Shown one piece after another: positions 1 through 64,000 of a stretch of DNA of 64,000 nt. The translations under genes and the position numbers were made by a program. The stretch's first letter is position 1. Each line of letters starts with the position of its first letter. This stretch comes from a virus, in IMG/VR virus record IMGVR_UViG_3300042991_000780, positions 31,173-95,172 of that record; one strand, given 5' to 3'. Under the pieces are notes generated by a model that had not been told where the DNA came from, searched no databases, and worked only from the letters and a program-made list of their open reading frames with translations.

Positions 1-5869: not shown

Positions 5870-7777
5870 TTAATCTTTTTTCATAATATCCTGACTCTTA
5901 GCATTTTTGCGGATATGTTCAAGTACACTTAAAACATTACTATTATCACTTTCAAGACTATCTGGATCAGTTAAAATAATTTTATTTTCTTTTGGTAATT
6001 GTGGTTTTTCTTCTTCAATTATGATAAGATCATCAGTTTTTACCACTGGAATTTCACCAGTAAGTTCAGTTTTTGTCTCACCACTCTCGCCATTCCAGTC
6101 AAAATAATCACCACTTGGTTTAATATTTTCATTATTGGTCATTATAATCGGTTGTAATGTTTCGGGAATTTCTGAGACATTACCTGTAACAATAAGTGGT
6201 TCTTTTTCAACCTTTGGTACTTCAACGTATTCCCTATTCCACGCTGCCTTAAATTCCTCAAGTTCATTTTTCTTTTCAATTATAACATCATCATTAACAT
6301 TATCCAGATGATCCGCATATTTTTCCGATATGACTTGAGCAATTTTTTGTTGCGATGATACTTTATTTGCAATATCTTCAATATTTTCAACATCAGTAGT
6401 CTTAATACCAGTTGTTTTAATTGGATACCTTTCATCTTCAATAACAATTTCCATTGTATCATTATTGAACCTACTATCCCTAAAAGTTTGACCATCTTGT
6501 GCAAATCTTGCTTTTATTATTCTGATGTTTGCAAGACCTGCTTCTTTCTGATCTGCAGTTTTTGCAACTGACATAAAGAAGTGTGCTTTTTGAACACGTT
6601 TAATGCTACCACCAGTTTGGTATGCTTCAACATATTCTGAATCAAATCCACTTCTGTTTGTCTGTATTGCAGTCCATGCCGGAATGTTAAAATCGGCAGC
6701 AAGTGCTTCAAACGATTTAATAACCTGAAGTTCTGCTTCCGTTCTATCAGTTGTTTTCTTATTTGATTCAAGACAATCAAGATAATCAACAATAAGCATA
6801 TCAAACTTAAAACCCCATTTTTTCTCGTAACGAATCATCCAGTTCCTAATGTCAGTCATTGTTGTATTTTCCTGACTAAACTTCTTTATTACAAGATGTC
6901 CCTTACCATTTAATTTTTGTTTCTTTTGTTCAACTTTCTCAGCAACTTCGCTTAGATGTTCATCCATTTTACTTAATTGAACACCAGTCCATATGGTAAA
7001 ATGTTTTCTCTGTATTTGTTCTATCGTATCCTCAAAAACTATTTGTGCAACATTTTTCCCGGCAAAATCATATGCAGTATTTGCAATTTTGGTAAGCATC
7101 GTAGTTTTCCCAACCCCGGATGGTGTTAATATAACACCAATTTCACCCTTACCAAGACCACCATCAGTTACAATATCAATAACACGAATACCTGTTGGTA
7201 TTGTCTGACGGAATTCTTTTCTCAATACTCTATCGATGTTATCAATTACTTCAGTTCCAAAATCTTCTTCTTCTCCAATATGTGATATTTTCAGTAGTTT
7301 TTCATCAATCTCACCAAGTACATGTTTTTTTCGTATTTCTCCAGTTTTTGTTTTATCAATTATAAATTCAGCAAATTTTCTCCATTCTTGTTGTTTAATG
7401 AATGTTGTTGTTGTCTTTCGAATAGCCTCACCGTCATAATCAAGTTCCTTGTTAATGATTCGTTCATTCCATAATTGAACTTTCTTTATTACGGCAAATA
7501 ACGATTCTTCCTCAATCTGATTGTTGGGTGCTTTAAATTGATTGATTGCTTGTTGAATACTTTGATTCTGTAAATTTGGTACTTTACCAAATTCTTTATA
7601 ATACTCCAATATTATAATGAAGAGTCTCCTATAATTTGGATCATCAAAATATTCAACAGATAAATTAGATAATGTTTTTTCGGCAAACTCTGGTTCGACA
7701 AGCAATTGCCACATAAGACGCAATTGAAATTCCGGTCCGAGATATGCCGTAAATGTATTTTCTGTAACTTCTGCCAT
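5870..7777 (-). CDS. dnaB: Replicative DNA helicase, DnaB/T4 gp41 family
   Basis: A 635-residue hexameric-type helicase that unwinds DNA ahead of the phage polymerase. The N-terminal half is helical. The RecA-type ATPase has Walker A TPSGVGKTT near residues 218-226, Walker B-like MLIVDYLDC near 325, and the DnaB segment with Q/T residues around AIQTNRSG. After the core comes a long, charged, probably disordered C-terminal tail of about 180 residues, which is unusual and may bind primase or a loader. It is transcribed toward the RNA locus and follows a strong terminator, so it probably has its own weak promoter or depends on read-through. Confidence 0.9.
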   Translation of the reverse strand: MAEVTENTFTAYLGPEFQLRLMWQLLVEPEFAEKTLSNLSVEYFDDPNYRRLFIIILEYYKEFGKVPNLQNQSIQQAINQFKAPNNQIEEESLFAVIKKVQLWNERIINKELDYDGEAIRKTTTTFIKQQEWRKFAEFIIDKTKTGEIRKKHVLGEIDEKLLKISHIGEEEDFGTEVIDNIDRVLRKEFRQTIPTGIRVIDIVTDGGLGKGEIGVILTPSGVGKTTMLTKIANTAYDFAGKNVAQIVFEDTIEQIQRKHFTIWTGVQLSKMDEHLSEVAEKVEQKKQKLNGKGHLVIKKFSQENTTMTDIRNWMIRYEKKWGFKFDMLIVDYLDCLESNKKTTDRTEAELQVIKSFEALAADFNIPAWTAIQTNRSGFDSEYVEAYQTGGSIKRVQKAHFFMSVAKTADQKEAGLANIRIIKARFAQDGQTFRDSRFNNDTMEIVIEDERYPIKTTGIKTTDVENIEDIANKVSSQQKIAQVISEKYADHLDNVNDDVIIEKKNELEEFKAAWNREYVEVPKVEKEPLIVTGNVSEIPETLQPIIMTNNENIKPSGDYFDWNGESGETKTELTGEIPVVKTDDLIIIEEEKPQLPKENKIILTDPDSLESDNSNVLSVLEHIRKNAKSQDIMKKD

Positions 7778-7793
7778 TTTAAAATTTTCTTAT

Positions 7794-7866
7794 AAAAAGG
7801 CAGTTGTTGCTATATATGAAATATGAAAATGAAGTATCAAAAACAAAGATTCACGCAACAACCGCC
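7794..7866 (-). terminator. Terminator with a long loop
   Basis: A 12-base stem (7799-7810 with 7855-7866, one G-U) around a 44-base loop, followed on the minus strand by TTTTTAT. It separates gene 7882-8484 from the helicase gene. The loop is unusually long for an intrinsic terminator. Confidence 0.6.
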
Positions 7867-7881
7867 CAATATCAAACAGAC

Positions 7882-8484
7882 TTAGTTTTTCCTAAGTCTT
7901 CTCAACATCTCTTCTCTCTTAGCCGGAGAAAGTTCTCTGATCTGATTAATGGATAAACCTTTAATATTAATCAAATCATAATCGTCCCACATGTTTTTAA
8001 TATCGTTCCTTTTAATAAGATTGAAAATGTTATCAGCAACATCAACAACAGCATTAACCATATCGGCAGAAAATTTTGCAACCGGATTAAATCCGTCAAC
8101 ATAAAACATTCTTTCAACAATTGGTTTATCATTAATATAAAAACCAATTTTACATTCAACACCCCTAATTGTTTTATCTTCAATTTGTTGTACGATTGGT
8201 GTTGGATTATAATACATTTCTTTTCTCCACTCCTGCGGATATTTGCTAATCATCTTCTGATTATGTTGAAAAAAATCGAGTTCATTTGAAAACTGAGTTT
8301 CATATGATCGCTTCGATAATACCTTTTGTATTCTGGTGATTGCTTTTGGAAGAATTTCTCTTATGTCAATTGAATACCTTGTGAAAGGATTAAACTGATC
8401 GGCACTAAACACTTTTTCACACATCAACGTATTTTCCTGATATAGTGAAAACCTAAACATGTTATTAAATTCTTTCTCGTTCAT
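7882..8484 (-). CDS. Hypothetical protein with two tandem repeats
   Basis: A 200-residue cytosolic-looking protein that I do not recognise. Two segments of about 48 residues align: residues 10-58 (FSLYQENTLMCEKVFSADQF...) and about 116-162 (GFYINDKPIVERMFYVDGF...). Both have the pattern aromatic-beta, D/QFNP, basic residue, S-x-D, then an amphipathic helix. This points to an internal duplication forming a pseudo-dimer. It lies between the 5' nuclease and helicase genes, so a replication accessory role (loader, clamp-binding) is possible but unproven. A -7-like TATATTTG lies 35 bases upstream. Confidence 0.7.
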   Translation of the reverse strand: MNEKEFNNMFRFSLYQENTLMCEKVFSADQFNPFTRYSIDIREILPKAITRIQKVLSKRSYETQFSNELDFFQHNQKMISKYPQEWRKEMYYNPTPIVQQIEDKTIRGVECKIGFYINDKPIVERMFYVDGFNPVAKFSADMVNAVVDVADNIFNLIKRNDIKNMWDDYDLINIKGLSINQIRELSPAKREEMLRRLRKN

Positions 8485-8518
8485 ATAATTTTTTTTAAAT
8501 TGTTAAATCGTATCAATA

Positions 8519-8526
8519 CAAATATA
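8519..8526 (-). promoter_or_regulatory. Possible Bacteroidota -7 box (TATATTTG)
   Basis: TATATTTG on the minus strand, 35 bases before gene 7882-8484. At the -33 distance the sequence is TTT rather than TTG, so this is a weaker candidate than the other host-type promoters. Confidence 0.35.
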
Positions 8527-8555
8527 AATAGAATCCGGGTAACGTAAAAGAGTTT

Positions 8556-9608
8556 TTATAAATATTGTTTACTATTTTTATAATACTCTTTATATAAGTC
8601 TCTTTCACGACTCACAACAGTGAAAAATGGATCAACATATTGCACATATGTGCTTCCATAAATTGATAAAAAGTCATCTTCTCTCATCATAGGCAACAAG
8701 TTTTTACCACCCCTGTTTTTAATATCCAATGGAACATCAAGATCAGATAATGCTGAAACTGCTTGTTCATTAAGCATTGGTTCTCTTAAATTCACCAGTT
8801 TGTAATTGGTTTTTAGTCTTTCAATATTGCCCAATAAGTTTTCAAACGCTTTTAATGGTTTTAGTTTCTTGCTTACCCTTTCCTTATTAATTTGATCCGC
8901 TTTTCCACAAACTTCTCTAACTGTAAGATGTTTGAATTTCAATTCCGGGAAGTGTTCCAGTAATGTTTTTTCTTTTATCCCACCAACACCTTTTATATTA
9001 TCAGATGTGTCACCACATATTATTTTCAATATTAATGCATTTGAATAGTGATGATCAAAATACATCATATAATTTGTTTTGGTAACTGGTTGGTCAAGAT
9101 TTGGAAATATAATCGTAATATTTAAATCCAGAAGTTGTGCAAAATCCCTATCGTTAGAATATAGAAAGATTTCTTCTTTATTGTTATATTTCAAACAATA
9201 TGCTGCAATAATATCATCGGCTTCAATATCGTCAATTTCAATTTGTCTGAAATATAATTCTTCAGCATATGCTTGAATTCTAAGTCTTTGTTTTAAAATA
9301 GATTCTTCTTTCTCTCTTTCTCTGCGTATTTCAGCAGCAGTCATTTCAATTCTTCTATACCATTCTTTATTTTTTCGATTGGCTTTGTATTCTTTATCAA
9401 TATAATGACGCATAACACCCCCACCTTCGCCATCCCAGACCAATACAACCTTATTAATCATATGATCTTTAATTAACTTACGAATGGTTGTCATAAAAGA
9501 ATAAAGTCCACCTATATGTCCATATTTAGACGTATAGGTGTCCTTTGCTCCGTGAAATGAACGTTGCAAGAGATAAGAAGAATCTACCAACAAAGTTCTG
9601 ATTTTCAT
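8556..9608 (-). CDS. rnh: 5'-3' exonuclease / RNase H (T4 Rnh, FEN-like)
   Basis: A 350-residue metal-dependent flap/5' nuclease that removes RNA primers on the lagging strand. The acidic residues of the family are visible: D9 in LLVDSS, D near 60 in LVWDGEGG, the EADD cluster near 134-137, SNDRDF near 152 and GDTSDN near 203. These are followed by the helix-hairpin-helix GVGGIKEKT that binds DNA. Length fits T4 RNase H (about 305) with a short extension. It starts three bases after the uvsX stop, so the two are translationally linked in a replication-recombination operon. Confidence 0.9.
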   Translation of the reverse strand: MKIRTLLVDSSYLLQRSFHGAKDTYTSKYGHIGGLYSFMTTIRKLIKDHMINKVVLVWDGEGGGVMRHYIDKEYKANRKNKEWYRRIEMTAAEIRREREKEESILKQRLRIQAYAEELYFRQIEIDDIEADDIIAAYCLKYNNKEEIFLYSNDRDFAQLLDLNITIIFPNLDQPVTKTNYMMYFDHHYSNALILKIICGDTSDNIKGVGGIKEKTLLEHFPELKFKHLTVREVCGKADQINKERVSKKLKPLKAFENLLGNIERLKTNYKLVNLREPMLNEQAVSALSDLDVPLDIKNRGGKNLLPMMREDDFLSIYGSTYVQYVDPFFTVVSRERDLYKEYYKNSKQYL

Positions 9609-9611
9609 AAA

Positions 9612-10736
9612 TTAATTGATTTCTTCAAGAAGGTCTTGTGTGTTATATTCTTCTTCGTTGCTTTCTTCGGTATATTCAACATCATCAATGTTACCACCAC
9701 CCAATATTTCCATAAACATATCAGCATGTTCCTTAAAATACTGCTTTGCAAGTACATCTTTGGGTGAATCTGGAATGAATCCATGTGGTGTGGCAATAAG
9801 TTTCGTATTTAATGATATACCAGTAACATGGTTTTTTGCAATATTAACCTTAGTTCTTGTTGCATATGTTACTTCTACACCGTTTTTTTTAACCTTTAGT
9901 TTTGAAATACCTGAATTGGTAACATTTCCGAAAACAACCTGTATTGTTGAATTGAATGGAATTGTATCACCACCTTTTGCAGCAATCTTTGGTAAGCCTC
10001 TAAATACTTCCGGTTTCCTAACCCAAACCTGACAAATGATTGCCATGTAATTATTGTGTGGATAACCATCTTTTTTGCACATATTAAGTTTGGGAATTAA
10101 ATTCTTTCCGAATACCCTTGATATTGCACCAGCATCCCATTCATTATTCTGACTATCACTTGTGAAACTTAAATTAGATTGTATTGTACCAATACTATCA
10201 ATTAAAATACATAGATCACGCTGTAACTTTCCGTCTGCTTGGAGTTTAAATAATTGACTTATTTTATCTCCCATTTCTTCAATAGTATTAAACCTTGACC
10301 TGTCGATGAATAAGAAATCACCCTTATATTCGATCATACCAGTTTCTTCATCAACTTCTTCGGTAAATTCAATACCCATTGTTTTTAAATGCTCCCAAGC
10401 AAATTTTAACTCAGTAATAATAAACACAGGTAAAACATTATCAGGTGATTGCTGACATGAATATGCTATTTCATATAAAAGTGTACTTTTTCCACTATCT
10501 GTATGCCCAATGATATTCATCATTTCATTTGCGGGAATTCCGGGCAATCCAGTTGCCTTACAAAATGCACTTTGACCCAATACATTTGTTATTGGTAGCC
10601 ATTTCCTTGGTTTAAATTTAACTGTTGCATCAAACTTATAATCCTTTTTAAAATTTTCTAACGAAAATTCTTTTTTTGCTATTGGTTTCCTTGCTGGATT
10701 TGCAGGAACTTCATTATCTGTAACATTCTTTGCCAT
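9612..10736 (-). CDS. uvsX: UvsX/RecA-like recombinase
   Basis: A 374-residue strand-exchange ATPase used in recombination-dependent replication. Walker A is GHTDSGKST (residues 77-85) and Walker B is LCILIDSIG (near 178-186). A Q-containing allosteric strand IICQVW follows, and the C-terminus is acidic as in UvsX. The first 30 residues are basic and extended, as expected for the polymerisation motif. It lies between gp32 and Rnh, the usual T4-type neighbourhood. A terminator upstream (10756-10785) means expression relies on read-through or a promoter I could not find. Confidence 0.9.
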   Translation of the reverse strand: MAKNVTDNEVPANPARKPIAKKEFSLENFKKDYKFDATVKFKPRKWLPITNVLGQSAFCKATGLPGIPANEMMNIIGHTDSGKSTLLYEIAYSCQQSPDNVLPVFIITELKFAWEHLKTMGIEFTEEVDEETGMIEYKGDFLFIDRSRFNTIEEMGDKISQLFKLQADGKLQRDLCILIDSIGTIQSNLSFTSDSQNNEWDAGAISRVFGKNLIPKLNMCKKDGYPHNNYMAIICQVWVRKPEVFRGLPKIAAKGGDTIPFNSTIQVVFGNVTNSGISKLKVKKNGVEVTYATRTKVNIAKNHVTGISLNTKLIATPHGFIPDSPKDVLAKQYFKEHADMFMEILGGGNIDDVEYTEESNEEEYNTQDLLEEIN

Positions 10737-10755
10737 AATATTTTTATTTTTTTGT

Positions 10756-10785
10756 TAAAAAAGGGGGACGAGAATCCCCCTTTTA
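10756..10785 (-). terminator. Terminator after gp32-like gene
   Basis: Hairpin AAAAGGGGG/CCCCCTTTT with T6 on the minus strand. Transcription of the abundant SSB is probably attenuated here before uvsX. Confidence 0.85.
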
Positions 10786-10801
10786 GTTAATTACCAATAC
10801 C

Positions 10802-12034
10802 TTAGAAGGGTAAATCGTCATAGTTGTCATCACCTGAACTTTCCGGTTCTGGTTCGGATTGTGTTGCTGGTTGTGATGATGTCATAACCGATGCATGACT
10901 CATATCAACAGCATCATCCTTATAAGTACCAACGTTTTGTTCAGTAATATTACTGATTGTAACACGTGGGTATTCTTCATCAATAAGATCAGATGCCTGT
11001 TCAAATTCTTCTTCACCATCAGCATCAAGATTACGCTTGCGTGTATTTGCTGCTTCTTCCAGTTCTGGATTGCCCGGAAATACCCAATGCTTGTTGTTTG
11101 CATCGCTATCATCCCAATAAGGATTATTGCCATTTGCAACCATATCAAGGAATTGATATGCATCAATACCGGGTGCTTTCTTAGGTGGATACACATCTCT
11201 CCAAGTTGTGTCATCTTCAAGCCAAGTCCTAACAACAGCAGGGTCATCATGAAGTTTTGACTTACCACTAAACATAATTGCAGATATTGTCTTGTAAGTT
11301 GTGTTCTTCCAAGGCGTATCTGTCATAAGAATGTTTAAATCAGTACCGTTCTCAGGATGTGAGAAGTCGGCTTGTTGAGTACTCATGTACTGTTCCAAGA
11401 TTGGAAGTAACTTGTCGAGAGTACCTTGATTCTTGAAATTGTGTTTAAATCTCCAGAATTTAACACCGTCTTTCATTTCACCCTTATCGATACCACGAAC
11501 AATGTAGAATTTTTTTGCTTCCCAAGTGTTTGCTTCCAAGAAAATTTCCTTATTTTTTTCGAAAATTTTCAATTCATCAGCATTGAGAGATTCTTTCTTC
11601 CTACCTTTTAATGCAGGATTCTGTTGTACAAGAATTTTCTTTGCTTTGGCACATAACGGACATGGTGCTGGAATCATGATCGGCTGACCATTCGTATCCA
11701 AATACGGCTGACCTTTAGTATCCAATTTCTTTACTTTTGGATCATTGTGTGCCGGACAATAAATAATTGTTCCGTGTTTCTTCTTACCACCAGTAGTGGT
11801 TGTAGGAACAACATGGAAGAATGCTTCCTCAATGTGTTTCTTTCCGGGTTTTGGGGGTAAAATTCTGAAGATTTCTTTGTTGTTGCGGGGAACAAAATAC
11901 TTAGATAAAATTTCCTCACGTGATTTTCTTCTCGATGACTGTGCTTGTGATTTTTTTGCGAAGTCAGAGAACATTCTTTTCAAATTTGACAAATCTCCAC
12001 CTTGTGGGTTTGTCATTTCATTTTGGTTTTCCAT
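10802..12034 (-). CDS. 32: Single-stranded DNA-binding protein, gp32-like
   Basis: A 410-residue protein. A basic N-terminal segment (residues 17-45, many K/R) resembles the cooperative-binding region of gp32. An OB-fold follows, interrupted by a zinc site: IYCPAHN near 92 and CPLCAKAK near 127. The C-terminal 60 residues are acidic and end DDNYDDLPF, the tail by which SSBs recruit partners. It is longer than T4 gp32 (301), mostly through the tail and an insertion. It has a perfect host-type promoter 53 bases upstream that overlaps a late motif, consistent with high early and late expression, and its own terminator. Confidence 0.88.
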   Translation of the reverse strand: MENQNEMTNPQGGDLSNLKRMFSDFAKKSQAQSSRRKSREEILSKYFVPRNNKEIFRILPPKPGKKHIEEAFFHVVPTTTTGGKKKHGTIIYCPAHNDPKVKKLDTKGQPYLDTNGQPIMIPAPCPLCAKAKKILVQQNPALKGRKKESLNADELKIFEKNKEIFLEANTWEAKKFYIVRGIDKGEMKDGVKFWRFKHNFKNQGTLDKLLPILEQYMSTQQADFSHPENGTDLNILMTDTPWKNTTYKTISAIMFSGKSKLHDDPAVVRTWLEDDTTWRDVYPPKKAPGIDAYQFLDMVANGNNPYWDDSDANNKHWVFPGNPELEEAANTRKRNLDADGEEEFEQASDLIDEEYPRVTISNITEQNVGTYKDDAVDMSHASVMTSSQPATQSEPEPESSGDDNYDDLPF

Positions 12035-12086
12035 TTCAATTAAAATTTCAATAAAATTATTTTTTTCAATTATAAAAATTGCAATA

Positions 12087-12117
12087 CAAAAATACAGTGC
12101 ATTTTATATAAATACAA
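12087..12117 (-). promoter_or_regulatory. Bacteroidota-type promoter overlapping a late motif, upstream of gp32
   Basis: Minus strand: TTG (12115-12117), 20 bases, TATTTTTG (12087-12094). The late octamer GTATTTAT (12108-12115) overlaps the -33 box, so early and late initiation could be served from one 30-base region. Confidence 0.65.
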
Positions 12118-12153
12118 GGATTTTTAAAAATAAACTCAGTGATTTTATCAACA

Positions 12154-13602
12154 TTATGGTTTTAATATACCATCAGAAACTACTGTAAATGAAAGGGTTT
12201 GTTTATTTTCATAATAATTTCCGTTTTTCATTCTTATTTGTAGAAAATAATCTTGAGGTATTAACCATGATGTGTCAAGGGTGAATTCATAACCCTTATT
12301 TGTCCTGTCAACAGGGGTAAACGGTATAACATCAATCTCATATTTCTTGCCAAGTGTTGTGAATAATCGATATTCAATATCCAAAGGTAAGAAATTATTC
12401 TGATTTGCATACAATTCTTTGATTGTTAACTTAATCTTTCTGATATTCCCGGCAGTAATATTTTCTTTTTCACCTATTCCCCAGAAATAAAAGAAATAAT
12501 TATCAAACTCAATCTGATTTGAATTATCAAAAGTGTAATACTTGTCAGATGATATTAAATAGAACTGACCAGTATATGTTGTTGGTCTACCGTTAATTGT
12601 TACATTCCAAGTATCTTCAAATATTATGGCATCATTAAGTAATTTACCTTCATATATCTCAGAATCAACCTGATAATTAATATAATATACACCCTTTGAA
12701 ACACCTGTAATATCAGTGATTGTGTCAACCAATGTACCTTGATTATCACGTATTTCAACGCTATCAACAGTAATATTAAAGTCTGCTGAGTTGCCAACAT
12801 TCACATATAGATATAATCTATTTTCTTTATCCAAGTAGAAATAGTTTCGATCATCAACAATAGTGTCATCAATTATTGTTTCAATATAAGGTTCATACCA
12901 AGTATTTGTATTTTTAGCATGAAATGCGACAGATTGTCTATATTCCGTTTTACCGGATTCAATATATTCAGCAAATTTAATTCCTAAACCAAATGAATTA
13001 CCAGTATATGCTGTTGTTCCAGTATAATCATCACCAAATAATCTTTGATTAATATAATCAGTTATATCAATTTCAATATTTTCATTACCCTTTTCAAATG
13101 TTTGACCGGATATTATGATTTGAGTTCCGCCAGTGTATGCACCCTCGTTAGTCCAAGGCGTATTTGTTTTTCTATCAAACCAGTTTGAAGGTGGATCAAT
13201 AATGTTGTTGCTTACTACATCAACATAAGGATATACGGTATCATTGAATATAAAATCATATCCACTACCTTCATCCCAATCCTCATCGATATTAAACAGG
13301 TCTAATTCGAAACTGCTTGCTCTTTCTATATTTACAGAATATGATTTTCTTCCAAGATATTGCGGAGCATAACTAATTGTGTTGGTCATATGCAATACGT
13401 GCCTAACAATACGATTAGGGTTAATAAACCCATCCTCAATCCTTTTCTTCAATTCACTTAGTTCAACGTCAAAGATAAATCTGCTTGGCTGTTTGTTTAA
13501 CGTGCCATAAGATATCTCAGTCACTGGATTTTGTGAATTGTTGGTAAGGTTGTTGCTTATCAACGTATTGTTTTTTGAAAAGTATGACCTAAAAACTGAC
13601 AT
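12154..13602 (-). CDS. Putative virion structural protein
   Basis: A 482-residue protein without a recognised domain. Composition is rich in Asn, Thr, Tyr and Asp with alternating beta-type segments. The second half (about residues 255-350) looks like one or two Ig-like beta-sandwich domains (NITVDSVEIRDNQGTLV). It has no signal peptide or membrane segment. The late motif lies 13 bases before the ATG, so it is a single late gene. Role in neck, fibre or baseplate cannot be decided. Confidence 0.6.
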   Translation of the reverse strand: MSVFRSYFSKNNTLISNNLTNNSQNPVTEISYGTLNKQPSRFIFDVELSELKKRIEDGFINPNRIVRHVLHMTNTISYAPQYLGRKSYSVNIERASSFELDLFNIDEDWDEGSGYDFIFNDTVYPYVDVVSNNIIDPPSNWFDRKTNTPWTNEGAYTGGTQIIISGQTFEKGNENIEIDITDYINQRLFGDDYTGTTAYTGNSFGLGIKFAEYIESGKTEYRQSVAFHAKNTNTWYEPYIETIIDDTIVDDRNYFYLDKENRLYLYVNVGNSADFNITVDSVEIRDNQGTLVDTITDITGVSKGVYYINYQVDSEIYEGKLLNDAIIFEDTWNVTINGRPTTYTGQFYLISSDKYYTFDNSNQIEFDNYFFYFWGIGEKENITAGNIRKIKLTIKELYANQNNFLPLDIEYRLFTTLGKKYEIDVIPFTPVDRTNKGYEFTLDTSWLIPQDYFLQIRMKNGNYYENKQTLSFTVVSDGILKP

Positions 13603-13615
13603 CTTCTATTTTAAT

Positions 13616-13623
13616 ATAAATAC
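13616..13623 (-). promoter_or_regulatory. Late-promoter motif GTATTTAT
   Basis: Thirteen bases before the ATG of 12154-13602 on the minus strand (GGTATTTATATT). Confidence 0.55.
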
Positions 13624-13632
13624 CTAACAAAC

Positions 13633-13662
13633 AAAAAAGACTACCAGTTCGATAGTCTTTTA
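13633..13662 (-). terminator. Terminator of the 13692-16637 operon
   Basis: AAAAGACTA/TAGTCTTTT hairpin with T6 on the minus strand, immediately after gene 13692-15236. Confidence 0.85.
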
Positions 13663-13691
13663 TTGTTAAATTCAATCATTATTTTTTCAGT

Positions 13692-15236
13692 TTACTTCTC
13701 AGAACCCTTAAATTGTTTCCAAAGTTCGAAGTATTCATCTTTTTCGTCATCACTTAAATTATCAAAATCTTTTTGAGAGTATTCCATATACTTATTATGT
13801 GCATCTTTGTCTTCATATCCAGTTTCTGCTGCAGCATAATCAAATTCTTCACCAACATTTTTTGGTTCATACCCAAGAAGGACATCAGTTAATTCATTAT
13901 CAACAGCCTTGTCATCCATTTTTTCAGCATCTGCTGTTTGTACACCCTGTTCAACCTGATCAGCATATGGATCAAATGACATACCATCGTCTTCTTTTAG
14001 TTTAATCTTCTTTGATTTACGTTTTTTCTTTTGTCTGGGATATTTGGCTTTATCGGGTTCAAATTCTTTTCCCATTCCTTCCGGGTAACTGTAACTACTA
14101 TCTTCACTTTCATTTAAATGTGTTAATCCAAAATAATCAAAAAACATTGCAACAGCAACTTCTTTAATTCTTGCTTTATATGCTAAAGGTTCTTGAAATT
14201 TTCTCATTTCCCAATCCTCAGTATTATCAACAAATTTCTGTGCAGCAAGAACAATTGCTTTTTTTCTTTCTGATTCATCAGGTAACATATCATATTGTTT
14301 TCCAATTGATTTTTCAACACCTGCTGCTTCAACGTTTTCTTCGAATTTCATTCCTTTTTCTTTCACAAGTTTATTGGCTTCGATCATAACTTCATTGTGA
14401 GTCGGAGAATAGTTTGGATTTCTTGGTGATTTGTTCTTTGCGACAAGATTATCGTATGCCTGATATATCAAATCCACCTTTTCTTGTGATAATTCACCAG
14501 AATCATCATCGTCATCTTCTTCATCAGGAACATTCTTATCTGATGCTGGTAAAATTTGAACTGGACGACCAGTATTATACCTACTTAATGCACCTGCTTC
14601 AGTATCAAAACTATCCCACATTTCTTCATTCACAAATTTTTCCAATTCATCTGCTTTTACTCTCACATCTGCATTTGTTGGTTTTTCATCAGCATATTGC
14701 TTATGTGTTTGCATTTGTTCAGAACCTGCCTTGTATGGTATCTTATCGATCAAACCAATAGCATCTTCATATAATGATGTATTTACTGGTTCTTCTTCTT
14801 CAACATCAACATATCCATCAACAAGATCAAACATTTCATTTTCATGCTGTTGATTGAAATTAACAAGTCCATGTTCATCCATTTCAACAGATTCTTCTGT
14901 ATCTACGGCATCAAATGAAAATGCAAATAATTCCACATTACTGATTTCGTGAACACCTTCCTGATCACCTTCCTGACTATCCACTTTGAAAGTAAATGTT
15001 ACATTATTACCTTCTCTGTCAGTACGAACTAATACAACATATGTCTGATCGCCATTAACTTCAACTCTGTTTTCTTCTTCTTTAAGTCTGCCGTTTTTTA
15101 AATCATCAAATGCAACATCCAAAACTTTTTTTGGATTTAGGTTTAATCCAAAATCTTCATTTAATTTAACTTTATTGACCTTCTGAAAAACTTCAACAAG
15201 TCTTTCTTTGCTACCTATGTCTTTATAAACTTTCAT
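13692..15236 (-). CDS. Acidic hypothetical protein with shared N-terminal tag
   Basis: A 514-residue, strongly acidic protein with runs of Asp/Glu (for example residues 238-246) and a Lys-rich stretch near 405-420. The first residues, MKVYKDIGSKERLVEVFQKV, closely match those of the next protein (MKVFHSHGSKERLFEMMKRV), although the rest differ. A shared short N-terminal segment on otherwise unrelated proteins suggests a targeting or scaffolding-interaction tag, as for T4 internal head proteins; that is inference. It is the last gene of a late operon (16637 to 13692). Function unknown. Confidence 0.6.
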   Translation of the reverse strand: MKVYKDIGSKERLVEVFQKVNKVKLNEDFGLNLNPKKVLDVAFDDLKNGRLKEEENRVEVNGDQTYVVLVRTDREGNNVTFTFKVDSQEGDQEGVHEISNVELFAFSFDAVDTEESVEMDEHGLVNFNQQHENEMFDLVDGYVDVEEEEPVNTSLYEDAIGLIDKIPYKAGSEQMQTHKQYADEKPTNADVRVKADELEKFVNEEMWDSFDTEAGALSRYNTGRPVQILPASDKNVPDEEDDDDDSGELSQEKVDLIYQAYDNLVAKNKSPRNPNYSPTHNEVMIEANKLVKEKGMKFEENVEAAGVEKSIGKQYDMLPDESERKKAIVLAAQKFVDNTEDWEMRKFQEPLAYKARIKEVAVAMFFDYFGLTHLNESEDSSYSYPEGMGKEFEPDKAKYPRQKKKRKSKKIKLKEDDGMSFDPYADQVEQGVQTADAEKMDDKAVDNELTDVLLGYEPKNVGEEFDYAAAETGYEDKDAHNKYMEYSQKDFDNLSDDEKDEYFELWKQFKGSEK

Positions 15237-15248
15237 GTTTTTAATTAT

Positions 15249-15695
15249 TTATTCAAATATTATTGGGTTTTGTTGTCCAAATTCTCTTAACAGTACCCCG
15301 GCAAGTGCGTTTGCTTCATTTTCAATTTCACTGCCAGTATCGTTTGAATCTGGTTTGAGTTTGTTATCTTTTCTTTGTTTGTGATGAACTAATTCATGTG
15401 CTAATGTTCTTAAAATATCAGCCAAATTTCTGTTTACGGCAACAACTCTTAATTCATTGGTTTCCGGTGTGTATTTACCAAATGATTTCATTGTGGTTGC
15501 TTCATCAGGGTCTTGTGAAATTTTTAAATCCGGCATGTCACCATCTAATTCAAGTTTTTCGTTAGCAAAATCAATAAACTCATTGATAACACTCATCTTT
15601 TCTTCCATTGGAAGTAATGATTCATTAATGTTATTAACTCTTTTCATCATTTCAAAGAGTCTTTCTTTGCTACCATGTGAATGAAAAACTTTCAT
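15249..15695 (-). CDS. HExxH zincin-like metalloprotease-type protein
   Basis: A 148-residue protein. The segment AHELVHHKQ contains HELVH (H100, E101, H104), the zinc-binding signature of gluzincin/metzincin-type peptidases. E123-E127 in the following SEIENEANA helix could give the third ligand. There is no signal peptide, so it acts inside the cell or virion. It shares its N-terminal tag (MKV..HGSKERL) with the downstream protein. A head-maturation or internal virion protease is possible; an inactive structural zincin cannot be excluded. Confidence 0.65.
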   Translation of the reverse strand: MKVFHSHGSKERLFEMMKRVNNINESLLPMEEKMSVINEFIDFANEKLELDGDMPDLKISQDPDEATTMKSFGKYTPETNELRVVAVNRNLADILRTLAHELVHHKQRKDNKLKPDSNDTGSEIENEANALAGVLLREFGQQNPIIFE

Positions 15696-15697
15696 TT

Positions 15698-16432
15698 TTA
15701 AACCATATCATTAAAACTACTCTGGACATCAATTTTAGAAATTTCGGGTAAATCATCGAAATCAGCGACAAATGATCCATCTGGTAATTCTCTGATTCCT
15801 TTTTCCATCACATCATCACGTTTTTCGTTAAACCAATTTCCTTTCCAGAAATCATTTAAATTAAAATAATATGGATATGAAACATTCTTTTTGCTCATAA
15901 GTTTCTCAGAATTCGTTGGTTCACGAACTTCTTCAACATCGGCATTTAGTTTCGATAATTGACTGTTTAAACTATTAACGCTATCTTCCAATGATTTAAG
16001 TTCACCATGAATGCCTTTCATAGCCTCAATATTGTGCTTAATAATATCATTCTGAATATCGTTAATTGGTGGTGTTGACATACCAGCACCCATACCCATT
16101 GGGTCAGTACTTACTGTTGGGTCTTCTTCACCACCCACTGGTGGCATTCCACCAGCAGCAGTTTCACCAGTCTCGGCATATTCTGGTACTGGTGCATCTT
16201 CCATGCCCATAGGTTGATCGTTAGATGGTTCAGTTGGTGTTGTTCCACCACCCGGAATCTCAGCGTCTTCTTGTTCTCCCGCCTCATTGGTCAGTACTGG
16301 AACATTATCAAATTCCTCACCATCACTAACCAATGGACGATATCGTGGCGATTCACCAATCACATAATCGTTACGATATAAAATCCTTCTAAGATGATCC
16401 TCGGAAAGATTAGTTTTCTTATCATTTTTCAT
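15698..16432 (-). CDS. Hypothetical protein with Pro/Gly/Met-rich linker and coiled coil
   Basis: A 244-residue protein. Residues 1-30 are basic, about 40-120 form a low-complexity Gly, Pro, Glu, Met and Thr-rich linker, 125-165 are a predicted coiled coil (EAMKGIHGELKSLEDSVNSL), and the last 60 residues are a compact aromatic domain. Domain order suggests an elongated adaptor in the particle or scaffold. The gene is two bases from the metalloprotease gene and shares the late operon promoter. Confidence 0.55.
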   Translation of the reverse strand: MKNDKKTNLSEDHLRRILYRNDYVIGESPRYRPLVSDGEEFDNVPVLTNEAGEQEDAEIPGGGTTPTEPSNDQPMGMEDAPVPEYAETGETAAGGMPPVGGEEDPTVSTDPMGMGAGMSTPPINDIQNDIIKHNIEAMKGIHGELKSLEDSVNSLNSQLSKLNADVEEVREPTNSEKLMSKKNVSYPYYFNLNDFWKGNWFNEKRDDVMEKGIRELPDGSFVADFDDLPEISKIDVQSSFNDMV

Positions 16433-16445
16433 TAGACAATAATTA

Positions 16446-16637
16446 TTAATACCACTCTCTTAGTAATTGTTTACCATCTTTGGTAACAAACACACGGTCA
16501 ATTCTTTCGATCAAACCTTCTCTCTCATCAAGAACAACCTTTTTTACTGCTTCTTTTTTTTCCTTCTCTATCAATTCTTCTTCTGTTAAAGGAGTTTCAA
16601 TAAAATTGTTAAGTGCTTTTTCTACATTATTTTCCAT
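16446..16637 (-). CDS. Small hypothetical protein, first gene of a late operon
   Basis: A 63-residue, highly charged helical protein (many E and K) ending in EWY. It starts 20 bases after a late motif and is followed after 13 bases by the next operon gene, which supports it against the opposite-strand frame. Function unknown. Confidence 0.6.
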   Translation of the reverse strand: MENNVEKALNNFIETPLTEEELIEKEKKEAVKKVVLDEREGLIERIDRVFVTKDGKQLLREWY

Positions 16638-16657
16638 AACATTATATTTTATTTATT

Positions 16658-16665
16658 ATAAATAC
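16658..16665 (-). promoter_or_regulatory. Late-promoter motif GTATTTAT
   Basis: Minus strand GAGTATTTATAATAAA, 20 bases before the operon start at 16637. Confidence 0.55.
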
Positions 16666-16683
16666 TCAATAAACATATAAATA

Positions 16684-17469
16684 TCATTTGGATATTGAGA
16701 ATCTTTTTCTGCTTCCAATACCACCAGTCTTTCTCTTATTTAAACCAATCCAACCATCATTAAGATATTTCGATAAAAATTCACCTTCTAATCTTATCGC
16801 ATCATCAACAAAAATATAATCAGTTAATTGTTTTCTTATTGGATGTAAGCCAGTGTTTATTGTATGTTTGGTAACTGCATCCGATAAATTCTTATTTCTA
16901 CTTTTTTGACGAATATCAATATTGCAGGTTAATCCAACATACACATGATTATCAGGAAATTCATAAGAATAAATACATTTATTAAATCTATCACCAATCG
17001 GTTTCATATGTTTACAAATATCATCAAGCCAATTGTTTTTTAACGCAATATGATAAACATGTTGTGAACCTTTCACAAATTCTGTCTTCGTTGAATATTT
17101 CAATGCTTCTTTTTTACAATTTTCAAAATTATGCCAATACCCATTTGGTAATTTTTTGTAAGTCATGTGTTGACATATTTCGTCAAGCCATCCATTATAC
17201 ATTGCAGAGTAATATGCGTTTTTATTTTCCTTTTGAAATTCTTTTCTATGTTTGTAATTTAATGCAAGTAAATGACATTTTTCGAAACTCCATTTGAATT
17301 TTATTTCGTATTTAATTTTCATATGCTTACACGCATCATCAAGCCAATTATTTTTTCGCAATATCTCATATGCTGTGCATGATCTTCGACAGAATTTTGT
17401 TCTTGTATCATATTTTAATGCTTCTTCAAAACACTTTTCTTTAGTCCAATAATTTCTATTTTTTCTCAT
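16684..17469 (-). CDS. GIY-YIG homing endonuclease with three N-terminal repeats
   Basis: A 261-residue protein. Three repeats of about 50 residues (about 5-50, 58-101, 111-155) share the pattern W..E.C..EALKY.t...F......AY..A..N.WLD..C.HM, probably a helical DNA-binding module. The C-terminal 95 residues hold a GIY-YIG nuclease: CIYSYEF (for GIY), HVYVGLT (for YIG), then an Arg helix IDIRQKSRNK and a Glu (LEGEFL). Free-standing nucleases of this type are mobile in phage genomes. It is inserted between the late operon and the sugar cluster and has its own late motif 18 bases upstream. Confidence 0.8.
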   Translation of the reverse strand: MRKNRNYWTKEKCFEEALKYDTRTKFCRRSCTAYEILRKNNWLDDACKHMKIKYEIKFKWSFEKCHLLALNYKHRKEFQKENKNAYYSAMYNGWLDEICQHMTYKKLPNGYWHNFENCKKEALKYSTKTEFVKGSQHVYHIALKNNWLDDICKHMKPIGDRFNKCIYSYEFPDNHVYVGLTCNIDIRQKSRNKNLSDAVTKHTINTGLHPIRKQLTDYIFVDDAIRLEGEFLSKYLNDGWIGLNKRKTGGIGSRKRFSISK

Positions 17470-17487
17470 AATAAAAAATCGTTTAAT

Positions 17488-17495
17488 ATAAATAC
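17488..17495 (-). promoter_or_regulatory. Late-promoter motif GTATTTAT
   Basis: Minus strand TAGTATTTATATTAAA, 18 bases before the GIY-YIG gene. Confidence 0.55.
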
Positions 17496-17528
17496 TAAAC
17501 GACTTGATAAAATCCTTTTAATTTATTA

Positions 17529-18161
17529 TTATTTTAATATCACAACCAGATATCTTTTAAGATGTATAAAATTTGGAAAGATTTTATATTGATTGAGATA
17601 CATTTGACCGTCCATATCATACATATAATGTGCTGAACGTATTGAAATATTTTCTTTTATTTCATTAATATTAAACTTGAAATACTCATACATTTTTAAG
17701 TTTACGCCCCATATCTTATTCTCCTTTAAAACATAGATCATTTCATCCTTAAAATTGTAGGCAACATCAATTTCTTTTGGTAAAACACCCATCAAGTCTT
17801 CTATTTCTACGATTTGAAAGAATACCGGGTCTAAATTAACATATAAATATTTGGGAGCAAAATAAAATTGTGGAACATAATTTACAAAATTTTCAACACC
17901 CTTTACATGAGATGTCTTACTTTCCTTAAAACTGAATTCCCAATATAACTCATTGGTTATAATCTTCTTCTTGAGGATATCAGCATTTAGTATGATCTCA
18001 TTTCCGGGATTACAATCTTTCATGAATGACCAACCAACATATAATGTTGGCAGCGACTTATCGAGTTTATCATACTCAATGGGTTCATTGTAATAATTAA
18101 TGTACTCCGCTTTAGTGTGATTTACAAGTTCCTTTTCATGAATGATGTTAGCAATTTTCAT
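17529..18161 (-). CDS. Hypothetical protein at the end of the sugar operon
   Basis: A 210-residue protein of unknown function, rich in Tyr, Phe, Lys and Asn, with no motif I recognise. Its start overlaps the end of the hldD-like gene by 14 bases, so it is the last gene of the long sugar operon. No hairpin terminator is obvious after it. The segment FSFKESKTSHVKGVENFVNYVP suggests a compact alpha/beta protein. Confidence 0.55.
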   Translation of the reverse strand: MKIANIIHEKELVNHTKAEYINYYNEPIEYDKLDKSLPTLYVGWSFMKDCNPGNEIILNADILKKKIITNELYWEFSFKESKTSHVKGVENFVNYVPQFYFAPKYLYVNLDPVFFQIVEIEDLMGVLPKEIDVAYNFKDEMIYVLKENKIWGVNLKMYEYFKFNINEIKENISIRSAHYMYDMDGQMYLNQYKIFPNFIHLKRYLVVILK

Positions 18162-19107
18162 TATTTAGTTTTTTTATATAGTTAGAAACACCTTCTTCCA
18201 ATTCATAAAATTTCTTATTGTAACCCGTTAATTTCAATTTAAGCATTTTTGCCTCAGTAAAATACTGATACTTATCTCTTATTTTTTTTGGGATGTCAAT
18301 ATATGAAATATTTTGCATAGTTCCAAGACTTTTAAAAACTGCATACACAAGATCATTAAATGTGCGTGCTTTGCCTGTGCCAACATTGTATATACCGGAT
18401 ATTGGTTTATTCTCATAAAGCCAGATACATACATCGACTACATCATCAACATAAATAAAATCTCTTGCCTGTTCGCCATTCTTATAATCTGGACGGTGAG
18501 ATTTAAATAAATTAACATATAAACTGCCAAAAAAACCACCATCGGCTTCAAAGCAATCATTTACATATTCATCATTCGCTTTGACTTCAAGATATTTTTG
18601 ATATACAACTGAAGCCATCTTACCTTTATGTGCTTCGCCATAACCATAAACATTGAAAAACTTTAAACCGTACCAACTTTCAGGTTGTTTTTCCTGTGTT
18701 TCAACCCAAACATCAAATTGTTGTTTCGACCAACCATATGGATTTAATGGTTTTAGTCTGATAATATCTTTTTCATCATCAAAACCATCTTCGCCATCAC
18801 CATACGTGGCTGCTGAACTTGCATAAATCAGTGGTATATTATATTGTGCACATAAATTCCAGATAAATATTGAAGCGTTTACATTAAATTCATCGAAAAG
18901 ATTTCTGTCCATAACTGTTGTATCGGTTATTGCACCAAGATGAAAAATGCAATCAATCTCCTTGGCGTGATTCATAAGCCAAGAAAACATGGAATCAAGT
19001 GATTCGCTTTTTGTGTCAAGCGATACAACACCAACATATCCACGCCTTGTTAATTCTTTAACAAGATTGCTGCCAATAAAACCTTCACCACCAGTTACTA
19101 CTATCAT
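18148..19107 (-). CDS. hldD: ADP-L-glycero-D-manno-heptose 6-epimerase (HldD-like)
   Basis: A 319-residue extended SDR. The NAD(P)-binding GGEGFIGSNL lies at residues 6-15, FHLGAITDTT near 56 is typical of HldD, and the catalytic Y-x-x-x-K (YGWSK) is near 129. NVGTGKARTFNDL near 244 is also diagnostic. It interconverts the D- and L-glycero forms at C6 of ADP-heptose in the cytosol. It overlaps the nucleotidyltransferase gene by four bases. Together with 19104, 19532 and 20979 it forms most of the ADP-heptose route. Confidence 0.88.
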   Translation of the reverse strand: MIVVTGGEGFIGSNLVKELTRRGYVGVVSLDTKSESLDSMFSWLMNHAKEIDCIFHLGAITDTTVMDRNLFDEFNVNASIFIWNLCAQYNIPLIYASSAATYGDGEDGFDDEKDIIRLKPLNPYGWSKQQFDVWVETQEKQPESWYGLKFFNVYGYGEAHKGKMASVVYQKYLEVKANDEYVNDCFEADGGFFGSLYVNLFKSHRPDYKNGEQARDFIYVDDVVDVCIWLYENKPISGIYNVGTGKARTFNDLVYAVFKSLGTMQNISYIDIPKKIRDKYQYFTEAKMLKLKLTGYNKKFYELEEGVSNYIKKLNNENC

Positions 19108-19535
19108 AATTTTTTTATCTTTTCAATAATATTTGTCGTTGATCTGTTATCTGTTATATAAAATGCTGCACCGTATTTCGCATTTTCAGCACCAATGACT
19201 TCCTTGTTTCGATAATGATCGCCAACAATTAAATAGTCAATATTACAATTTTTAACTAACTGTCTTAACTCATCATCAGTACTAAATATAAATACTTTAT
19301 CAACCATTCTTAAATTGGACATTATTGTTACCCTTGTGTTAATGTTATTTATTGGACGATTTTCTCCTTTCAATTGCTTTACTCTTTCATCACTATCAAG
19401 TCCAACATACAGTTTATTTTGACATCTAACTGGCAAAATTTCATTTTCATCAGTACCATATAGTTTTGCAAACCATAACAAATCTATATGCCCGGTATGT
19501 AAAATATCAAAACAACCATTTACCCAAATATTCAT
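19104..19535 (-). CDS. hldC: Heptose-1-phosphate nucleotidyltransferase (HldE C-domain / RfaE2-like)
   Basis: A 143-residue cytidylyltransferase-fold enzyme with GCFDILHTGHI (residues 7-17, HxGH), RVTIMSNLRMVD near 68 and the C-terminal STTNIIEKIK. It transfers AMP from ATP to heptose 1-phosphate. The stand-alone domain fits a split HldE, with the kinase domain encoded separately at 20979. Its ends overlap both neighbours by four bases, showing translational coupling. A glycerol-3-phosphate cytidylyltransferase is the main alternative, but the pathway context favours heptose. Confidence 0.85.
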   Translation of the reverse strand: MNIWVNGCFDILHTGHIDLLWFAKLYGTDENEILPVRCQNKLYVGLDSDERVKQLKGENRPINNINTRVTIMSNLRMVDKVFIFSTDDELRQLVKNCNIDYLIVGDHYRNKEVIGAENAKYGAAFYITDNRSTTNIIEKIKKL

Positions 19536-19837
19536 AACTCTTCAATTCTCATGCTCTTATCATCGATGATGCGGTCATACGCTGGTTTTGAATTCATTAC
19601 AACATCGTGGTACTTACAACCCCAAGCCGTCAATTGGCGTGCGGTCAGGTCAGTCCAATTTAATCCAGTTACTTTACCCCTTGCAGTCCAGTAAATAATA
19701 GTATGACCCTCATCGAATAATTTATTTATTTTTGCAATGTTTTCTGGTATCGGTTTGGCATTTTCATAACCACCTTCTGTATGACAGATAGTACCATCAA
19801 TATCCACAAATATTACTTCACGCTTTTTTTCATTCAT
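19532..19837 (-). CDS. Small HAD-family phosphatase
   Basis: A 101-residue minimal HAD protein: motif I DIDGT near residues 12-16, motif II WTARG near 50, K84 and an acidic DD pair near 92. It is half the size of GmhB but sits between the nucleotidyltransferase and kinase genes of the heptose route. It may supply the 7-phosphatase step (heptose 1,7-bisphosphate to 1-phosphate). Similar small HADs occur in capsule clusters with unknown substrates, so the substrate is inference. Confidence 0.72.
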   Translation of the reverse strand: MNEKKREVIFVDIDGTICHTEGGYENAKPIPENIAKINKLFDEGHTIIYWTARGKVTGLNWTDLTARQLTAWGCKYHDVVMNSKPAYDRIIDDKSMRIEEL

Positions 19838-20982
19838 TTTTGACTATCTCCTTTCTCTATTCTTATTGAATCTTCGGGAAAATCTGTTGTTGAGACTTCC
19901 ACAATTATTGAATTTGTTATTGCCATTAACTGATGTTCAATATTTGGCATGATTTCAATTTTATCACCTGCTTTAAATTTAAAATAATCAAAATGTTCAC
20001 TATTTTCTGTATTTATTATACATTCAAAACTACCCCACATACAAAACCAAAGTTCTTGTTTTATCTCGTGTTTATGCCAACTAAACTTTCTTCCTTTAAA
20101 GAAAACCAGATACTTCAAACAATACTTATCATTATTAACAAAATGAATTTCAAATCCCCATCCCTTTTTCACTATTTTAGAATTTGAATTTAATCCAATT
20201 AAAACTTGTGTCCAAAAACCTCGATTGTAATTGGTTATTCCATGACACTTCCTGCATAATGTTATGAGATTATTTTCCTCATTGTTGTTTTTATCATAAT
20301 CAATATGATGAACTTCTAATTTTTTTGTTTCACCACATAATTGGCAACAATTTCCATCCCTCTCTTTTATATTATTTTTCAGTTTTTTATTAAATCCAAA
20401 CCCATATTTATGTTCACAACCAACATTATCAGTAATTTCTTTATTATTACCATTATTTCTCGAACAATTTAAAGAACAAAACACTGGTTCTTGTCCTTTA
20501 TGTAAATTTCTTCTTGTATATTCAAATTCCTTTCCACATCTCGCACATATCTTCTTTTCTTTATTGGCAATCCACGCTGGATTGTTCTCATTTAATCTTT
20601 GTTGTGACATGTACTTGGCAAGACATTCTCTGGAACACACAATTTTCTCACCATAATGCTTAAATTCCTTGCCACAAATCTTACAGTTTGATATTGTTCT
20701 TATATCTGTTCTTTCAATTGCTTTTACTTGACATGTTCTCGAACAATACAGTCTATCTTTTTCCCATGTTGGTGCATTAAATTCTTTTCCACATTTTTTA
20801 CAAACCAAAGTTAATTTACAATTTTCGTTGTTTTGTTTTTGATTAAGATTTCGTTTACAAGCATAGCAGACACCAGTATTCACATATCTTTTATCGATAT
20901 GCCCATTTTGACATGGTTCACCAGTATAATACCATTTCTGACCAATCTTTTTGGCTTCTTCTCTTGTAATTACTTCTCTCAC
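19834..20982 (-). CDS. HNH endonuclease fused in frame to a cupin (sugar isomerase-like)
   Basis: A 382-residue two-part protein. Residues 1-260 carry four zinc ribbons (for example CKKCGKEF, CKICGKEF, CARCGKEF), then an HNH core CCQLCG...LEVHHIDY...LCRKCH near 210-250. Residues about 273-382 are a complete cupin with HKHEIKQELWF (metal-binding histidines and Glu) and a second half around GDKIEIMPNIEHQL, like the C-domain of mannose-6-phosphate isomerases. The cupin alone suits this sugar operon. The HNH part looks like a mobile nuclease that entered the 5' end of a cupin gene without breaking the frame. It overlaps both neighbours by four bases. An internal cupin start cannot be excluded. 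Confidence 0.75.
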   Translation of the reverse strand: MREVITREEAKKIGQKWYYTGEPCQNGHIDKRYVNTGVCYACKRNLNQKQNNENCKLTLVCKKCGKEFNAPTWEKDRLYCSRTCQVKAIERTDIRTISNCKICGKEFKHYGEKIVCSRECLAKYMSQQRLNENNPAWIANKEKKICARCGKEFEYTRRNLHKGQEPVFCSLNCSRNNGNNKEITDNVGCEHKYGFGFNKKLKNNIKERDGNCCQLCGETKKLEVHHIDYDKNNNEENNLITLCRKCHGITNYNRGFWTQVLIGLNSNSKIVKKGWGFEIHFVNNDKYCLKYLVFFKGRKFSWHKHEIKQELWFCMWGSFECIINTENSEHFDYFKFKAGDKIEIMPNIEHQLMAITNSIIVEVSTTDFPEDSIRIEKGDSQK

Positions 20983-21740
20983 ACTTTTACTTTATTTAAA
21001 TCAACAACCACCACGCCTTTTTGTGTCACTACCCATGCTGAACATTTATTGGCAAACCTAATTGCTTCACAAATATCGTTATTTTCTATGTATTTTGCAA
21101 CAAGTGCTGCAAGAAAAGTATCACCAGCACCACTTAAATCTCTAACGTCATGCTCATTTTCAATTGGAAATTTCTGATCAAAATTTAAAACAGCACCATC
21201 CTTGCCTTTTGTTACAATCAGATTTCCCGGATAATAATTCCTTAAATAATCTTCGTTTGCTTTGAATTCCTTATTATTGATCTTTAAAAACTTAATATCC
21301 TCACACCAAGGACCTAATTCTTTTTTGGTGTCCATGAAAGTTAATGGATGATTTTCAGCAATCCACATGATATCATCATCACTTAAATAACCTTTATTAT
21401 AATCACTTATAACAACAGCAACGTAATTTTCTAAATTAAAAAATTCCAATTCTTCAGAAGTTATTGGTTTGATCTCATCTTTTTCGTCAACTCTGATTAA
21501 CATTTGATTTGAAACTTCATCAACATATCTTGTTTTCACTGGTCTGATATCATTTGTCATAACATCACATTCAATACCTAATGCTTTTAAATTTTCTGCA
21601 ACATTTATTGCCATCCCGCCATTTCCGGTTGTTCTTGATGGTAAAAATATTGGTACAGGTGCTTCTGGACTTAATCTTTCACATTTACCATACCTGAATA
21701 CGTCTGAACAACCATCACCAATTACTAAAACTTTTTTCAT
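20979..21740 (-). CDS. hldA: D-glycero-D-manno-heptose-7-phosphate kinase (HldE N-domain / RfaE1-like)
   Basis: A 253-residue PfkB/ribokinase-fold enzyme. The start is VLVIGDGCSDVFRYG, then GNGGMAINVAENL near 39, the substrate loop KTRYVDEVSNQMLIRVD near 70 as in RfaE1, and the ATP-binding DLSGAGDTF with the catalytic Asp near 208. It phosphorylates heptose 7-phosphate at C1. It is somewhat shorter than HldE kinase domains (about 310). It overlaps the WecB gene by four bases and the HNH-cupin gene by four. Confidence 0.87.
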   Translation of the reverse strand: MKKVLVIGDGCSDVFRYGKCERLSPEAPVPIFLPSRTTGNGGMAINVAENLKALGIECDVMTNDIRPVKTRYVDEVSNQMLIRVDEKDEIKPITSEELEFFNLENYVAVVISDYNKGYLSDDDIMWIAENHPLTFMDTKKELGPWCEDIKFLKINNKEFKANEDYLRNYYPGNLIVTKGKDGAVLNFDQKFPIENEHDVRDLSGAGDTFLAALVAKYIENNDICEAIRFANKCSAWVVTQKGVVVVDLNKVKV

Positions 21741-22735
21741 TTAATCATATATTTAAAAATCCACATTATTTTTTCTGCAGCATGTCCATCGCCAAAGGGA
21801 CAATCATAATTTATTACATAATCGTCTATGTGTTTTGTAAATACTTCATTTAATTCTTCTGGACTTTTAACCATAAATGAACTTTGACCAATTGCTTCTG
21901 GACGTTCAGTTACTTTTCTACAAACCAAGCATTTTTTATTAAAAAATGAACATTCTTCCTGTAAACCACCACTATCCGTTATTACTAATCTTGTTTTAAC
22001 CAATAGTTCAAGCATATCTTCATATGATAATGGATCAATAACAACAATATTTTTTAATAAAGGCTTATGTTTTTGTACGTTTGGATTCGGATGTATTGGT
22101 AATATAAATGTAAATTTTGGATATTGTAATGCCAATTTATCTAACTCAATAAACCATTTATCCATCCAATGATGATTTTCACGTCTGTGCATTGTAATTA
22201 ATATTTTATCCGTATATGCACATTCATTTTTGTATGATAATAAATTATCAATTACTGTATTACCAACGACATAACTTTCAGTATATATTTTTTCATTAAT
22301 AATATTTTTTTGTGCCTGTTTTGTTGGACAAAAATGAATATTAGCAATTTGAGATATGATTCTGCGATTTATTTCTTCTGGAAACGGATTTTCACGATCA
22401 AATGTACGTAACCCTGCCTCTAAATGAATAACTTTTATTCCATTATGAAATGCAGATAATGCAAGTGCTAATGCAGATGTAGTATCCCCCTGAACCAATA
22501 TATGTGTAATCGGCTCACTAAATAATGGTAATACATCCATTAATGATTTAATGATTGTATCCAATCTATTATTACCTTCTTGAATTTTTACGATATAATT
22601 ATATTCAAATTGTCCAATATGTTCTTGCTGTCCGGTAAATAATATTTTAAAAGGATAATTATTCTTTCTAAATTCCTCAATTAATGACTTTATTTTAATC
22701 CATTCTGGTCTTGTTCCATAACATAATAGTATCAT
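21737..22735 (-). CDS. wecB: UDP-N-acetylglucosamine 2-epimerase (WecB-like)
   Basis: A 332-residue GT-B-fold epimerase making UDP-ManNAc from UDP-GlcNAc. Diagnostic stretches are GTRPEWIK at residues 7-14, VQGDTTSALA near 90, HLEAGLRT near 109 with the catalytic acids, TMHRREN near 185 and TDSGGLQEE near 262. It is slightly shorter than bacterial WecB (about 376). It is the start of the nucleotide-sugar block of the operon. Confidence 0.9.
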   Translation of the reverse strand: MILLCYGTRPEWIKIKSLIEEFRKNNYPFKILFTGQQEHIGQFEYNYIVKIQEGNNRLDTIIKSLMDVLPLFSEPITHILVQGDTTSALALALSAFHNGIKVIHLEAGLRTFDRENPFPEEINRRIISQIANIHFCPTKQAQKNIINEKIYTESYVVGNTVIDNLLSYKNECAYTDKILITMHRRENHHWMDKWFIELDKLALQYPKFTFILPIHPNPNVQKHKPLLKNIVVIDPLSYEDMLELLVKTRLVITDSGGLQEECSFFNKKCLVCRKVTERPEAIGQSSFMVKSPEELNEVFTKHIDDYVINYDCPFGDGHAAEKIMWIFKYMIK

Positions 22736-22736
22736 A

Positions 22737-23351
22737 TTATTCTTCTTTTTTTATGTGTAGTAAAACTACACTCAGTTCATTTTTATTTAAAATTCTATTA
22801 CTAAAATTTAATGGAGTTGCATCAATTCTTTTATTTATTATATTTAAATTAACATCTGGATAATCAAACGTTAATATTAAATGTCCACCAGAATTAACCT
22901 GATTATATAAATTATCGAATGCCAATAATATATCATCACCATTTAAATGTTCGATTGTTGAAATATTTAACACCACATCAAAGGAATTACTATTTGGTAC
23001 TAATATATCATAAAAAATAAAATTTTCTTTTTCTGGTTTTTTTTCAATTCCAATATAATTCAATCTACCCCAAACATCTGAATGTATTACATTATTTGAA
23101 TATTGTTCAATGTCATTACAGAATGTTAAATGCAGACAATCACCATAATTAAGTCCACCACAAGCAGTATTATGTATTGAATTGGGTTTGATTTCCTTTA
23201 ATTTATCAAGAACATATTTCCATTCATATATGCGTGACCAATGAATATACTTCAGTTCAATTGGATAATCATTAGTTATAAATTCATATTTTATTATTTC
23301 AAAATTATTCACGGCTATATGGATGATATTCAAACATTTTAACAAATGCAT
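22737..23351 (-). CDS. SAM-dependent methyltransferase-like protein
   Basis: A 204-residue protein. The class I methyltransferase signals are weak at motif I (TACGGLNYGD near 65), with clear VVLNISTIEHLNGDD near 127-141 and the later GGHLILTFDYPD strand. Probably a methyltransferase acting on a sugar or lipid-linked glycan. The only ATG overlaps the upstream glycosyltransferase gene by 47 bases, so the true start may be a non-ATG codon about 15 residues later. Substrate unknown. Confidence 0.65.
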   Translation of the reverse strand: MHLLKCLNIIHIAVNNFEIIKYEFITNDYPIELKYIHWSRIYEWKYVLDKLKEIKPNSIHNTACGGLNYGDCLHLTFCNDIEQYSNNVIHSDVWGRLNYIGIEKKPEKENFIFYDILVPNSNSFDVVLNISTIEHLNGDDILLAFDNLYNQVNSGGHLILTFDYPDVNLNIINKRIDATPLNFSNRILNKNELSVVLLHIKKEE

Positions 23352-24045
23352 CGAATGTAATGTTATTTTTTTTCATAAAATAATTTTTATGTTCATGAGC
23401 AAACGATTGTAAAACTTTATTTCTTGTAACGCCACCATAATGACAAACCCAAGACAAGCCAGTACTTTTAATTTTCAAACCATTTTTTAATATTCTATAA
23501 ACCAAATCATCATCTTCACATTGTTGTGGTGAAAAATTTTCATCATAATATCCACCAATTTCATTAAGTTGATTTAATTTAATTAACCAAGGATGAACCT
23601 GACGACATTTGTTATATGTTTTATCATATTTTAATGATTCAATTTTTTTCTCTAAATAATTAACATCAATAATACTTTGGGGTAAATAAATGTGTGGTTG
23701 TAATATTCCAGTTTCAATATCATCAATATTTAATAAAGGCTCTAACCATATCTTTGGAAATAGCATATCGGAATGTAATTCCAATAAAAAATCAAAATTT
23801 TCCTTAATTATTTCATTATAAACTTTAATTCTTGGCATAACAATTCCCTCATTTATAATATTAAATATTATGTATTTATCAACATTTATTGATTTTAAAT
23901 ATTCTTTTAAATCATTATTTGAATTATTATCGCAAACAAATAATTTAAATTCATGCTGATTTATATCCGAATTAAATAATGATTCTAAGCATGGTTTTAA
24001 ATACGTTAAATCATTATGTGTTATTAATGATATTGCTATTCGCAT
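23305..24045 (-). CDS. Glycosyltransferase family 2
   Basis: A 246-residue GT-A enzyme. It starts IAISL-ITHN with the nucleotide site CDNNSNND near 38, a metal site LELHSDM near 89-95 (HSD in place of DxD), and ED-D-L near 177 as in the acceptor loop. It is soluble with no membrane helix. It overlaps the epimerase gene upstream by ten bases. Sugar and acceptor unknown. Confidence 0.82.
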   Translation of the reverse strand: MRIAISLITHNDLTYLKPCLESLFNSDINQHEFKLFVCDNNSNNDLKEYLKSINVDKYIIFNIINEGIVMPRIKVYNEIIKENFDFLLELHSDMLFPKIWLEPLLNIDDIETGILQPHIYLPQSIIDVNYLEKKIESLKYDKTYNKCRQVHPWLIKLNQLNEIGGYYDENFSPQQCEDDDLVYRILKNGLKIKSTGLSWVCHYGGVTRNKVLQSFAHEHKNYFMKKNNITFDAFVKMFEYHPYSRE

Positions 24046-25076
24046 TTATTTACTTGTTTATTAATCCAATTATATGTTTTTTCGAGTCCAACAATTAATG
24101 GTTGACTAACTTCCCAGCCAATTCTTTCACGATAAAGTTTATTATCCGAATTTCTACCACGCACACCTAAAGGACATTTAAATCCATATTTATCAATAAA
24201 TTGCTGACCATCAATATTATATATTTTAATATTTTTTCCAGAAATATTAATAGCCATTTGTGCAAGTTGATTAATGTTGACCATTTCTTCCGAACCAATA
24301 TTAACTGGTTCAGTAAAATCACTTGCCATTAGTTTTTGAATTGCTTCTATACATTCGTCAACATATAAAAATGAACGAGTTTGTTGACCATCGCCCCAAA
24401 CTTCAATAGTTCCACCATCTGGTGTTTCTGCTGCTTTTCTACACATTGCTGCGGGTGCTTTTTCTTTTCCACCAGTCCAAGTTCCATGTGTGCCAAAAAT
24501 ATTATGAAACCTTGCAATCCTAATATTTAAACCATAATTTCTTTCAAATGCTTTATATAATCTTTCACTGAAAAGTTTTTCCCAACCATATTCACTATCT
24601 GGTGCTGCAGGATATGCAGAATCTTCAGAACATTTTGGATTATTAGGGTCTAATTGATTGTACGCAGGATACATACATGCAGATGAACTATAAAACAATT
24701 TTTTAACACCCTTTTTAACCGCTTCTTTTGCAACATTTAAATTAATTAATCCAGAATTATGCATAACATCAGCATCGTGTTCACCAGTAAAAATATAACC
24801 AGCACCGCCCATATCTGCTGCAAGTTGGTATACCTCATCAAAAGCATTTGGGTCATTTCTTTCTGTACTTTGCTTTGGTGAGAACATAATTCGTGATACT
24901 AACATTGGATCACGTAAATCACCACTGATATATTCATCACATATTATATTATGGTCAAAATATTCATGACATGGTTTAATATCCACTATTCTTACCCAAT
25001 CACCTTGTGATTTAAAGAATTTTCCTAAGTGACCACCAATAAAGCCACCCCCACCTAAAATTAAAATTCGTTTCAT
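24036..25076 (-). CDS. GDP-mannose 3,5-epimerase-like SDR
   Basis: A 346-residue extended SDR. GGGGFIGGHL at 8-17 binds NAD, ADMGGAGYIFTG near 86-97 is the GME hallmark, SSSACMYP and YGWEK near 131-160 hold the catalytic Cys/Tyr/Lys, and NIGSEEMV with CPLGVRGRNSDNKL near 300 are also GME-type. It would make GDP-L-galactose/gulose. A dTDP- or GDP-sugar dehydratase is less likely. It overlaps both neighbours by four and ten bases. Confidence 0.85.
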   Translation of the reverse strand: MKRILILGGGGFIGGHLGKFFKSQGDWVRIVDIKPCHEYFDHNIICDEYISGDLRDPMLVSRIMFSPKQSTERNDPNAFDEVYQLAADMGGAGYIFTGEHDADVMHNSGLINLNVAKEAVKKGVKKLFYSSSACMYPAYNQLDPNNPKCSEDSAYPAAPDSEYGWEKLFSERLYKAFERNYGLNIRIARFHNIFGTHGTWTGGKEKAPAAMCRKAAETPDGGTIEVWGDGQQTRSFLYVDECIEAIQKLMASDFTEPVNIGSEEMVNINQLAQMAINISGKNIKIYNIDGQQFIDKYGFKCPLGVRGRNSDNKLYRERIGWEVSQPLIVGLEKTYNWINKQVNKCE

Positions 25077-25657
25077 AATTTTTCCAATATTTTATCATAT
25101 GATAAACCATCTGAAATCAATTTCAAATATTTATCTTTATTTAAATACTTTGGATTTATCCACCAATCTTCAAATGGATTTGGTGTTATTGTAACATTTG
25201 AACATAACAAAAAATATCCCCTTTCTGTTAAAAATTGTCTTTGTGTTGTTCTTTCAGTATCACCATAACCTCTATATGCGTCATGTTCAATTGTTATTAT
25301 TTTAAACTCTACATTTGCTTCAAAAATTTTTTTTAATGCTAAAAATCTCAATCCATTACCTTCAATATCTAAACTTAAATAATCAATTACTTTGGGTATA
25401 TTATGCGTTTCAAGTAATTTTTCATAATCACATTCCAACGCATTAATGCATACAAAAGGCGTATTGCGTACTTTCCATTCATTAGTTAAATTATTAATGT
25501 CCAATGAAACACCATGCCATCCATGTTCTTCCAATAACATAGTATTATTTATATCTTTTGGTAATGCACAGCCAATGTCTAAAAAATATCCAGCATAATC
25601 ATCACCAAAAAATGATAATACAAATATGTCCTGTCCTGCCTGTGAATATGTTTTCAT
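25073..25657 (-). CDS. FkbM-family methyltransferase
   Basis: A 194-residue protein counted from the Met of MKTYSQAGQD. I chose this start because its ATG overlaps the upstream stop as ATGA; the longer frame (from 25699) would run 46 bases into the upstream gene. SQAGQDIFV, FLDIGC near 24-29 (motif I) and YLSLDIEGNG near 98 are FkbM features. It probably O-methylates a sugar in the glycan made by this operon. Confidence 0.8.
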   Translation of the reverse strand: MKTYSQAGQDIFVLSFFGDDYAGYFLDIGCALPKDINNTMLLEEHGWHGVSLDINNLTNEWKVRNTPFVCINALECDYEKLLETHNIPKVIDYLSLDIEGNGLRFLALKKIFEANVEFKIITIEHDAYRGYGDTERTTQRQFLTERGYFLLCSNVTITPNPFEDWWINPKYLNKDKYLKLISDGLSYDKILEKL

Positions 25658-26433
25658 AATGTCCAATGTTTTAATAATCTTTTTGCTCTTTGAACGCACA
25701 TCATTTTATCTTCATACCAATGTTCCACAAAGGGATGTGTTTCAATAATATTATATTTATATTTATGTATCATCCAACTATGTGCTGTTTGTTCACAAAC
25801 ATGCCAAACATGTACACCCAGATCAGACACGGGAAAAATATCAACATTAATCATTTGATTTGTTATATTATAAAATTCTTTCATTGGGTAGTTTTTTGGC
25901 AATCCCAATGTACCAATATTATATTCTTTAAAATCAATATTATTTAATATTGTCTGACACACTAAAATTTCACCCATTTTTGGATTTCCTTGTCTAACAA
26001 TTCTTTCGTATTTCCATACAAACATGTCTTTTTCTTCATCAATGTTTGTTGGTAATGGTGCTTTCCAAATTAAATCATTATCAATTCTAATAAGATATTC
26101 ATTTGGATCATTTGTATACATTTGCCACTCAAGTATTGAATTAAATGCAAACCAATGTTTTCTCCACTCACTTATTTTTTCACCAATATTCATATATGAA
26201 ACACTTGATAAATTTACATTATATTGTTCCATACGTTCTTTTATCATTTCAACATCATTTGTATAAATAATTAAGGGGATATCTGGGTTTTGTTCAACAA
26301 ATGTTGCATATGATGCAGCAGAATATCCAAAAATATCTTTAGGAATTCTGCTATATACTTTGTCAGCCCAAAATCTTCCTGTTGCTTTAACTTTATCGAT
26401 ATCAAAATCGAACACTAACGACATTGCCCTCAT
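25654..26433 (-). CDS. Putative glycosyltransferase (GT-A fold)
   Basis: A 259-residue protein. After a hydrophilic start it has a beta/alpha layout with IYTNDVEMI near 57 and IRIDNDLIW near 115-123 (D-N-D as DxD metal site). The C-terminal part is rich in His, Trp and Tyr. The family is not clear to me; proteins of this sort occur in capsule and phage glycan clusters. It overlaps the FkbM gene by four bases. Confidence 0.6.
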   Translation of the reverse strand: MRAMSLVFDFDIDKVKATGRFWADKVYSRIPKDIFGYSAASYATFVEQNPDIPLIIYTNDVEMIKERMEQYNVNLSSVSYMNIGEKISEWRKHWFAFNSILEWQMYTNDPNEYLIRIDNDLIWKAPLPTNIDEEKDMFVWKYERIVRQGNPKMGEILVCQTILNNIDFKEYNIGTLGLPKNYPMKEFYNITNQMINVDIFPVSDLGVHVWHVCEQTAHSWMIHKYKYNIIETHPFVEHWYEDKMMCVQRAKRLLKHWTL

Positions 26434-26438
26434 ATTTA

Positions 26439-27200
26439 CTATTTTTTTGTTGCTATAAAATAGAACATATCTTTACCATGTTTTATTTGAATTATTTTAT
26501 GTTTAAAACCAAGAATATCAAGTCTTGGTATTATTATTTTATTAAGCCATTCTATGTTATTTTCTTGTTGAAACATGCCACCCATTGCAATGAAAATATT
26601 TTTACATTCAAATAATTTAAGATTTTCTAATAATATTGCTCTTTCATTTATTGGTACTTCAGAAATTGACCATAAACCAATAAATAATGAATTTCCACTA
26701 ATATTTTTTATTGTATCAAATTCCTGCATAAAATAAACATTATTAATCACATTATTTTCATTTAAATAGTATTTTTGAATTTGTATTAATTCTGGAATAT
26801 CGTAAGAATAATATGGTTTATTATGATCCCACGCCTTAAATAATCGACACACATTTCCATATCCACCACCAAATTCAACAACATCGTCAAATTCATTTAA
26901 TTTATATCCAGTCTCTTCCATCATTCTTTGTAGTGAATATGCATGATGCAAATTATTTGTCGATGATTCAGAGCATATTGAATGTGAATTAGGTTTTAAT
27001 TTGGTTTCTTTAATTTTATTCTTCCATGATTCCCATCTTCCATTACTTATTAAATATTCATATTCAACATTTTGAATTCCCGCAATCATCGTTTTTTGAA
27101 TTTCATTCCAATTGAAAAATGTTGCGATATTTTCATGTGCTAAATGATTTCGTATCCCATTTCGAAGAGTTTCCCAAAATCCTAATTTTATTTCACTCAT
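26439..27200 (-). CDS. Putative sugar O-methyltransferase
   Basis: A 253-residue protein with SAM-binding motif I VVEFGGGYGNVCRLF near residues 107-121 and SYDIPELI after it. LWSISEVP near 178 and the closing strands follow. The overall pattern is that of the putative sugar O-methyltransferase family found in O-antigen clusters. It overlaps the upstream gene by four bases. Confidence 0.75.
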   Translation of the reverse strand: MSEIKLGFWETLRNGIRNHLAHENIATFFNWNEIQKTMIAGIQNVEYEYLISNGRWESWKNKIKETKLKPNSHSICSESSTNNLHHAYSLQRMMEETGYKLNEFDDVVEFGGGYGNVCRLFKAWDHNKPYYSYDIPELIQIQKYYLNENNVINNVYFMQEFDTIKNISGNSLFIGLWSISEVPINERAILLENLKLFECKNIFIAMGGMFQQENNIEWLNKIIIPRLDILGFKHKIIQIKHGKDMFYFIATKK

Positions 27201-27907
27201 AATATTCCTCTTTTATTCACATCAATATTATTTTCACTCAAAATATTATTCAATTCATTTCCATATTCTTTCATATCCCATTTTCCCCTAACCAATGCTG
27301 TTGCAATATATGGATATACGTTGCTATCATAATGTGATCCACCACGCTTATTTTCACCATCATAGTGATAAGCACCCATCATATTAAGACTAATCATTTT
27401 ACTACGATAATCCGCATCAGTTTCCAACCACCCATTACTTTTAACAATATTCATTAACTTAATATAATCAGAACTTCTCCAAATCGTTGCTTGCATTGCA
27501 AATATATTCGTATTGGTATATTCAATTTCATATAAGGTTTGTGATAACTGTTTGTTATATAAGTTGCCAGATTTTAATAATCTAACAAATGAATATTCTG
27601 AATGATCATGTAAAAATTTAATATATTCATTTATTTTTTCCTCATTTACATCATTATATAATATAAAATCTTCTTGTAAATAAATAAAGTAATCGCCACC
27701 AAATTTTTTAACAGCGTTTATCCAGACCTGATAATACGGGTCTTTATTATCATAAACCAATTGTTTATCAACATCATAATTTTCAATAATTTTATCAGAT
27801 GTAAAATATAATGGTAAATTAGTATGCTTCTGATTTTGTTTAATAAACATTTCCCAAACATCAGAACAATTTGAATTAGTATATGCTATTTGTGTTACCA
27901 TATGCAA
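27197..27907 (-). CDS. Putative glycosyltransferase-like protein
   Basis: A 236-residue protein. It has YFTSDKII near 34, then YFIYLQEDFIL near 73-83 with an acidic metal-site-like ED, and Asp/Tyr-rich loops. It lacks a clear family signature. In this operon a glycosyltransferase role is likely but inferred. The start at 27907 overlaps the upstream gene by 13 bases; the Met two codons on (27901) is an alternative. Confidence 0.55.
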   Translation of the reverse strand: MHMVTQIAYTNSNCSDVWEMFIKQNQKHTNLPLYFTSDKIIENYDVDKQLVYDNKDPYYQVWINAVKKFGGDYFIYLQEDFILYNDVNEEKINEYIKFLHDHSEYSFVRLLKSGNLYNKQLSQTLYEIEYTNTNIFAMQATIWRSSDYIKLMNIVKSNGWLETDADYRSKMISLNMMGAYHYDGENKRGGSHYDSNVYPYIATALVRGKWDMKEYGNELNNILSENNIDVNKRGIL

Positions 27908-28626
27908 GTCTTATTTAATGTATCAGCACCTTTTAAATAACCTCTTGTTGCACCAAGATGCATCATGCTATCTAATGTTGATCCAGCATCAAGATATGTA
28001 TTATTTGGTGATGATTTAAAACATTCGAGAATTAATATATTAGTAAAAGGTCCTGCACAAATTAAGAACATATGATTTTCAATATGATTATCCTCAACAT
28101 ATTTTTTCATTTCATAAACAAGTTCATAATTTGACATCCATGCATTTGTACCAACATAAAATGTTTTCACAATTTTATCTCTAAACGGTAAATCATATGT
28201 AATTGCCAATTTATTCACAACCATAACAATATTATAATTATTGAATTCTGGTATTATTTGTTTTACAAATAACGGATAATTCGAATTAACAAAAATGTTT
28301 CCCCAAGTTAAATGTTCTTCATCTTGTCCGGTTAATTTTTTTAATTTCATATGCTTATCATTACCAACACAACACCTACAAGCAATTCCCACATAATAAT
28401 TATCCGCTTTATATTGTGTTGACTCTAATAATTTCTCTCTAAAAAACTTATGCTGCTCTTGTTGTGGATCATATATGAATTCACCATTTAATTTTTGTCT
28501 TAGATCAATAAATTCATTAAATAATATTATCATCTCACCATCATTTGCTCTTGATATAGCAAATGGTTGATGATTTTTTATCATATTATAAAATTTGGTG
28601 AAATCTTCTTTAAATGTTTTCATCAT
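27895..28626 (-). CDS. GT-D-fold glycosyltransferase-like protein
   Basis: A 243-residue protein. FAISRANDGEM near residues 23-33 corresponds to the R-x-x-D-G-E signature of the GT-D/DUF1792 fold. FLICAGP near 193 and LDAGSTLDS near 215 match the C-terminal nucleotide-sugar site. Members transfer hexoses in bacterial glycan assembly. The start overlaps the Glf gene by 17 bases; a second Met follows directly. Confidence 0.7.
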   Translation of the reverse strand: MMKTFKEDFTKFYNMIKNHQPFAISRANDGEMIILFNEFIDLRQKLNGEFIYDPQQEQHKFFREKLLESTQYKADNYYVGIACRCCVGNDKHMKLKKLTGQDEEHLTWGNIFVNSNYPLFVKQIIPEFNNYNIVMVVNKLAITYDLPFRDKIVKTFYVGTNAWMSNYELVYEMKKYVEDNHIENHMFLICAGPFTNILILECFKSSPNNTYLDAGSTLDSMMHLGATRGYLKGADTLNKTCIW

Positions 28627-29710
28627 ATTTAAAATTATTTGCTAATGTTAGTGCTCTATCAACAGTTTCATCCATATTAAGATATTTATATGAACCTAAT
28701 CTACCACCAAAAATATATTTCTTATTATCAACATTTTCAGCATATTTCTCATAAATAATTTGATTTTTATTATTATTAAATGGATAATATGCTTGAACAC
28801 CTATTTTCCAATCTTGTGGATATTCTCTGGTAATAATTGTAAAGTCTTGTTTGCCAAATTCAAAATGTTTATGTTCAATGATTCTGGTAAATTCATATTT
28901 TTTTTCAGGATATGAGACAACGCAAACACCTTGAAAATCTTTAACTGGTCGTGTTTCATTTTCAAATTTTAATGACCTGTATTCAAGTGCACCAAATTCA
29001 TAATTAAAAAATTCATCTATTGCACCAGTATATATAATTTTATCATATTTGTCATTAAAATATTCTTTATTGTTTAAATAATCAACGTTTAGATCAACAG
29101 GTATTGCTTTTAATAATGAATTAAATAATTTTGTGTAATCTGGCATACCTTGATAGATATCATAATAATAACTATCATTATAATCCATACGAATAACTTG
29201 TCGAGCAATTATTTCAGCCGGAATTTCTTTTGGGTTTTTATGCCACTGTTTTTCTAAATATTGTTTATAAAAAATATCATATATTTCTTTTCCAACATTT
29301 CCAAGTGCCCATTCTTCAGCATTATCATAAAAATTTCTTTTATATTCTTTGGTCACTTCAGTAATCTTTTTTTCCGCTTCTGTCGGAGTTGTTATATTCC
29401 ACAATTGATTTAATGTCATTAAATTAATTGGTAGTGAATATAATCTATCCCCAAATCTTAATTTCATTCTCAATGAAAATTGATTAATTGTGGTATGTTT
29501 TAACAAAAATTTCCACACCAAATCATTTGATGTGTGAAAAACATGAGCACCATACACATGAACATTAATACCATTCACATTTTCAGTATAACAATTACCA
29601 CCAATATGATTTCTTCGATCAATAACGTGACATTTATATCCAACATCAGTTAATTCTCTTGCTATTACTGACCCAAACAGTCCTGATCCAACAATTAATA
29701 TTTTTTTCAT
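28610..29710 (-). CDS. glf: UDP-galactopyranose mutase
   Basis: A 366-residue flavoenzyme making UDP-galactofuranose. The FAD-binding start is ILIVGSGLFGSVIA with the acidic end VIDRRNHIGGNCYT near 30-43. HVYGAHVFHTSN near 51-62 is a Glf hallmark, and the substrate Arg and Trp residues follow (KQWHKNP near 150, YDIYQGMPDYT near 180). The C-terminal GRLGSYKYLNMD binds FAD again. Full length. Galactofuranose in the product glycan is therefore likely. Confidence 0.93.
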   Translation of the reverse strand: MKKILIVGSGLFGSVIARELTDVGYKCHVIDRRNHIGGNCYTENVNGINVHVYGAHVFHTSNDLVWKFLLKHTTINQFSLRMKLRFGDRLYSLPINLMTLNQLWNITTPTEAEKKITEVTKEYKRNFYDNAEEWALGNVGKEIYDIFYKQYLEKQWHKNPKEIPAEIIARQVIRMDYNDSYYYDIYQGMPDYTKLFNSLLKAIPVDLNVDYLNNKEYFNDKYDKIIYTGAIDEFFNYEFGALEYRSLKFENETRPVKDFQGVCVVSYPEKKYEFTRIIEHKHFEFGKQDFTIITREYPQDWKIGVQAYYPFNNNKNQIIYEKYAENVDNKKYIFGGRLGSYKYLNMDETVDRALTLANNFKYDENI

Positions 29711-29713
29711 TAC

Positions 29714-30397
29714 TTATTTCACGTATTTCTTTATTATTTTCTCAGTATATCCTTCAGGTATAATGTTTAAATGTTGTAATATCATTTTAGTGGCAATTGA
29801 CAATTCTGGAAAATCATTAATGTTTGAATCAACAAATTTAATTTTTGCTTTAATATTTAGTTGTTTTGCAATTAAATTCACAATTTCAATAACATAAAGT
29901 TTTTCGATAAATGGAAATTCAACATATGTGTTTTTATCTTTCCATTTTTTTAATAAAATATCAATAATTCCCTTTACATCATCCACATCAATTAAACTTT
30001 TATATGTGTTTTTATATACAGTAATTTCATTATTTGTTTTAATGCTATTCACAATATAATTAACCAATTCGTGATTATTTCCCCCAAATCCAATTGCTTG
30101 AGGTAGTTTTAATATTGTATAAAAATTATTAGAATCTTTTATAATGTTTTCGATATTTAATTTATGTTCAGCATATTTTCTTTTTAAAATGTTTGAATCG
30201 ATAAATGATGAGAAATATACAAGATGTTTATCTTTATGTTCATGTAATATCTTAATAAGCAAGTCCCTTTCTCTTTTAAATTCATTTGTATTGGTCTCAA
30301 AAGAATTTGAAACTCCGGCAGCAAATATTATATAATTGTCATCATTTTTATAATCATTTATAAATGCAGATGCTATTAACCCATTACCAATTACCAT
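29714..30397 (-). CDS. NAD-dependent epimerase/dehydratase-like (atypical SDR)
   Basis: A 227-residue short SDR. GNGLIASAF at residues 4-12 replaces the usual glycine motif, LVYFSSF near 60 corresponds to the catalytic Ser strand, and YAEHKLNIE near 75 gives Y-x-x-x-K. LPQAIGFGG near 98 and DVDDVKGII near 135 follow. It probably reduces or epimerises a nucleotide sugar. Several canonical positions are altered, so activity is uncertain. Confidence 0.7.
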   Translation of the reverse strand: MVIGNGLIASAFINDYKNDDNYIIFAAGVSNSFETNTNEFKRERDLLIKILHEHKDKHLVYFSSFIDSNILKRKYAEHKLNIENIIKDSNNFYTILKLPQAIGFGGNNHELVNYIVNSIKTNNEITVYKNTYKSLIDVDDVKGIIDILLKKWKDKNTYVEFPFIEKLYVIEIVNLIAKQLNIKAKIKFVDSNINDFPELSIATKMILQHLNIIPEGYTEKIIKKYVK

Positions 30398-30398
30398 T

Positions 30399-31133
30399 TC
30401 ATTTTATATTATTAACCGTTTTCCAACCACGATTCATGTAAAATATACAAATTTTATTTCTAATCTCCAAGTGATTTTGAATTTTCCATGATGCGTTATC
30501 GTCACTACCTATATTAAGACCATCGCTATAATTCGTACACCAAACATTCAAATTACTATCTGGGTGAGGTGGAACAAATGTATTTATGTTACCATATTTT
30601 TGTGCTAAATATGAAAATGTGATATCTTCACCATTCTCAAGAGTATATGGTTTTTCATACCAAATATATTTTGACCATTCTTGCCTAAAAAACCAAGCAT
30701 GACCAACAAGATCAACACGTATTGGTTTATCTGAGTGTGTTCCATTCCATCCAATCTTTATGTGTGGAACATATCCAGTATTTTGTAAAATAATGCCACT
30801 ACCGCCAAGAATTCCATTCGTTTCTGGTTTTTCGATTGTTTCTAAGCAATTCTTTAACCAATCTTTTTGTGGAATAATATCGTCATCAAATATTGCAACA
30901 TATGGTGTGTTTAAAAATAATGGTATTGTAAATCTACCAAAAAACTTAGTGTTCCAATTACAAACATATGTTTTTATTTTTTCATCTTTAGGGTACACTT
31001 GCACGATATTGCTTTTATTATACCAAACATGAATATTCTCACTCTTTATTGGGATCGACTGGTTCTTTATTGCTTGAATTTGTCTTTCAAGCATTCCCGG
31101 TCTTCTATATACATTTAATACAACACTTATCAT
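30399..31133 (-). CDS. Glycosyltransferase family 2-like
   Basis: A 244-residue GT-A protein with SVVLNVYRRPGML at 3-15, QIQAIKNQS, and the metal site AIFDDDIIPQ near 79-88. GEDITFSYLAQKYG near 170 is the acceptor/ED region. It is separated by one base from each neighbour (29714 and 31135). Sugar specificity unknown. Confidence 0.78.
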   Translation of the reverse strand: MISVVLNVYRRPGMLERQIQAIKNQSIPIKSENIHVWYNKSNIVQVYPKDEKIKTYVCNWNTKFFGRFTIPLFLNTPYVAIFDDDIIPQKDWLKNCLETIEKPETNGILGGSGIILQNTGYVPHIKIGWNGTHSDKPIRVDLVGHAWFFRQEWSKYIWYEKPYTLENGEDITFSYLAQKYGNINTFVPPHPDSNLNVWCTNYSDGLNIGSDDNASWKIQNHLEIRNKICIFYMNRGWKTVNNIK

Positions 31134-31134
31134 A

Positions 31135-31812
31135 TTAAATTAATTTTTTAAATGTATTATTTATTAAATTATCAATTTCTTTATATGGATTATTTCCCCA
31201 AATAGTTTTATCATTTGTTAGTAATGGTTTTAACCACATACTTTCTCTTTTAATAGAAATAATTGAAATTTTTTGTTTTAACAAAAAATAACCCAAATAC
31301 GGATCAGACATATTTGAAATTTTAAAATCTTCCAAATTTATTTTAACCAATCCTTTATAAAAACAAGAAGTTCCAACACCGGGTATCATTACTTTTGTGT
31401 CTTCCTTTAATTCTTTTTTAAAATGATATACTGTTCTTCCCCTTTTATAATAATCAACACTTTGCTGTAAATTGATGTTACACCCATGAACACAACACAC
31501 TACTTTATTTTCATATTTTTTCATATTTTCTATGAGTCTTTCAGCATAATTTTTAGGATATAATATATCGTCATCAATGGTAAAATAATATGTATCATCC
31601 TCACAACAATTATAATAAAAAAATCTTAATTCAGAACCACCTTTTGTAATTTTAGATATTATTAAATTGTTATTTAATAATATATCTGGAATTTTATTAA
31701 ATCCTATAAGATTAACATATAATAAATCACATTGATCTAAAATGTTTGGAAGTATTATTTTCAAATTACTTTCCCTTGATGAAATAATATTAAGACTAAA
31801 TATTTTTTTCAT
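31135..31812 (-). CDS. Glycosyltransferase (GT-A, DDD motif)
   Basis: A 225-residue protein, AT-rich and Lys/Asn/Ile-rich in translation like its neighbours. YYFTIDDDILYPKNY near 73-87 is a typical GT2 metal site and PGVGTSCFY near 145 a likely acceptor loop. It overlaps the FkbM-like gene by four bases. Donor and acceptor cannot be read. Confidence 0.75.
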   Translation of the reverse strand: MKKIFSLNIISSRESNLKIILPNILDQCDLLYVNLIGFNKIPDILLNNNLIISKITKGGSELRFFYYNCCEDDTYYFTIDDDILYPKNYAERLIENMKKYENKVVCCVHGCNINLQQSVDYYKRGRTVYHFKKELKEDTKVMIPGVGTSCFYKGLVKINLEDFKISNMSDPYLGYFLLKQKISIISIKRESMWLKPLLTNDKTIWGNNPYKEIDNLINNTFKKLI

Positions 31813-32351
31813 AAAACGGCAATAATATTATTGTGTATATATTCTATTTTATATTCTTTTAATTCTAATCTTCTAACCAAACTTTCAATTTCTGTAGAAT
31901 TAGATAAGATATTATTTTCAAATTGAATTCTATTGGGTACTATATCAACTTCATCAAAAAAATTATTTAATATAATTGCATCATGACCTTCAGTGTCAAT
32001 TTTTAGAAAATCAATAAAATTAATGTTATATTTTTCAATAATTTTTTTAATTTTTGTTACTTTTACAATATCTATTATAATATCTTCCCTTTTAAAATAC
32101 TGTAAAAGTCTTGGATGATAATCATACATAGAACAACAACCTCTTAACCAATTTGGTGCATTATATTTTTTTATTATCTTTTCAGTAACATAATACATTT
32201 TCGCAAATCCTTCATAATTGGAAATTGCAACATTTTCTTTAATACAATTATTTGGAAGTCTGTCAAAATAATATTTTACAGGCTCTATAAATATACCCGG
32301 CTCAATTCCTGCCAACGTATTAAAATCAGATGTCCCAATTTCTATGATCAT
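31809..32351 (-). CDS. FkbM-family methyltransferase, short
   Basis: A 180-residue protein. IIEIGTSDFNT at the very start is motif I with the first strand only just encoded, GIFIEPVKYYF is motif II, and IDFLKIDTEGHD near 112-123 is the FkbM signature. It lacks the N-terminal extension of longer FkbM proteins. Second FkbM enzyme of the operon, overlapping both neighbours by four bases. Confidence 0.8.
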   Translation of the reverse strand: MIIEIGTSDFNTLAGIEPGIFIEPVKYYFDRLPNNCIKENVAISNYEGFAKMYYVTEKIIKKYNAPNWLRGCCSMYDYHPRLLQYFKREDIIIDIVKVTKIKKIIEKYNINFIDFLKIDTEGHDAIILNNFFDEVDIVPNRIQFENNILSNSTEIESLVRRLELKEYKIEYIHNNIIAVL

Positions 32352-32971
32352 TTGTAAAAAATTAATCTTTTACAGGTTGTGTCCTGCCTAATAAGTTTAC
32401 ATTTTTTAAAATTATTCAATAATATATTTTTAATTTCATTTGTATTATCCCTAACATCTAATATTAAAAATCCATCAGATTTAAGTGTTTTTTCAATAAA
32501 ATCAGAATATGTTGAATATGGATAATGAAATGATAACGAAAAAAAAGAGATAATAACATCATATTTTTCATTAAAGGGTAATTTGTCTTTATTAACATTA
32601 ATGAATTTAACTATATTAATTGGAATATCATTTTCGATCAATAAATTCTTCGTTAATTCAAATTCATTATAATAGGAGGCTTCTTTTTTAAAACCATAAT
32701 AAATTTTATCTGACTGACCGTTTTTATCAATTAATGTCATATTTTTTATATTAAAATTCTTATATAATAAAATATCAACAGCACCAACACCACAACCAAT
32801 ATCACAAATATTTAAATTTTGATTATTATTAATAAAATCTTTAATAATTTCAATATCATTAGATATGTGTTTATTATATGCAAAATCAAATTCTTCGTCA
32901 GTTAATGACTGTCCATAACCAGTTCTTTGTAGTTTGCAAAATTTCCTCGTTTCTTCATTTAATTTTATCAT
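32348..32971 (-). CDS. Class I SAM-dependent methyltransferase
   Basis: A 207-residue protein with motif I ICDIGCGVGAVDILLY near 54-69 and motif II TLIDKNGQ. YDVIISFFSLSFHYPY near 138 and GFLILDVRDN near 168 complete the fold. Probably a glycan or small-molecule methyltransferase. It follows the large glycosyltransferase gene after four bases. Confidence 0.8.
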   Translation of the reverse strand: MIKLNEETRKFCKLQRTGYGQSLTDEEFDFAYNKHISNDIEIIKDFINNNQNLNICDIGCGVGAVDILLYKNFNIKNMTLIDKNGQSDKIYYGFKKEASYYNEFELTKNLLIENDIPINIVKFINVNKDKLPFNEKYDVIISFFSLSFHYPYSTYSDFIEKTLKSDGFLILDVRDNTNEIKNILLNNFKKCKLIRQDTTCKRLIFYK

Positions 32972-32975
32972 TCTA

Positions 32976-35561
32976 TTATTTTTTTATTAAAAAATCATCT
33001 ATCATTTTTTTAAATCCTTTTGACATATCATTCCATCCCCATTTCTGAATATCTTTGCTTGCATTTAATGACATATTTTTATACAGTTCTTTATCATCGA
33101 TTAATTTCTTTATACAACTCACATATGAATTAATATTTGCATAATTATCAACAATAAAACCATTAATATTATTTTTAATTATTAATGAAACTAATCCAAC
33201 ATCATTAGCAATTACAGGAATACCACATGCCATTGATTCTAATAACGTATTTGGTCCTGTTTCTGAAATAGAACTTATTATAAAAACATCAATACTATTA
33301 TAATATTTTTTCATTTCTGATTGTGATAATATTTTGTCATGATTTGTATCAATAATCAATGATGAATTTATTATATTATTTTTTATTAAATCATTTTGAC
33401 ATATTTCGACAATTCTTGACACTCCTTTATGATTTTCCCATTTCTTGCTTCCAACAAACCCTATTCTAAATAATGAATCATTTTTTTTAATGTTTTCTTT
33501 TTTATAAAAATCAATATTTACTCCATTCATTAAATAATATTTATTTTTATTTTTTATTTTATTAAATAGATCAATATTATTTGCAAATACGAATTCAAAA
33601 TTTTCCAATAAAATAATATTTTTCTCCGATTTCATGGACGATATTCCACAGATTATTTTTTTACTATTGATAATTGGTAATACTTTAGGTGAAAATGCAA
33701 TTATACAATCATAATCATTATCATTAAGTAGCATATCATATCTTATAATATCAATATCATAATAAATATTTAAATATTTTTTTATGTTAAATGACATAAT
33801 ATAAAACGCCCAATTCATAACATCATAAATAAAACACACTCTCGGTTTTTTAAAATGAAAATTTTCACCTTGTTTACAAAACATCCAATTGTCGGTTTTA
33901 TCGTCATATCTTTTTCTAATAAAATTTTCTAAATTTTCATATTTTTTTGATGCGTCATGATATGACATAATGATCAACGAATTGTAATTATTATATTCTT
34001 TATTATTCAATAATTTAACAATATTTTTATTTGAAAAATAAGCACCATTCAATCCCGGCATGTCTTCAATTCCACCCGTTTCTTTCCATAATTTATGAAA
34101 TGTATCAAAAAATAAATCAGTTTTTTCATTTTTATTGAAATAACAAACACCACCACCAATAAATGTTTCTTTTTCAATATTAAACATTTGGCATATTTTA
34201 AAAAATTTTTTGAATTTATTATGATTAATTGCCAATTTTTGAATTTCTTCAATTTTATATGTTTTCCAAGCAGGTGATACTATATCAAATTCATGTAAAT
34301 ATGAAAATGGTTTAATAAAATCTTTGGATAATACTTTTGAATCAATATCAATATATAATGTTTTTTTAAATTTAGTGTGTTTTGATAATTGCGTTTTTAT
34401 AATTCTATTATCATCATCTTGTAAATTGTGAAAAACAAATTCAACATTACTAATATTATTCCACTTTTCATTTCTAACAAAATCAGGCAAATTTGTGTGT
34501 ACCAATATTGGTAAACTTGAAAATTCTCTAATTGAAGAAGCACAGAACGGTGCAATTGAATCGTAATCAATTCCAAATGAAATTAACATAATACCACAAT
34601 TCGATAAATCTATTTCGGTTGTTAATTTTATTGTAGTATATTTATTAACAATTTTATTTATTTTAATATTTTCAACATTTTGATAATGTACGATTAAGCC
34701 ATTATATTCTCTTCTTATTTTATTTCGAGTTTTAATATCAATTCTTTTTGCTAAACTACCAGAATGTACTCTTCTATAAAATATTGGCTTCTCAATCGTT
34801 CCAAACATTGCATGCTTTTTCATTCTCAATAAAAATTCTCTGTCTGCACTACAAATCCAAGGTTGATATCCCCCGGCTTTTTCAAAAATAGATTTTTTTG
34901 CAAATATTGCACCCAATGCAACAGGCATTGAATTTCTTGAAACGTTATTTATATTGTTTGTGAAATCATAAAAACCAAATTTTATAATATCAAAATCATT
35001 TGCCTGATTCATAATCTCATTTATCATTTCAGGCATCATTACATCATCACTGTCAAAACGAAGAATATTATCATATTTAACTAAATCCAATAATGTATTT
35101 GTTGTTATATATGTGCCTTTATTGGACTCCATCATATAAACAGACAGATTTCTATATTTATGTGCAATTTGTTTTACTTTTTCTAATGTTTCCTGACAAC
35201 CATCAATACCAACCAATACTTCATAGTTATTATTATTGTTAAAATAAGTTTGATTTTCAATTGAATCTAAGCACTCTTCAATAAAGTTCTGAGTTTGATA
35301 TGCCGTAATAATAATTGATATTGGTATCTTTTTCTCAGAAAGATCAAGTGCATTCTCTATTAACCGATGTATATTTGGTTTACCATAAATTCTCAAATAA
35401 TCTCTTTCTTTCATTGGCTTATTGGTAATAACAGCCGTTTTTTTTAAAACAACTTCCTGATCTTTTTGACCTTTTTCAATAAAGATTAGTTTACTGTGAC
35501 GTAATTCAATTTTTTTTCTTATTACCTCTTTTTTATTTAATCTATGTCTTTTCATGTCCAA
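32976..35561 (-). CDS. Large three-part glycosyltransferase
   Basis: An 861-residue protein with three catalytic-looking parts. About 75-300 is a GT2 domain (ISIIITAYQTQNFIEECL, ILRFDSDDVMM). About 320-560 is a second GT-A-like domain (LYIDIDSKVLS near 395-405, with D-x-D). About 570-861 is a GT4-type GT-B domain with GFVGSKKWENHKG near 695 and the E-x7-E region ISETGPNTLLESMACGIPVIA near 770. Such fusions build successive linkages of one repeat unit. The coding sequence is strongly AT-rich and Asn/Ile/Lys-heavy compared with the tail genes. Confidence 0.8.
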   Translation of the reverse strand: MDMKRHRLNKKEVIRKKIELRHSKLIFIEKGQKDQEVVLKKTAVITNKPMKERDYLRIYGKPNIHRLIENALDLSEKKIPISIIITAYQTQNFIEECLDSIENQTYFNNNNNYEVLVGIDGCQETLEKVKQIAHKYRNLSVYMMESNKGTYITTNTLLDLVKYDNILRFDSDDVMMPEMINEIMNQANDFDIIKFGFYDFTNNINNVSRNSMPVALGAIFAKKSIFEKAGGYQPWICSADREFLLRMKKHAMFGTIEKPIFYRRVHSGSLAKRIDIKTRNKIRREYNGLIVHYQNVENIKINKIVNKYTTIKLTTEIDLSNCGIMLISFGIDYDSIAPFCASSIREFSSLPILVHTNLPDFVRNEKWNNISNVEFVFHNLQDDDNRIIKTQLSKHTKFKKTLYIDIDSKVLSKDFIKPFSYLHEFDIVSPAWKTYKIEEIQKLAINHNKFKKFFKICQMFNIEKETFIGGGVCYFNKNEKTDLFFDTFHKLWKETGGIEDMPGLNGAYFSNKNIVKLLNNKEYNNYNSLIIMSYHDASKKYENLENFIRKRYDDKTDNWMFCKQGENFHFKKPRVCFIYDVMNWAFYIMSFNIKKYLNIYYDIDIIRYDMLLNDNDYDCIIAFSPKVLPIINSKKIICGISSMKSEKNIILLENFEFVFANNIDLFNKIKNKNKYYLMNGVNIDFYKKENIKKNDSLFRIGFVGSKKWENHKGVSRIVEICQNDLIKNNIINSSLIIDTNHDKILSQSEMKKYYNSIDVFIISSISETGPNTLLESMACGIPVIANDVGLVSLIIKNNINGFIVDNYANINSYVSCIKKLIDDKELYKNMSLNASKDIQKWGWNDMSKGFKKMIDDFLIKK

Positions 35562-37165
35562 CTTTCACTAATAACCTCATCGTATAAATTAAATACTTTC
35601 CCGGCAGAAATGTCACTTCTATATTTCTCAATATCGGTTGGAACATCTTGTAATGTCTTACTAAGAATGTTTCCAGATTTATCCACAGTGTAAATCCAAC
35701 CCGGTTTTCCGCATAAAAAACCTTCTATTGTTGTTCTGCCTTTAAAAATACCTGCAGTATAATTACATTTCTTTATGAAGTCTTCGACATTTGACTTTAC
35801 ACCCAGATATTTTACATGATTGCCTCTTAATTGATCGGCATAAACACCATTATTTGCACCAATAACCCAAAGTTCCTGATTATTTTGTTTTGTCATTTCA
35901 ATGAGATCAAGCAAAATATTTTTTCTTAAATAATCAAGAGTGCCAATAAATAACACAATCTCTTTTTCATTATTAACTGGCTTGTATGCCATATTAAATC
36001 GTTTAGGATCAAATGGATTATCAATCAGTACAATCTTATCACCAGATACACCAAATGTCTTTATATAGTCCGTAATTGACTCCCTGATTGAAATGTATCG
36101 CTTTATTACTGGATTAATTATTGGTTCTTCAAATGTTGGGATAACTTCGCTTCTCACGTGCATAACAGCAGGAGTGTTTGGATATAATTGTAATACTAAC
36201 TCACCAATTGGCTTATGATTAATATGAATTATATCAAATTCTTTTTCGTTTTTATAAAACTGATACTTACCATCCTTATCAATAACATAATTTGGCGGTC
36301 TTTGATGTGAATAAACTTTAACGCCATTTTTTTGTGCTTTACTTAATAATGGTTCACCAATTACGGTAGATATTATTGACACATCGCATCCAAGTTTAAC
36401 AAGTTCTTTTGAAAGTTCATAATTCGATACTTCCGATCCAGTATAATTTTTAAAAAACTGACAACAAATAAGAACTTTTAATTTATCCTCAGATACATAT
36501 CTCATTGGAAGTTTATAGTTTTCAGTGAATTTCTTTCGATTTGCTTCCCAATTAGGATCAGTTTGTCCGATTGACTTATGTAAAATTCTTATTGATGTTG
36601 TTACACCAACATCACAACCATCCAAATAATTATCAACACAGAACGGAACATCATAAAAATGGAATAATCCGTAATTTTCATTGAAGTTATGTTCTGTTTT
36701 ATCTGGATCAAATGTCATAAACAAGCCATCAATCATTAATGTCGGCTGAATGCCATTAAACGAATTTGAATATTCATTTACCCACGTGCTGATTCCGTTT
36801 GTGTGTTCAACGATACCGTACATTTTACTTCTATCGCCCCACCACATTCCGGTTTCAGGAATAAATGTACTCCCGGCAACACCAACAATAGTATAACTGG
36901 TATGATTAAAATGACCAAGCAGTATTTTTCCCCAATTTTTTGTTTTGATGATAATATCGTTATGACACATCACAAAAACACAATCTTTTTCATAATGGTT
37001 TTTTATTGCGTCATTATAGATTTGAGGTAATGAAAACTGATTGAAATTAGGATAACAAATCGTTTTATGTTTTACACCGATTGTGTCATCAATATGTTTG
37101 ATAAAATTCTGATTTTCAACTTCAGATAAATGAGATGAAAATACAATAACAACATTATTTTTCAT
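35552..37165 (-). CDS. Two-domain glycosyltransferase (GT-A plus GT4)
   Basis: A 537-residue protein, first gene of the sugar operon. Residues 1-225 are GT-A-like, with the Asp-rich strand VFVMCHNDIIIK near 56 and HFYDVPFC near 175. Residues 230-537 are a GT4 glycosyltransferase: LKVLICCQFFKNYTGSE, IVLFIGTLDYLRKNILL near 405 and TIEGFLCGKPGWI near 495 with a Glu. It begins 20 bases after the -7 box of a host-type promoter and overlaps the next glycosyltransferase gene by ten bases. Confidence 0.8.
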   Translation of the reverse strand: MKNNVVIVFSSHLSEVENQNFIKHIDDTIGVKHKTICYPNFNQFSLPQIYNDAIKNHYEKDCVFVMCHNDIIIKTKNWGKILLGHFNHTSYTIVGVAGSTFIPETGMWWGDRSKMYGIVEHTNGISTWVNEYSNSFNGIQPTLMIDGLFMTFDPDKTEHNFNENYGLFHFYDVPFCVDNYLDGCDVGVTTSIRILHKSIGQTDPNWEANRKKFTENYKLPMRYVSEDKLKVLICCQFFKNYTGSEVSNYELSKELVKLGCDVSIISTVIGEPLLSKAQKNGVKVYSHQRPPNYVIDKDGKYQFYKNEKEFDIIHINHKPIGELVLQLYPNTPAVMHVRSEVIPTFEEPIINPVIKRYISIRESITDYIKTFGVSGDKIVLIDNPFDPKRFNMAYKPVNNEKEIVLFIGTLDYLRKNILLDLIEMTKQNNQELWVIGANNGVYADQLRGNHVKYLGVKSNVEDFIKKCNYTAGIFKGRTTIEGFLCGKPGWIYTVDKSGNILSKTLQDVPTDIEKYRSDISAGKVFNLYDEVISESWT

Positions 37166-37184
37166 GCATTAAAATAATAAGTTA

Positions 37185-37215
37185 CAAATTTAACGAATGA
37201 AAACTAAAATGTCAA
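37185..37215 (-). promoter_or_regulatory. Bacteroidota-type promoter of the sugar operon
   Basis: Minus strand: TTG (37213-37215), 20 bases, TAAATTTG (37185-37192), matching the -33/-7 consensus. It is the only convincing promoter for the 20-kb run of overlapping genes down to 17529. Confidence 0.7.
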
Positions 37216-37218
37216 GGA

Positions 37219-37533
37219 TTATTGTTTTTTTTGTGCATTTAATGCTGCCTCGTAATCTGACTTTGCTTTTTGAAGCGGAAATGGTATTCTGATAAGTTCA
37301 TTATCCAATATATCAAATTCATTTACATACTTCGGATTAGCATATAAGATCAGGAAATCGTAAAACGGATTGCCATAATATTTCAATGCTAATTTATCAA
37401 GTCTGCTGTAATTTACATTCCAATACTCATATTTATCACTTGCATTTACTGGTAAATTAACAAACGGCATATTATCAGTTGTACCATCACTGTTTCTTAA
37501 TATCGAATATCTATTATAGTCTGGATGTGGCAT
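37219..37533 (-). CDS. gp53-like/LysM-like baseplate wedge protein
   Basis: A 104-residue protein. KYEYWNVNYSRLDKLALKYYGNP then FLILYANPKYVNEFDIL and ELIRIPFPL follow the pattern of LysM-like modules in T4 gp53-type baseplate proteins (tyrosine/tryptophan start, size-limited fold, closing R-I-P). It is two bases downstream of the large tail gene 37536-40847, consistent with a baseplate complex. Exact counterpart in T4 uncertain. Confidence 0.6.
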   Translation of the reverse strand: MPHPDYNRYSILRNSDGTTDNMPFVNLPVNASDKYEYWNVNYSRLDKLALKYYGNPFYDFLILYANPKYVNEFDILDNELIRIPFPLQKAKSDYEAALNAQKKQ

Positions 37534-37535
37534 TG

Positions 37536-40500
37536 TTATATTAATTTAAACATTGAATTCATTGCACTCATTATATTATTTCCAACCATTGTACCATATT
37601 TTTTAGTCATTTCTTTCTGTTTTGACTGTAGTACACCTTTCATATAACTTTCCTGATTATCAGCAACTCTTGATGGTAAAGCATAAATATCATCACTGCT
37701 AAATGTTGAATTGGCATAATAATTAAATGATACTGCATTTTGAAGTGCATCGATAGGTCCTTTCAACGACTGACCACCCATTATCTTAACATTTAGTGTT
37801 ATTTTTGCCATCATTGGTTGCATACCAAAACCTTCAGGGTTCATATCCCAAGTTGTATCGTTATAATCAATATTAAGTGATTCAATAATAATTTTCGTAT
37901 AGAAAAAGTCACCGATCCTTAATATACAAATTGGCTGGCGACCAAAAACAGAGTTTCTGGCTCTCATATCACCATTATCATTAGGAACACTGAATCTTTT
38001 TGCAGAACCCTGTCTTAAACATTGTTGCAAGAACGTTAATCTGCGATGAAAATCTTCAGGTGTTTGTGTGTGAAATATCGGGTAAAAGTAATCGCCATTA
38101 ACTGATTTAAAATCACTCAATATTCCTGTATCTTTTCCGCCAGCAGTTGTCATTGCTGCTGTTCTTTCGTTATACAAATTATTTGATGCCTGACGTTTTA
38201 ATAAAGATAATTTTGTTAATAATGCATCTTTTTCTTCTCCCTTTATTTTAATTGTTTCTTTTTCTTCCGCAGTTAAAACTTTTTCTTTTGCTTTTGGAAC
38301 ATTACTATTTCTTTGGAAATGAATAATAGCGTATCTCTCATTTTTAGTTGTTGCAGATGGAATTGCTGCTGCAGTTCCATTTTTTGGATCAGCAAAATAA
38401 TCACCTTCAGTACCATTACCATATCTACCACCATCAGTTCTGACAGTAATGCCTAATGTTTTAACATCTTGTTGGAAAATCGCTTTTAATCTTGCTTCAA
38501 CCAACGCTTTTGCTGCTTCGGCTCTTCTTTTTCCAAGTTTTTCATTATATGCAGAACCCTTTTCAGTATCTGTTGTAATTTTTTCTGTATATAATTTAGA
38601 TGCAGCACCGTGAATCACAACATCCCAAAGATATCTTGCGTCTTCATTACCATAAAAATCTTTAAGGACTTTATTTAAAAAACAGTCTTGTCCAAACTGG
38701 TCAACAATTCCGGGTTGATTATATTGTGTTGGTGCTGATTCTGGTATTAAAATATATTCATCAGTACCTGCGACCTGTGTTAAACCACTAATATAATAAA
38801 TATTTTGGTTTAAACCGTCATAACCACCACCCATTGATTCAACTTTCTTTGTTATTTCATAATGCATTTCCTTATACATTATATCAAAAATAGTGTTAGG
38901 ATTACTATATTTTGGATCAGTCTTAGGATTATTTGGATCAGTCGGATAATCATTAGGAAATACCATTTTTATATCTGAAGGTGGTTTAATTTCTGGTTCA
39001 GCAGGTTTTCCGGGAGTTTTGATTATTTCAATCTCATCATCTAATGGCGGTATTTTGCTTTCAATTTCTTCAATAAGTACCGGAACTGGAATAGGATCAC
39101 CACCAAATTGAAAAAATTCTGCAATATCTTTATGTGGTGTTTTACTATTCCTATAATTTCTTAATTGTGGTGGATAATCAACAAGCAAAGTAAATGAAAT
39201 TGTTCCACTTCTTTCTGAGTTCTGGTAGTTATACATTGGTTCGTTTCTACCAACCATAACTGTTGATTCAAATTTAGCACTTGATGTTTCAACAATCTCA
39301 ATATTATATGGTGGAAACCACATTATGCGACCATTAAACGGACCAACCTCACTCAATGGAAGTGGTGAACCGTATTCATCATCCATAATCCCATAATCAC
39401 CTTTGCTTATAACACCAACAGCAAGATTTTCAATCGAAAACATTAAATTTTTATTATCAATTTTACCCCCTTCATCCATTGTTGGATGTATTCTTGGCAT
39501 TACTGTTTTATAAATAACAGAATTTGGATTGCCACCATAAACATAGTTACCATTAAACCTAATTGCTTTCGTAAACCTGTCATATTGGTCAACCACTGAA
39601 TGTTGACGAATACCTTGCTTCCATGCTGTTCCACTTCTTAATGCATATGTGCTTCCGTTTGCTCTCCATAATCCCGATCCATTAAAACCAACAAGTTTAT
39701 CGCCCATTTTAAATGCTTTTCTTGTTATATCAACTGCTGTTCCTTCCGTAGCATTTAATAAGTTTCTTGTATATTCCAACAATCCGGTTCTTATGTTGAA
39801 ACTATCAATAGATTCCTGACTTGCGAGATTATTTATTTCTTCTTCAGTGTCACCATGAAGTTGTGCTAATTCCTTATTTGCAACAGGTAATACACCATCT
39901 CTACCCCAGACTAATTTATTTCTAATATTATCATTACTGAATTCAGTTTCAGGATCAATCCATTCGTTATTTGAACCTTTTATTCCAGCAGTATAAACAG
40001 GTGATTTATTTGATCTACCAAAATTTTCTCTAATATAATCGCCACTTGGTGCATATCCCTGAATATCATTTGGTAAAAATTTTCTTGAATCAATCATTTC
40101 ATTATTTGCATCAATAACTGCTGCAAATCTTGGGTGATAATTGATATACGGATAAAGACTGTCAACATCAAAATTGAAATATCTTTTTATACCATAATTA
40201 ATTATTGTGCTTTGTGGTTTTACTGATTTATCAGCAATGTCACCATATTGGATAAAAACTCTTTCGTTTGATTTATAAACGTTTTGATTTATTGATTGAT
40301 ATAAAAATGATAATTGACCAACGCCAGTGTTTCTAATATACTCAGCATTATCAGCATCTTTATTAAATGGATAATCTTTTGATACGTTTTTATACCATAT
40401 TTTATCAATAAAGTTTTCAAATGTCGTATCATCCTCATTTCTGGTAATATGCAAATCAATTTTATTTGTAAAAACTTTAGTGTCTTTATTACCATCGAAT

Positions 40501-40847
40501 AAGTTTGAAAGTTTTATAACCGGAAATGTTTGTTGGGCAAGATGTGATGCTGCATTATATGCAAATTGCTTACCCAACATAATCAATCCAATTTCAGTAA
40601 GTGGTGTGGGATAAGTTATTAATCTACCAAAAACAGTGTTTTTTAAATTAAATGATTTAAATGGAGCAATAATACCGATAATACTATTAACAGAATTTAC
40701 GATTTGATTAACCGTAGCAGTGTTCTCAATATTATATTCATTCTCAATATTATATAAATTACGTGGTACAAGTTTATCTCTAAATTCCTGAGAATTCGTT
40801 AATAATCTTGATCTGGTCATACCAGCAGTAAGTGTTCCTAATGCCAT
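37536..40847 (-). CDS. Large tail/baseplate protein with an OmpA-like domain
   Basis: A 1103-residue structural protein. Residues about 690-850 resemble an OmpA/MotB peptidoglycan-binding domain (VVIHGAASK, then YNEKLGKRRAEAAKALVEARL, and YAIIHFQR as the last strand), interrupted by an Asp/Gly-rich loop. The rest is beta-rich with a Pro-rich linker around 600-640. Peptidoglycan binding at the tail tip would help cell-wall engagement. It is a late gene with the GTATTTAT motif 16 bases upstream. No T4 counterpart assigned. Confidence 0.68.
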   Translation of the reverse strand: MALGTLTAGMTRSRLLTNSQEFRDKLVPRNLYNIENEYNIENTATVNQIVNSVNSIIGIIAPFKSFNLKNTVFGRLITYPTPLTEIGLIMLGKQFAYNAASHLAQQTFPVIKLSNLFDGNKDTKVFTNKIDLHITRNEDDTTFENFIDKIWYKNVSKDYPFNKDADNAEYIRNTGVGQLSFLYQSINQNVYKSNERVFIQYGDIADKSVKPQSTIINYGIKRYFNFDVDSLYPYINYHPRFAAVIDANNEMIDSRKFLPNDIQGYAPSGDYIRENFGRSNKSPVYTAGIKGSNNEWIDPETEFSNDNIRNKLVWGRDGVLPVANKELAQLHGDTEEEINNLASQESIDSFNIRTGLLEYTRNLLNATEGTAVDITRKAFKMGDKLVGFNGSGLWRANGSTYALRSGTAWKQGIRQHSVVDQYDRFTKAIRFNGNYVYGGNPNSVIYKTVMPRIHPTMDEGGKIDNKNLMFSIENLAVGVISKGDYGIMDDEYGSPLPLSEVGPFNGRIMWFPPYNIEIVETSSAKFESTVMVGRNEPMYNYQNSERSGTISFTLLVDYPPQLRNYRNSKTPHKDIAEFFQFGGDPIPVPVLIEEIESKIPPLDDEIEIIKTPGKPAEPEIKPPSDIKMVFPNDYPTDPNNPKTDPKYSNPNTIFDIMYKEMHYEITKKVESMGGGYDGLNQNIYYISGLTQVAGTDEYILIPESAPTQYNQPGIVDQFGQDCFLNKVLKDFYGNEDARYLWDVVIHGAASKLYTEKITTDTEKGSAYNEKLGKRRAEAAKALVEARLKAIFQQDVKTLGITVRTDGGRYGNGTEGDYFADPKNGTAAAIPSATTKNERYAIIHFQRNSNVPKAKEKVLTAEEKETIKIKGEEKDALLTKLSLLKRQASNNLYNERTAAMTTAGGKDTGILSDFKSVNGDYFYPIFHTQTPEDFHRRLTFLQQCLRQGSAKRFSVPNDNGDMRARNSVFGRQPICILRIGDFFYTKIIIESLNIDYNDTTWDMNPEGFGMQPMMAKITLNVKIMGGQSLKGPIDALQNAVSFNYYANSTFSSDDIYALPSRVADNQESYMKGVLQSKQKEMTKKYGTMVGNNIMSAMNSMFKLI

Positions 40848-40862
40848 TTAATATTATTTTTT

Positions 40863-40870
40863 ATAAATAC
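40863..40870 (-). promoter_or_regulatory. Late-promoter motif GTATTTAT
   Basis: Minus strand AAGTATTTATAAAAAA, 16 bases before the ATG of the large tail gene. Confidence 0.55.
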
Positions 40871-40978
40871 TTGCATAATAAATTTAAATGACATAATTTT
40901 ACCTTGCCGAAATCTGTGCCAACGCTTTGGGATAATAATAATATTATTTCTTACCCTGATTGGAGTGAACTTTATTTT

Positions 40979-41218
40979 TTAAGATTTTTCAACAAAAGTA
41001 ATTGGTTTATTTTCATTGAGAGCAAGAATTAACTTTTGGGCATTTTTAAAAGTTATTCTCTTATAAGGATTTCTTAAACCCGATTTGAGAATATATATTC
41101 CATAAGCATTTTCATATCCTTTTTCATCCAACAATCTATTGATTTGATCCAAGAGTTTTGACGTAACACCAGTATTTTTTGGATAATATCCAAGAACAAT
41201 TTGAATTCTTTTATTCAT
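40979..41218 (-). CDS. Small hypothetical protein
   Basis: A 79-residue basic protein counted from MNKRIQIVLGYYP. An in-frame ATG 18 codons upstream (41272) lies in a region of TTGCACA-type repeats that look regulatory, so I prefer the inner start. Beta-alpha-beta pattern; function unknown. It is not preceded by a late motif, which sets it apart from both neighbours. Confidence 0.5.
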   Translation of the reverse strand: MNKRIQIVLGYYPKNTGVTSKLLDQINRLLDEKGYENAYGIYILKSGLRNPYKRITFKNAQKLILALNENKPITFVEKS

Positions 41219-41236
41219 TTTTGGAAATTTAAAAAG

Positions 41237-41386
41237 TGTGCAAAACCCCAAACATTGTGCAATTTTGCACATACTCCCTGCCTATTAAAAATTAAAAAAT
41301 TTAAATAATTTTTTATTTGAATTTTTGGGTTGTAACTGTCAATTCTTTTTTTACACTTCATGTGGAAATAAAAGTTGCAGTGCAAC
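41237..41386. promoter_or_regulatory. Repeated TGTGCAA/TTGCACA boxes and a GTTGCA-G-TGCAAC palindrome
   Basis: Upstream of the small gene at 41218 are TGTGCAA (about 41238), ATTGTGCAA (about 41251) and its inverse TTGCACA (about 41262). A one-base-centred palindrome GTTGCA/TGCAAC lies at 41374-41386. The rest of 41273-41470 shows no gene. This is a likely operator/promoter region; the regulator is not known. Confidence 0.4.
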
Positions 41387-41470
41387 ATTAATGGTTTTCA
41401 GCGAGAAAAACAAGGATTTTTACAAAATTAGTTATTTTGTTGAAAGAATCAAAGCATTTTGTTGATAAAT

Positions 41471-43975
41471 TTATGAAACACCTTTGGTTTTAAAATCATA
41501 TTGTTTTTGAACAAATGCGGGTATTTTAACAACCTTTCTCATGAATTTATCACCGTCAATATTTAATGTTATATCACTTACCATTGCCAACTTCTTATCA
41601 GCAAACTCAACTTTTAATGGTTTTCTCATCATATTTGCAAGATCGGCTAAAGCACCACCACCCCTAACATTCATTTTTGAAATGCTTTCTATTGCTTCTT
41701 TTACTGCAATAAAATCTTCCTTACCACCTGATAATGATGTTTTTATTGATGCTAATGATGTACTTACTTTACTAATATTAAATGCACTTTTTCCAATTGC
41801 ATTTACAGCGATTGCCATTCCAATACCACCACCTAATGTTAATCCTGCAGTAGCCATTGCTGCAGCAATATCAACAATACCTTTAGCAACAATTGGCATA
41901 TCTTTACCAGCATCTTTACTTGCTGTTACAAGTTTAGCAAGTCCCATTCCCATAACACCAATACCTGCAGCAGCAATACCAACACCTGCACCCACTAATG
42001 CAATAGCACCACCAAATGCATATAAACCCGGTGCTGCTGCTGCTGCAGCCGTACTGAATATCATCATAACACCAGCAGCGACAGCACCAATTCCAACAAA
42101 TAAACCAATTGTATTAACAATACTTTTTAATACCTCTGCCTGATCTTTATCCAAACCACTCATTGCTTTTGCAAGTAAACTAATACCTGCAGCAGCAGCA
42201 CCAATACCAGCACCAACACCTAAAGCAGCAGCACCAACACCAGCACCAACACCAGCCATTGCTTTTCCACTAATTCCTTTTGCTGCACCACCTGTTGTTT
42301 CTGTAGCAGTAGTACTACCACGCATAAATGTACCGAACTTTGTTGTTGGTGCACCAGTCTGTTTTGCCATAACAGAACCAGTTTTAACCCAATTATCAGT
42401 TGCTTTATTTATTAAAAATGATGCTGTTTTCCATGCACCAGCAGCAACAACTAAAATTCCAAACGCTTTTGCCCAACCGCCAGAACCACTAACAAATTTA
42501 AGAAGTTTATCTACAAGTGGTTGTACTTTTATTAACAGACCATTTACTGCTTTTAAAATTGGTAAAAGTGATGCTTTTAATAAATTTATTGTTGCTTTAA
42601 ATGTTTCATCAAATGTCATTGCTTGTTTTGCCCTGTCTTTAAGCAATACCTGTTCTTTTGCAAATGAGTTTGCCTGTTCTTTTGTTAATGTGGCAATATC
42701 TCTCATTTGACCACCAAGTTGAACCTCAAATCTTCCGTTTTCCTTATTAAAGATTGCAGCACCCTCAAGAATTTCTTTTTCTTTTGTACTTAAACCCATA
42801 CCAGCCATTTGCTGACGCATTTTTTGAATATCTGCCTGTCTTTCAGCCATTTCGGTTAATGCACTGGCTTCCATACCTAAAGATTTTGCAACAGCAGCAA
42901 GCCTGTCACGGTCAGCCGGACTTATGAATTTTTCAAATGATCCATCTGCCATTTTTCTAAAGGTTACAACACCTTTAGTCATTTCGGTAATTTTCTCAGT
43001 AAATTTAGCAGGGTCATTACGAGAAAGGAATAACATTTCAAATGGATCAGTTTTAGCAAATTCACCACCCATTATTTGTAAGTTTGCTGCTAAGTCAATT
43101 GCACCTTCAAGTGTTCTTGAAACATCAGCAGCATTAAGTGCCTGACCTATATCAACCCTGAACTTTTCAGCATATGCTGCCATTTGTGCAAAACCCTTAA
43201 CGCCTTGCTGGAATGTATATGTGTTTAATTTCTTGAAATTATCATTTACGCTTTTTAAAACTTTTGTTGTGTTTACACCCATTCTTTCGGTTGTATCAAC
43301 AACACCCTGAACATATTCGTTTGTTGTTCTTGCATCAAAACCCATTATTTCAAATTGAGCACCAAGTCTTGTTGCCTGTTCAATACCAAGTCCAGTACCT
43401 TTACCAATTTCGGTAATATCTTTAACCATTTCTGCTGATAAAACACGTGCCCTGCCAGTTTCTTCAGCATATCCGGTCATTATTCCCTGAACATCTTCAA
43501 TAGTACCGCCTAATCTTGTAACATAACCAAGTGATTGTTCAAATGATGCACGCATCATTTCGGCTTTTTGACCGGACATTCCAAGATTAAGAATAGTTTG
43601 ACGAATTACTTTATCTGATTGCTGTAAATAATCCCAACCCTGTTTTAAAAATCCAACCAATCCTCTTGCAGCATCAACTGCTTTTTGTCTCTTATCAACG
43701 GCTTTTTGTAACTGATTATTATATTCTTTTTCGGCTTCAACAATTCCTAATACTTCCTTTTTTTCTGCTTCAGTTAAATCTAATGTTTGTTGTACGAGTT
43801 CCAAACGAATTTGCTGCTGTTCATTAGACTGCAATAATAGATTATAATGAAGTTGTTCGATAAGTCTTCTCTTCTCATCAACATCAGAAGTTGCAATTAC
43901 TGAATTTCTTAAATCATCTTGCTCTTTTTTAAGAGCACGAATAAATTCTAATCTTTTATTATTATCTTCAGCCAT
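41471..43975 (-). CDS. Tail tape measure protein
   Basis: An 834-residue protein. Residues 1-110 are coiled coil (Q/E/L-rich), the middle is helical, and about 480-690 contains Ala/Gly/Val-rich hydrophobic stretches (for example FGILVVAAGAWKTASFL and several GVGAAALG-type repeats) that could span a membrane. This is the usual composition of tape measure proteins, which set tail length and pass to the host membrane with the DNA. It lies next to the hub (gp26-like) and baseplate genes and is preceded by a late motif 20 bases upstream. Confidence 0.8.
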   Translation of the reverse strand: MAEDNNKRLEFIRALKKEQDDLRNSVIATSDVDEKRRLIEQLHYNLLLQSNEQQQIRLELVQQTLDLTEAEKKEVLGIVEAEKEYNNQLQKAVDKRQKAVDAARGLVGFLKQGWDYLQQSDKVIRQTILNLGMSGQKAEMMRASFEQSLGYVTRLGGTIEDVQGIMTGYAEETGRARVLSAEMVKDITEIGKGTGLGIEQATRLGAQFEIMGFDARTTNEYVQGVVDTTERMGVNTTKVLKSVNDNFKKLNTYTFQQGVKGFAQMAAYAEKFRVDIGQALNAADVSRTLEGAIDLAANLQIMGGEFAKTDPFEMLFLSRNDPAKFTEKITEMTKGVVTFRKMADGSFEKFISPADRDRLAAVAKSLGMEASALTEMAERQADIQKMRQQMAGMGLSTKEKEILEGAAIFNKENGRFEVQLGGQMRDIATLTKEQANSFAKEQVLLKDRAKQAMTFDETFKATINLLKASLLPILKAVNGLLIKVQPLVDKLLKFVSGSGGWAKAFGILVVAAGAWKTASFLINKATDNWVKTGSVMAKQTGAPTTKFGTFMRGSTTATETTGGAAKGISGKAMAGVGAGVGAAALGVGAGIGAAAAGISLLAKAMSGLDKDQAEVLKSIVNTIGLFVGIGAVAAGVMMIFSTAAAAAAPGLYAFGGAIALVGAGVGIAAAGIGVMGMGLAKLVTASKDAGKDMPIVAKGIVDIAAAMATAGLTLGGGIGMAIAVNAIGKSAFNISKVSTSLASIKTSLSGGKEDFIAVKEAIESISKMNVRGGGALADLANMMRKPLKVEFADKKLAMVSDITLNIDGDKFMRKVVKIPAFVQKQYDFKTKGVS

Positions 43976-43995
43976 GATTTAGGATTACATTTTAT

Positions 43996-44003
43996 ATAAA
44001 TAC
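43996..44003 (-). promoter_or_regulatory. Late-promoter motif GTATTTAT
   Basis: Minus strand TTGTATTTATATAAAA, 20 bases before the tape measure ATG. Confidence 0.55.
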
Positions 44004-44005
44004 AA

Positions 44006-44034
44006 AAGACCAAGATTTTTATCGTCTTGGTCTT
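44006..44034. terminator. Hairpin at the end of the gp26-like transcription unit
   Basis: Nine-base stem AAGACCAAG/CTTGGTCTT (44006-44014, 44026-44034) overlapping the stop codon of the 59-residue gene. The T-run after it on the minus strand is short, so termination may be partial. The late motif of the tape measure gene follows directly. Confidence 0.6.
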
Positions 44035-44198
44035 ACATTACTTTTATTTCTTTCTTTTTCAATCATATTTTCGATTTCTTCATTCTCTTTTTGTAAAAGA
44101 TATAAAAAATGTCGTCTTTTATATACAGGTATATTTTCTACATAATCTGCCTGAAACTTAGCGTGTTTGGTTAAGACGTAGATTTCTTCATTAACCAT
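44019..44198 (-). CDS. Small (59 aa) tail/baseplate assembly-type protein
   Basis: ATG at 44196-44198, stop at 44019-44021. The sequence starts MVNEEIYVLTKHAKFQADYV and ends with a basic coiled helix (NMIEKERNKSNVRPRR). It lies 17 bases after the gp26-like gene and before the tape measure gene, the usual place for small hub-assembly or tail chaperone proteins in T4-like phages. The frame is intact and well composed. Role is inferred from position only. Confidence 0.65.
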   Translation of the reverse strand: MVNEEIYVLTKHAKFQADYVENIPVYKRRHFLYLLQKENEEIENMIEKERNKSNVRPRR

Positions 44199-44215
44199 TT
44201 TTTTATAATCACCCG

Positions 44216-45136
44216 CTAAGTGCTTGGGAAAAAAAAATCTAAGCCGAGCGTTAAAAATGCCTCAAATTTATATCCGTCTTTGGTTGTAAATTCATATTTC
44301 ATATCAACATCAGGACTTACTGCCATAACTTTTCTGCGAATTGTAAGTGCATCTAATGCTGGCATAGCATCAATAAATTTATCAATATATGATCTGTCAG
44401 TCTTTTCATTAATAGCAATAACATGTGCTTTTAATTTTAATGTTGGATAATCACTTACGTCATTTCCATATGCTTCTTTTATTGCTTCTGCCTTTTTAAA
44501 TATTGTTGCATCTTCACCAGATGTTAAAAGTCTGAAGGTAACAATCTTCTTACGCATAGGTATTTCAACTCTAAAATGACCATTTTCATCCGGCATTTCA
44601 GTTAATTCCTTATATTTTAACTGAAGCAGATCAACTTTTGCCGGGAAGGTTATACCATTACGTGGATCAGTAACTTGTACTGAATAATCTGCACCATAAC
44701 TTGAAGTACGTAAGAAAAGAATAATTGCATTCCTGTCACCAGCCAATAATTCATCTGGTTTAATTCCCGGAGTTTTAATTTTTCTTTTTAACAACATGTT
44801 TAAAAGTTCACCGCTATCAATCAAAGATGGTGTTGTTATTAAATCCTCATCTTTTGATGTCATATATTCAACAGCAACTTCAGAAAGTTTGTGTGAATAA
44901 AAAACACCTTTTGATGGTAATTTAACAATTTCATATGAAGTCATTAAATCAGGATCAGTTTCCTTTGACATCATTTTCGAATAATCCTCTGGACTCATTA
45001 CTGGTGGTTTTGGAATTGATGTTGGGGTTGCCATTTGTTTTTCATCGGCAATAACATCCTTACCAGTTCCCTGCTTGTATTTTTTTAATACTTCAGAAAT
45101 TGATTCTTTTTGTGGTACATGACTTTCGTTTTCCAT
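44216..45136 (-). CDS. T4 gp26-like baseplate hub protein
   Basis: A 306-residue protein. After a disordered Pro/Lys/Gln-rich start (1-60) comes YEIVKLPSKGVFYSHKLSEV near 68-87 and a conserved-looking ILFLRTSSYGADY near 140. This pattern, LPSKG-x-FY then TSKDED, is that of the T4 baseplate protein family (gp26-type). It is first in a late transcription unit with the 59-residue gene, and its late motif lies 36 bases before the ATG. Confidence 0.7.
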   Translation of the reverse strand: MENESHVPQKESISEVLKKYKQGTGKDVIADEKQMATPTSIPKPPVMSPEDYSKMMSKETDPDLMTSYEIVKLPSKGVFYSHKLSEVAVEYMTSKDEDLITTPSLIDSGELLNMLLKRKIKTPGIKPDELLAGDRNAIILFLRTSSYGADYSVQVTDPRNGITFPAKVDLLQLKYKELTEMPDENGHFRVEIPMRKKIVTFRLLTSGEDATIFKKAEAIKEAYGNDVSDYPTLKLKAHVIAINEKTDRSYIDKFIDAMPALDALTIRRKVMAVSPDVDMKYEFTTKDGYKFEAFLTLGLDFFFPST

Positions 45137-45171
45137 TTTTATAAATTTTTATACTTTATTATTGTTTTTTG

Positions 45172-45179
45172 ATAAATAC
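45172..45179 (-). promoter_or_regulatory. Late-promoter motif GTATTTAT
   Basis: Minus strand CAGTATTTATCAAAAA, 36 bases before the gp26-like gene. The remaining divergent spacer up to 45284 shows no clear plus-strand promoter. Confidence 0.5.
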
Positions 45180-45284
45180 TGTAAAAAAAATTTTGTACTA
45201 ATTCAAGATTTTTAATTTAAATACGTATTAGTATATGTAGTTAATTATAATTTTAATATACACAATTATCTAAAGTAAAGGTTT

Positions 45285-45566
45285 ATGGAAAAAAAATTAT
45301 TAGTCTTTTATGTTGGCGTTGCTGGTGTACGCTCAGAAGATATCGTAGATTTTATTAAGAAAATAACAGAAAGAATAACACCAGAAACATTTCAGGGTGA
45401 AATTATTATTATTCCAACACAATCAATGGAAACAAGAGTAGAGTGTATTGATCCAAAATACATAACAAAAAAAGAATTGATTGATCAGCATACTGAATTG
45501 ATGAAAAAATTACACGAAGAACTTCACTTTCAGTTGGAAGAAATAAAAAAAGAAAAAAATGCATAA
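45285..45566 (+). CDS. Hypothetical protein, first gene of the gp55 operon
   Basis: A 93-residue protein: a beta-alpha-beta start (LLVFYVGVAGV, then RITPETFQGEIIIIP), followed by a long charged helix. It overlaps the next gene by eight bases. Conserved family not recognised. It begins the plus-strand operon that ends with the late sigma factor. Confidence 0.6.
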   Translation: MEKKLLVFYVGVAGVRSEDIVDFIKKITERITPETFQGEIIIIPTQSMETRVECIDPKYITKKELIDQHTELMKKLHEELHFQLEEIKKEKNA

Positions 45567-46302
45567 GAAAATACGAGTAGGAATTGATATCAATGAAGTT
45601 CTGAGGGCAAGATGGCTTCAATTTGATAGATTTTACGTGCAAGAGTTCGGTGAAGAAGGTGTTCCAAAAGAACATCCATATGTTTATGATTTTTTTAAAC
45701 ACTATCAATGGAAAGATACTGTTGAAAAAATTAAAGAACTAAAAGAACCTGAAGATATGCCTGATAATATTAATCCGGTTCATTATCTGCCCGAAGAAAA
45801 AACAGGTGAAGTAGATGCTGATGCATTTATATTTAAAAAAGAAAAAGAAATTGAATTGACCGCCCGTGATGTGTATGATCGATTCATGTATGAAGATTTC
45901 GCATTTGAAATTTTCGGGTCAGCAACCATGATGTATAAAGGAATGGATTTACATCTTAAAAATTTCTTATATAAGTATTGGAATTATATTGATTTTACCA
46001 TAATGTCGGTTGAAAACATCTTTACGATTCCACCAACATTATTCTTTTTAAGTAAAATAACCAGCAGATTCAAGAAATATAAATTTGTTGAAGAATCACA
46101 CCAGATGTGGGATGATGTTGATATTCTAATCACATCCGATCCTGAACTTCTAAAAATTGGTACACCTTGGGGAAGAAAATTGATTAAGGTTAAACGTCCC
46201 TATAATGAAGATATAAAAGCAGGTTCATTAGAAATATTACAAATCAATGACCTGATTGACAATAAAGAATTTGAAAAAATAATTAAATATAAAAACAAAT
46301 AA
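45559..46302 (+). CDS. HAD-like protein of unknown function
   Basis: A 247-residue protein. RVGIDINEVLRARW near 5-18 takes the place of HAD motif I (D-x-N rather than D-x-D), and a later DDVDILITSDPELL near 188 fits the acidic motif IV region. The loss of the second Asp suggests a nucleotidase-like fold that may be inactive. It lies upstream of two glycosyltransferase-like genes. Assignment weak. Confidence 0.5.
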   Translation: MHKKIRVGIDINEVLRARWLQFDRFYVQEFGEEGVPKEHPYVYDFFKHYQWKDTVEKIKELKEPEDMPDNINPVHYLPEEKTGEVDADAFIFKKEKEIELTARDVYDRFMYEDFAFEIFGSATMMYKGMDLHLKNFLYKYWNYIDFTIMSVENIFTIPPTLFFLSKITSRFKKYKFVEESHQMWDDVDILITSDPELLKIGTPWGRKLIKVKRPYNEDIKAGSLEILQINDLIDNKEFEKIIKYKNK

Positions 46303-46305
46303 AAA

Positions 46306-47454
46306 ATGAGTACAGTTAATTTAAGTGAAGAAGCACAAAAGGCTGAACAAGAAAAAATAGAAAAGATCAAAGCATCTTTGGAAAGACTAAATAGCAAAAA
46401 ATCAAAATTCATTTTCTGTGTACCGGAATCTCAAAATCCAGTAGCAAGCATATATGAAATATTTTTTCATGCAACAGTTGTGAAAAATATGGGATTTGAT
46501 GTTACAATAATGGTTGAAAAACCCGATTATACAGCACCAACATGGATTGAAAAAGAATTGGTAAACCACAAGTTTATGGCAATGTCCGATCCAAAACTAA
46601 CCGTAAGTATTGATGATGTAATGATAATACCAGAAATCTATTCAAACATTATGGAGCAAACAAAAAAATTACCATGTCTACGAATAGGATTACTTCAGTC
46701 CATTGATTATATGGTTAACTCATTAGTACCGGGAACGGATTGGTCATCATTTGGTATTCGTGACATCGTTACGACATCTGATGTACTTAAAGAAATGGTT
46801 GAGATGTATTATGGTAAGAAATTCAACATCAAGACTTACAATATCGGAATTCCTGAATATTTTGAGAAGTCAAAAGTACCGCAAAAACCAGTAATATCAA
46901 TCGTTGGCAGAAATCCAAACGAAATTTCAAAACTTGTTAAATTGTTTTTCAGTAAATATCCACAATATAGTTGGGTAACATTTGACCCAATGCTTACAAA
47001 GAGCAAACCACCACAAGCAATGAGAAGAATTGACTTCGCAAAAAGATTGCAAGGTAATTTTGCTGCAGTGTGGGTTGACAGAATTTCAAGTTTCGGAACA
47101 TTTCCACTTGAATGCATGAAATCAGGAGTAGTTCCAATTTGTTTAAAACCTGATGTTATGCCGGAATACTTACTTGAAAGAGATGAGAAGGGTGTTGCAG
47201 TGAAAACTGCCGATGGTGCTGGTTTATGGACAGATAGTTTTTATGATCTTCCAATGTTGATTGGTGAAGCACTTGTTAAATTCTTGGATGACAGCATTTC
47301 ACCTGAATTATATGAAGCAATGGAAAAGATTGCATCAAAATACAATCAGGCTGATTCTGAAAAAAGACTCACTGAAATCTATCAGGAATTTATTGATAGA
47401 AGAATTAAACTACTTGAGGAAGCACTTATTGTTCCAGCAGTTGAACAAAAATAA
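46306..47454 (+). CDS. GT-B-fold glycosyltransferase-like protein
   Basis: A 382-residue protein. A charged N-terminal helix (1-33) precedes a Rossmann-like half (KFIFCVPESQNPVASIYEIFFH). The second half has PVISIVGRNPNEISKLVKLF near 202 and SFGTFPLECMKSGVVPICLKP near 265, which is the GT4 E-x7-E type donor site. It is followed by a GT2 gene. Two glycosyltransferases outside the main sugar operon and beside late genes suggest virion or DNA glycosylation; that is inference. Confidence 0.65.
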   Translation: MSTVNLSEEAQKAEQEKIEKIKASLERLNSKKSKFIFCVPESQNPVASIYEIFFHATVVKNMGFDVTIMVEKPDYTAPTWIEKELVNHKFMAMSDPKLTVSIDDVMIIPEIYSNIMEQTKKLPCLRIGLLQSIDYMVNSLVPGTDWSSFGIRDIVTTSDVLKEMVEMYYGKKFNIKTYNIGIPEYFEKSKVPQKPVISIVGRNPNEISKLVKLFFSKYPQYSWVTFDPMLTKSKPPQAMRRIDFAKRLQGNFAAVWVDRISSFGTFPLECMKSGVVPICLKPDVMPEYLLERDEKGVAVKTADGAGLWTDSFYDLPMLIGEALVKFLDDSISPELYEAMEKIASKYNQADSEKRLTEIYQEFIDRRIKLLEEALIVPAVEQK

Positions 47455-47479
47455 TTTTAAATTAAAAAAGTATAAAAAA

Positions 47480-48286
47480 ATGAATATATCAGTAATAATT
47501 CCAGTTCATGAATATAATGATGCATTATCTTCTTATTTAGATAAAGCGGTTGAATCAATTGCAAAACAAGAAGGTATAGAAGAACTACCAACAGTAGTTA
47601 TTGTAGCACCAGATGATGTTTTAAAAGTTTTAATACCTAAAATTTCAGCAGAAACACATCCAAACATTTCCTTCATAAAAAATGAAGGTAAAACAGACTA
47701 TCAATCACAAGTAAATCTTGCTGTTAAATCAATAACTACCGAATATTTCTCGGTACTTGAATTCGATGATGAATACAGTTTAACGTTTTTTAGAATTGTC
47801 GATAAATATATCAAGGCATATCCAGAAATCGATATTTTCTTAACAATGATGATCGAAGCCAATGATAAGAATGTTGGTATTAAGTTAACTAACGAATCAG
47901 TATGGGCACAACAGTTTGTGGGTGAGAATGGTGAGATAGGTTATTTAAACCTTAACATCATGAAACAATATACAGATTTTAAACTATCAGGTGCTGTAAT
48001 TAAGAAAGCGGAATTTGAAAATCTTGGTGGATATAAAGCAAATATTAAGTTGAGTTTCATGTATGAATTCATACTCAGAGCATTAAATAATGCATGCAAG
48101 ATATTTTCAATTCCAAAAATAGGATATAGACATTTAGCAATAAGAGAAGGAAGTTTATCGGACACCTTAGTTAAAGAGATGCCGATAAACGAAAGAAAAT
48201 TCTGGTTTGAAGTTGCACAGAGAGAATCAAATTTTACTGGTGACAGGGAAATTGATATGTCGCAACTCAAAGTTGAACAAAAATAA
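47480..48286 (+). CDS. Glycosyltransferase family 2
   Basis: A 268-residue protein. I start it at the ATG at 47480 (MNISVIIPVHEYNDAL), because the open frame upstream lies inside the preceding gene. VLEFDDEYSLTFFR near 93 is the metal site and the C-terminal IGYRHLAIREGSL resembles acceptor loops of GT2. An A-rich leader precedes it. Co-transcribed with the GT-B gene and the gp55 gene. Confidence 0.75.
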   Translation: MNISVIIPVHEYNDALSSYLDKAVESIAKQEGIEELPTVVIVAPDDVLKVLIPKISAETHPNISFIKNEGKTDYQSQVNLAVKSITTEYFSVLEFDDEYSLTFFRIVDKYIKAYPEIDIFLTMMIEANDKNVGIKLTNESVWAQQFVGENGEIGYLNLNIMKQYTDFKLSGAVIKKAEFENLGGYKANIKLSFMYEFILRALNNACKIFSIPKIGYRHLAIREGSLSDTLVKEMPINERKFWFEVAQRESNFTGDREIDMSQLKVEQK

Positions 48287-48311
48287 CTTGAATTGTTGAT
48301 GTTATGCTTAG

Positions 48312-49064
48312 ATGAAAGTAAATAAAAATAATGTGCCATATTTTGCAGAAAAAGAAGAACAGGCTGTTATTGATTATATAAATTCTACATCACAGGAAGA
48401 AAAAAATAGAATTTATAATCAAATCCTGATCGAACCTTTCAGAAAAATGATACAATCCATTTTAAGACGTTATCCGATACATATCGGAAACTACGAAATG
48501 GATGAAGTTGAAGCAAATGCGTTGACTCATTTAATTGAGCACATGGTCAGGTTTAATCCGAATAAAATAACTAAATCCGGGAATAAAACTAAAGCGTTTA
48601 GTTACTGTCAAACAATTATTAGGAATTATTATAAGGATCACAGTAAAAAAAGTTATACTGAGAAAAAAATTAATTTATCGTTTGATGATTATATTGATGA
48701 AATTAATGAAAGTATCGAATATTCCTATGAAATAGAAACTGAAAGTCAAAATCGACTTGAAGAATTAATTAATTGTGTTGTAAAAAAAATAGAAACAAAA
48801 ATTGATGATGATCCCGTAATGAAAAAAAATGAAGTGGTTGTTGGTGATGCAATAATTAATGTTTTGAAAAATTGGCACATTTTATTCATGGAAAATACCC
48901 CGGAAGGAAAATACAATAAAAGAATAACTAATAAGTTTCAAAAGAATAAAATTTTGTTGTTTCTAAAAGAACAAACTGGTTTGTCAACAAAAGAAATAAG
49001 GATTGCAATAAAACCATTCAAAGAAATCTATTTCGTTGAAAAATCAGGCTATTTTGATGATTAA
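48312..49064 (+). CDS. 55: gp55-like late sigma factor
   Basis: A 250-residue protein. FRKMIQSILRRYPIHIGNYEMDEVEANALTHLI (about residues 50-82) and KAFSYCQTIIRNYYKDH near 96-112 follow the pattern of T4-type gp55: a sigma region 2-like core that redirects host RNA polymerase to late promoters. It is somewhat longer than T4 gp55 (185), with a C-terminal basic extension that could carry sliding-clamp contact. It gives a reader for the repeated GTATTTAT motif found before late genes here. Confidence 0.75.
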   Translation: MKVNKNNVPYFAEKEEQAVIDYINSTSQEEKNRIYNQILIEPFRKMIQSILRRYPIHIGNYEMDEVEANALTHLIEHMVRFNPNKITKSGNKTKAFSYCQTIIRNYYKDHSKKSYTEKKINLSFDDYIDEINESIEYSYEIETESQNRLEELINCVVKKIETKIDDDPVMKKNEVVVGDAIINVLKNWHILFMENTPEGKYNKRITNKFQKNKILLFLKEQTGLSTKEIRIAIKPFKEIYFVEKSGYFDD

Positions 49065-49082
49065 CGTAAAATAAATTAATGT

Positions 49083-49090
49083 GTATTTAT
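49083..49090 (+). promoter_or_regulatory. Late-promoter motif GTATTTAT
   Basis: GTGTATTTATAAG, 20 bases before the ATG at 49110. It starts the plus-strand structural operon 49110-52524. Confidence 0.55.
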
Positions 49091-49109
49091 AAGTACTAAA
49101 ACTATAAAA

Positions 49110-49499
49110 ATGCCAAGACCAACAAGAAGACAACTAAAATTCGATGAAGATAGTGTGAATAAACTTCTTCAGGAAATATATGATGAAAGTCATAATATTA
49201 AAGCAAAAATTGCCAGACTTTTTACTAAATGGGAATTAAAAGTAAAAGAAGGTGGTGAAATTCAGGCAATTGGTGATCAGATAGTTAAACTTATCTCAGC
49301 CGAAGCAAAAAACCAAGATCAGAAAATCATGCTTCTTAGATATTTAAAAGAAGTTGTATTTGATAACAAAACTGGCAACGGTGAAGTAAAAACAAACACT
49401 GATAAAGAAAGTGTTTCTGCTGACAGAAGAAGTGAACTATTAAGTATGGTTCAAAAAGAATTAGATAAAAAAGATCAGGAAAGAAGAGATAATAATTAA
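49110..49499 (+). CDS. Hypothetical charged helical protein
   Basis: A 129-residue protein with a basic start (MPRPTRRQLKF) and helical middle, ending in a Lys/Glu/Asp-rich helix. Size, basic start and position at the head of a late operon would suit a small terminase or tail-completion protein, but no motif decides. It overlaps the next gene's ATG by one base (ATGA-type TAATG). Confidence 0.55.
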   Translation: MPRPTRRQLKFDEDSVNKLLQEIYDESHNIKAKIARLFTKWELKVKEGGEIQAIGDQIVKLISAEAKNQDQKIMLLRYLKEVVFDNKTGNGEVKTNTDKESVSADRRSELLSMVQKELDKKDQERRDNN

Positions 49500-50827
49500 T
49501 GAGTCTATTAGACAAAAAACAAGATATTTTTGACAAAATTGGAGCATTTACGTCAATGCAAAAATCAATTGCCGAACAGGGTAAGCAATTGAAATCCAGA
49601 GTTCAAAACACATTTTCCTCAATCAATAATAAGGATGATGTGATTGCTTTTTTGCTTGATGCTCTAAAAACCATTGCAGGTTCGGAAGCAATAAAACAAC
49701 AAGTAGGTGAATTATTAACAACCTTTCTTGATGGTGCTGAAGATGATGCAAAAGAATTTCTAAAAAAACAATTAATACAATACGATTCCGGCAAATCAAT
49801 AGACACAACACAATTTAGTTCTGGAATCACAGTACAGGCAAAAAGTATTGATTATGCAATGCAATTACCAATTCCACCAGATAGTGAAACAGGTAATTTA
49901 TTATATGGAGTACAAAACTCATATAATAGAAGTGCACATGATGCCATAGCAAATCCCGGAACTGATGTTGCTTACAACAATCTATATATCAATTATGATA
50001 TAAATTTAGATAGTTTTACCTTTAAACCAAAAATTGCAGTTAGTCCAGTACCAACAGTGGGTGAATGGCTTGGTAGTTATATTGATGATGCTGTTATTAT
50101 TGACAAAAAAGAATTCGTATCGAAAGTTATGGACAGCATATACGGCACAATATCAAAGAAACTAAATAAAAGCGTTGAACAAACATACGAAGAATTACAA
50201 GTCCAAAAATTAATTGAGCAATTAATGGAAGGTAATGATTCGTTTGTAATAAATCAATCTGATTTTGATGAGTTGTTAGAAAAAGCCAAACAACTGGTAG
50301 ATGGTGTCGTTTACTATGATTTGGGTTGCGGTTTAATGGCTGCTGAATTCCCATTTAGCGGAATGACAGACCTTATTTCAACAATATCTGGATCGACAGA
50401 TAGTTATGTTGTTGCAAATGCCATAGAAGGTACGATAAATGAAAGCACAAAAGATAATCAAGAAGCAACTGCTGAAAACAGACAAACAATACGTGATGGA
50501 TTTTTCAGTAGACTAATCAAGTTATTTACCGTCAAACTTATTGAAGCAATAACAACAGCACCACAAATTAGGACATTACTTGCAATAACAAGTGCAATAA
50601 AAAATGATGGCGTTGCTGTAATTGGAAAAATAACGGAAGATATGAAAAACTATAAAATCTTCATTCAGTGTATGATACAAGATTTAATCAGAATGATATC
50701 TGAATTTATATTTACCCTTGCTATCGGATATTTGATTGTGCTGTTAAAACCAATAATAAAAAAAATATATGAAGAAAAAATAAAACAATATGTTGAAATT
50801 GTTCAAAGCCTTACAATAAAAATTTAA
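49499..50827 (+). CDS. Putative virion structural protein with C-terminal hydrophobic helix
   Basis: A 442-residue protein. N-terminal coiled helices (1-90) lead to a beta-rich middle (YIDDAVIIDKKEFV) and, near residues 400-420, a hydrophobic run (FIFTLAIGYLIVLLKPII) that could cross a membrane or pack in a core. The rest is helical. Downstream genes encode spike and baseplate parts, so a baseplate or tail-tip role is likely. Family not recognised. Confidence 0.55.
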   Translation: MSLLDKKQDIFDKIGAFTSMQKSIAEQGKQLKSRVQNTFSSINNKDDVIAFLLDALKTIAGSEAIKQQVGELLTTFLDGAEDDAKEFLKKQLIQYDSGKSIDTTQFSSGITVQAKSIDYAMQLPIPPDSETGNLLYGVQNSYNRSAHDAIANPGTDVAYNNLYINYDINLDSFTFKPKIAVSPVPTVGEWLGSYIDDAVIIDKKEFVSKVMDSIYGTISKKLNKSVEQTYEELQVQKLIEQLMEGNDSFVINQSDFDELLEKAKQLVDGVVYYDLGCGLMAAEFPFSGMTDLISTISGSTDSYVVANAIEGTINESTKDNQEATAENRQTIRDGFFSRLIKLFTVKLIEAITTAPQIRTLLAITSAIKNDGVAVIGKITEDMKNYKIFIQCMIQDLIRMISEFIFTLAIGYLIVLLKPIIKKIYEEKIKQYVEIVQSLTIKI

Positions 50828-50839
50828 TTACATAAAAAG

Positions 50840-51019
50840 ATGATAGTAGATCAGAAAGTAAACAAGCAATTTGTTGGAGCATACCTTATTGATGCTGGTG
50901 ACATCAATGGTATTCAACTCGCAACATGCACCAAACCAAATTGGTTCAGAAGATTAATGACCAGATGGTTTGTTGGTTGGAAATGGGTTAGCGTAAAACA
51001 ACTAAAAGCAATTAAGTAA
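50840..51019 (+). CDS. Small (59 aa) basic hypothetical protein
   Basis: ATG at 50840, TAA at 51017-51019, between two operon genes with gaps of 12 and 1 bases. It reads MIVDQKVNKQFVGAYLIDAG and ends with a Trp/Arg/Lys-rich half (NWFRRLMTRWFVGWKWVSV). Tight operon spacing and codon use like the neighbours support it. Function unknown. Confidence 0.6.
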   Translation: MIVDQKVNKQFVGAYLIDAGDINGIQLATCTKPNWFRRLMTRWFVGWKWVSVKQLKAIK

Positions 51020-51020
51020 T

Positions 51021-51428
51021 ATGGCACTTGATTATGGTGATATTAATGTAGTCATTAGTGGTTTTGATAAGGTATTAAAACTTTCTTCGATTGGCGGTCC
51101 GCCACCAATACCAACACCATTAATATTAGTTGGCGTTCCAAGAAGAACTGGATTATCGCCAACAAAAATAGCATCACGTATCATTGCCAGAAAAGGTGAA
51201 GCCGGATTGCCTGTTGGTGTTTTACCATCTGGTCAGGTAAGTCCAGACGAAATAATGGAACGAATTCGAATTGAAGAAATTATTAAAGCACTTCAACAAG
51301 ATGCCATTATTAGTGTGGCTATACCACCGGGAATCACACTTTCCGCAGCAGGTATTTCACCAACAGGTCCTGTTTCAGTATTTGGATCAACAATAACATA
51401 TTCAAAAGGTTACGGAGTTATACAGTAA
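51021..51428 (+). CDS. Hypothetical structural protein
   Basis: A 135-residue protein, Pro/Ile/Gly-rich, with GGPPPIPTPLILVGVPRRTG near 25-44 and a beta-rich C-terminus. In the middle lies an amphipathic helix (EIMERIRIEEIIKALQQ). The pattern suggests a small baseplate or head-tail protein. It ends one base into the next ATG. Confidence 0.5.
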   Translation: MALDYGDINVVISGFDKVLKLSSIGGPPPIPTPLILVGVPRRTGLSPTKIASRIIARKGEAGLPVGVLPSGQVSPDEIMERIRIEEIIKALQQDAIISVAIPPGITLSAAGISPTGPVSVFGSTITYSKGYGVIQ

Positions 51429-51634
51429 TGGAAAATTTATCAGGATATACGCCAACTGAATTATTAAAAATGATCAATGATATGAAAGCAATGCATGATG
51501 TTTTAAAACAAGAAATCATTGATCACACATATCAAGTTGATGAACTTGAAGGAATAATCAATAATAAACTTGATGAATTAACATCATTGGAAAAAAATTA
51601 TATTGAATTGATTGAAGAATTAAATAAACGATAA
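51428..51634 (+). CDS. Small coiled-coil protein
   Basis: A 68-residue protein that is almost entirely one predicted coiled coil (heptad-like L/I/M spacing from residue 12 on, E/K-rich). It overlaps both neighbours by one base. It may be an assembly chaperone for the adjacent spike gene. Confidence 0.55.
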   Translation: MENLSGYTPTELLKMINDMKAMHDVLKQEIIDHTYQVDELEGIINNKLDELTSLEKNYIELIEELNKR

Positions 51635-52524
51635 TGTCATTCGATAAACCGATAATACAAACAAGTGATCCCTACAAGAAGGCAGGTTCTGAGATTCTTG
51701 TTACCAGAACAATATACTATGGTGAGGTAATTTCAATTGATGACGATACTGATGGCGGGAAAATTAAAGTAAAAATTCCTGACTTGGATTCAAGAACAGG
51801 AAATGCTGATCTTCCTTGGTGTTATCCATTAATGCCAAAATTTTTCCATATTTATCCACAAATTGGTGAAATGGTTAGAGTTTTTATTGAGGATGTCAGA
51901 TATCCACAAAAAAGCAGATTCTGGCTTGGAAGCGTTATATCCCAACCACATAAAATAGGTTTTGACTCGATATTTACAGCACTTTCAACAACAAATGCCG
52001 GAATGGTAGCACCAGAACCTGCACCAGCAACATATCCTGATGCGGATGGTATTTATCCGCTAAAAACGGATGTTGCAATTATCGGAAAAGTTAATACTGA
52101 TGTTATTTTACGAATAAACGAAGTACATATTCGTGCCGGAAAACATGAAAATGATGATGTTTTAAAATTAAACATAAAAAATCCTGCACAAATAAGTCTT
52201 GTTTATGAACAAGAGAATGAAAAATCAGCATTTTACAGCAACACTGTAATAATGAGTGATAAAATTGCTTTAATTTCACATTCGGGTGAGCCAAAATTTA
52301 GAGCAGCAAGATTAACACCAGATGATAGAGCAAGGATTTTCGAAGAAGGTCATCCAATTGCAAGAGCAGACGTACTTGTTGAAGCATTAAATATAATGCG
52401 TAACGCAATAATTGCACATATTCATGGTTACTCAAATCTACCAGCAGACAAAAATGCCGTAATCAATGATTTAGAGAAAATTAACTTTGAAGGAATTTTA
52501 CAAAAAAACATTGTAACTAATTAA
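51634..52524 (+). CDS. 5: gp5-like baseplate hub/spike protein with OB-fold
   Basis: A 296-residue protein. Residues 20-105 resemble the N-terminal OB-fold of T4 gp5: YYGEVISIDDDTDGGKIKVKI, LPWCYPLMPKFFHIYPQIGEMVRVF and SRFWLGSVI. The later part has beta repeats but no lysozyme motif is visible, so cell-wall lysis must come from another protein. The C-terminus is helical. Last gene of the late plus-strand operon. Confidence 0.7.
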   Translation: MSFDKPIIQTSDPYKKAGSEILVTRTIYYGEVISIDDDTDGGKIKVKIPDLDSRTGNADLPWCYPLMPKFFHIYPQIGEMVRVFIEDVRYPQKSRFWLGSVISQPHKIGFDSIFTALSTTNAGMVAPEPAPATYPDADGIYPLKTDVAIIGKVNTDVILRINEVHIRAGKHENDDVLKLNIKNPAQISLVYEQENEKSAFYSNTVIMSDKIALISHSGEPKFRAARLTPDDRARIFEEGHPIARADVLVEALNIMRNAIIAHIHGYSNLPADKNAVINDLEKINFEGILQKNIVTN

Positions 52525-52540
52525 TTTTTTTGTACTTTTG
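52511..52540 (+). promoter_or_regulatory. Bacteroidota-type promoter
   Basis: TTG (52511-52513), 19 bases, TACTTTTG (52533-52540). The ATG of the nuclease gene lies only six bases beyond the -7 box, so the mRNA would be leaderless or nearly so. Confidence 0.65.
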
Positions 52541-52546
52541 CTCTTT

Positions 52547-53341
52547 ATGACAAAAACACCATTTGATATTCCAAGTGAATTATTCACGTCATTTAACGAT
52601 ATTACATTTTATGATGAACCTCACAAATATTATATTGGTAAACAAGAATTAATTTCTGTCACAACAATCATACATCAATATCAAGAAGAATTTAACGAAG
52701 ATTATTGGTCAAACTATAAAGGCGAACAATTCAATATAAGTCAGAGAGAAATATTACGTGCATGGAAATTTATAAATGAGAAAGGAACAATCAAAGGTTC
52801 TGCCATCCACGATTATGCTGAAAATCTGTTTTTAAATAAAAAATACGAATATCCAAAACAAATTATCTTAGATAACTTTGGATTTGATCCTGTACATAAG
52901 GAATATGAAATAACAAAGAAACATGTTGATAAATTTCATAAAGACTCTCGCAATAAACTAATTCCAATAAGAACTGAGTTAATAATTTATGACCGGGAAT
53001 CGCTAATTGCCGGAATGCTTGACATGCTGTTTTGGAATATCAAGATGAAAGAATTTCAAATTTGGGATTGGAAGACAAATAAGGATTTTACATCTGAAAT
53101 GAAAAGCAGACATTTACTTAATGATTTATTTATGTTGGAAGATTGTGATTTAGAATTATATTCATTACAGTTGGAATTGTATAAATATATTATTGAAAAG
53201 AATACTCCGATTAAACTTGGTAAATCATATCTCGTCTGGTTTTCACACAATAATGATAATTATCAAATTATTGAAACAAAAGATAGAAAATATTATATCG
53301 ATTGTATTGTTAAAAACAGAATTGCACAATTAGCAGCATAA
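52547..53341 (+). CDS. PD-(D/E)XK nuclease, RecB/Cas4-like
   Basis: A 264-residue protein counted from the ATG at 52547 (MTKTPFDIPS); a TTG nine bases upstream is inside the promoter. The nuclease core is visible: HDYAENLF near 87, GMLDMLFW near 151 (Asp), FQIWDWKTNKDF near 166-177 (D-x-K) and the QLELYKYII helix near 210. These are the H-D-(D/E)xK-Q/Y order of RecB-family exonucleases, used in recombination or DNA processing. It has its own host-type promoter, so it is probably expressed early. Confidence 0.78.
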   Translation: MTKTPFDIPSELFTSFNDITFYDEPHKYYIGKQELISVTTIIHQYQEEFNEDYWSNYKGEQFNISQREILRAWKFINEKGTIKGSAIHDYAENLFLNKKYEYPKQIILDNFGFDPVHKEYEITKKHVDKFHKDSRNKLIPIRTELIIYDRESLIAGMLDMLFWNIKMKEFQIWDWKTNKDFTSEMKSRHLLNDLFMLEDCDLELYSLQLELYKYIIEKNTPIKLGKSYLVWFSHNNDNYQIIETKDRKYYIDCIVKNRIAQLAA

Positions 53342-53343
53342 TC

Positions 53344-53415
53344 AGCCAAAACTATCATTACACCCACTGTTTTGGCTAAAAATAAAAAACTCGCACCATT
53401 GATGCGAGTTTCTTT
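53344..53415. terminator. Two hairpins between convergent genes (bidirectional terminator)
   Basis: AGCCAAAAC/GTTTTGGCT (53344-53378) is followed by ACTCGCA/TGCGAGT (53389-53409). The second has T6 on the minus strand and TTTCTTTT on the plus strand. It ends both the nuclease gene and the tube gene. Confidence 0.8.
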
Positions 53416-53431
53416 TCTTATCAAGTAAATA

Positions 53432-53923
53432 TTACAAGTTAAGAATACATCTCCAAGGCTGGATTTCAACAGTAATGTTGGTTAACTCATCATTACCGTA
53501 GTCACCTTCACCAAAGTCAATCGATACGATCTGACATTGCTCTAAGAACCATTTTTCAACTTCGATACCTGTTGGATCAAGTGCTTTCAAAAGAATATTC
53601 TTCTTATATCCTGCAGCGTAACCCATACGACCAGTAAGTGATTCAGCATGTAAACGAACCCACTCCATAAGTTGCTGTGACGTTGACGGACCGATTGGGT
53701 CAATAAACGTTACTGATAATGCATCCCAAGTATATCTACCTGCGACATAGTTTTGTTCATTCAAGAATGGAATCGGAACTGAATTTATTTTCATCGAAGG
53801 TCTTTTAAATTTCTGAACCTTCCAAACTTCAATACCTAATTCATCAGCAAATTCTGCGAAGAATCGGTTTACACGTTTTGGTTCATATTCGAATGGGACA
53901 CCCCTAATCATTTCATTTGCCAT
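53432..53923 (-). CDS. 19: Tail tube protein, gp19-like
   Basis: A 163-residue protein, the usual length of T4 gp19. YEPKRVNRFFAEFADELGI at 13-31 and the YTWDALSVTFIDPIGPSTSQQLMEWV stretch near 83-108 follow the gp19 pattern. Near the C-terminus WFLEQCQIVSIDFGEGDYGNDELT is likewise typical. It polymerises into the tube inside the contractile sheath encoded at 54342. It is late expressed (motif at 53967) and closed by a strong terminator. Confidence 0.9.
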   Translation of the reverse strand: MANEMIRGVPFEYEPKRVNRFFAEFADELGIEVWKVQKFKRPSMKINSVPIPFLNEQNYVAGRYTWDALSVTFIDPIGPSTSQQLMEWVRLHAESLTGRMGYAAGYKKNILLKALDPTGIEVEKWFLEQCQIVSIDFGEGDYGNDELTNITVEIQPWRCILNL

Positions 53924-53966
53924 TTTTTCTATTGTTTAAAGTATACTTTTTATTTTTTTGTTTATT

Positions 53967-53974
53967 ATAAATAC
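53967..53974 (-). promoter_or_regulatory. Late-promoter motif GTATTTAT
   Basis: Minus strand AAGTATTTATAATAAA, 44 bases before the tail tube ATG. Confidence 0.6.
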
Positions 53975-53994
53975 TTAGGTTATTGAAAACAAAT

Positions 53995-54264
53995 TTATTT
54001 TTTTTGATTTGTTAATTTATACATATCATGTTTGGATATTTTACCCATCCTTAATTGTCTTTTTAAATCAGCACCAGATACTCCGCCACAATCAATCTTT
54101 GGTGCTTGTGGTAATTCAACAGGTTTTTCTTCCTCTAAAATTTCTTCTTCCGGTGCTGGCGACAAAACAATCGAACAAATTTCTGCTGATTCATCAACTG
54201 GTGGGAATACAACAGGTTCTTTATTTTTTTTACCAAAAAAACTAAATATATTTTTTTTCATCAT
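53995..54264 (-). CDS. Small acidic hypothetical protein
   Basis: An 89-residue protein: basic start (MKKNIFSFFGKKNKE), Pro/Glu-rich middle (PAPEEEILEEEKPVELPQ) and a basic C-terminal domain with DLKRQLRMGKISKHDMYKL. It lies between sheath and tube genes with its own late motif 14 bases upstream. It may be a tail-assembly factor. The plus-strand frames across it are shadows. Confidence 0.6.
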   Translation of the reverse strand: MMKKNIFSFFGKKNKEPVVFPPVDESAEICSIVLSPAPEEEILEEEKPVELPQAPKIDCGGVSGADLKRQLRMGKISKHDMYKLTNQKK

Positions 54265-54277
54265 ATTATAATTTATT

Positions 54278-54285
54278 ATAAATAC
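54278..54285 (-). promoter_or_regulatory. Late-promoter motif GTATTTAT
   Basis: Minus strand AAGTATTTATAATAAA, 14 bases before the ATG at 54264; same extended form as at 53967 and 16658. Confidence 0.6.
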
Positions 54286-54294
54286 TTGAAAATA

Positions 54295-54323
54295 AAAAAG
54301 ACCCGCATTTCTGCAGGTCTTTT
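54295..54323 (-). terminator. Terminator after the tail sheath gene
   Basis: AAAAGACC and GGTCTTTT with an inner TGCA/(C)GCA stem, then T6 on the minus strand. Confidence 0.85.
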
Positions 54324-54341
54324 CATTAAAAAATCATAAAA

Positions 54342-57101
54342 TTATGCGCCAACATCGGCAAATGACGCACCCGATGGAGTAATTGTAAATGTAATGCCGA
54401 TAAATTCAACCGCTCTGGTTGGTTTCAAGAATATTTCGCCATACAATTCATTTCTATCACGAGTTTCAGGAGTATTGTTACTATCGTCCATCTTAATTCT
54501 GAATTCTGTCAAACCTCTTTCTCTCTTAATGTTATCAAGAATTGGGGTTGCTTTCTGTAAGAACTGGTCAATAGTTGCCTGATCGTTCTGTTCGAATACA
54601 AGTCTGATTGCAATATTTGCAATAAGAACTTTAATCTGAAGTAACAATCTACGTACATTTATTCTGTCAAGAGCACTTTCTTTCTTCTGAAGAGTCTTCT
54701 GTCCAAATATTGCTGTTCCTGCATCTGCAAAGTCAGCCATTGGATTGATTCTTGCAGCATAAAGTGTATCACGTGCTTCAAGACTTAATTTATATTTCGA
54801 TTTTCTTGCATCAGTTACGCCACGCTGTAAGCCAGCAGGAGCAAACCAAGGGAATTTAGTGTTATCAGTATATGCCATTGCTTTTACAACCTCACCAGTT
54901 GGTGGAATGTAAACATTAACATTATTCTGTGTATCCCTCATCTGAATCCAAGGATAATATGTACAAGCATAACTTGAATCAATTTCAGTGCTATCAAGTA
55001 GGTCAGCAATATCATTTGCAACAATCACATCAACCTTTTCTTCGCCAATTACCTGTGACATTGTAATGTCAGGAGAATCGATTACATAAAGTGTGTCTGT
55101 TCTTTGTGTTTCCATTATTTCGATAACGTCTTTAACCAAAACAGCGTTATCTGACCAGTTGATACCCGGAGTTGCAAATAAGTTAATCGTAACTTCTTCA
55201 GGATTATCATAAGTATGTGCTGCTGTTAACCATGCTTGGAAGTCATTCATTGGATTACCATTAGGATCAACACCGTCATAAATTCCATTTTTACGGAAGT
55301 TATCACCGAATGAACGTACAATTCTGTTAACATCCCAACCATCGAAACCACCTGCAGGTACAAATGTGAATTTTCTTGAGATTAATTCATAATATGTGTC
55401 TGTTGGATCAACAACATCATTAATTGTCTGGAATTTACCTGCACCAACTTCAAATGAGAAACCACCTGATGTAATGCCTGTTGCATCAACATCCATATGG
55501 AAACCTTTGGTATTTTCAAATCCTGAATATCCAAAGAAATTAAAGAAATTTTGGTTTATACCTGTTCCCTGAAGAACTTCAAGTCCGTCAGTATCATATG
55601 TACTATATCCTTTTTCAGATATTCCCAAATATACTTTTTTCTTTCTTTCACTATCCTGATATCTGGTTTTGTAATTGATTTGCGGTTTTATACCACCAAA
55701 TGCTGTAAAGTCTTTAAATGAATAGCCTTCAAAACCTGCTGGAAATACATCAAGTTCGATATCATCAGCCATTTCAACCATAACATATTTGCTCTGAAGA
55801 TCATATTCACCATCAGTTGTACCAATACGCTGTGCAATATAATTTGTATTGCCTTTAATCATCGAACATCTTGAAAATGTTTCAAGAATTGTTGTGTTAT
55901 CATCACTATCATTGAAATCACGAATAACAACATCAAATTCCAAAGTTGTTGGATTAATATTGGTAATACTGATTTTAATTTCTTGGTTTGCTGAATCACC
56001 ATCAGAAATACTTACAAATTTAAATAATCTGTCAACACTGCTACCTTTTATTTGTGATACAATCCAAGGAGTTTCAGGTGTTCTGAATGCAGCACCAGTT
56101 GTTTTGTATAATGTAAATGGTGTTGTATTACAATTAAGTAATATTGTATTAACACCATAACCATAACCCATTGCATCCAAATACTTAATTAAATCTGGAT
56201 ATGTTGCTTCAACCCAAATCAATGTGTTTTTATCTTTAGGTTTGTTACCAACAACGTTAGGTAAGAAACTGCTTGAGTTTGGATTTAACGATGCAGTATA
56301 TAAACCATTTGTTGCACCAGTATTTGTTGGAACAGCAACTAAATTAAACTGACCAAATAAATCACCAGCACCAATAATTGTTGAGTTTCCGGTCATTGTT
56401 AATGACAATGTGTCAAATGTTGTTGTTGACGGACTGTTAACATGATCAATGGTCGTTCCCCTGCTTCTAATAACTGCAAGTACCATACCTTCAAATTCAG
56501 TTAATGAAACACCACTATATAATGTAACAGTATCGGTAACAGTACCACCAGTACTACTTATTGATGTTACCACAAACTCATGCAAATAACCACTAAAATC
56601 TGTTGAAGGATATGCTGCTTTAGTAAGTCCACTAAATGTCGAACCAGTTTGACCAGTAGCAGTTAATGAAACGCCTAAATATGCACCACCCGTAAACACA
56701 ACACCAGTATTAATAACAGGTGGTACTGATGTATCAACACCTACTGTTTCTGGATCAACACCAGCACTTAATGTTATTGCCCATGCTGTACCAGCGTCAT
56801 ATCCCGATAAACCCAATACTCTTGTTACATATAGTTGATTTGATTCTTCAAGGTATGCGTTTGCAACATACGGTAATTGATATTTAAGACTTTTCTGTGA
56901 ATCCAAAAATCTTTCTGTGCTTTGACCACCAAATCTATTCAAGAATTCGGTTTGATCTTGAATAAAGATTGGTTCAAAAGCAGGTCCTTTTAATGTTTCA
57001 CCAACAAGACCCAATGTAGTAATACCTACGTTACGTGTTACAAAAGATAAATCACGTTCTTTAAATTTTACACCCGGAGAGGTAAATACGAATTCTGCCA
57101 T
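54342..57101 (-). CDS. 18: Tail sheath protein, gp18-like
   Basis: A 919-residue protein, longer than T4 gp18 (659). The N-terminus FTSPGVKFKERDLSFV and GLVGETLKGPAFEPIFI (near 33-49) are sheath signatures, as is the C-terminal half with WFAPAGLQRG near 757 and ARINPMADF near 788. A long insertion (about 120-480) of Thr/Gly-rich beta repeats probably forms surface domains. It contracts around the tube at injection. Late motif at 57166-57173. Confidence 0.93.
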   Translation of the reverse strand: MAEFVFTSPGVKFKERDLSFVTRNVGITTLGLVGETLKGPAFEPIFIQDQTEFLNRFGGQSTERFLDSQKSLKYQLPYVANAYLEESNQLYVTRVLGLSGYDAGTAWAITLSAGVDPETVGVDTSVPPVINTGVVFTGGAYLGVSLTATGQTGSTFSGLTKAAYPSTDFSGYLHEFVVTSISSTGGTVTDTVTLYSGVSLTEFEGMVLAVIRSRGTTIDHVNSPSTTTFDTLSLTMTGNSTIIGAGDLFGQFNLVAVPTNTGATNGLYTASLNPNSSSFLPNVVGNKPKDKNTLIWVEATYPDLIKYLDAMGYGYGVNTILLNCNTTPFTLYKTTGAAFRTPETPWIVSQIKGSSVDRLFKFVSISDGDSANQEIKISITNINPTTLEFDVVIRDFNDSDDNTTILETFSRCSMIKGNTNYIAQRIGTTDGEYDLQSKYVMVEMADDIELDVFPAGFEGYSFKDFTAFGGIKPQINYKTRYQDSERKKKVYLGISEKGYSTYDTDGLEVLQGTGINQNFFNFFGYSGFENTKGFHMDVDATGITSGGFSFEVGAGKFQTINDVVDPTDTYYELISRKFTFVPAGGFDGWDVNRIVRSFGDNFRKNGIYDGVDPNGNPMNDFQAWLTAAHTYDNPEEVTINLFATPGINWSDNAVLVKDVIEIMETQRTDTLYVIDSPDITMSQVIGEEKVDVIVANDIADLLDSTEIDSSYACTYYPWIQMRDTQNNVNVYIPPTGEVVKAMAYTDNTKFPWFAPAGLQRGVTDARKSKYKLSLEARDTLYAARINPMADFADAGTAIFGQKTLQKKESALDRINVRRLLLQIKVLIANIAIRLVFEQNDQATIDQFLQKATPILDNIKRERGLTEFRIKMDDSNNTPETRDRNELYGEIFLKPTRAVEFIGITFTITPSGASFADVGA

Positions 57102-57125
57102 TTTTTTTAATTATTTAAGTTTTTA

Positions 57126-57320
57126 TTATTTTTTTTCAAATTTTATAAACGTTTTCTCGTTTTCAATAAATACTAAAAAAGATTTGAAAAGGCGATTTGA
57201 TATGATTATTATCTCACTGTCATTCTTGTCCATAAATTCAAATTTTAAACATTTTGAATTTTTTTTGGTCGGATTTTCCAAAATTCCAATTTTTTTGCAT
57301 GAAATTTCTGAAAAATTCAT
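57126..57320 (-). CDS. Possible small protein (doubtful)
   Basis: A 64-residue frame, Lys/Phe/Ile-rich and ending EKTFIKFEKK. In favour: continuous frame on the strand of the sheath gene. Against: the late motif of the sheath gene lies inside it, the region is extremely AT-rich, and its ATG sits in the right arm of an inverted repeat (57294-57325). Treat as unproven. Confidence 0.3.
   Translation of the reverse strand: MNFSEISCKKIGILENPTKKNSKCLKFEFMDKNDSEIIIISNRLFKSFLVFIENEKTFIKFEKK
57166..57173 (-). promoter_or_regulatory. Late-promoter motif GTATTTAT for the tail sheath
   Basis: Minus strand TAGTATTTATTGAAAA, 65 bases before the sheath ATG. Confidence 0.55.
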
Positions 57321-57325
57321 GCAAA
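57294..57325. repeat. Inverted repeat TTTGCATGAA/TTCATGCAAA
   Basis: Ten-base arms around a 12-base spacer, in the divergent region between the sheath gene and the 698-residue structural gene. It may be a regulator site or mRNA hairpin. Confidence 0.5.
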
Positions 57326-57381
57326 TTTTTTTTAAAAAAAATTGAAAATATTTTTCTATTTGTTATGATTTCTTCGTGTTA

Positions 57382-57389
57382 GTATTTAT
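57382..57389 (+). promoter_or_regulatory. Late-promoter motif GTATTTAT
   Basis: TAGTATTTATAAAAAA, 15 bases before the ATG at 57404. Confidence 0.6.
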
Positions 57390-57403
57390 AAAAAAATGTT
57401 TTC

Positions 57404-59500
57404 ATGAATAAATCACAACGAATTAAGTTAGATATTAATAACGTTAATATTGATAAACACATAAAAGTAAAACTTGAACAGGATGTTGATACCATTGAAT
57501 TTTTAAGTATGAATATCAACGCCAAAGATGTGTATCGAGATTTTAATGCAGATTATGGCGTATTGGTTGGTAGAGTAACCGCTAACGGTGGTATTGGAAT
57601 ACCTAATGCAAGAATAAGTGTATTCATACCGCTTACCGATGAAGATGCCGGATTTGGTGAAACATATAGCATTTACCCGTATAAGACACCAAGAGATAAA
57701 AATCTTAGCGGAAAACGATATAATTTATTACCACGAGTTGGAAAAAGAGACCCCGTTACTGGCACAATATCACCAAAACAACCATTTGGATCGCTTCCAA
57801 TAAAAGAAGAAATTATAACCAATGAACCATACTTAAATATATATGGAAAATATTATAAACACACAGCATTAACAAATAATGCTGGTGATTATATGATATT
57901 TGGTGTTCCGATTGGTACACAAACTATTCATTTAAGTATTGATATTACAGACATTGGTGAATTCAGCATGACACCCGCAGCAATGGTTACTAACTTAGGA
58001 TATTCACCAAACTTATTTACAGATAATAACACCAAAATTAAGCCAAGTATTGACCTAAACGACCTTCCACATATTGAAACACAAGAAATTAGCGTTGATA
58101 TAATACCTTTTTGGGGTGATGCCGAAAATTTTGAAATTGGAATAACCCGTCAGGATTTTAGAGTTAGATCAGTATTACAAAATACTTTCATTATTTTTGG
58201 TGCTGCATATACTGATGGTGAGAATTCACAATGGGGTGATCATTATAGAGATGGGATGCAAATTATTGAAATGTATCATATTTCTGATGACGAAAATGAA
58301 AATCTTGGTATTGTTAGTAAAAGAATAGGTAAAATTACAGAAAGTATATATTATTATCCAAGTTCATTATCAGATGCTCAAATCTCAGGCGGAACACTTG
58401 ATGCACGAACAGCAATGATTAAATTATCACCAACAGAATATTCATCATATAAAAGAGATGGTGATTTTGTGTTTATTATTAACTGTAATAGAAAAAAGGT
58501 TATGACATCTGAAACTGGTGAGAAAATTAATGTTTCTGATGATTATCCGGGTGGTGTTTACACAGAATTTAAAGGAAGTTTAATTTTGGAATATACGAAA
58601 GATGAAGTTCCAATGAACTGGACACTATATCTTGATACATCCGGTACAAATAGAGGTAGACTTCTTCCGGTAAGAGAAAGATATAAATTTCCACAATCAG
58701 CAACAAAAGCACATTCATTCAGAAAAGAAGTGGACGAACAATCAGTAAACGACACACAGGAATGGAGAAGACAATATTACACATTTGAAGCAGGTAAATT
58801 ATATAGTATTGCTAAATTTCACGGTATTGTTGAAAACCGTGATGATGGTGAAGATGATCAAAACGTAGTAGAAGGTTTCTTAACTGGTGACTATATAAAC
58901 ACAACGGTTGGTGCAGCACTTGGTAACTTAGTTGGTATGATTCAAACAAATGATTATGGCACAACTGGAAATACAATATATGAAATGCCACATAATGCAA
59001 CTGGTGATGCAAGTAGAAGAGATATTTTTGTTGCAAACTGGATGAATTTTAGTGTATATTTCCCACAAATGGGAAACTTGGTTTCACATCTTAACAGAGT
59101 TAGATATATGCGATCAAACAGCCATTTTAGTCAGAATTTCAAAAATGACAGTTCTAATCATTTTTATCAAGATAATGCACAACCAATTATAGGTGGTGAT
59201 TTTAACACAAAATGGCTTGCACGTTCTGATTTAAACTGGACTGATTTCATCGAAGTGCCGGAAGAAGATATCAGAACAATTATATCAAATATTGGCGGGA
59301 AAAAAGGATTCACATCTGGTGATATTAGTGGTGGGTTACTTGGTGATTATAAAAACGGTCAAGACCCCTGCCCAATGAATGGCGGTAAAATAAATGGAAA
59401 TCCTGCAGAAATTGCTGATCCAGAAACATATTTCTTTCGTGGATTTGCTGGTTCTGATTGTATAAGTTATCTAATTGAATTAGGTATTGTTAATGAATAA
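57404..59500 (+). CDS. Large virion protein with a carboxypeptidase-regulatory-like domain
   Basis: A 698-residue protein. VLVGRVTANGGIGIPNARISVF near 49-70 followed by NNAGDYMIFGVPIG near 160-173 is the split pattern of a CarboxypepD_reg/Ig-like beta-sandwich, often used in adhesins. The rest is Asn/Tyr/Gly-rich beta structure. It is probably part of the tail fibre or baseplate-attachment apparatus. Late motif 15 bases upstream; a strong terminator follows the stop by one base. Confidence 0.65.
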   Translation: MNKSQRIKLDINNVNIDKHIKVKLEQDVDTIEFLSMNINAKDVYRDFNADYGVLVGRVTANGGIGIPNARISVFIPLTDEDAGFGETYSIYPYKTPRDKNLSGKRYNLLPRVGKRDPVTGTISPKQPFGSLPIKEEIITNEPYLNIYGKYYKHTALTNNAGDYMIFGVPIGTQTIHLSIDITDIGEFSMTPAAMVTNLGYSPNLFTDNNTKIKPSIDLNDLPHIETQEISVDIIPFWGDAENFEIGITRQDFRVRSVLQNTFIIFGAAYTDGENSQWGDHYRDGMQIIEMYHISDDENENLGIVSKRIGKITESIYYYPSSLSDAQISGGTLDARTAMIKLSPTEYSSYKRDGDFVFIINCNRKKVMTSETGEKINVSDDYPGGVYTEFKGSLILEYTKDEVPMNWTLYLDTSGTNRGRLLPVRERYKFPQSATKAHSFRKEVDEQSVNDTQEWRRQYYTFEAGKLYSIAKFHGIVENRDDGEDDQNVVEGFLTGDYINTTVGAALGNLVGMIQTNDYGTTGNTIYEMPHNATGDASRRDIFVANWMNFSVYFPQMGNLVSHLNRVRYMRSNSHFSQNFKNDSSNHFYQDNAQPIIGGDFNTKWLARSDLNWTDFIEVPEEDIRTIISNIGGKKGFTSGDISGGLLGDYKNGQDPCPMNGGKINGNPAEIADPETYFFRGFAGSDCISYLIELGIVNE

Positions 59501-59501
59501 A

Positions 59502-59530
59502 AAAACCCCGATTATCGGGGTTTCTTTATT
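59502..59530. terminator. Bidirectional terminator
   Basis: AAACCCCGA/TCGGGGTTT hairpin followed by TTTCTTTATTTT on the plus strand and T5 on the minus strand. It closes the structural gene and the convergent lipoprotein gene. Confidence 0.85.
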
Positions 59531-59987
59531 TTGTTAAGGTAATTATACCACCAATATATGGATATAATGAGGGTACTGTATCAAGTCGCAACATTAATTG
59601 ATTATTATCATAACTAATAACAGTAAATGTATATTTGATATCATCATTCACATAACCAAACGTATTAAATTTAATTGTGTCAACATCTTTAATAAAATCA
59701 AAAATAACACTACCACCAGCAGTACAAACCCAATCCATAAGCACCGTCATTGCATCGATATCAAATGTTAAAGACGAGAACATATTTTCAATATTTTCGG
59801 GCATAAACATTGAGGAACAATTATATTCAGTTCCCTCAAAATTGAATGATACAAAATTCCACGTACCATTGAGATTATCGAGAGTTATCAAACCCTCATC
59901 AACAACAGGGTCATCGTCTTTGCAGCAACTGAAACTCATCAGAGTTATTGCTATCATAATCGTCATAAGATGAATTAAATTTTTCAT
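59526..59987 (-). CDS. Surface-exposed lipoprotein, lipocalin-like
   Basis: A 153-residue protein with an N-terminal lipoprotein signal: hydrophobic core LIHLMTIMIAITLMSFS, then C21. Directly after the cysteine, CCKDDD gives Cys, x, Lys, Asp, Asp, Asp, which matches the lipoprotein export signal that sends Bacteroidota lipoproteins to the cell surface. The rest (LNGTWNFVSFNFEG, then IGGIITLTK at the end) looks like a small lipocalin-type beta-barrel. A phage lipoprotein on the host surface suggests superinfection exclusion, for example blocking a receptor as T5 Llp does. No late motif upstream, so probably earlier expression. Confidence 0.75.
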   Translation of the reverse strand: MKNLIHLMTIMIAITLMSFSCCKDDDPVVDEGLITLDNLNGTWNFVSFNFEGTEYNCSSMFMPENIENMFSSLTFDIDAMTVLMDWVCTAGGSVIFDFIKDVDTIKFNTFGYVNDDIKYTFTVISYDNNQLMLRLDTVPSLYPYIGGIITLTK

Positions 59988-60062
59988 AAATTTTTCGTTT
60001 TAATTTGTATATAATACGTAAATATTCTGAAAATATTGCAAAAAACATAAAAAATTTTTAAG

Positions 60063-60070
60063 GTATTTAT
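60063..60070 (+). promoter_or_regulatory. Late-promoter motif GTATTTAT
   Basis: AGGTATTTATTATATATGG immediately before the ATG at 60076; the ATG is five bases after the motif, the closest spacing in the window. Confidence 0.5.
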
Positions 60071-60075
60071 TATAT

Positions 60076-64000: not shown

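What the first reader, a model, noticed from the sequence alone, without database searches (positions are those of the whole stretch)
59526..59987. Phage lipoprotein with a Bacteroidota surface-export signal
Cys-x-Lys-Asp-Asp-Asp after the lipobox matches the lipoprotein export signal that places lipoproteins on the outside of Bacteroidota cells. The gene is isolated among fibre genes, opposite in direction, without a late motif. It could block the receptor against superinfection.
Basis: partly seen in the sequence, partly recalled or inferred. Interest (0 to 1): 0.6.

Follow-up and report, generated by a model that had tools for sequence, protein, structure and literature searches.

The report
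Early phage lipoprotein beside tail gene
Large viruses of Bacteroidota bacteria carry, between two tail genes, a small lipid-anchored protein that is probably made early in infection, may be displayed on the cell surface, and changes its version together with the neighbouring tail protein; it looks like a lock that keeps further viruses out of an infected cell, but nobody has tested that.

Summary
ORF 59526-59987(-) encodes a 153-aa lipoprotein with the sequence ...LMSFS|C-C-K-D-D-D, matching the experimentally defined C-X-K-(D/E)2 surface-export signal of Capnocytophaga. It sits on the opposite strand between two + strand tail-region genes and lacks the late motif.

Relatives change the picture. 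Among about 54 distinct T4-like, often jumbo, phages, 33 carry an intact lipoprotein at this site; 17 have a clean 5-44 bp gap. Almost every copy has an early promoter (TTGTAAC-N15-17-CGTATA) otherwise found before rIIA, rIIB and small early genes. The mature domain is predicted lipocalin-like and diverges faster than its neighbours, yet is under purifying selection.

Its type tracks the variable C-terminal part of the adjacent tail protein (57404-59500): all 18 A types go with tail type I, all 7 B types with tail type II, in 4 of 4 independent switches. It does not track the gene on its other side. Phages T5 and BF23 show the same pattern: receptor-blocking Llp lipoproteins lie beside, and are swapped with, the receptor-binding gene.

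Best reading: an early superinfection-exclusion lipoprotein, Llp-like in design but unrelated in sequence. Surface location and receptor blocking remain inferred.

The parts
59526..59987 (-). 153-aa lipoprotein gene (type A of the family)
   Evidence: homologs at the same site and orientation in 33 distinct phages; dN/dS below 1 in relatives
59928..59987 (-). signal peptide, residues 1-20, ending in lipobox SFS before Cys21
   Evidence: Sequence; conserved in relatives
59910..59927 (-). C-C-K-D-D-D: lipidated Cys21 and putative Bacteroidota lipoprotein export signal
   Evidence: Exact fit to C-X-K-(D/E)2-X of PMC5080379; K at +3 in 25 of 34 site lipoproteins versus 6 of 37 chromosomal ones
59529..59882 (-). 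lipocalin-like mature domain, residues 36-153
   Evidence: AlphaFold pLDDT 80, pTM 0.70; Foldseek to lipocalins, 4qrl TMt 0.69; Pfam Lipocalin_4 weak hits in relatives
60014..60041 (-). early-promoter-like element TTGCAAT-N16-CGTAT, 26 nt before the ATG
   Evidence: Conserved as TTGTAAC-N15-17-CGTATA upstream of almost all site copies; 123 exact sites in ten large relatives, 0 for the reversed control; precedes rIIA, rIIB and small early genes
59503..59523 (.). hairpin terminator between the convergent lipoprotein and 698-aa genes
   Evidence: found by the scan on the + strand; the stem can also serve the - strand, my inference
57404..59500 (+). 698-aa tail-region gene (fib698) whose variable C-terminus co-varies with the lipoprotein type
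   Evidence: no known family
60062..60070 (+). late motif GGTATTTAT of the divergent 417-aa gene
60076..61329 (+). 417-aa tail-region gene (g417), divergent neighbour; does not co-vary with the lipoprotein

Best explanation
The gene is an accessory lipoprotein of a T4-like, probably jumbo, phage of Bacteroidota. It is transcribed from the phage's early promoter although it lies among late tail genes (promoter motif shown by comparison; expression not measured). The product is exported, lipidated at Cys21, carried to the outer membrane and, through C-C-K-D-D-D, probably flipped to the outer face (inferred). There its lipocalin-like domain is thought to bind and inactivate the receptor that this phage's own tail uses, which would stop wasteful re-infection of the occupied cell and loss of progeny on debris (inferred). 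Because the receptor is set by the tail, the mature domain is exchanged together with the variable part of the neighbouring tail protein (co-variation shown; functional pairing inferred).
For: Exact export-signal fit. Early promoter motif before nearly every copy, shared with rIIA/rIIB and small early genes. Lipoprotein type tracks the fib698 C-terminus: partial r 0.54, 0 of 1000 permutations; rising from 0.01 at residues 1-100 to 0.57 at 601-698; 18 of 18 A types with tail type I and 7 of 7 B types with type II; 4 of 4 independent switches agree. Accessory: 33 intact, 17 cleanly absent. Same design as T5 and BF23: llp next to oad, opposite strand, own promoter, cognate lipoprotein changes with the receptor-binding protein (PMC4728585). 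The only bacterial-genome hit of the phage group is a Bacteroidota MAG.
Against: Llp and Rtp45 act from the periplasm (PMC9586334, PMC12685063), so exclusion does not need surface display. Adjacent position alone could cause co-variation by linkage. Exceptions: L016 and L033 have near-identical tail C-termini but A and C lipoproteins; L019 and L020 lack the gene while sharing the tail type of L021; L031 has a C-type lipoprotein with tail type II. The tail gene is not shown to bind a receptor. Only 6 of 34 have the strict export motif.
Confidence: 0.5

Rival explanations
1. Same exclusion function, but periplasmic: the lipoprotein stays on the inner face of the outer membrane and jams an outer-membrane receptor (for example a SusCD/TonB-type transporter) from below, as Llp does with FhuA.
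For: Both structurally solved excluding lipoproteins are periplasmic (PMC9586334, PMC12685063). Several copies have a weak export signal, e.g. CTKPAND, CDPNEN, CKSCKP.
Against: The window copy has the optimal surface signal, and the site is enriched for K at +3.
Confidence: 0.2
2. A general envelope lipoprotein acquired from the host (ligand carrier, stress protector or modifier of the infected cell). It co-varies with fib698 only because they lie side by side and move in one recombination tract.
For: Distant similar lipoproteins exist on Bacteroidota chromosomes; lipocalin-like folds often bind small ligands (general knowledge); the mature end abuts fib698, so linkage is a simple cause; other early envelope proteins occur in these phages and at this site (L030).
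Against: The gene on the other side, equally close, does not co-vary (partial r 0.09); the pattern repeats at 4 independent switches; divergence is faster than in any neighbour, unlike a housekeeping carrier.
Confidence: 0.25
3. A lysis protein (outer-membrane spanin) or a virion component.
For: Phage lipoproteins encoded near late genes are often o-spanins (general knowledge); the gene sits among tail genes.
Against: Early rather than late promoter motif; predicted folded barrel; no overlapping inner-membrane partner gene; cleanly absent from 17 related phages.
Confidence: 0.05

Closest known systems
Llp of phages T5 and BF23 (receptor-blocking lipoprotein)
   Same: Phage lipoprotein with its own promoter, on the strand opposite to the adjacent late tail gene; lipoprotein type changes with the receptor-binding protein (PMC4728585)
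   Different: No sequence similarity beyond the signal peptide; 153 aa with a predicted lipocalin-like barrel instead of 77 aa; Llp is periplasmic; no function shown here
Rtp45 and Cor-type superinfection-exclusion lipoproteins (phages Rtp, T1, phi80)
   Same: Small lipoprotein opposite to the late tail genes
   Different: No similarity beyond the signal peptide for Rtp45; about 76 aa; periplasmic (PMC12685063)
Bacteroidota lipocalin-like lipoproteins (Pfam PF13648 Lipocalin_4; PDB 4qrl, 5byp)
   Same: Predicted fold and N-terminal plan; weak Pfam hits in relatives; distant chromosomal matches
   Different: The window protein itself does not reach Lipocalin_4; phage-encoded, early promoter, tail-linked
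Lipocalin-like proteins of other phages (A0A8S5MDH5, A0A8S5LA00)
   Same: Best structural matches among viral proteins
   Different: Weak similarity (TMq 0.45-0.56), no functional data, genomic context not examined

Membership tests
Bacteroidota surface-exported lipoprotein (LES type) | Type II signal peptide with lipobox and +1 Cys | tested here: met
   Sequence and invariant Cys21; SignalP was not available
Bacteroidota surface-exported lipoprotein (LES type) | C-X-K-(D/E)2-X directly after the lipobox | tested here: met
   C-C-K-D-D-D against PMC5080379
Bacteroidota surface-exported lipoprotein (LES type) | Exposed on the cell surface | not testable with these tools
   Needs protease or antibody access on intact cells
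Superinfection-exclusion lipoprotein (Llp/Cor type) | Sequence homology to Llp or Rtp45 | tested here: not met
   hhalign probability 20.8 and 5.9, signal peptide only. It may work like them; it is not filed as a member
Superinfection-exclusion lipoprotein (Llp/Cor type) | Early or independent expression beside the receptor-binding gene | tested here: inconclusive
   Early promoter motif present; that the neighbour binds a receptor is not shown
Superinfection-exclusion lipoprotein (Llp/Cor type) | Blocks adsorption by inactivating the receptor | not testable with these tools
   Needs adsorption and plating assays
Lipocalin-like lipoprotein (Pfam Lipocalin_4, PF13648) | Score above the Pfam cut-off | tested here: not met
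   Window protein has no Lipocalin_4 hit; 8 of 29 members touch it, best E 2e-4
Lipocalin-like lipoprotein (Pfam Lipocalin_4, PF13648) | Single antiparallel barrel matching solved lipocalins | tested here: met
   predicted model only; best E about 1e-3, 4qrl TMt 0.69
Outer-membrane spanin | Overlapping or adjacent inner-membrane spanin gene and late expression | tested here: not met
   No such ORF; early, not late, motif

The most novel reading that the evidence does not exclude
A new class of excluding lipoprotein: surface-displayed lipocalin-like proteins of Bacteroidota jumbo phages, each type matched to the receptor-binding part of the adjacent tail protein and exchanged with it as a cassette, so that lipoprotein type predicts receptor use.
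Probability: 0.3. Interest if true: 0.75.

Novelty: new variant of a known kind. Interest (0 to 1): 0.6.

Why it matters
My literature searches found no receptor-blocking lipoprotein described for Bacteroidota phages (open-licence papers only). If true, this is another solution to superinfection exclusion, with a different fold from Llp and possibly acting from the opposite face of the membrane. It also offers a way to find the receptor of uncultured jumbo phages: pull down what the lipoprotein binds. The early promoter, the clean presence/absence polymorphism and the two tail types make the idea directly testable.

Tried and rejected
Direct search of viral contigs with the lipoprotein found nothing, and the phage-record hits covered only about the first 50 residues at E 0.006-8. 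Relatives came only by walking from neighbours. The ApeA_NTD1 match (E 0.019) and the AcrIC5 match of one relative (E 0.052) are chance-level; PADLOC found nothing. The spanin idea was rejected (early motif, predicted barrel, dispensable). I suspected recoding in L066 (TGA at a conserved Trp), but the frame also has TAA and TAG, so it is a pseudogene. Positive selection is not shown: dN/dS is below 1. The type B/C model is of low confidence (pLDDT 75, TM about 0.4). The sigma-70 scan gave no excess of promoters. No close named phage was found for the tail genes apart from generic T4-type sheaths.

Full report
What is there. The window is bases 31173-95172 of a 95,172-base virus record. ORF 59526-59987(-) encodes MKNLIHLMTIMIAITLMSFS|CCKDDDPVVDEG.... 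It is convergent with a 698-aa gene (57404-59500 +, called fib698 here) and divergent from a 417-aa gene (60076-61329 +, g417). Nearby are a tail sheath and tail tube, so this is a contractile-tailed phage. Neither neighbour matches a known family, so calling them fibres is a guess. A hairpin terminator separates the convergent pair (59503-59523).

Relatives. The lipoprotein itself finds no relatives in viral contigs, because it is too divergent. Using the neighbours as anchors gave 81 viral loci, with duplicates, some on contigs of 200-349 kb, and one phage contig inside a Bacteroidota MAG (L111). In about 54 distinct sites, 33 have an intact lipoprotein gene between g417 and fib698, convergent with fib698. 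Seventeen have the two genes separated by only 5-44 bp. L017 and L066 hold remnants (L066 with TGA, TAA and TAG in frame). L030 holds a different secreted protein. L070 has a lipoprotein in the other direction. So this is an accessory gene at a fixed address.

Divergence. Median pairwise identity is 26% for mature domains, against 76% (254-aa tail gene), 66% (sheath), 49% (g417) and 47% (fib698). In five close pairs the lipoprotein has the highest or near-highest dN, with dN/dS 0.19-0.65. It is a functional but fast-changing protein. Subtypes A (GxWNFxS), B (YPxYVGxWxNDST) and C (YPxWxNLSWVST) are one family by profile comparison (99.1%; the signal peptide contributes).

Fold. AlphaFold on 18 type A sequences gives a helix plus barrel (pLDDT 80, pTM 0.70). 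Foldseek finds lipocalins, with the best target coverage for the Bacteroides lipocalin-like proteins 4qrl and 5byp. Some relatives touch Pfam Lipocalin_4 weakly. Bacteroidota chromosomes hold distant, similar lipoproteins.

Export signal. In Capnocytophaga the optimal surface signal is C-X-K-(D/E)2-X, and +3 is the preferred place of K (PMC5080379). The window copy fits exactly. At this site 25 of 34 have K at +3 and 6 of 34 the strict motif. Seven other early lipoproteins of the same phages have none. Thirty-seven chromosomal lipoproteins of three Bacteroidota genomes have 6 and 1. The enrichment is real, but the phage copies share descent, and the signal differs between Bacteroidota genera.

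Timing. Almost every copy is preceded, 25-58 nt before the ATG, by TTGTAAC-N15-17-CGTAT; the window has TTGCAAT-N16-CGTAT. In ten large relatives the exact motif TTGTAAC-N15-18-CGTATA is found more than 100 times (123 by my count of the table) and its reversed control never. Sites examined lie before rIIA, rIIB, a PurA-like gene and many small ORFs; L024 has one before a kinase-like gene. Many structural genes instead carry TATTTATA just before the start, and the sampled early regions have almost none of these. The lipoprotein is therefore most likely an early gene in a late region. Transcription was not measured.

Pairing with the tail gene. The mature-domain distance correlates with fib698 after removing the 254-aa gene, g417 and g278 (partial r 0.54, none of 1000 permutations as high), but not with g417 (0.09). 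A second calculation with a looser set of controls gave a weak g417 signal (0.17, p 0.014). Along fib698 the partial r is 0.01 for residues 1-100, 0.35-0.40 for 101-300 and 0.52-0.57 for 301-698; the signal peptide shows no link. The fib698 C-terminus has two deep types. All 18 type A lipoproteins sit with type I and all 7 type B with type II. Lipoprotein type changes 4 times on the fib698 tree, but 8 times on the sheath plus 254-aa tree and 7 on the g417 tree. Four of four independent switches agree (Fisher 7e-6 ignoring ancestry; a sign test on four pairs cannot reach significance). Exceptions exist: L016/L033, L019-L021, L031.

Reading. In T5, llp lies next to oad on the opposite strand with its own promoter. 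Llp jams FhuA, and exclusion proteins are made early (PMC9586334). BF23 carries an unrelated Llp matched to a different receptor-binding protein (PMC4728585). Rtp45 lies opposite to late tail genes. The present locus repeats this plan with an unrelated protein. I therefore favour superinfection exclusion (0.5 with surface display, 0.2 periplasmic). Linkage of a general envelope protein is the main rival (0.25). Shown: gene, site, polymorphism, promoter motif, export motif, co-variation. Predicted: fold. Inferred: early expression, surface location, receptor blocking, functional pairing.

Noticed in passing
G001-G010 (jumbo relatives), e.g. L104-L108: TTGTAAC-N15-18-CGTATA is a general early-promoter-like motif of this phage group: over 100 exact sites in nine of ten records, none for the reversed control.
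   Followed up: partly
window 8523, 13615, 16657, 17487, 40862, 43995, 53966, 54277, 57383, 60062, 62920: A late leader motif TATTTATA/GGTATTTAT lies a few to about 40 nt before many structural start codons, unusually close to the ATG.
   Followed up: partly
L030 19118-20249: The same site holds a different secreted 174-aa protein preceded by two copies of the early motif.
   Followed up: no
L104 8835-9380: An early lipoprotein of family phrog_24725 in a phage whose tail site is empty.
   Followed up: no
L079 12806-13651 and L083 13236-14081: A 281-aa membrane protein that looks like pentapeptide repeats shares the site with the lipoprotein.
   Followed up: no
L055 12871-13614: The lipoprotein carries an extra domain, Ig-like by eye, before the lipocalin-like domain.
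   Followed up: no
L073 13500-14545: Two tandem lipoproteins with the same signal peptide and different mature domains, each with its own early motif.
   Followed up: no
L111 (JAKQEK010000355.1): The only GTDB hit of this phage group is a contig binned with a Bacteroidota MAG, an independent hint at the host phylum.
   Followed up: partly
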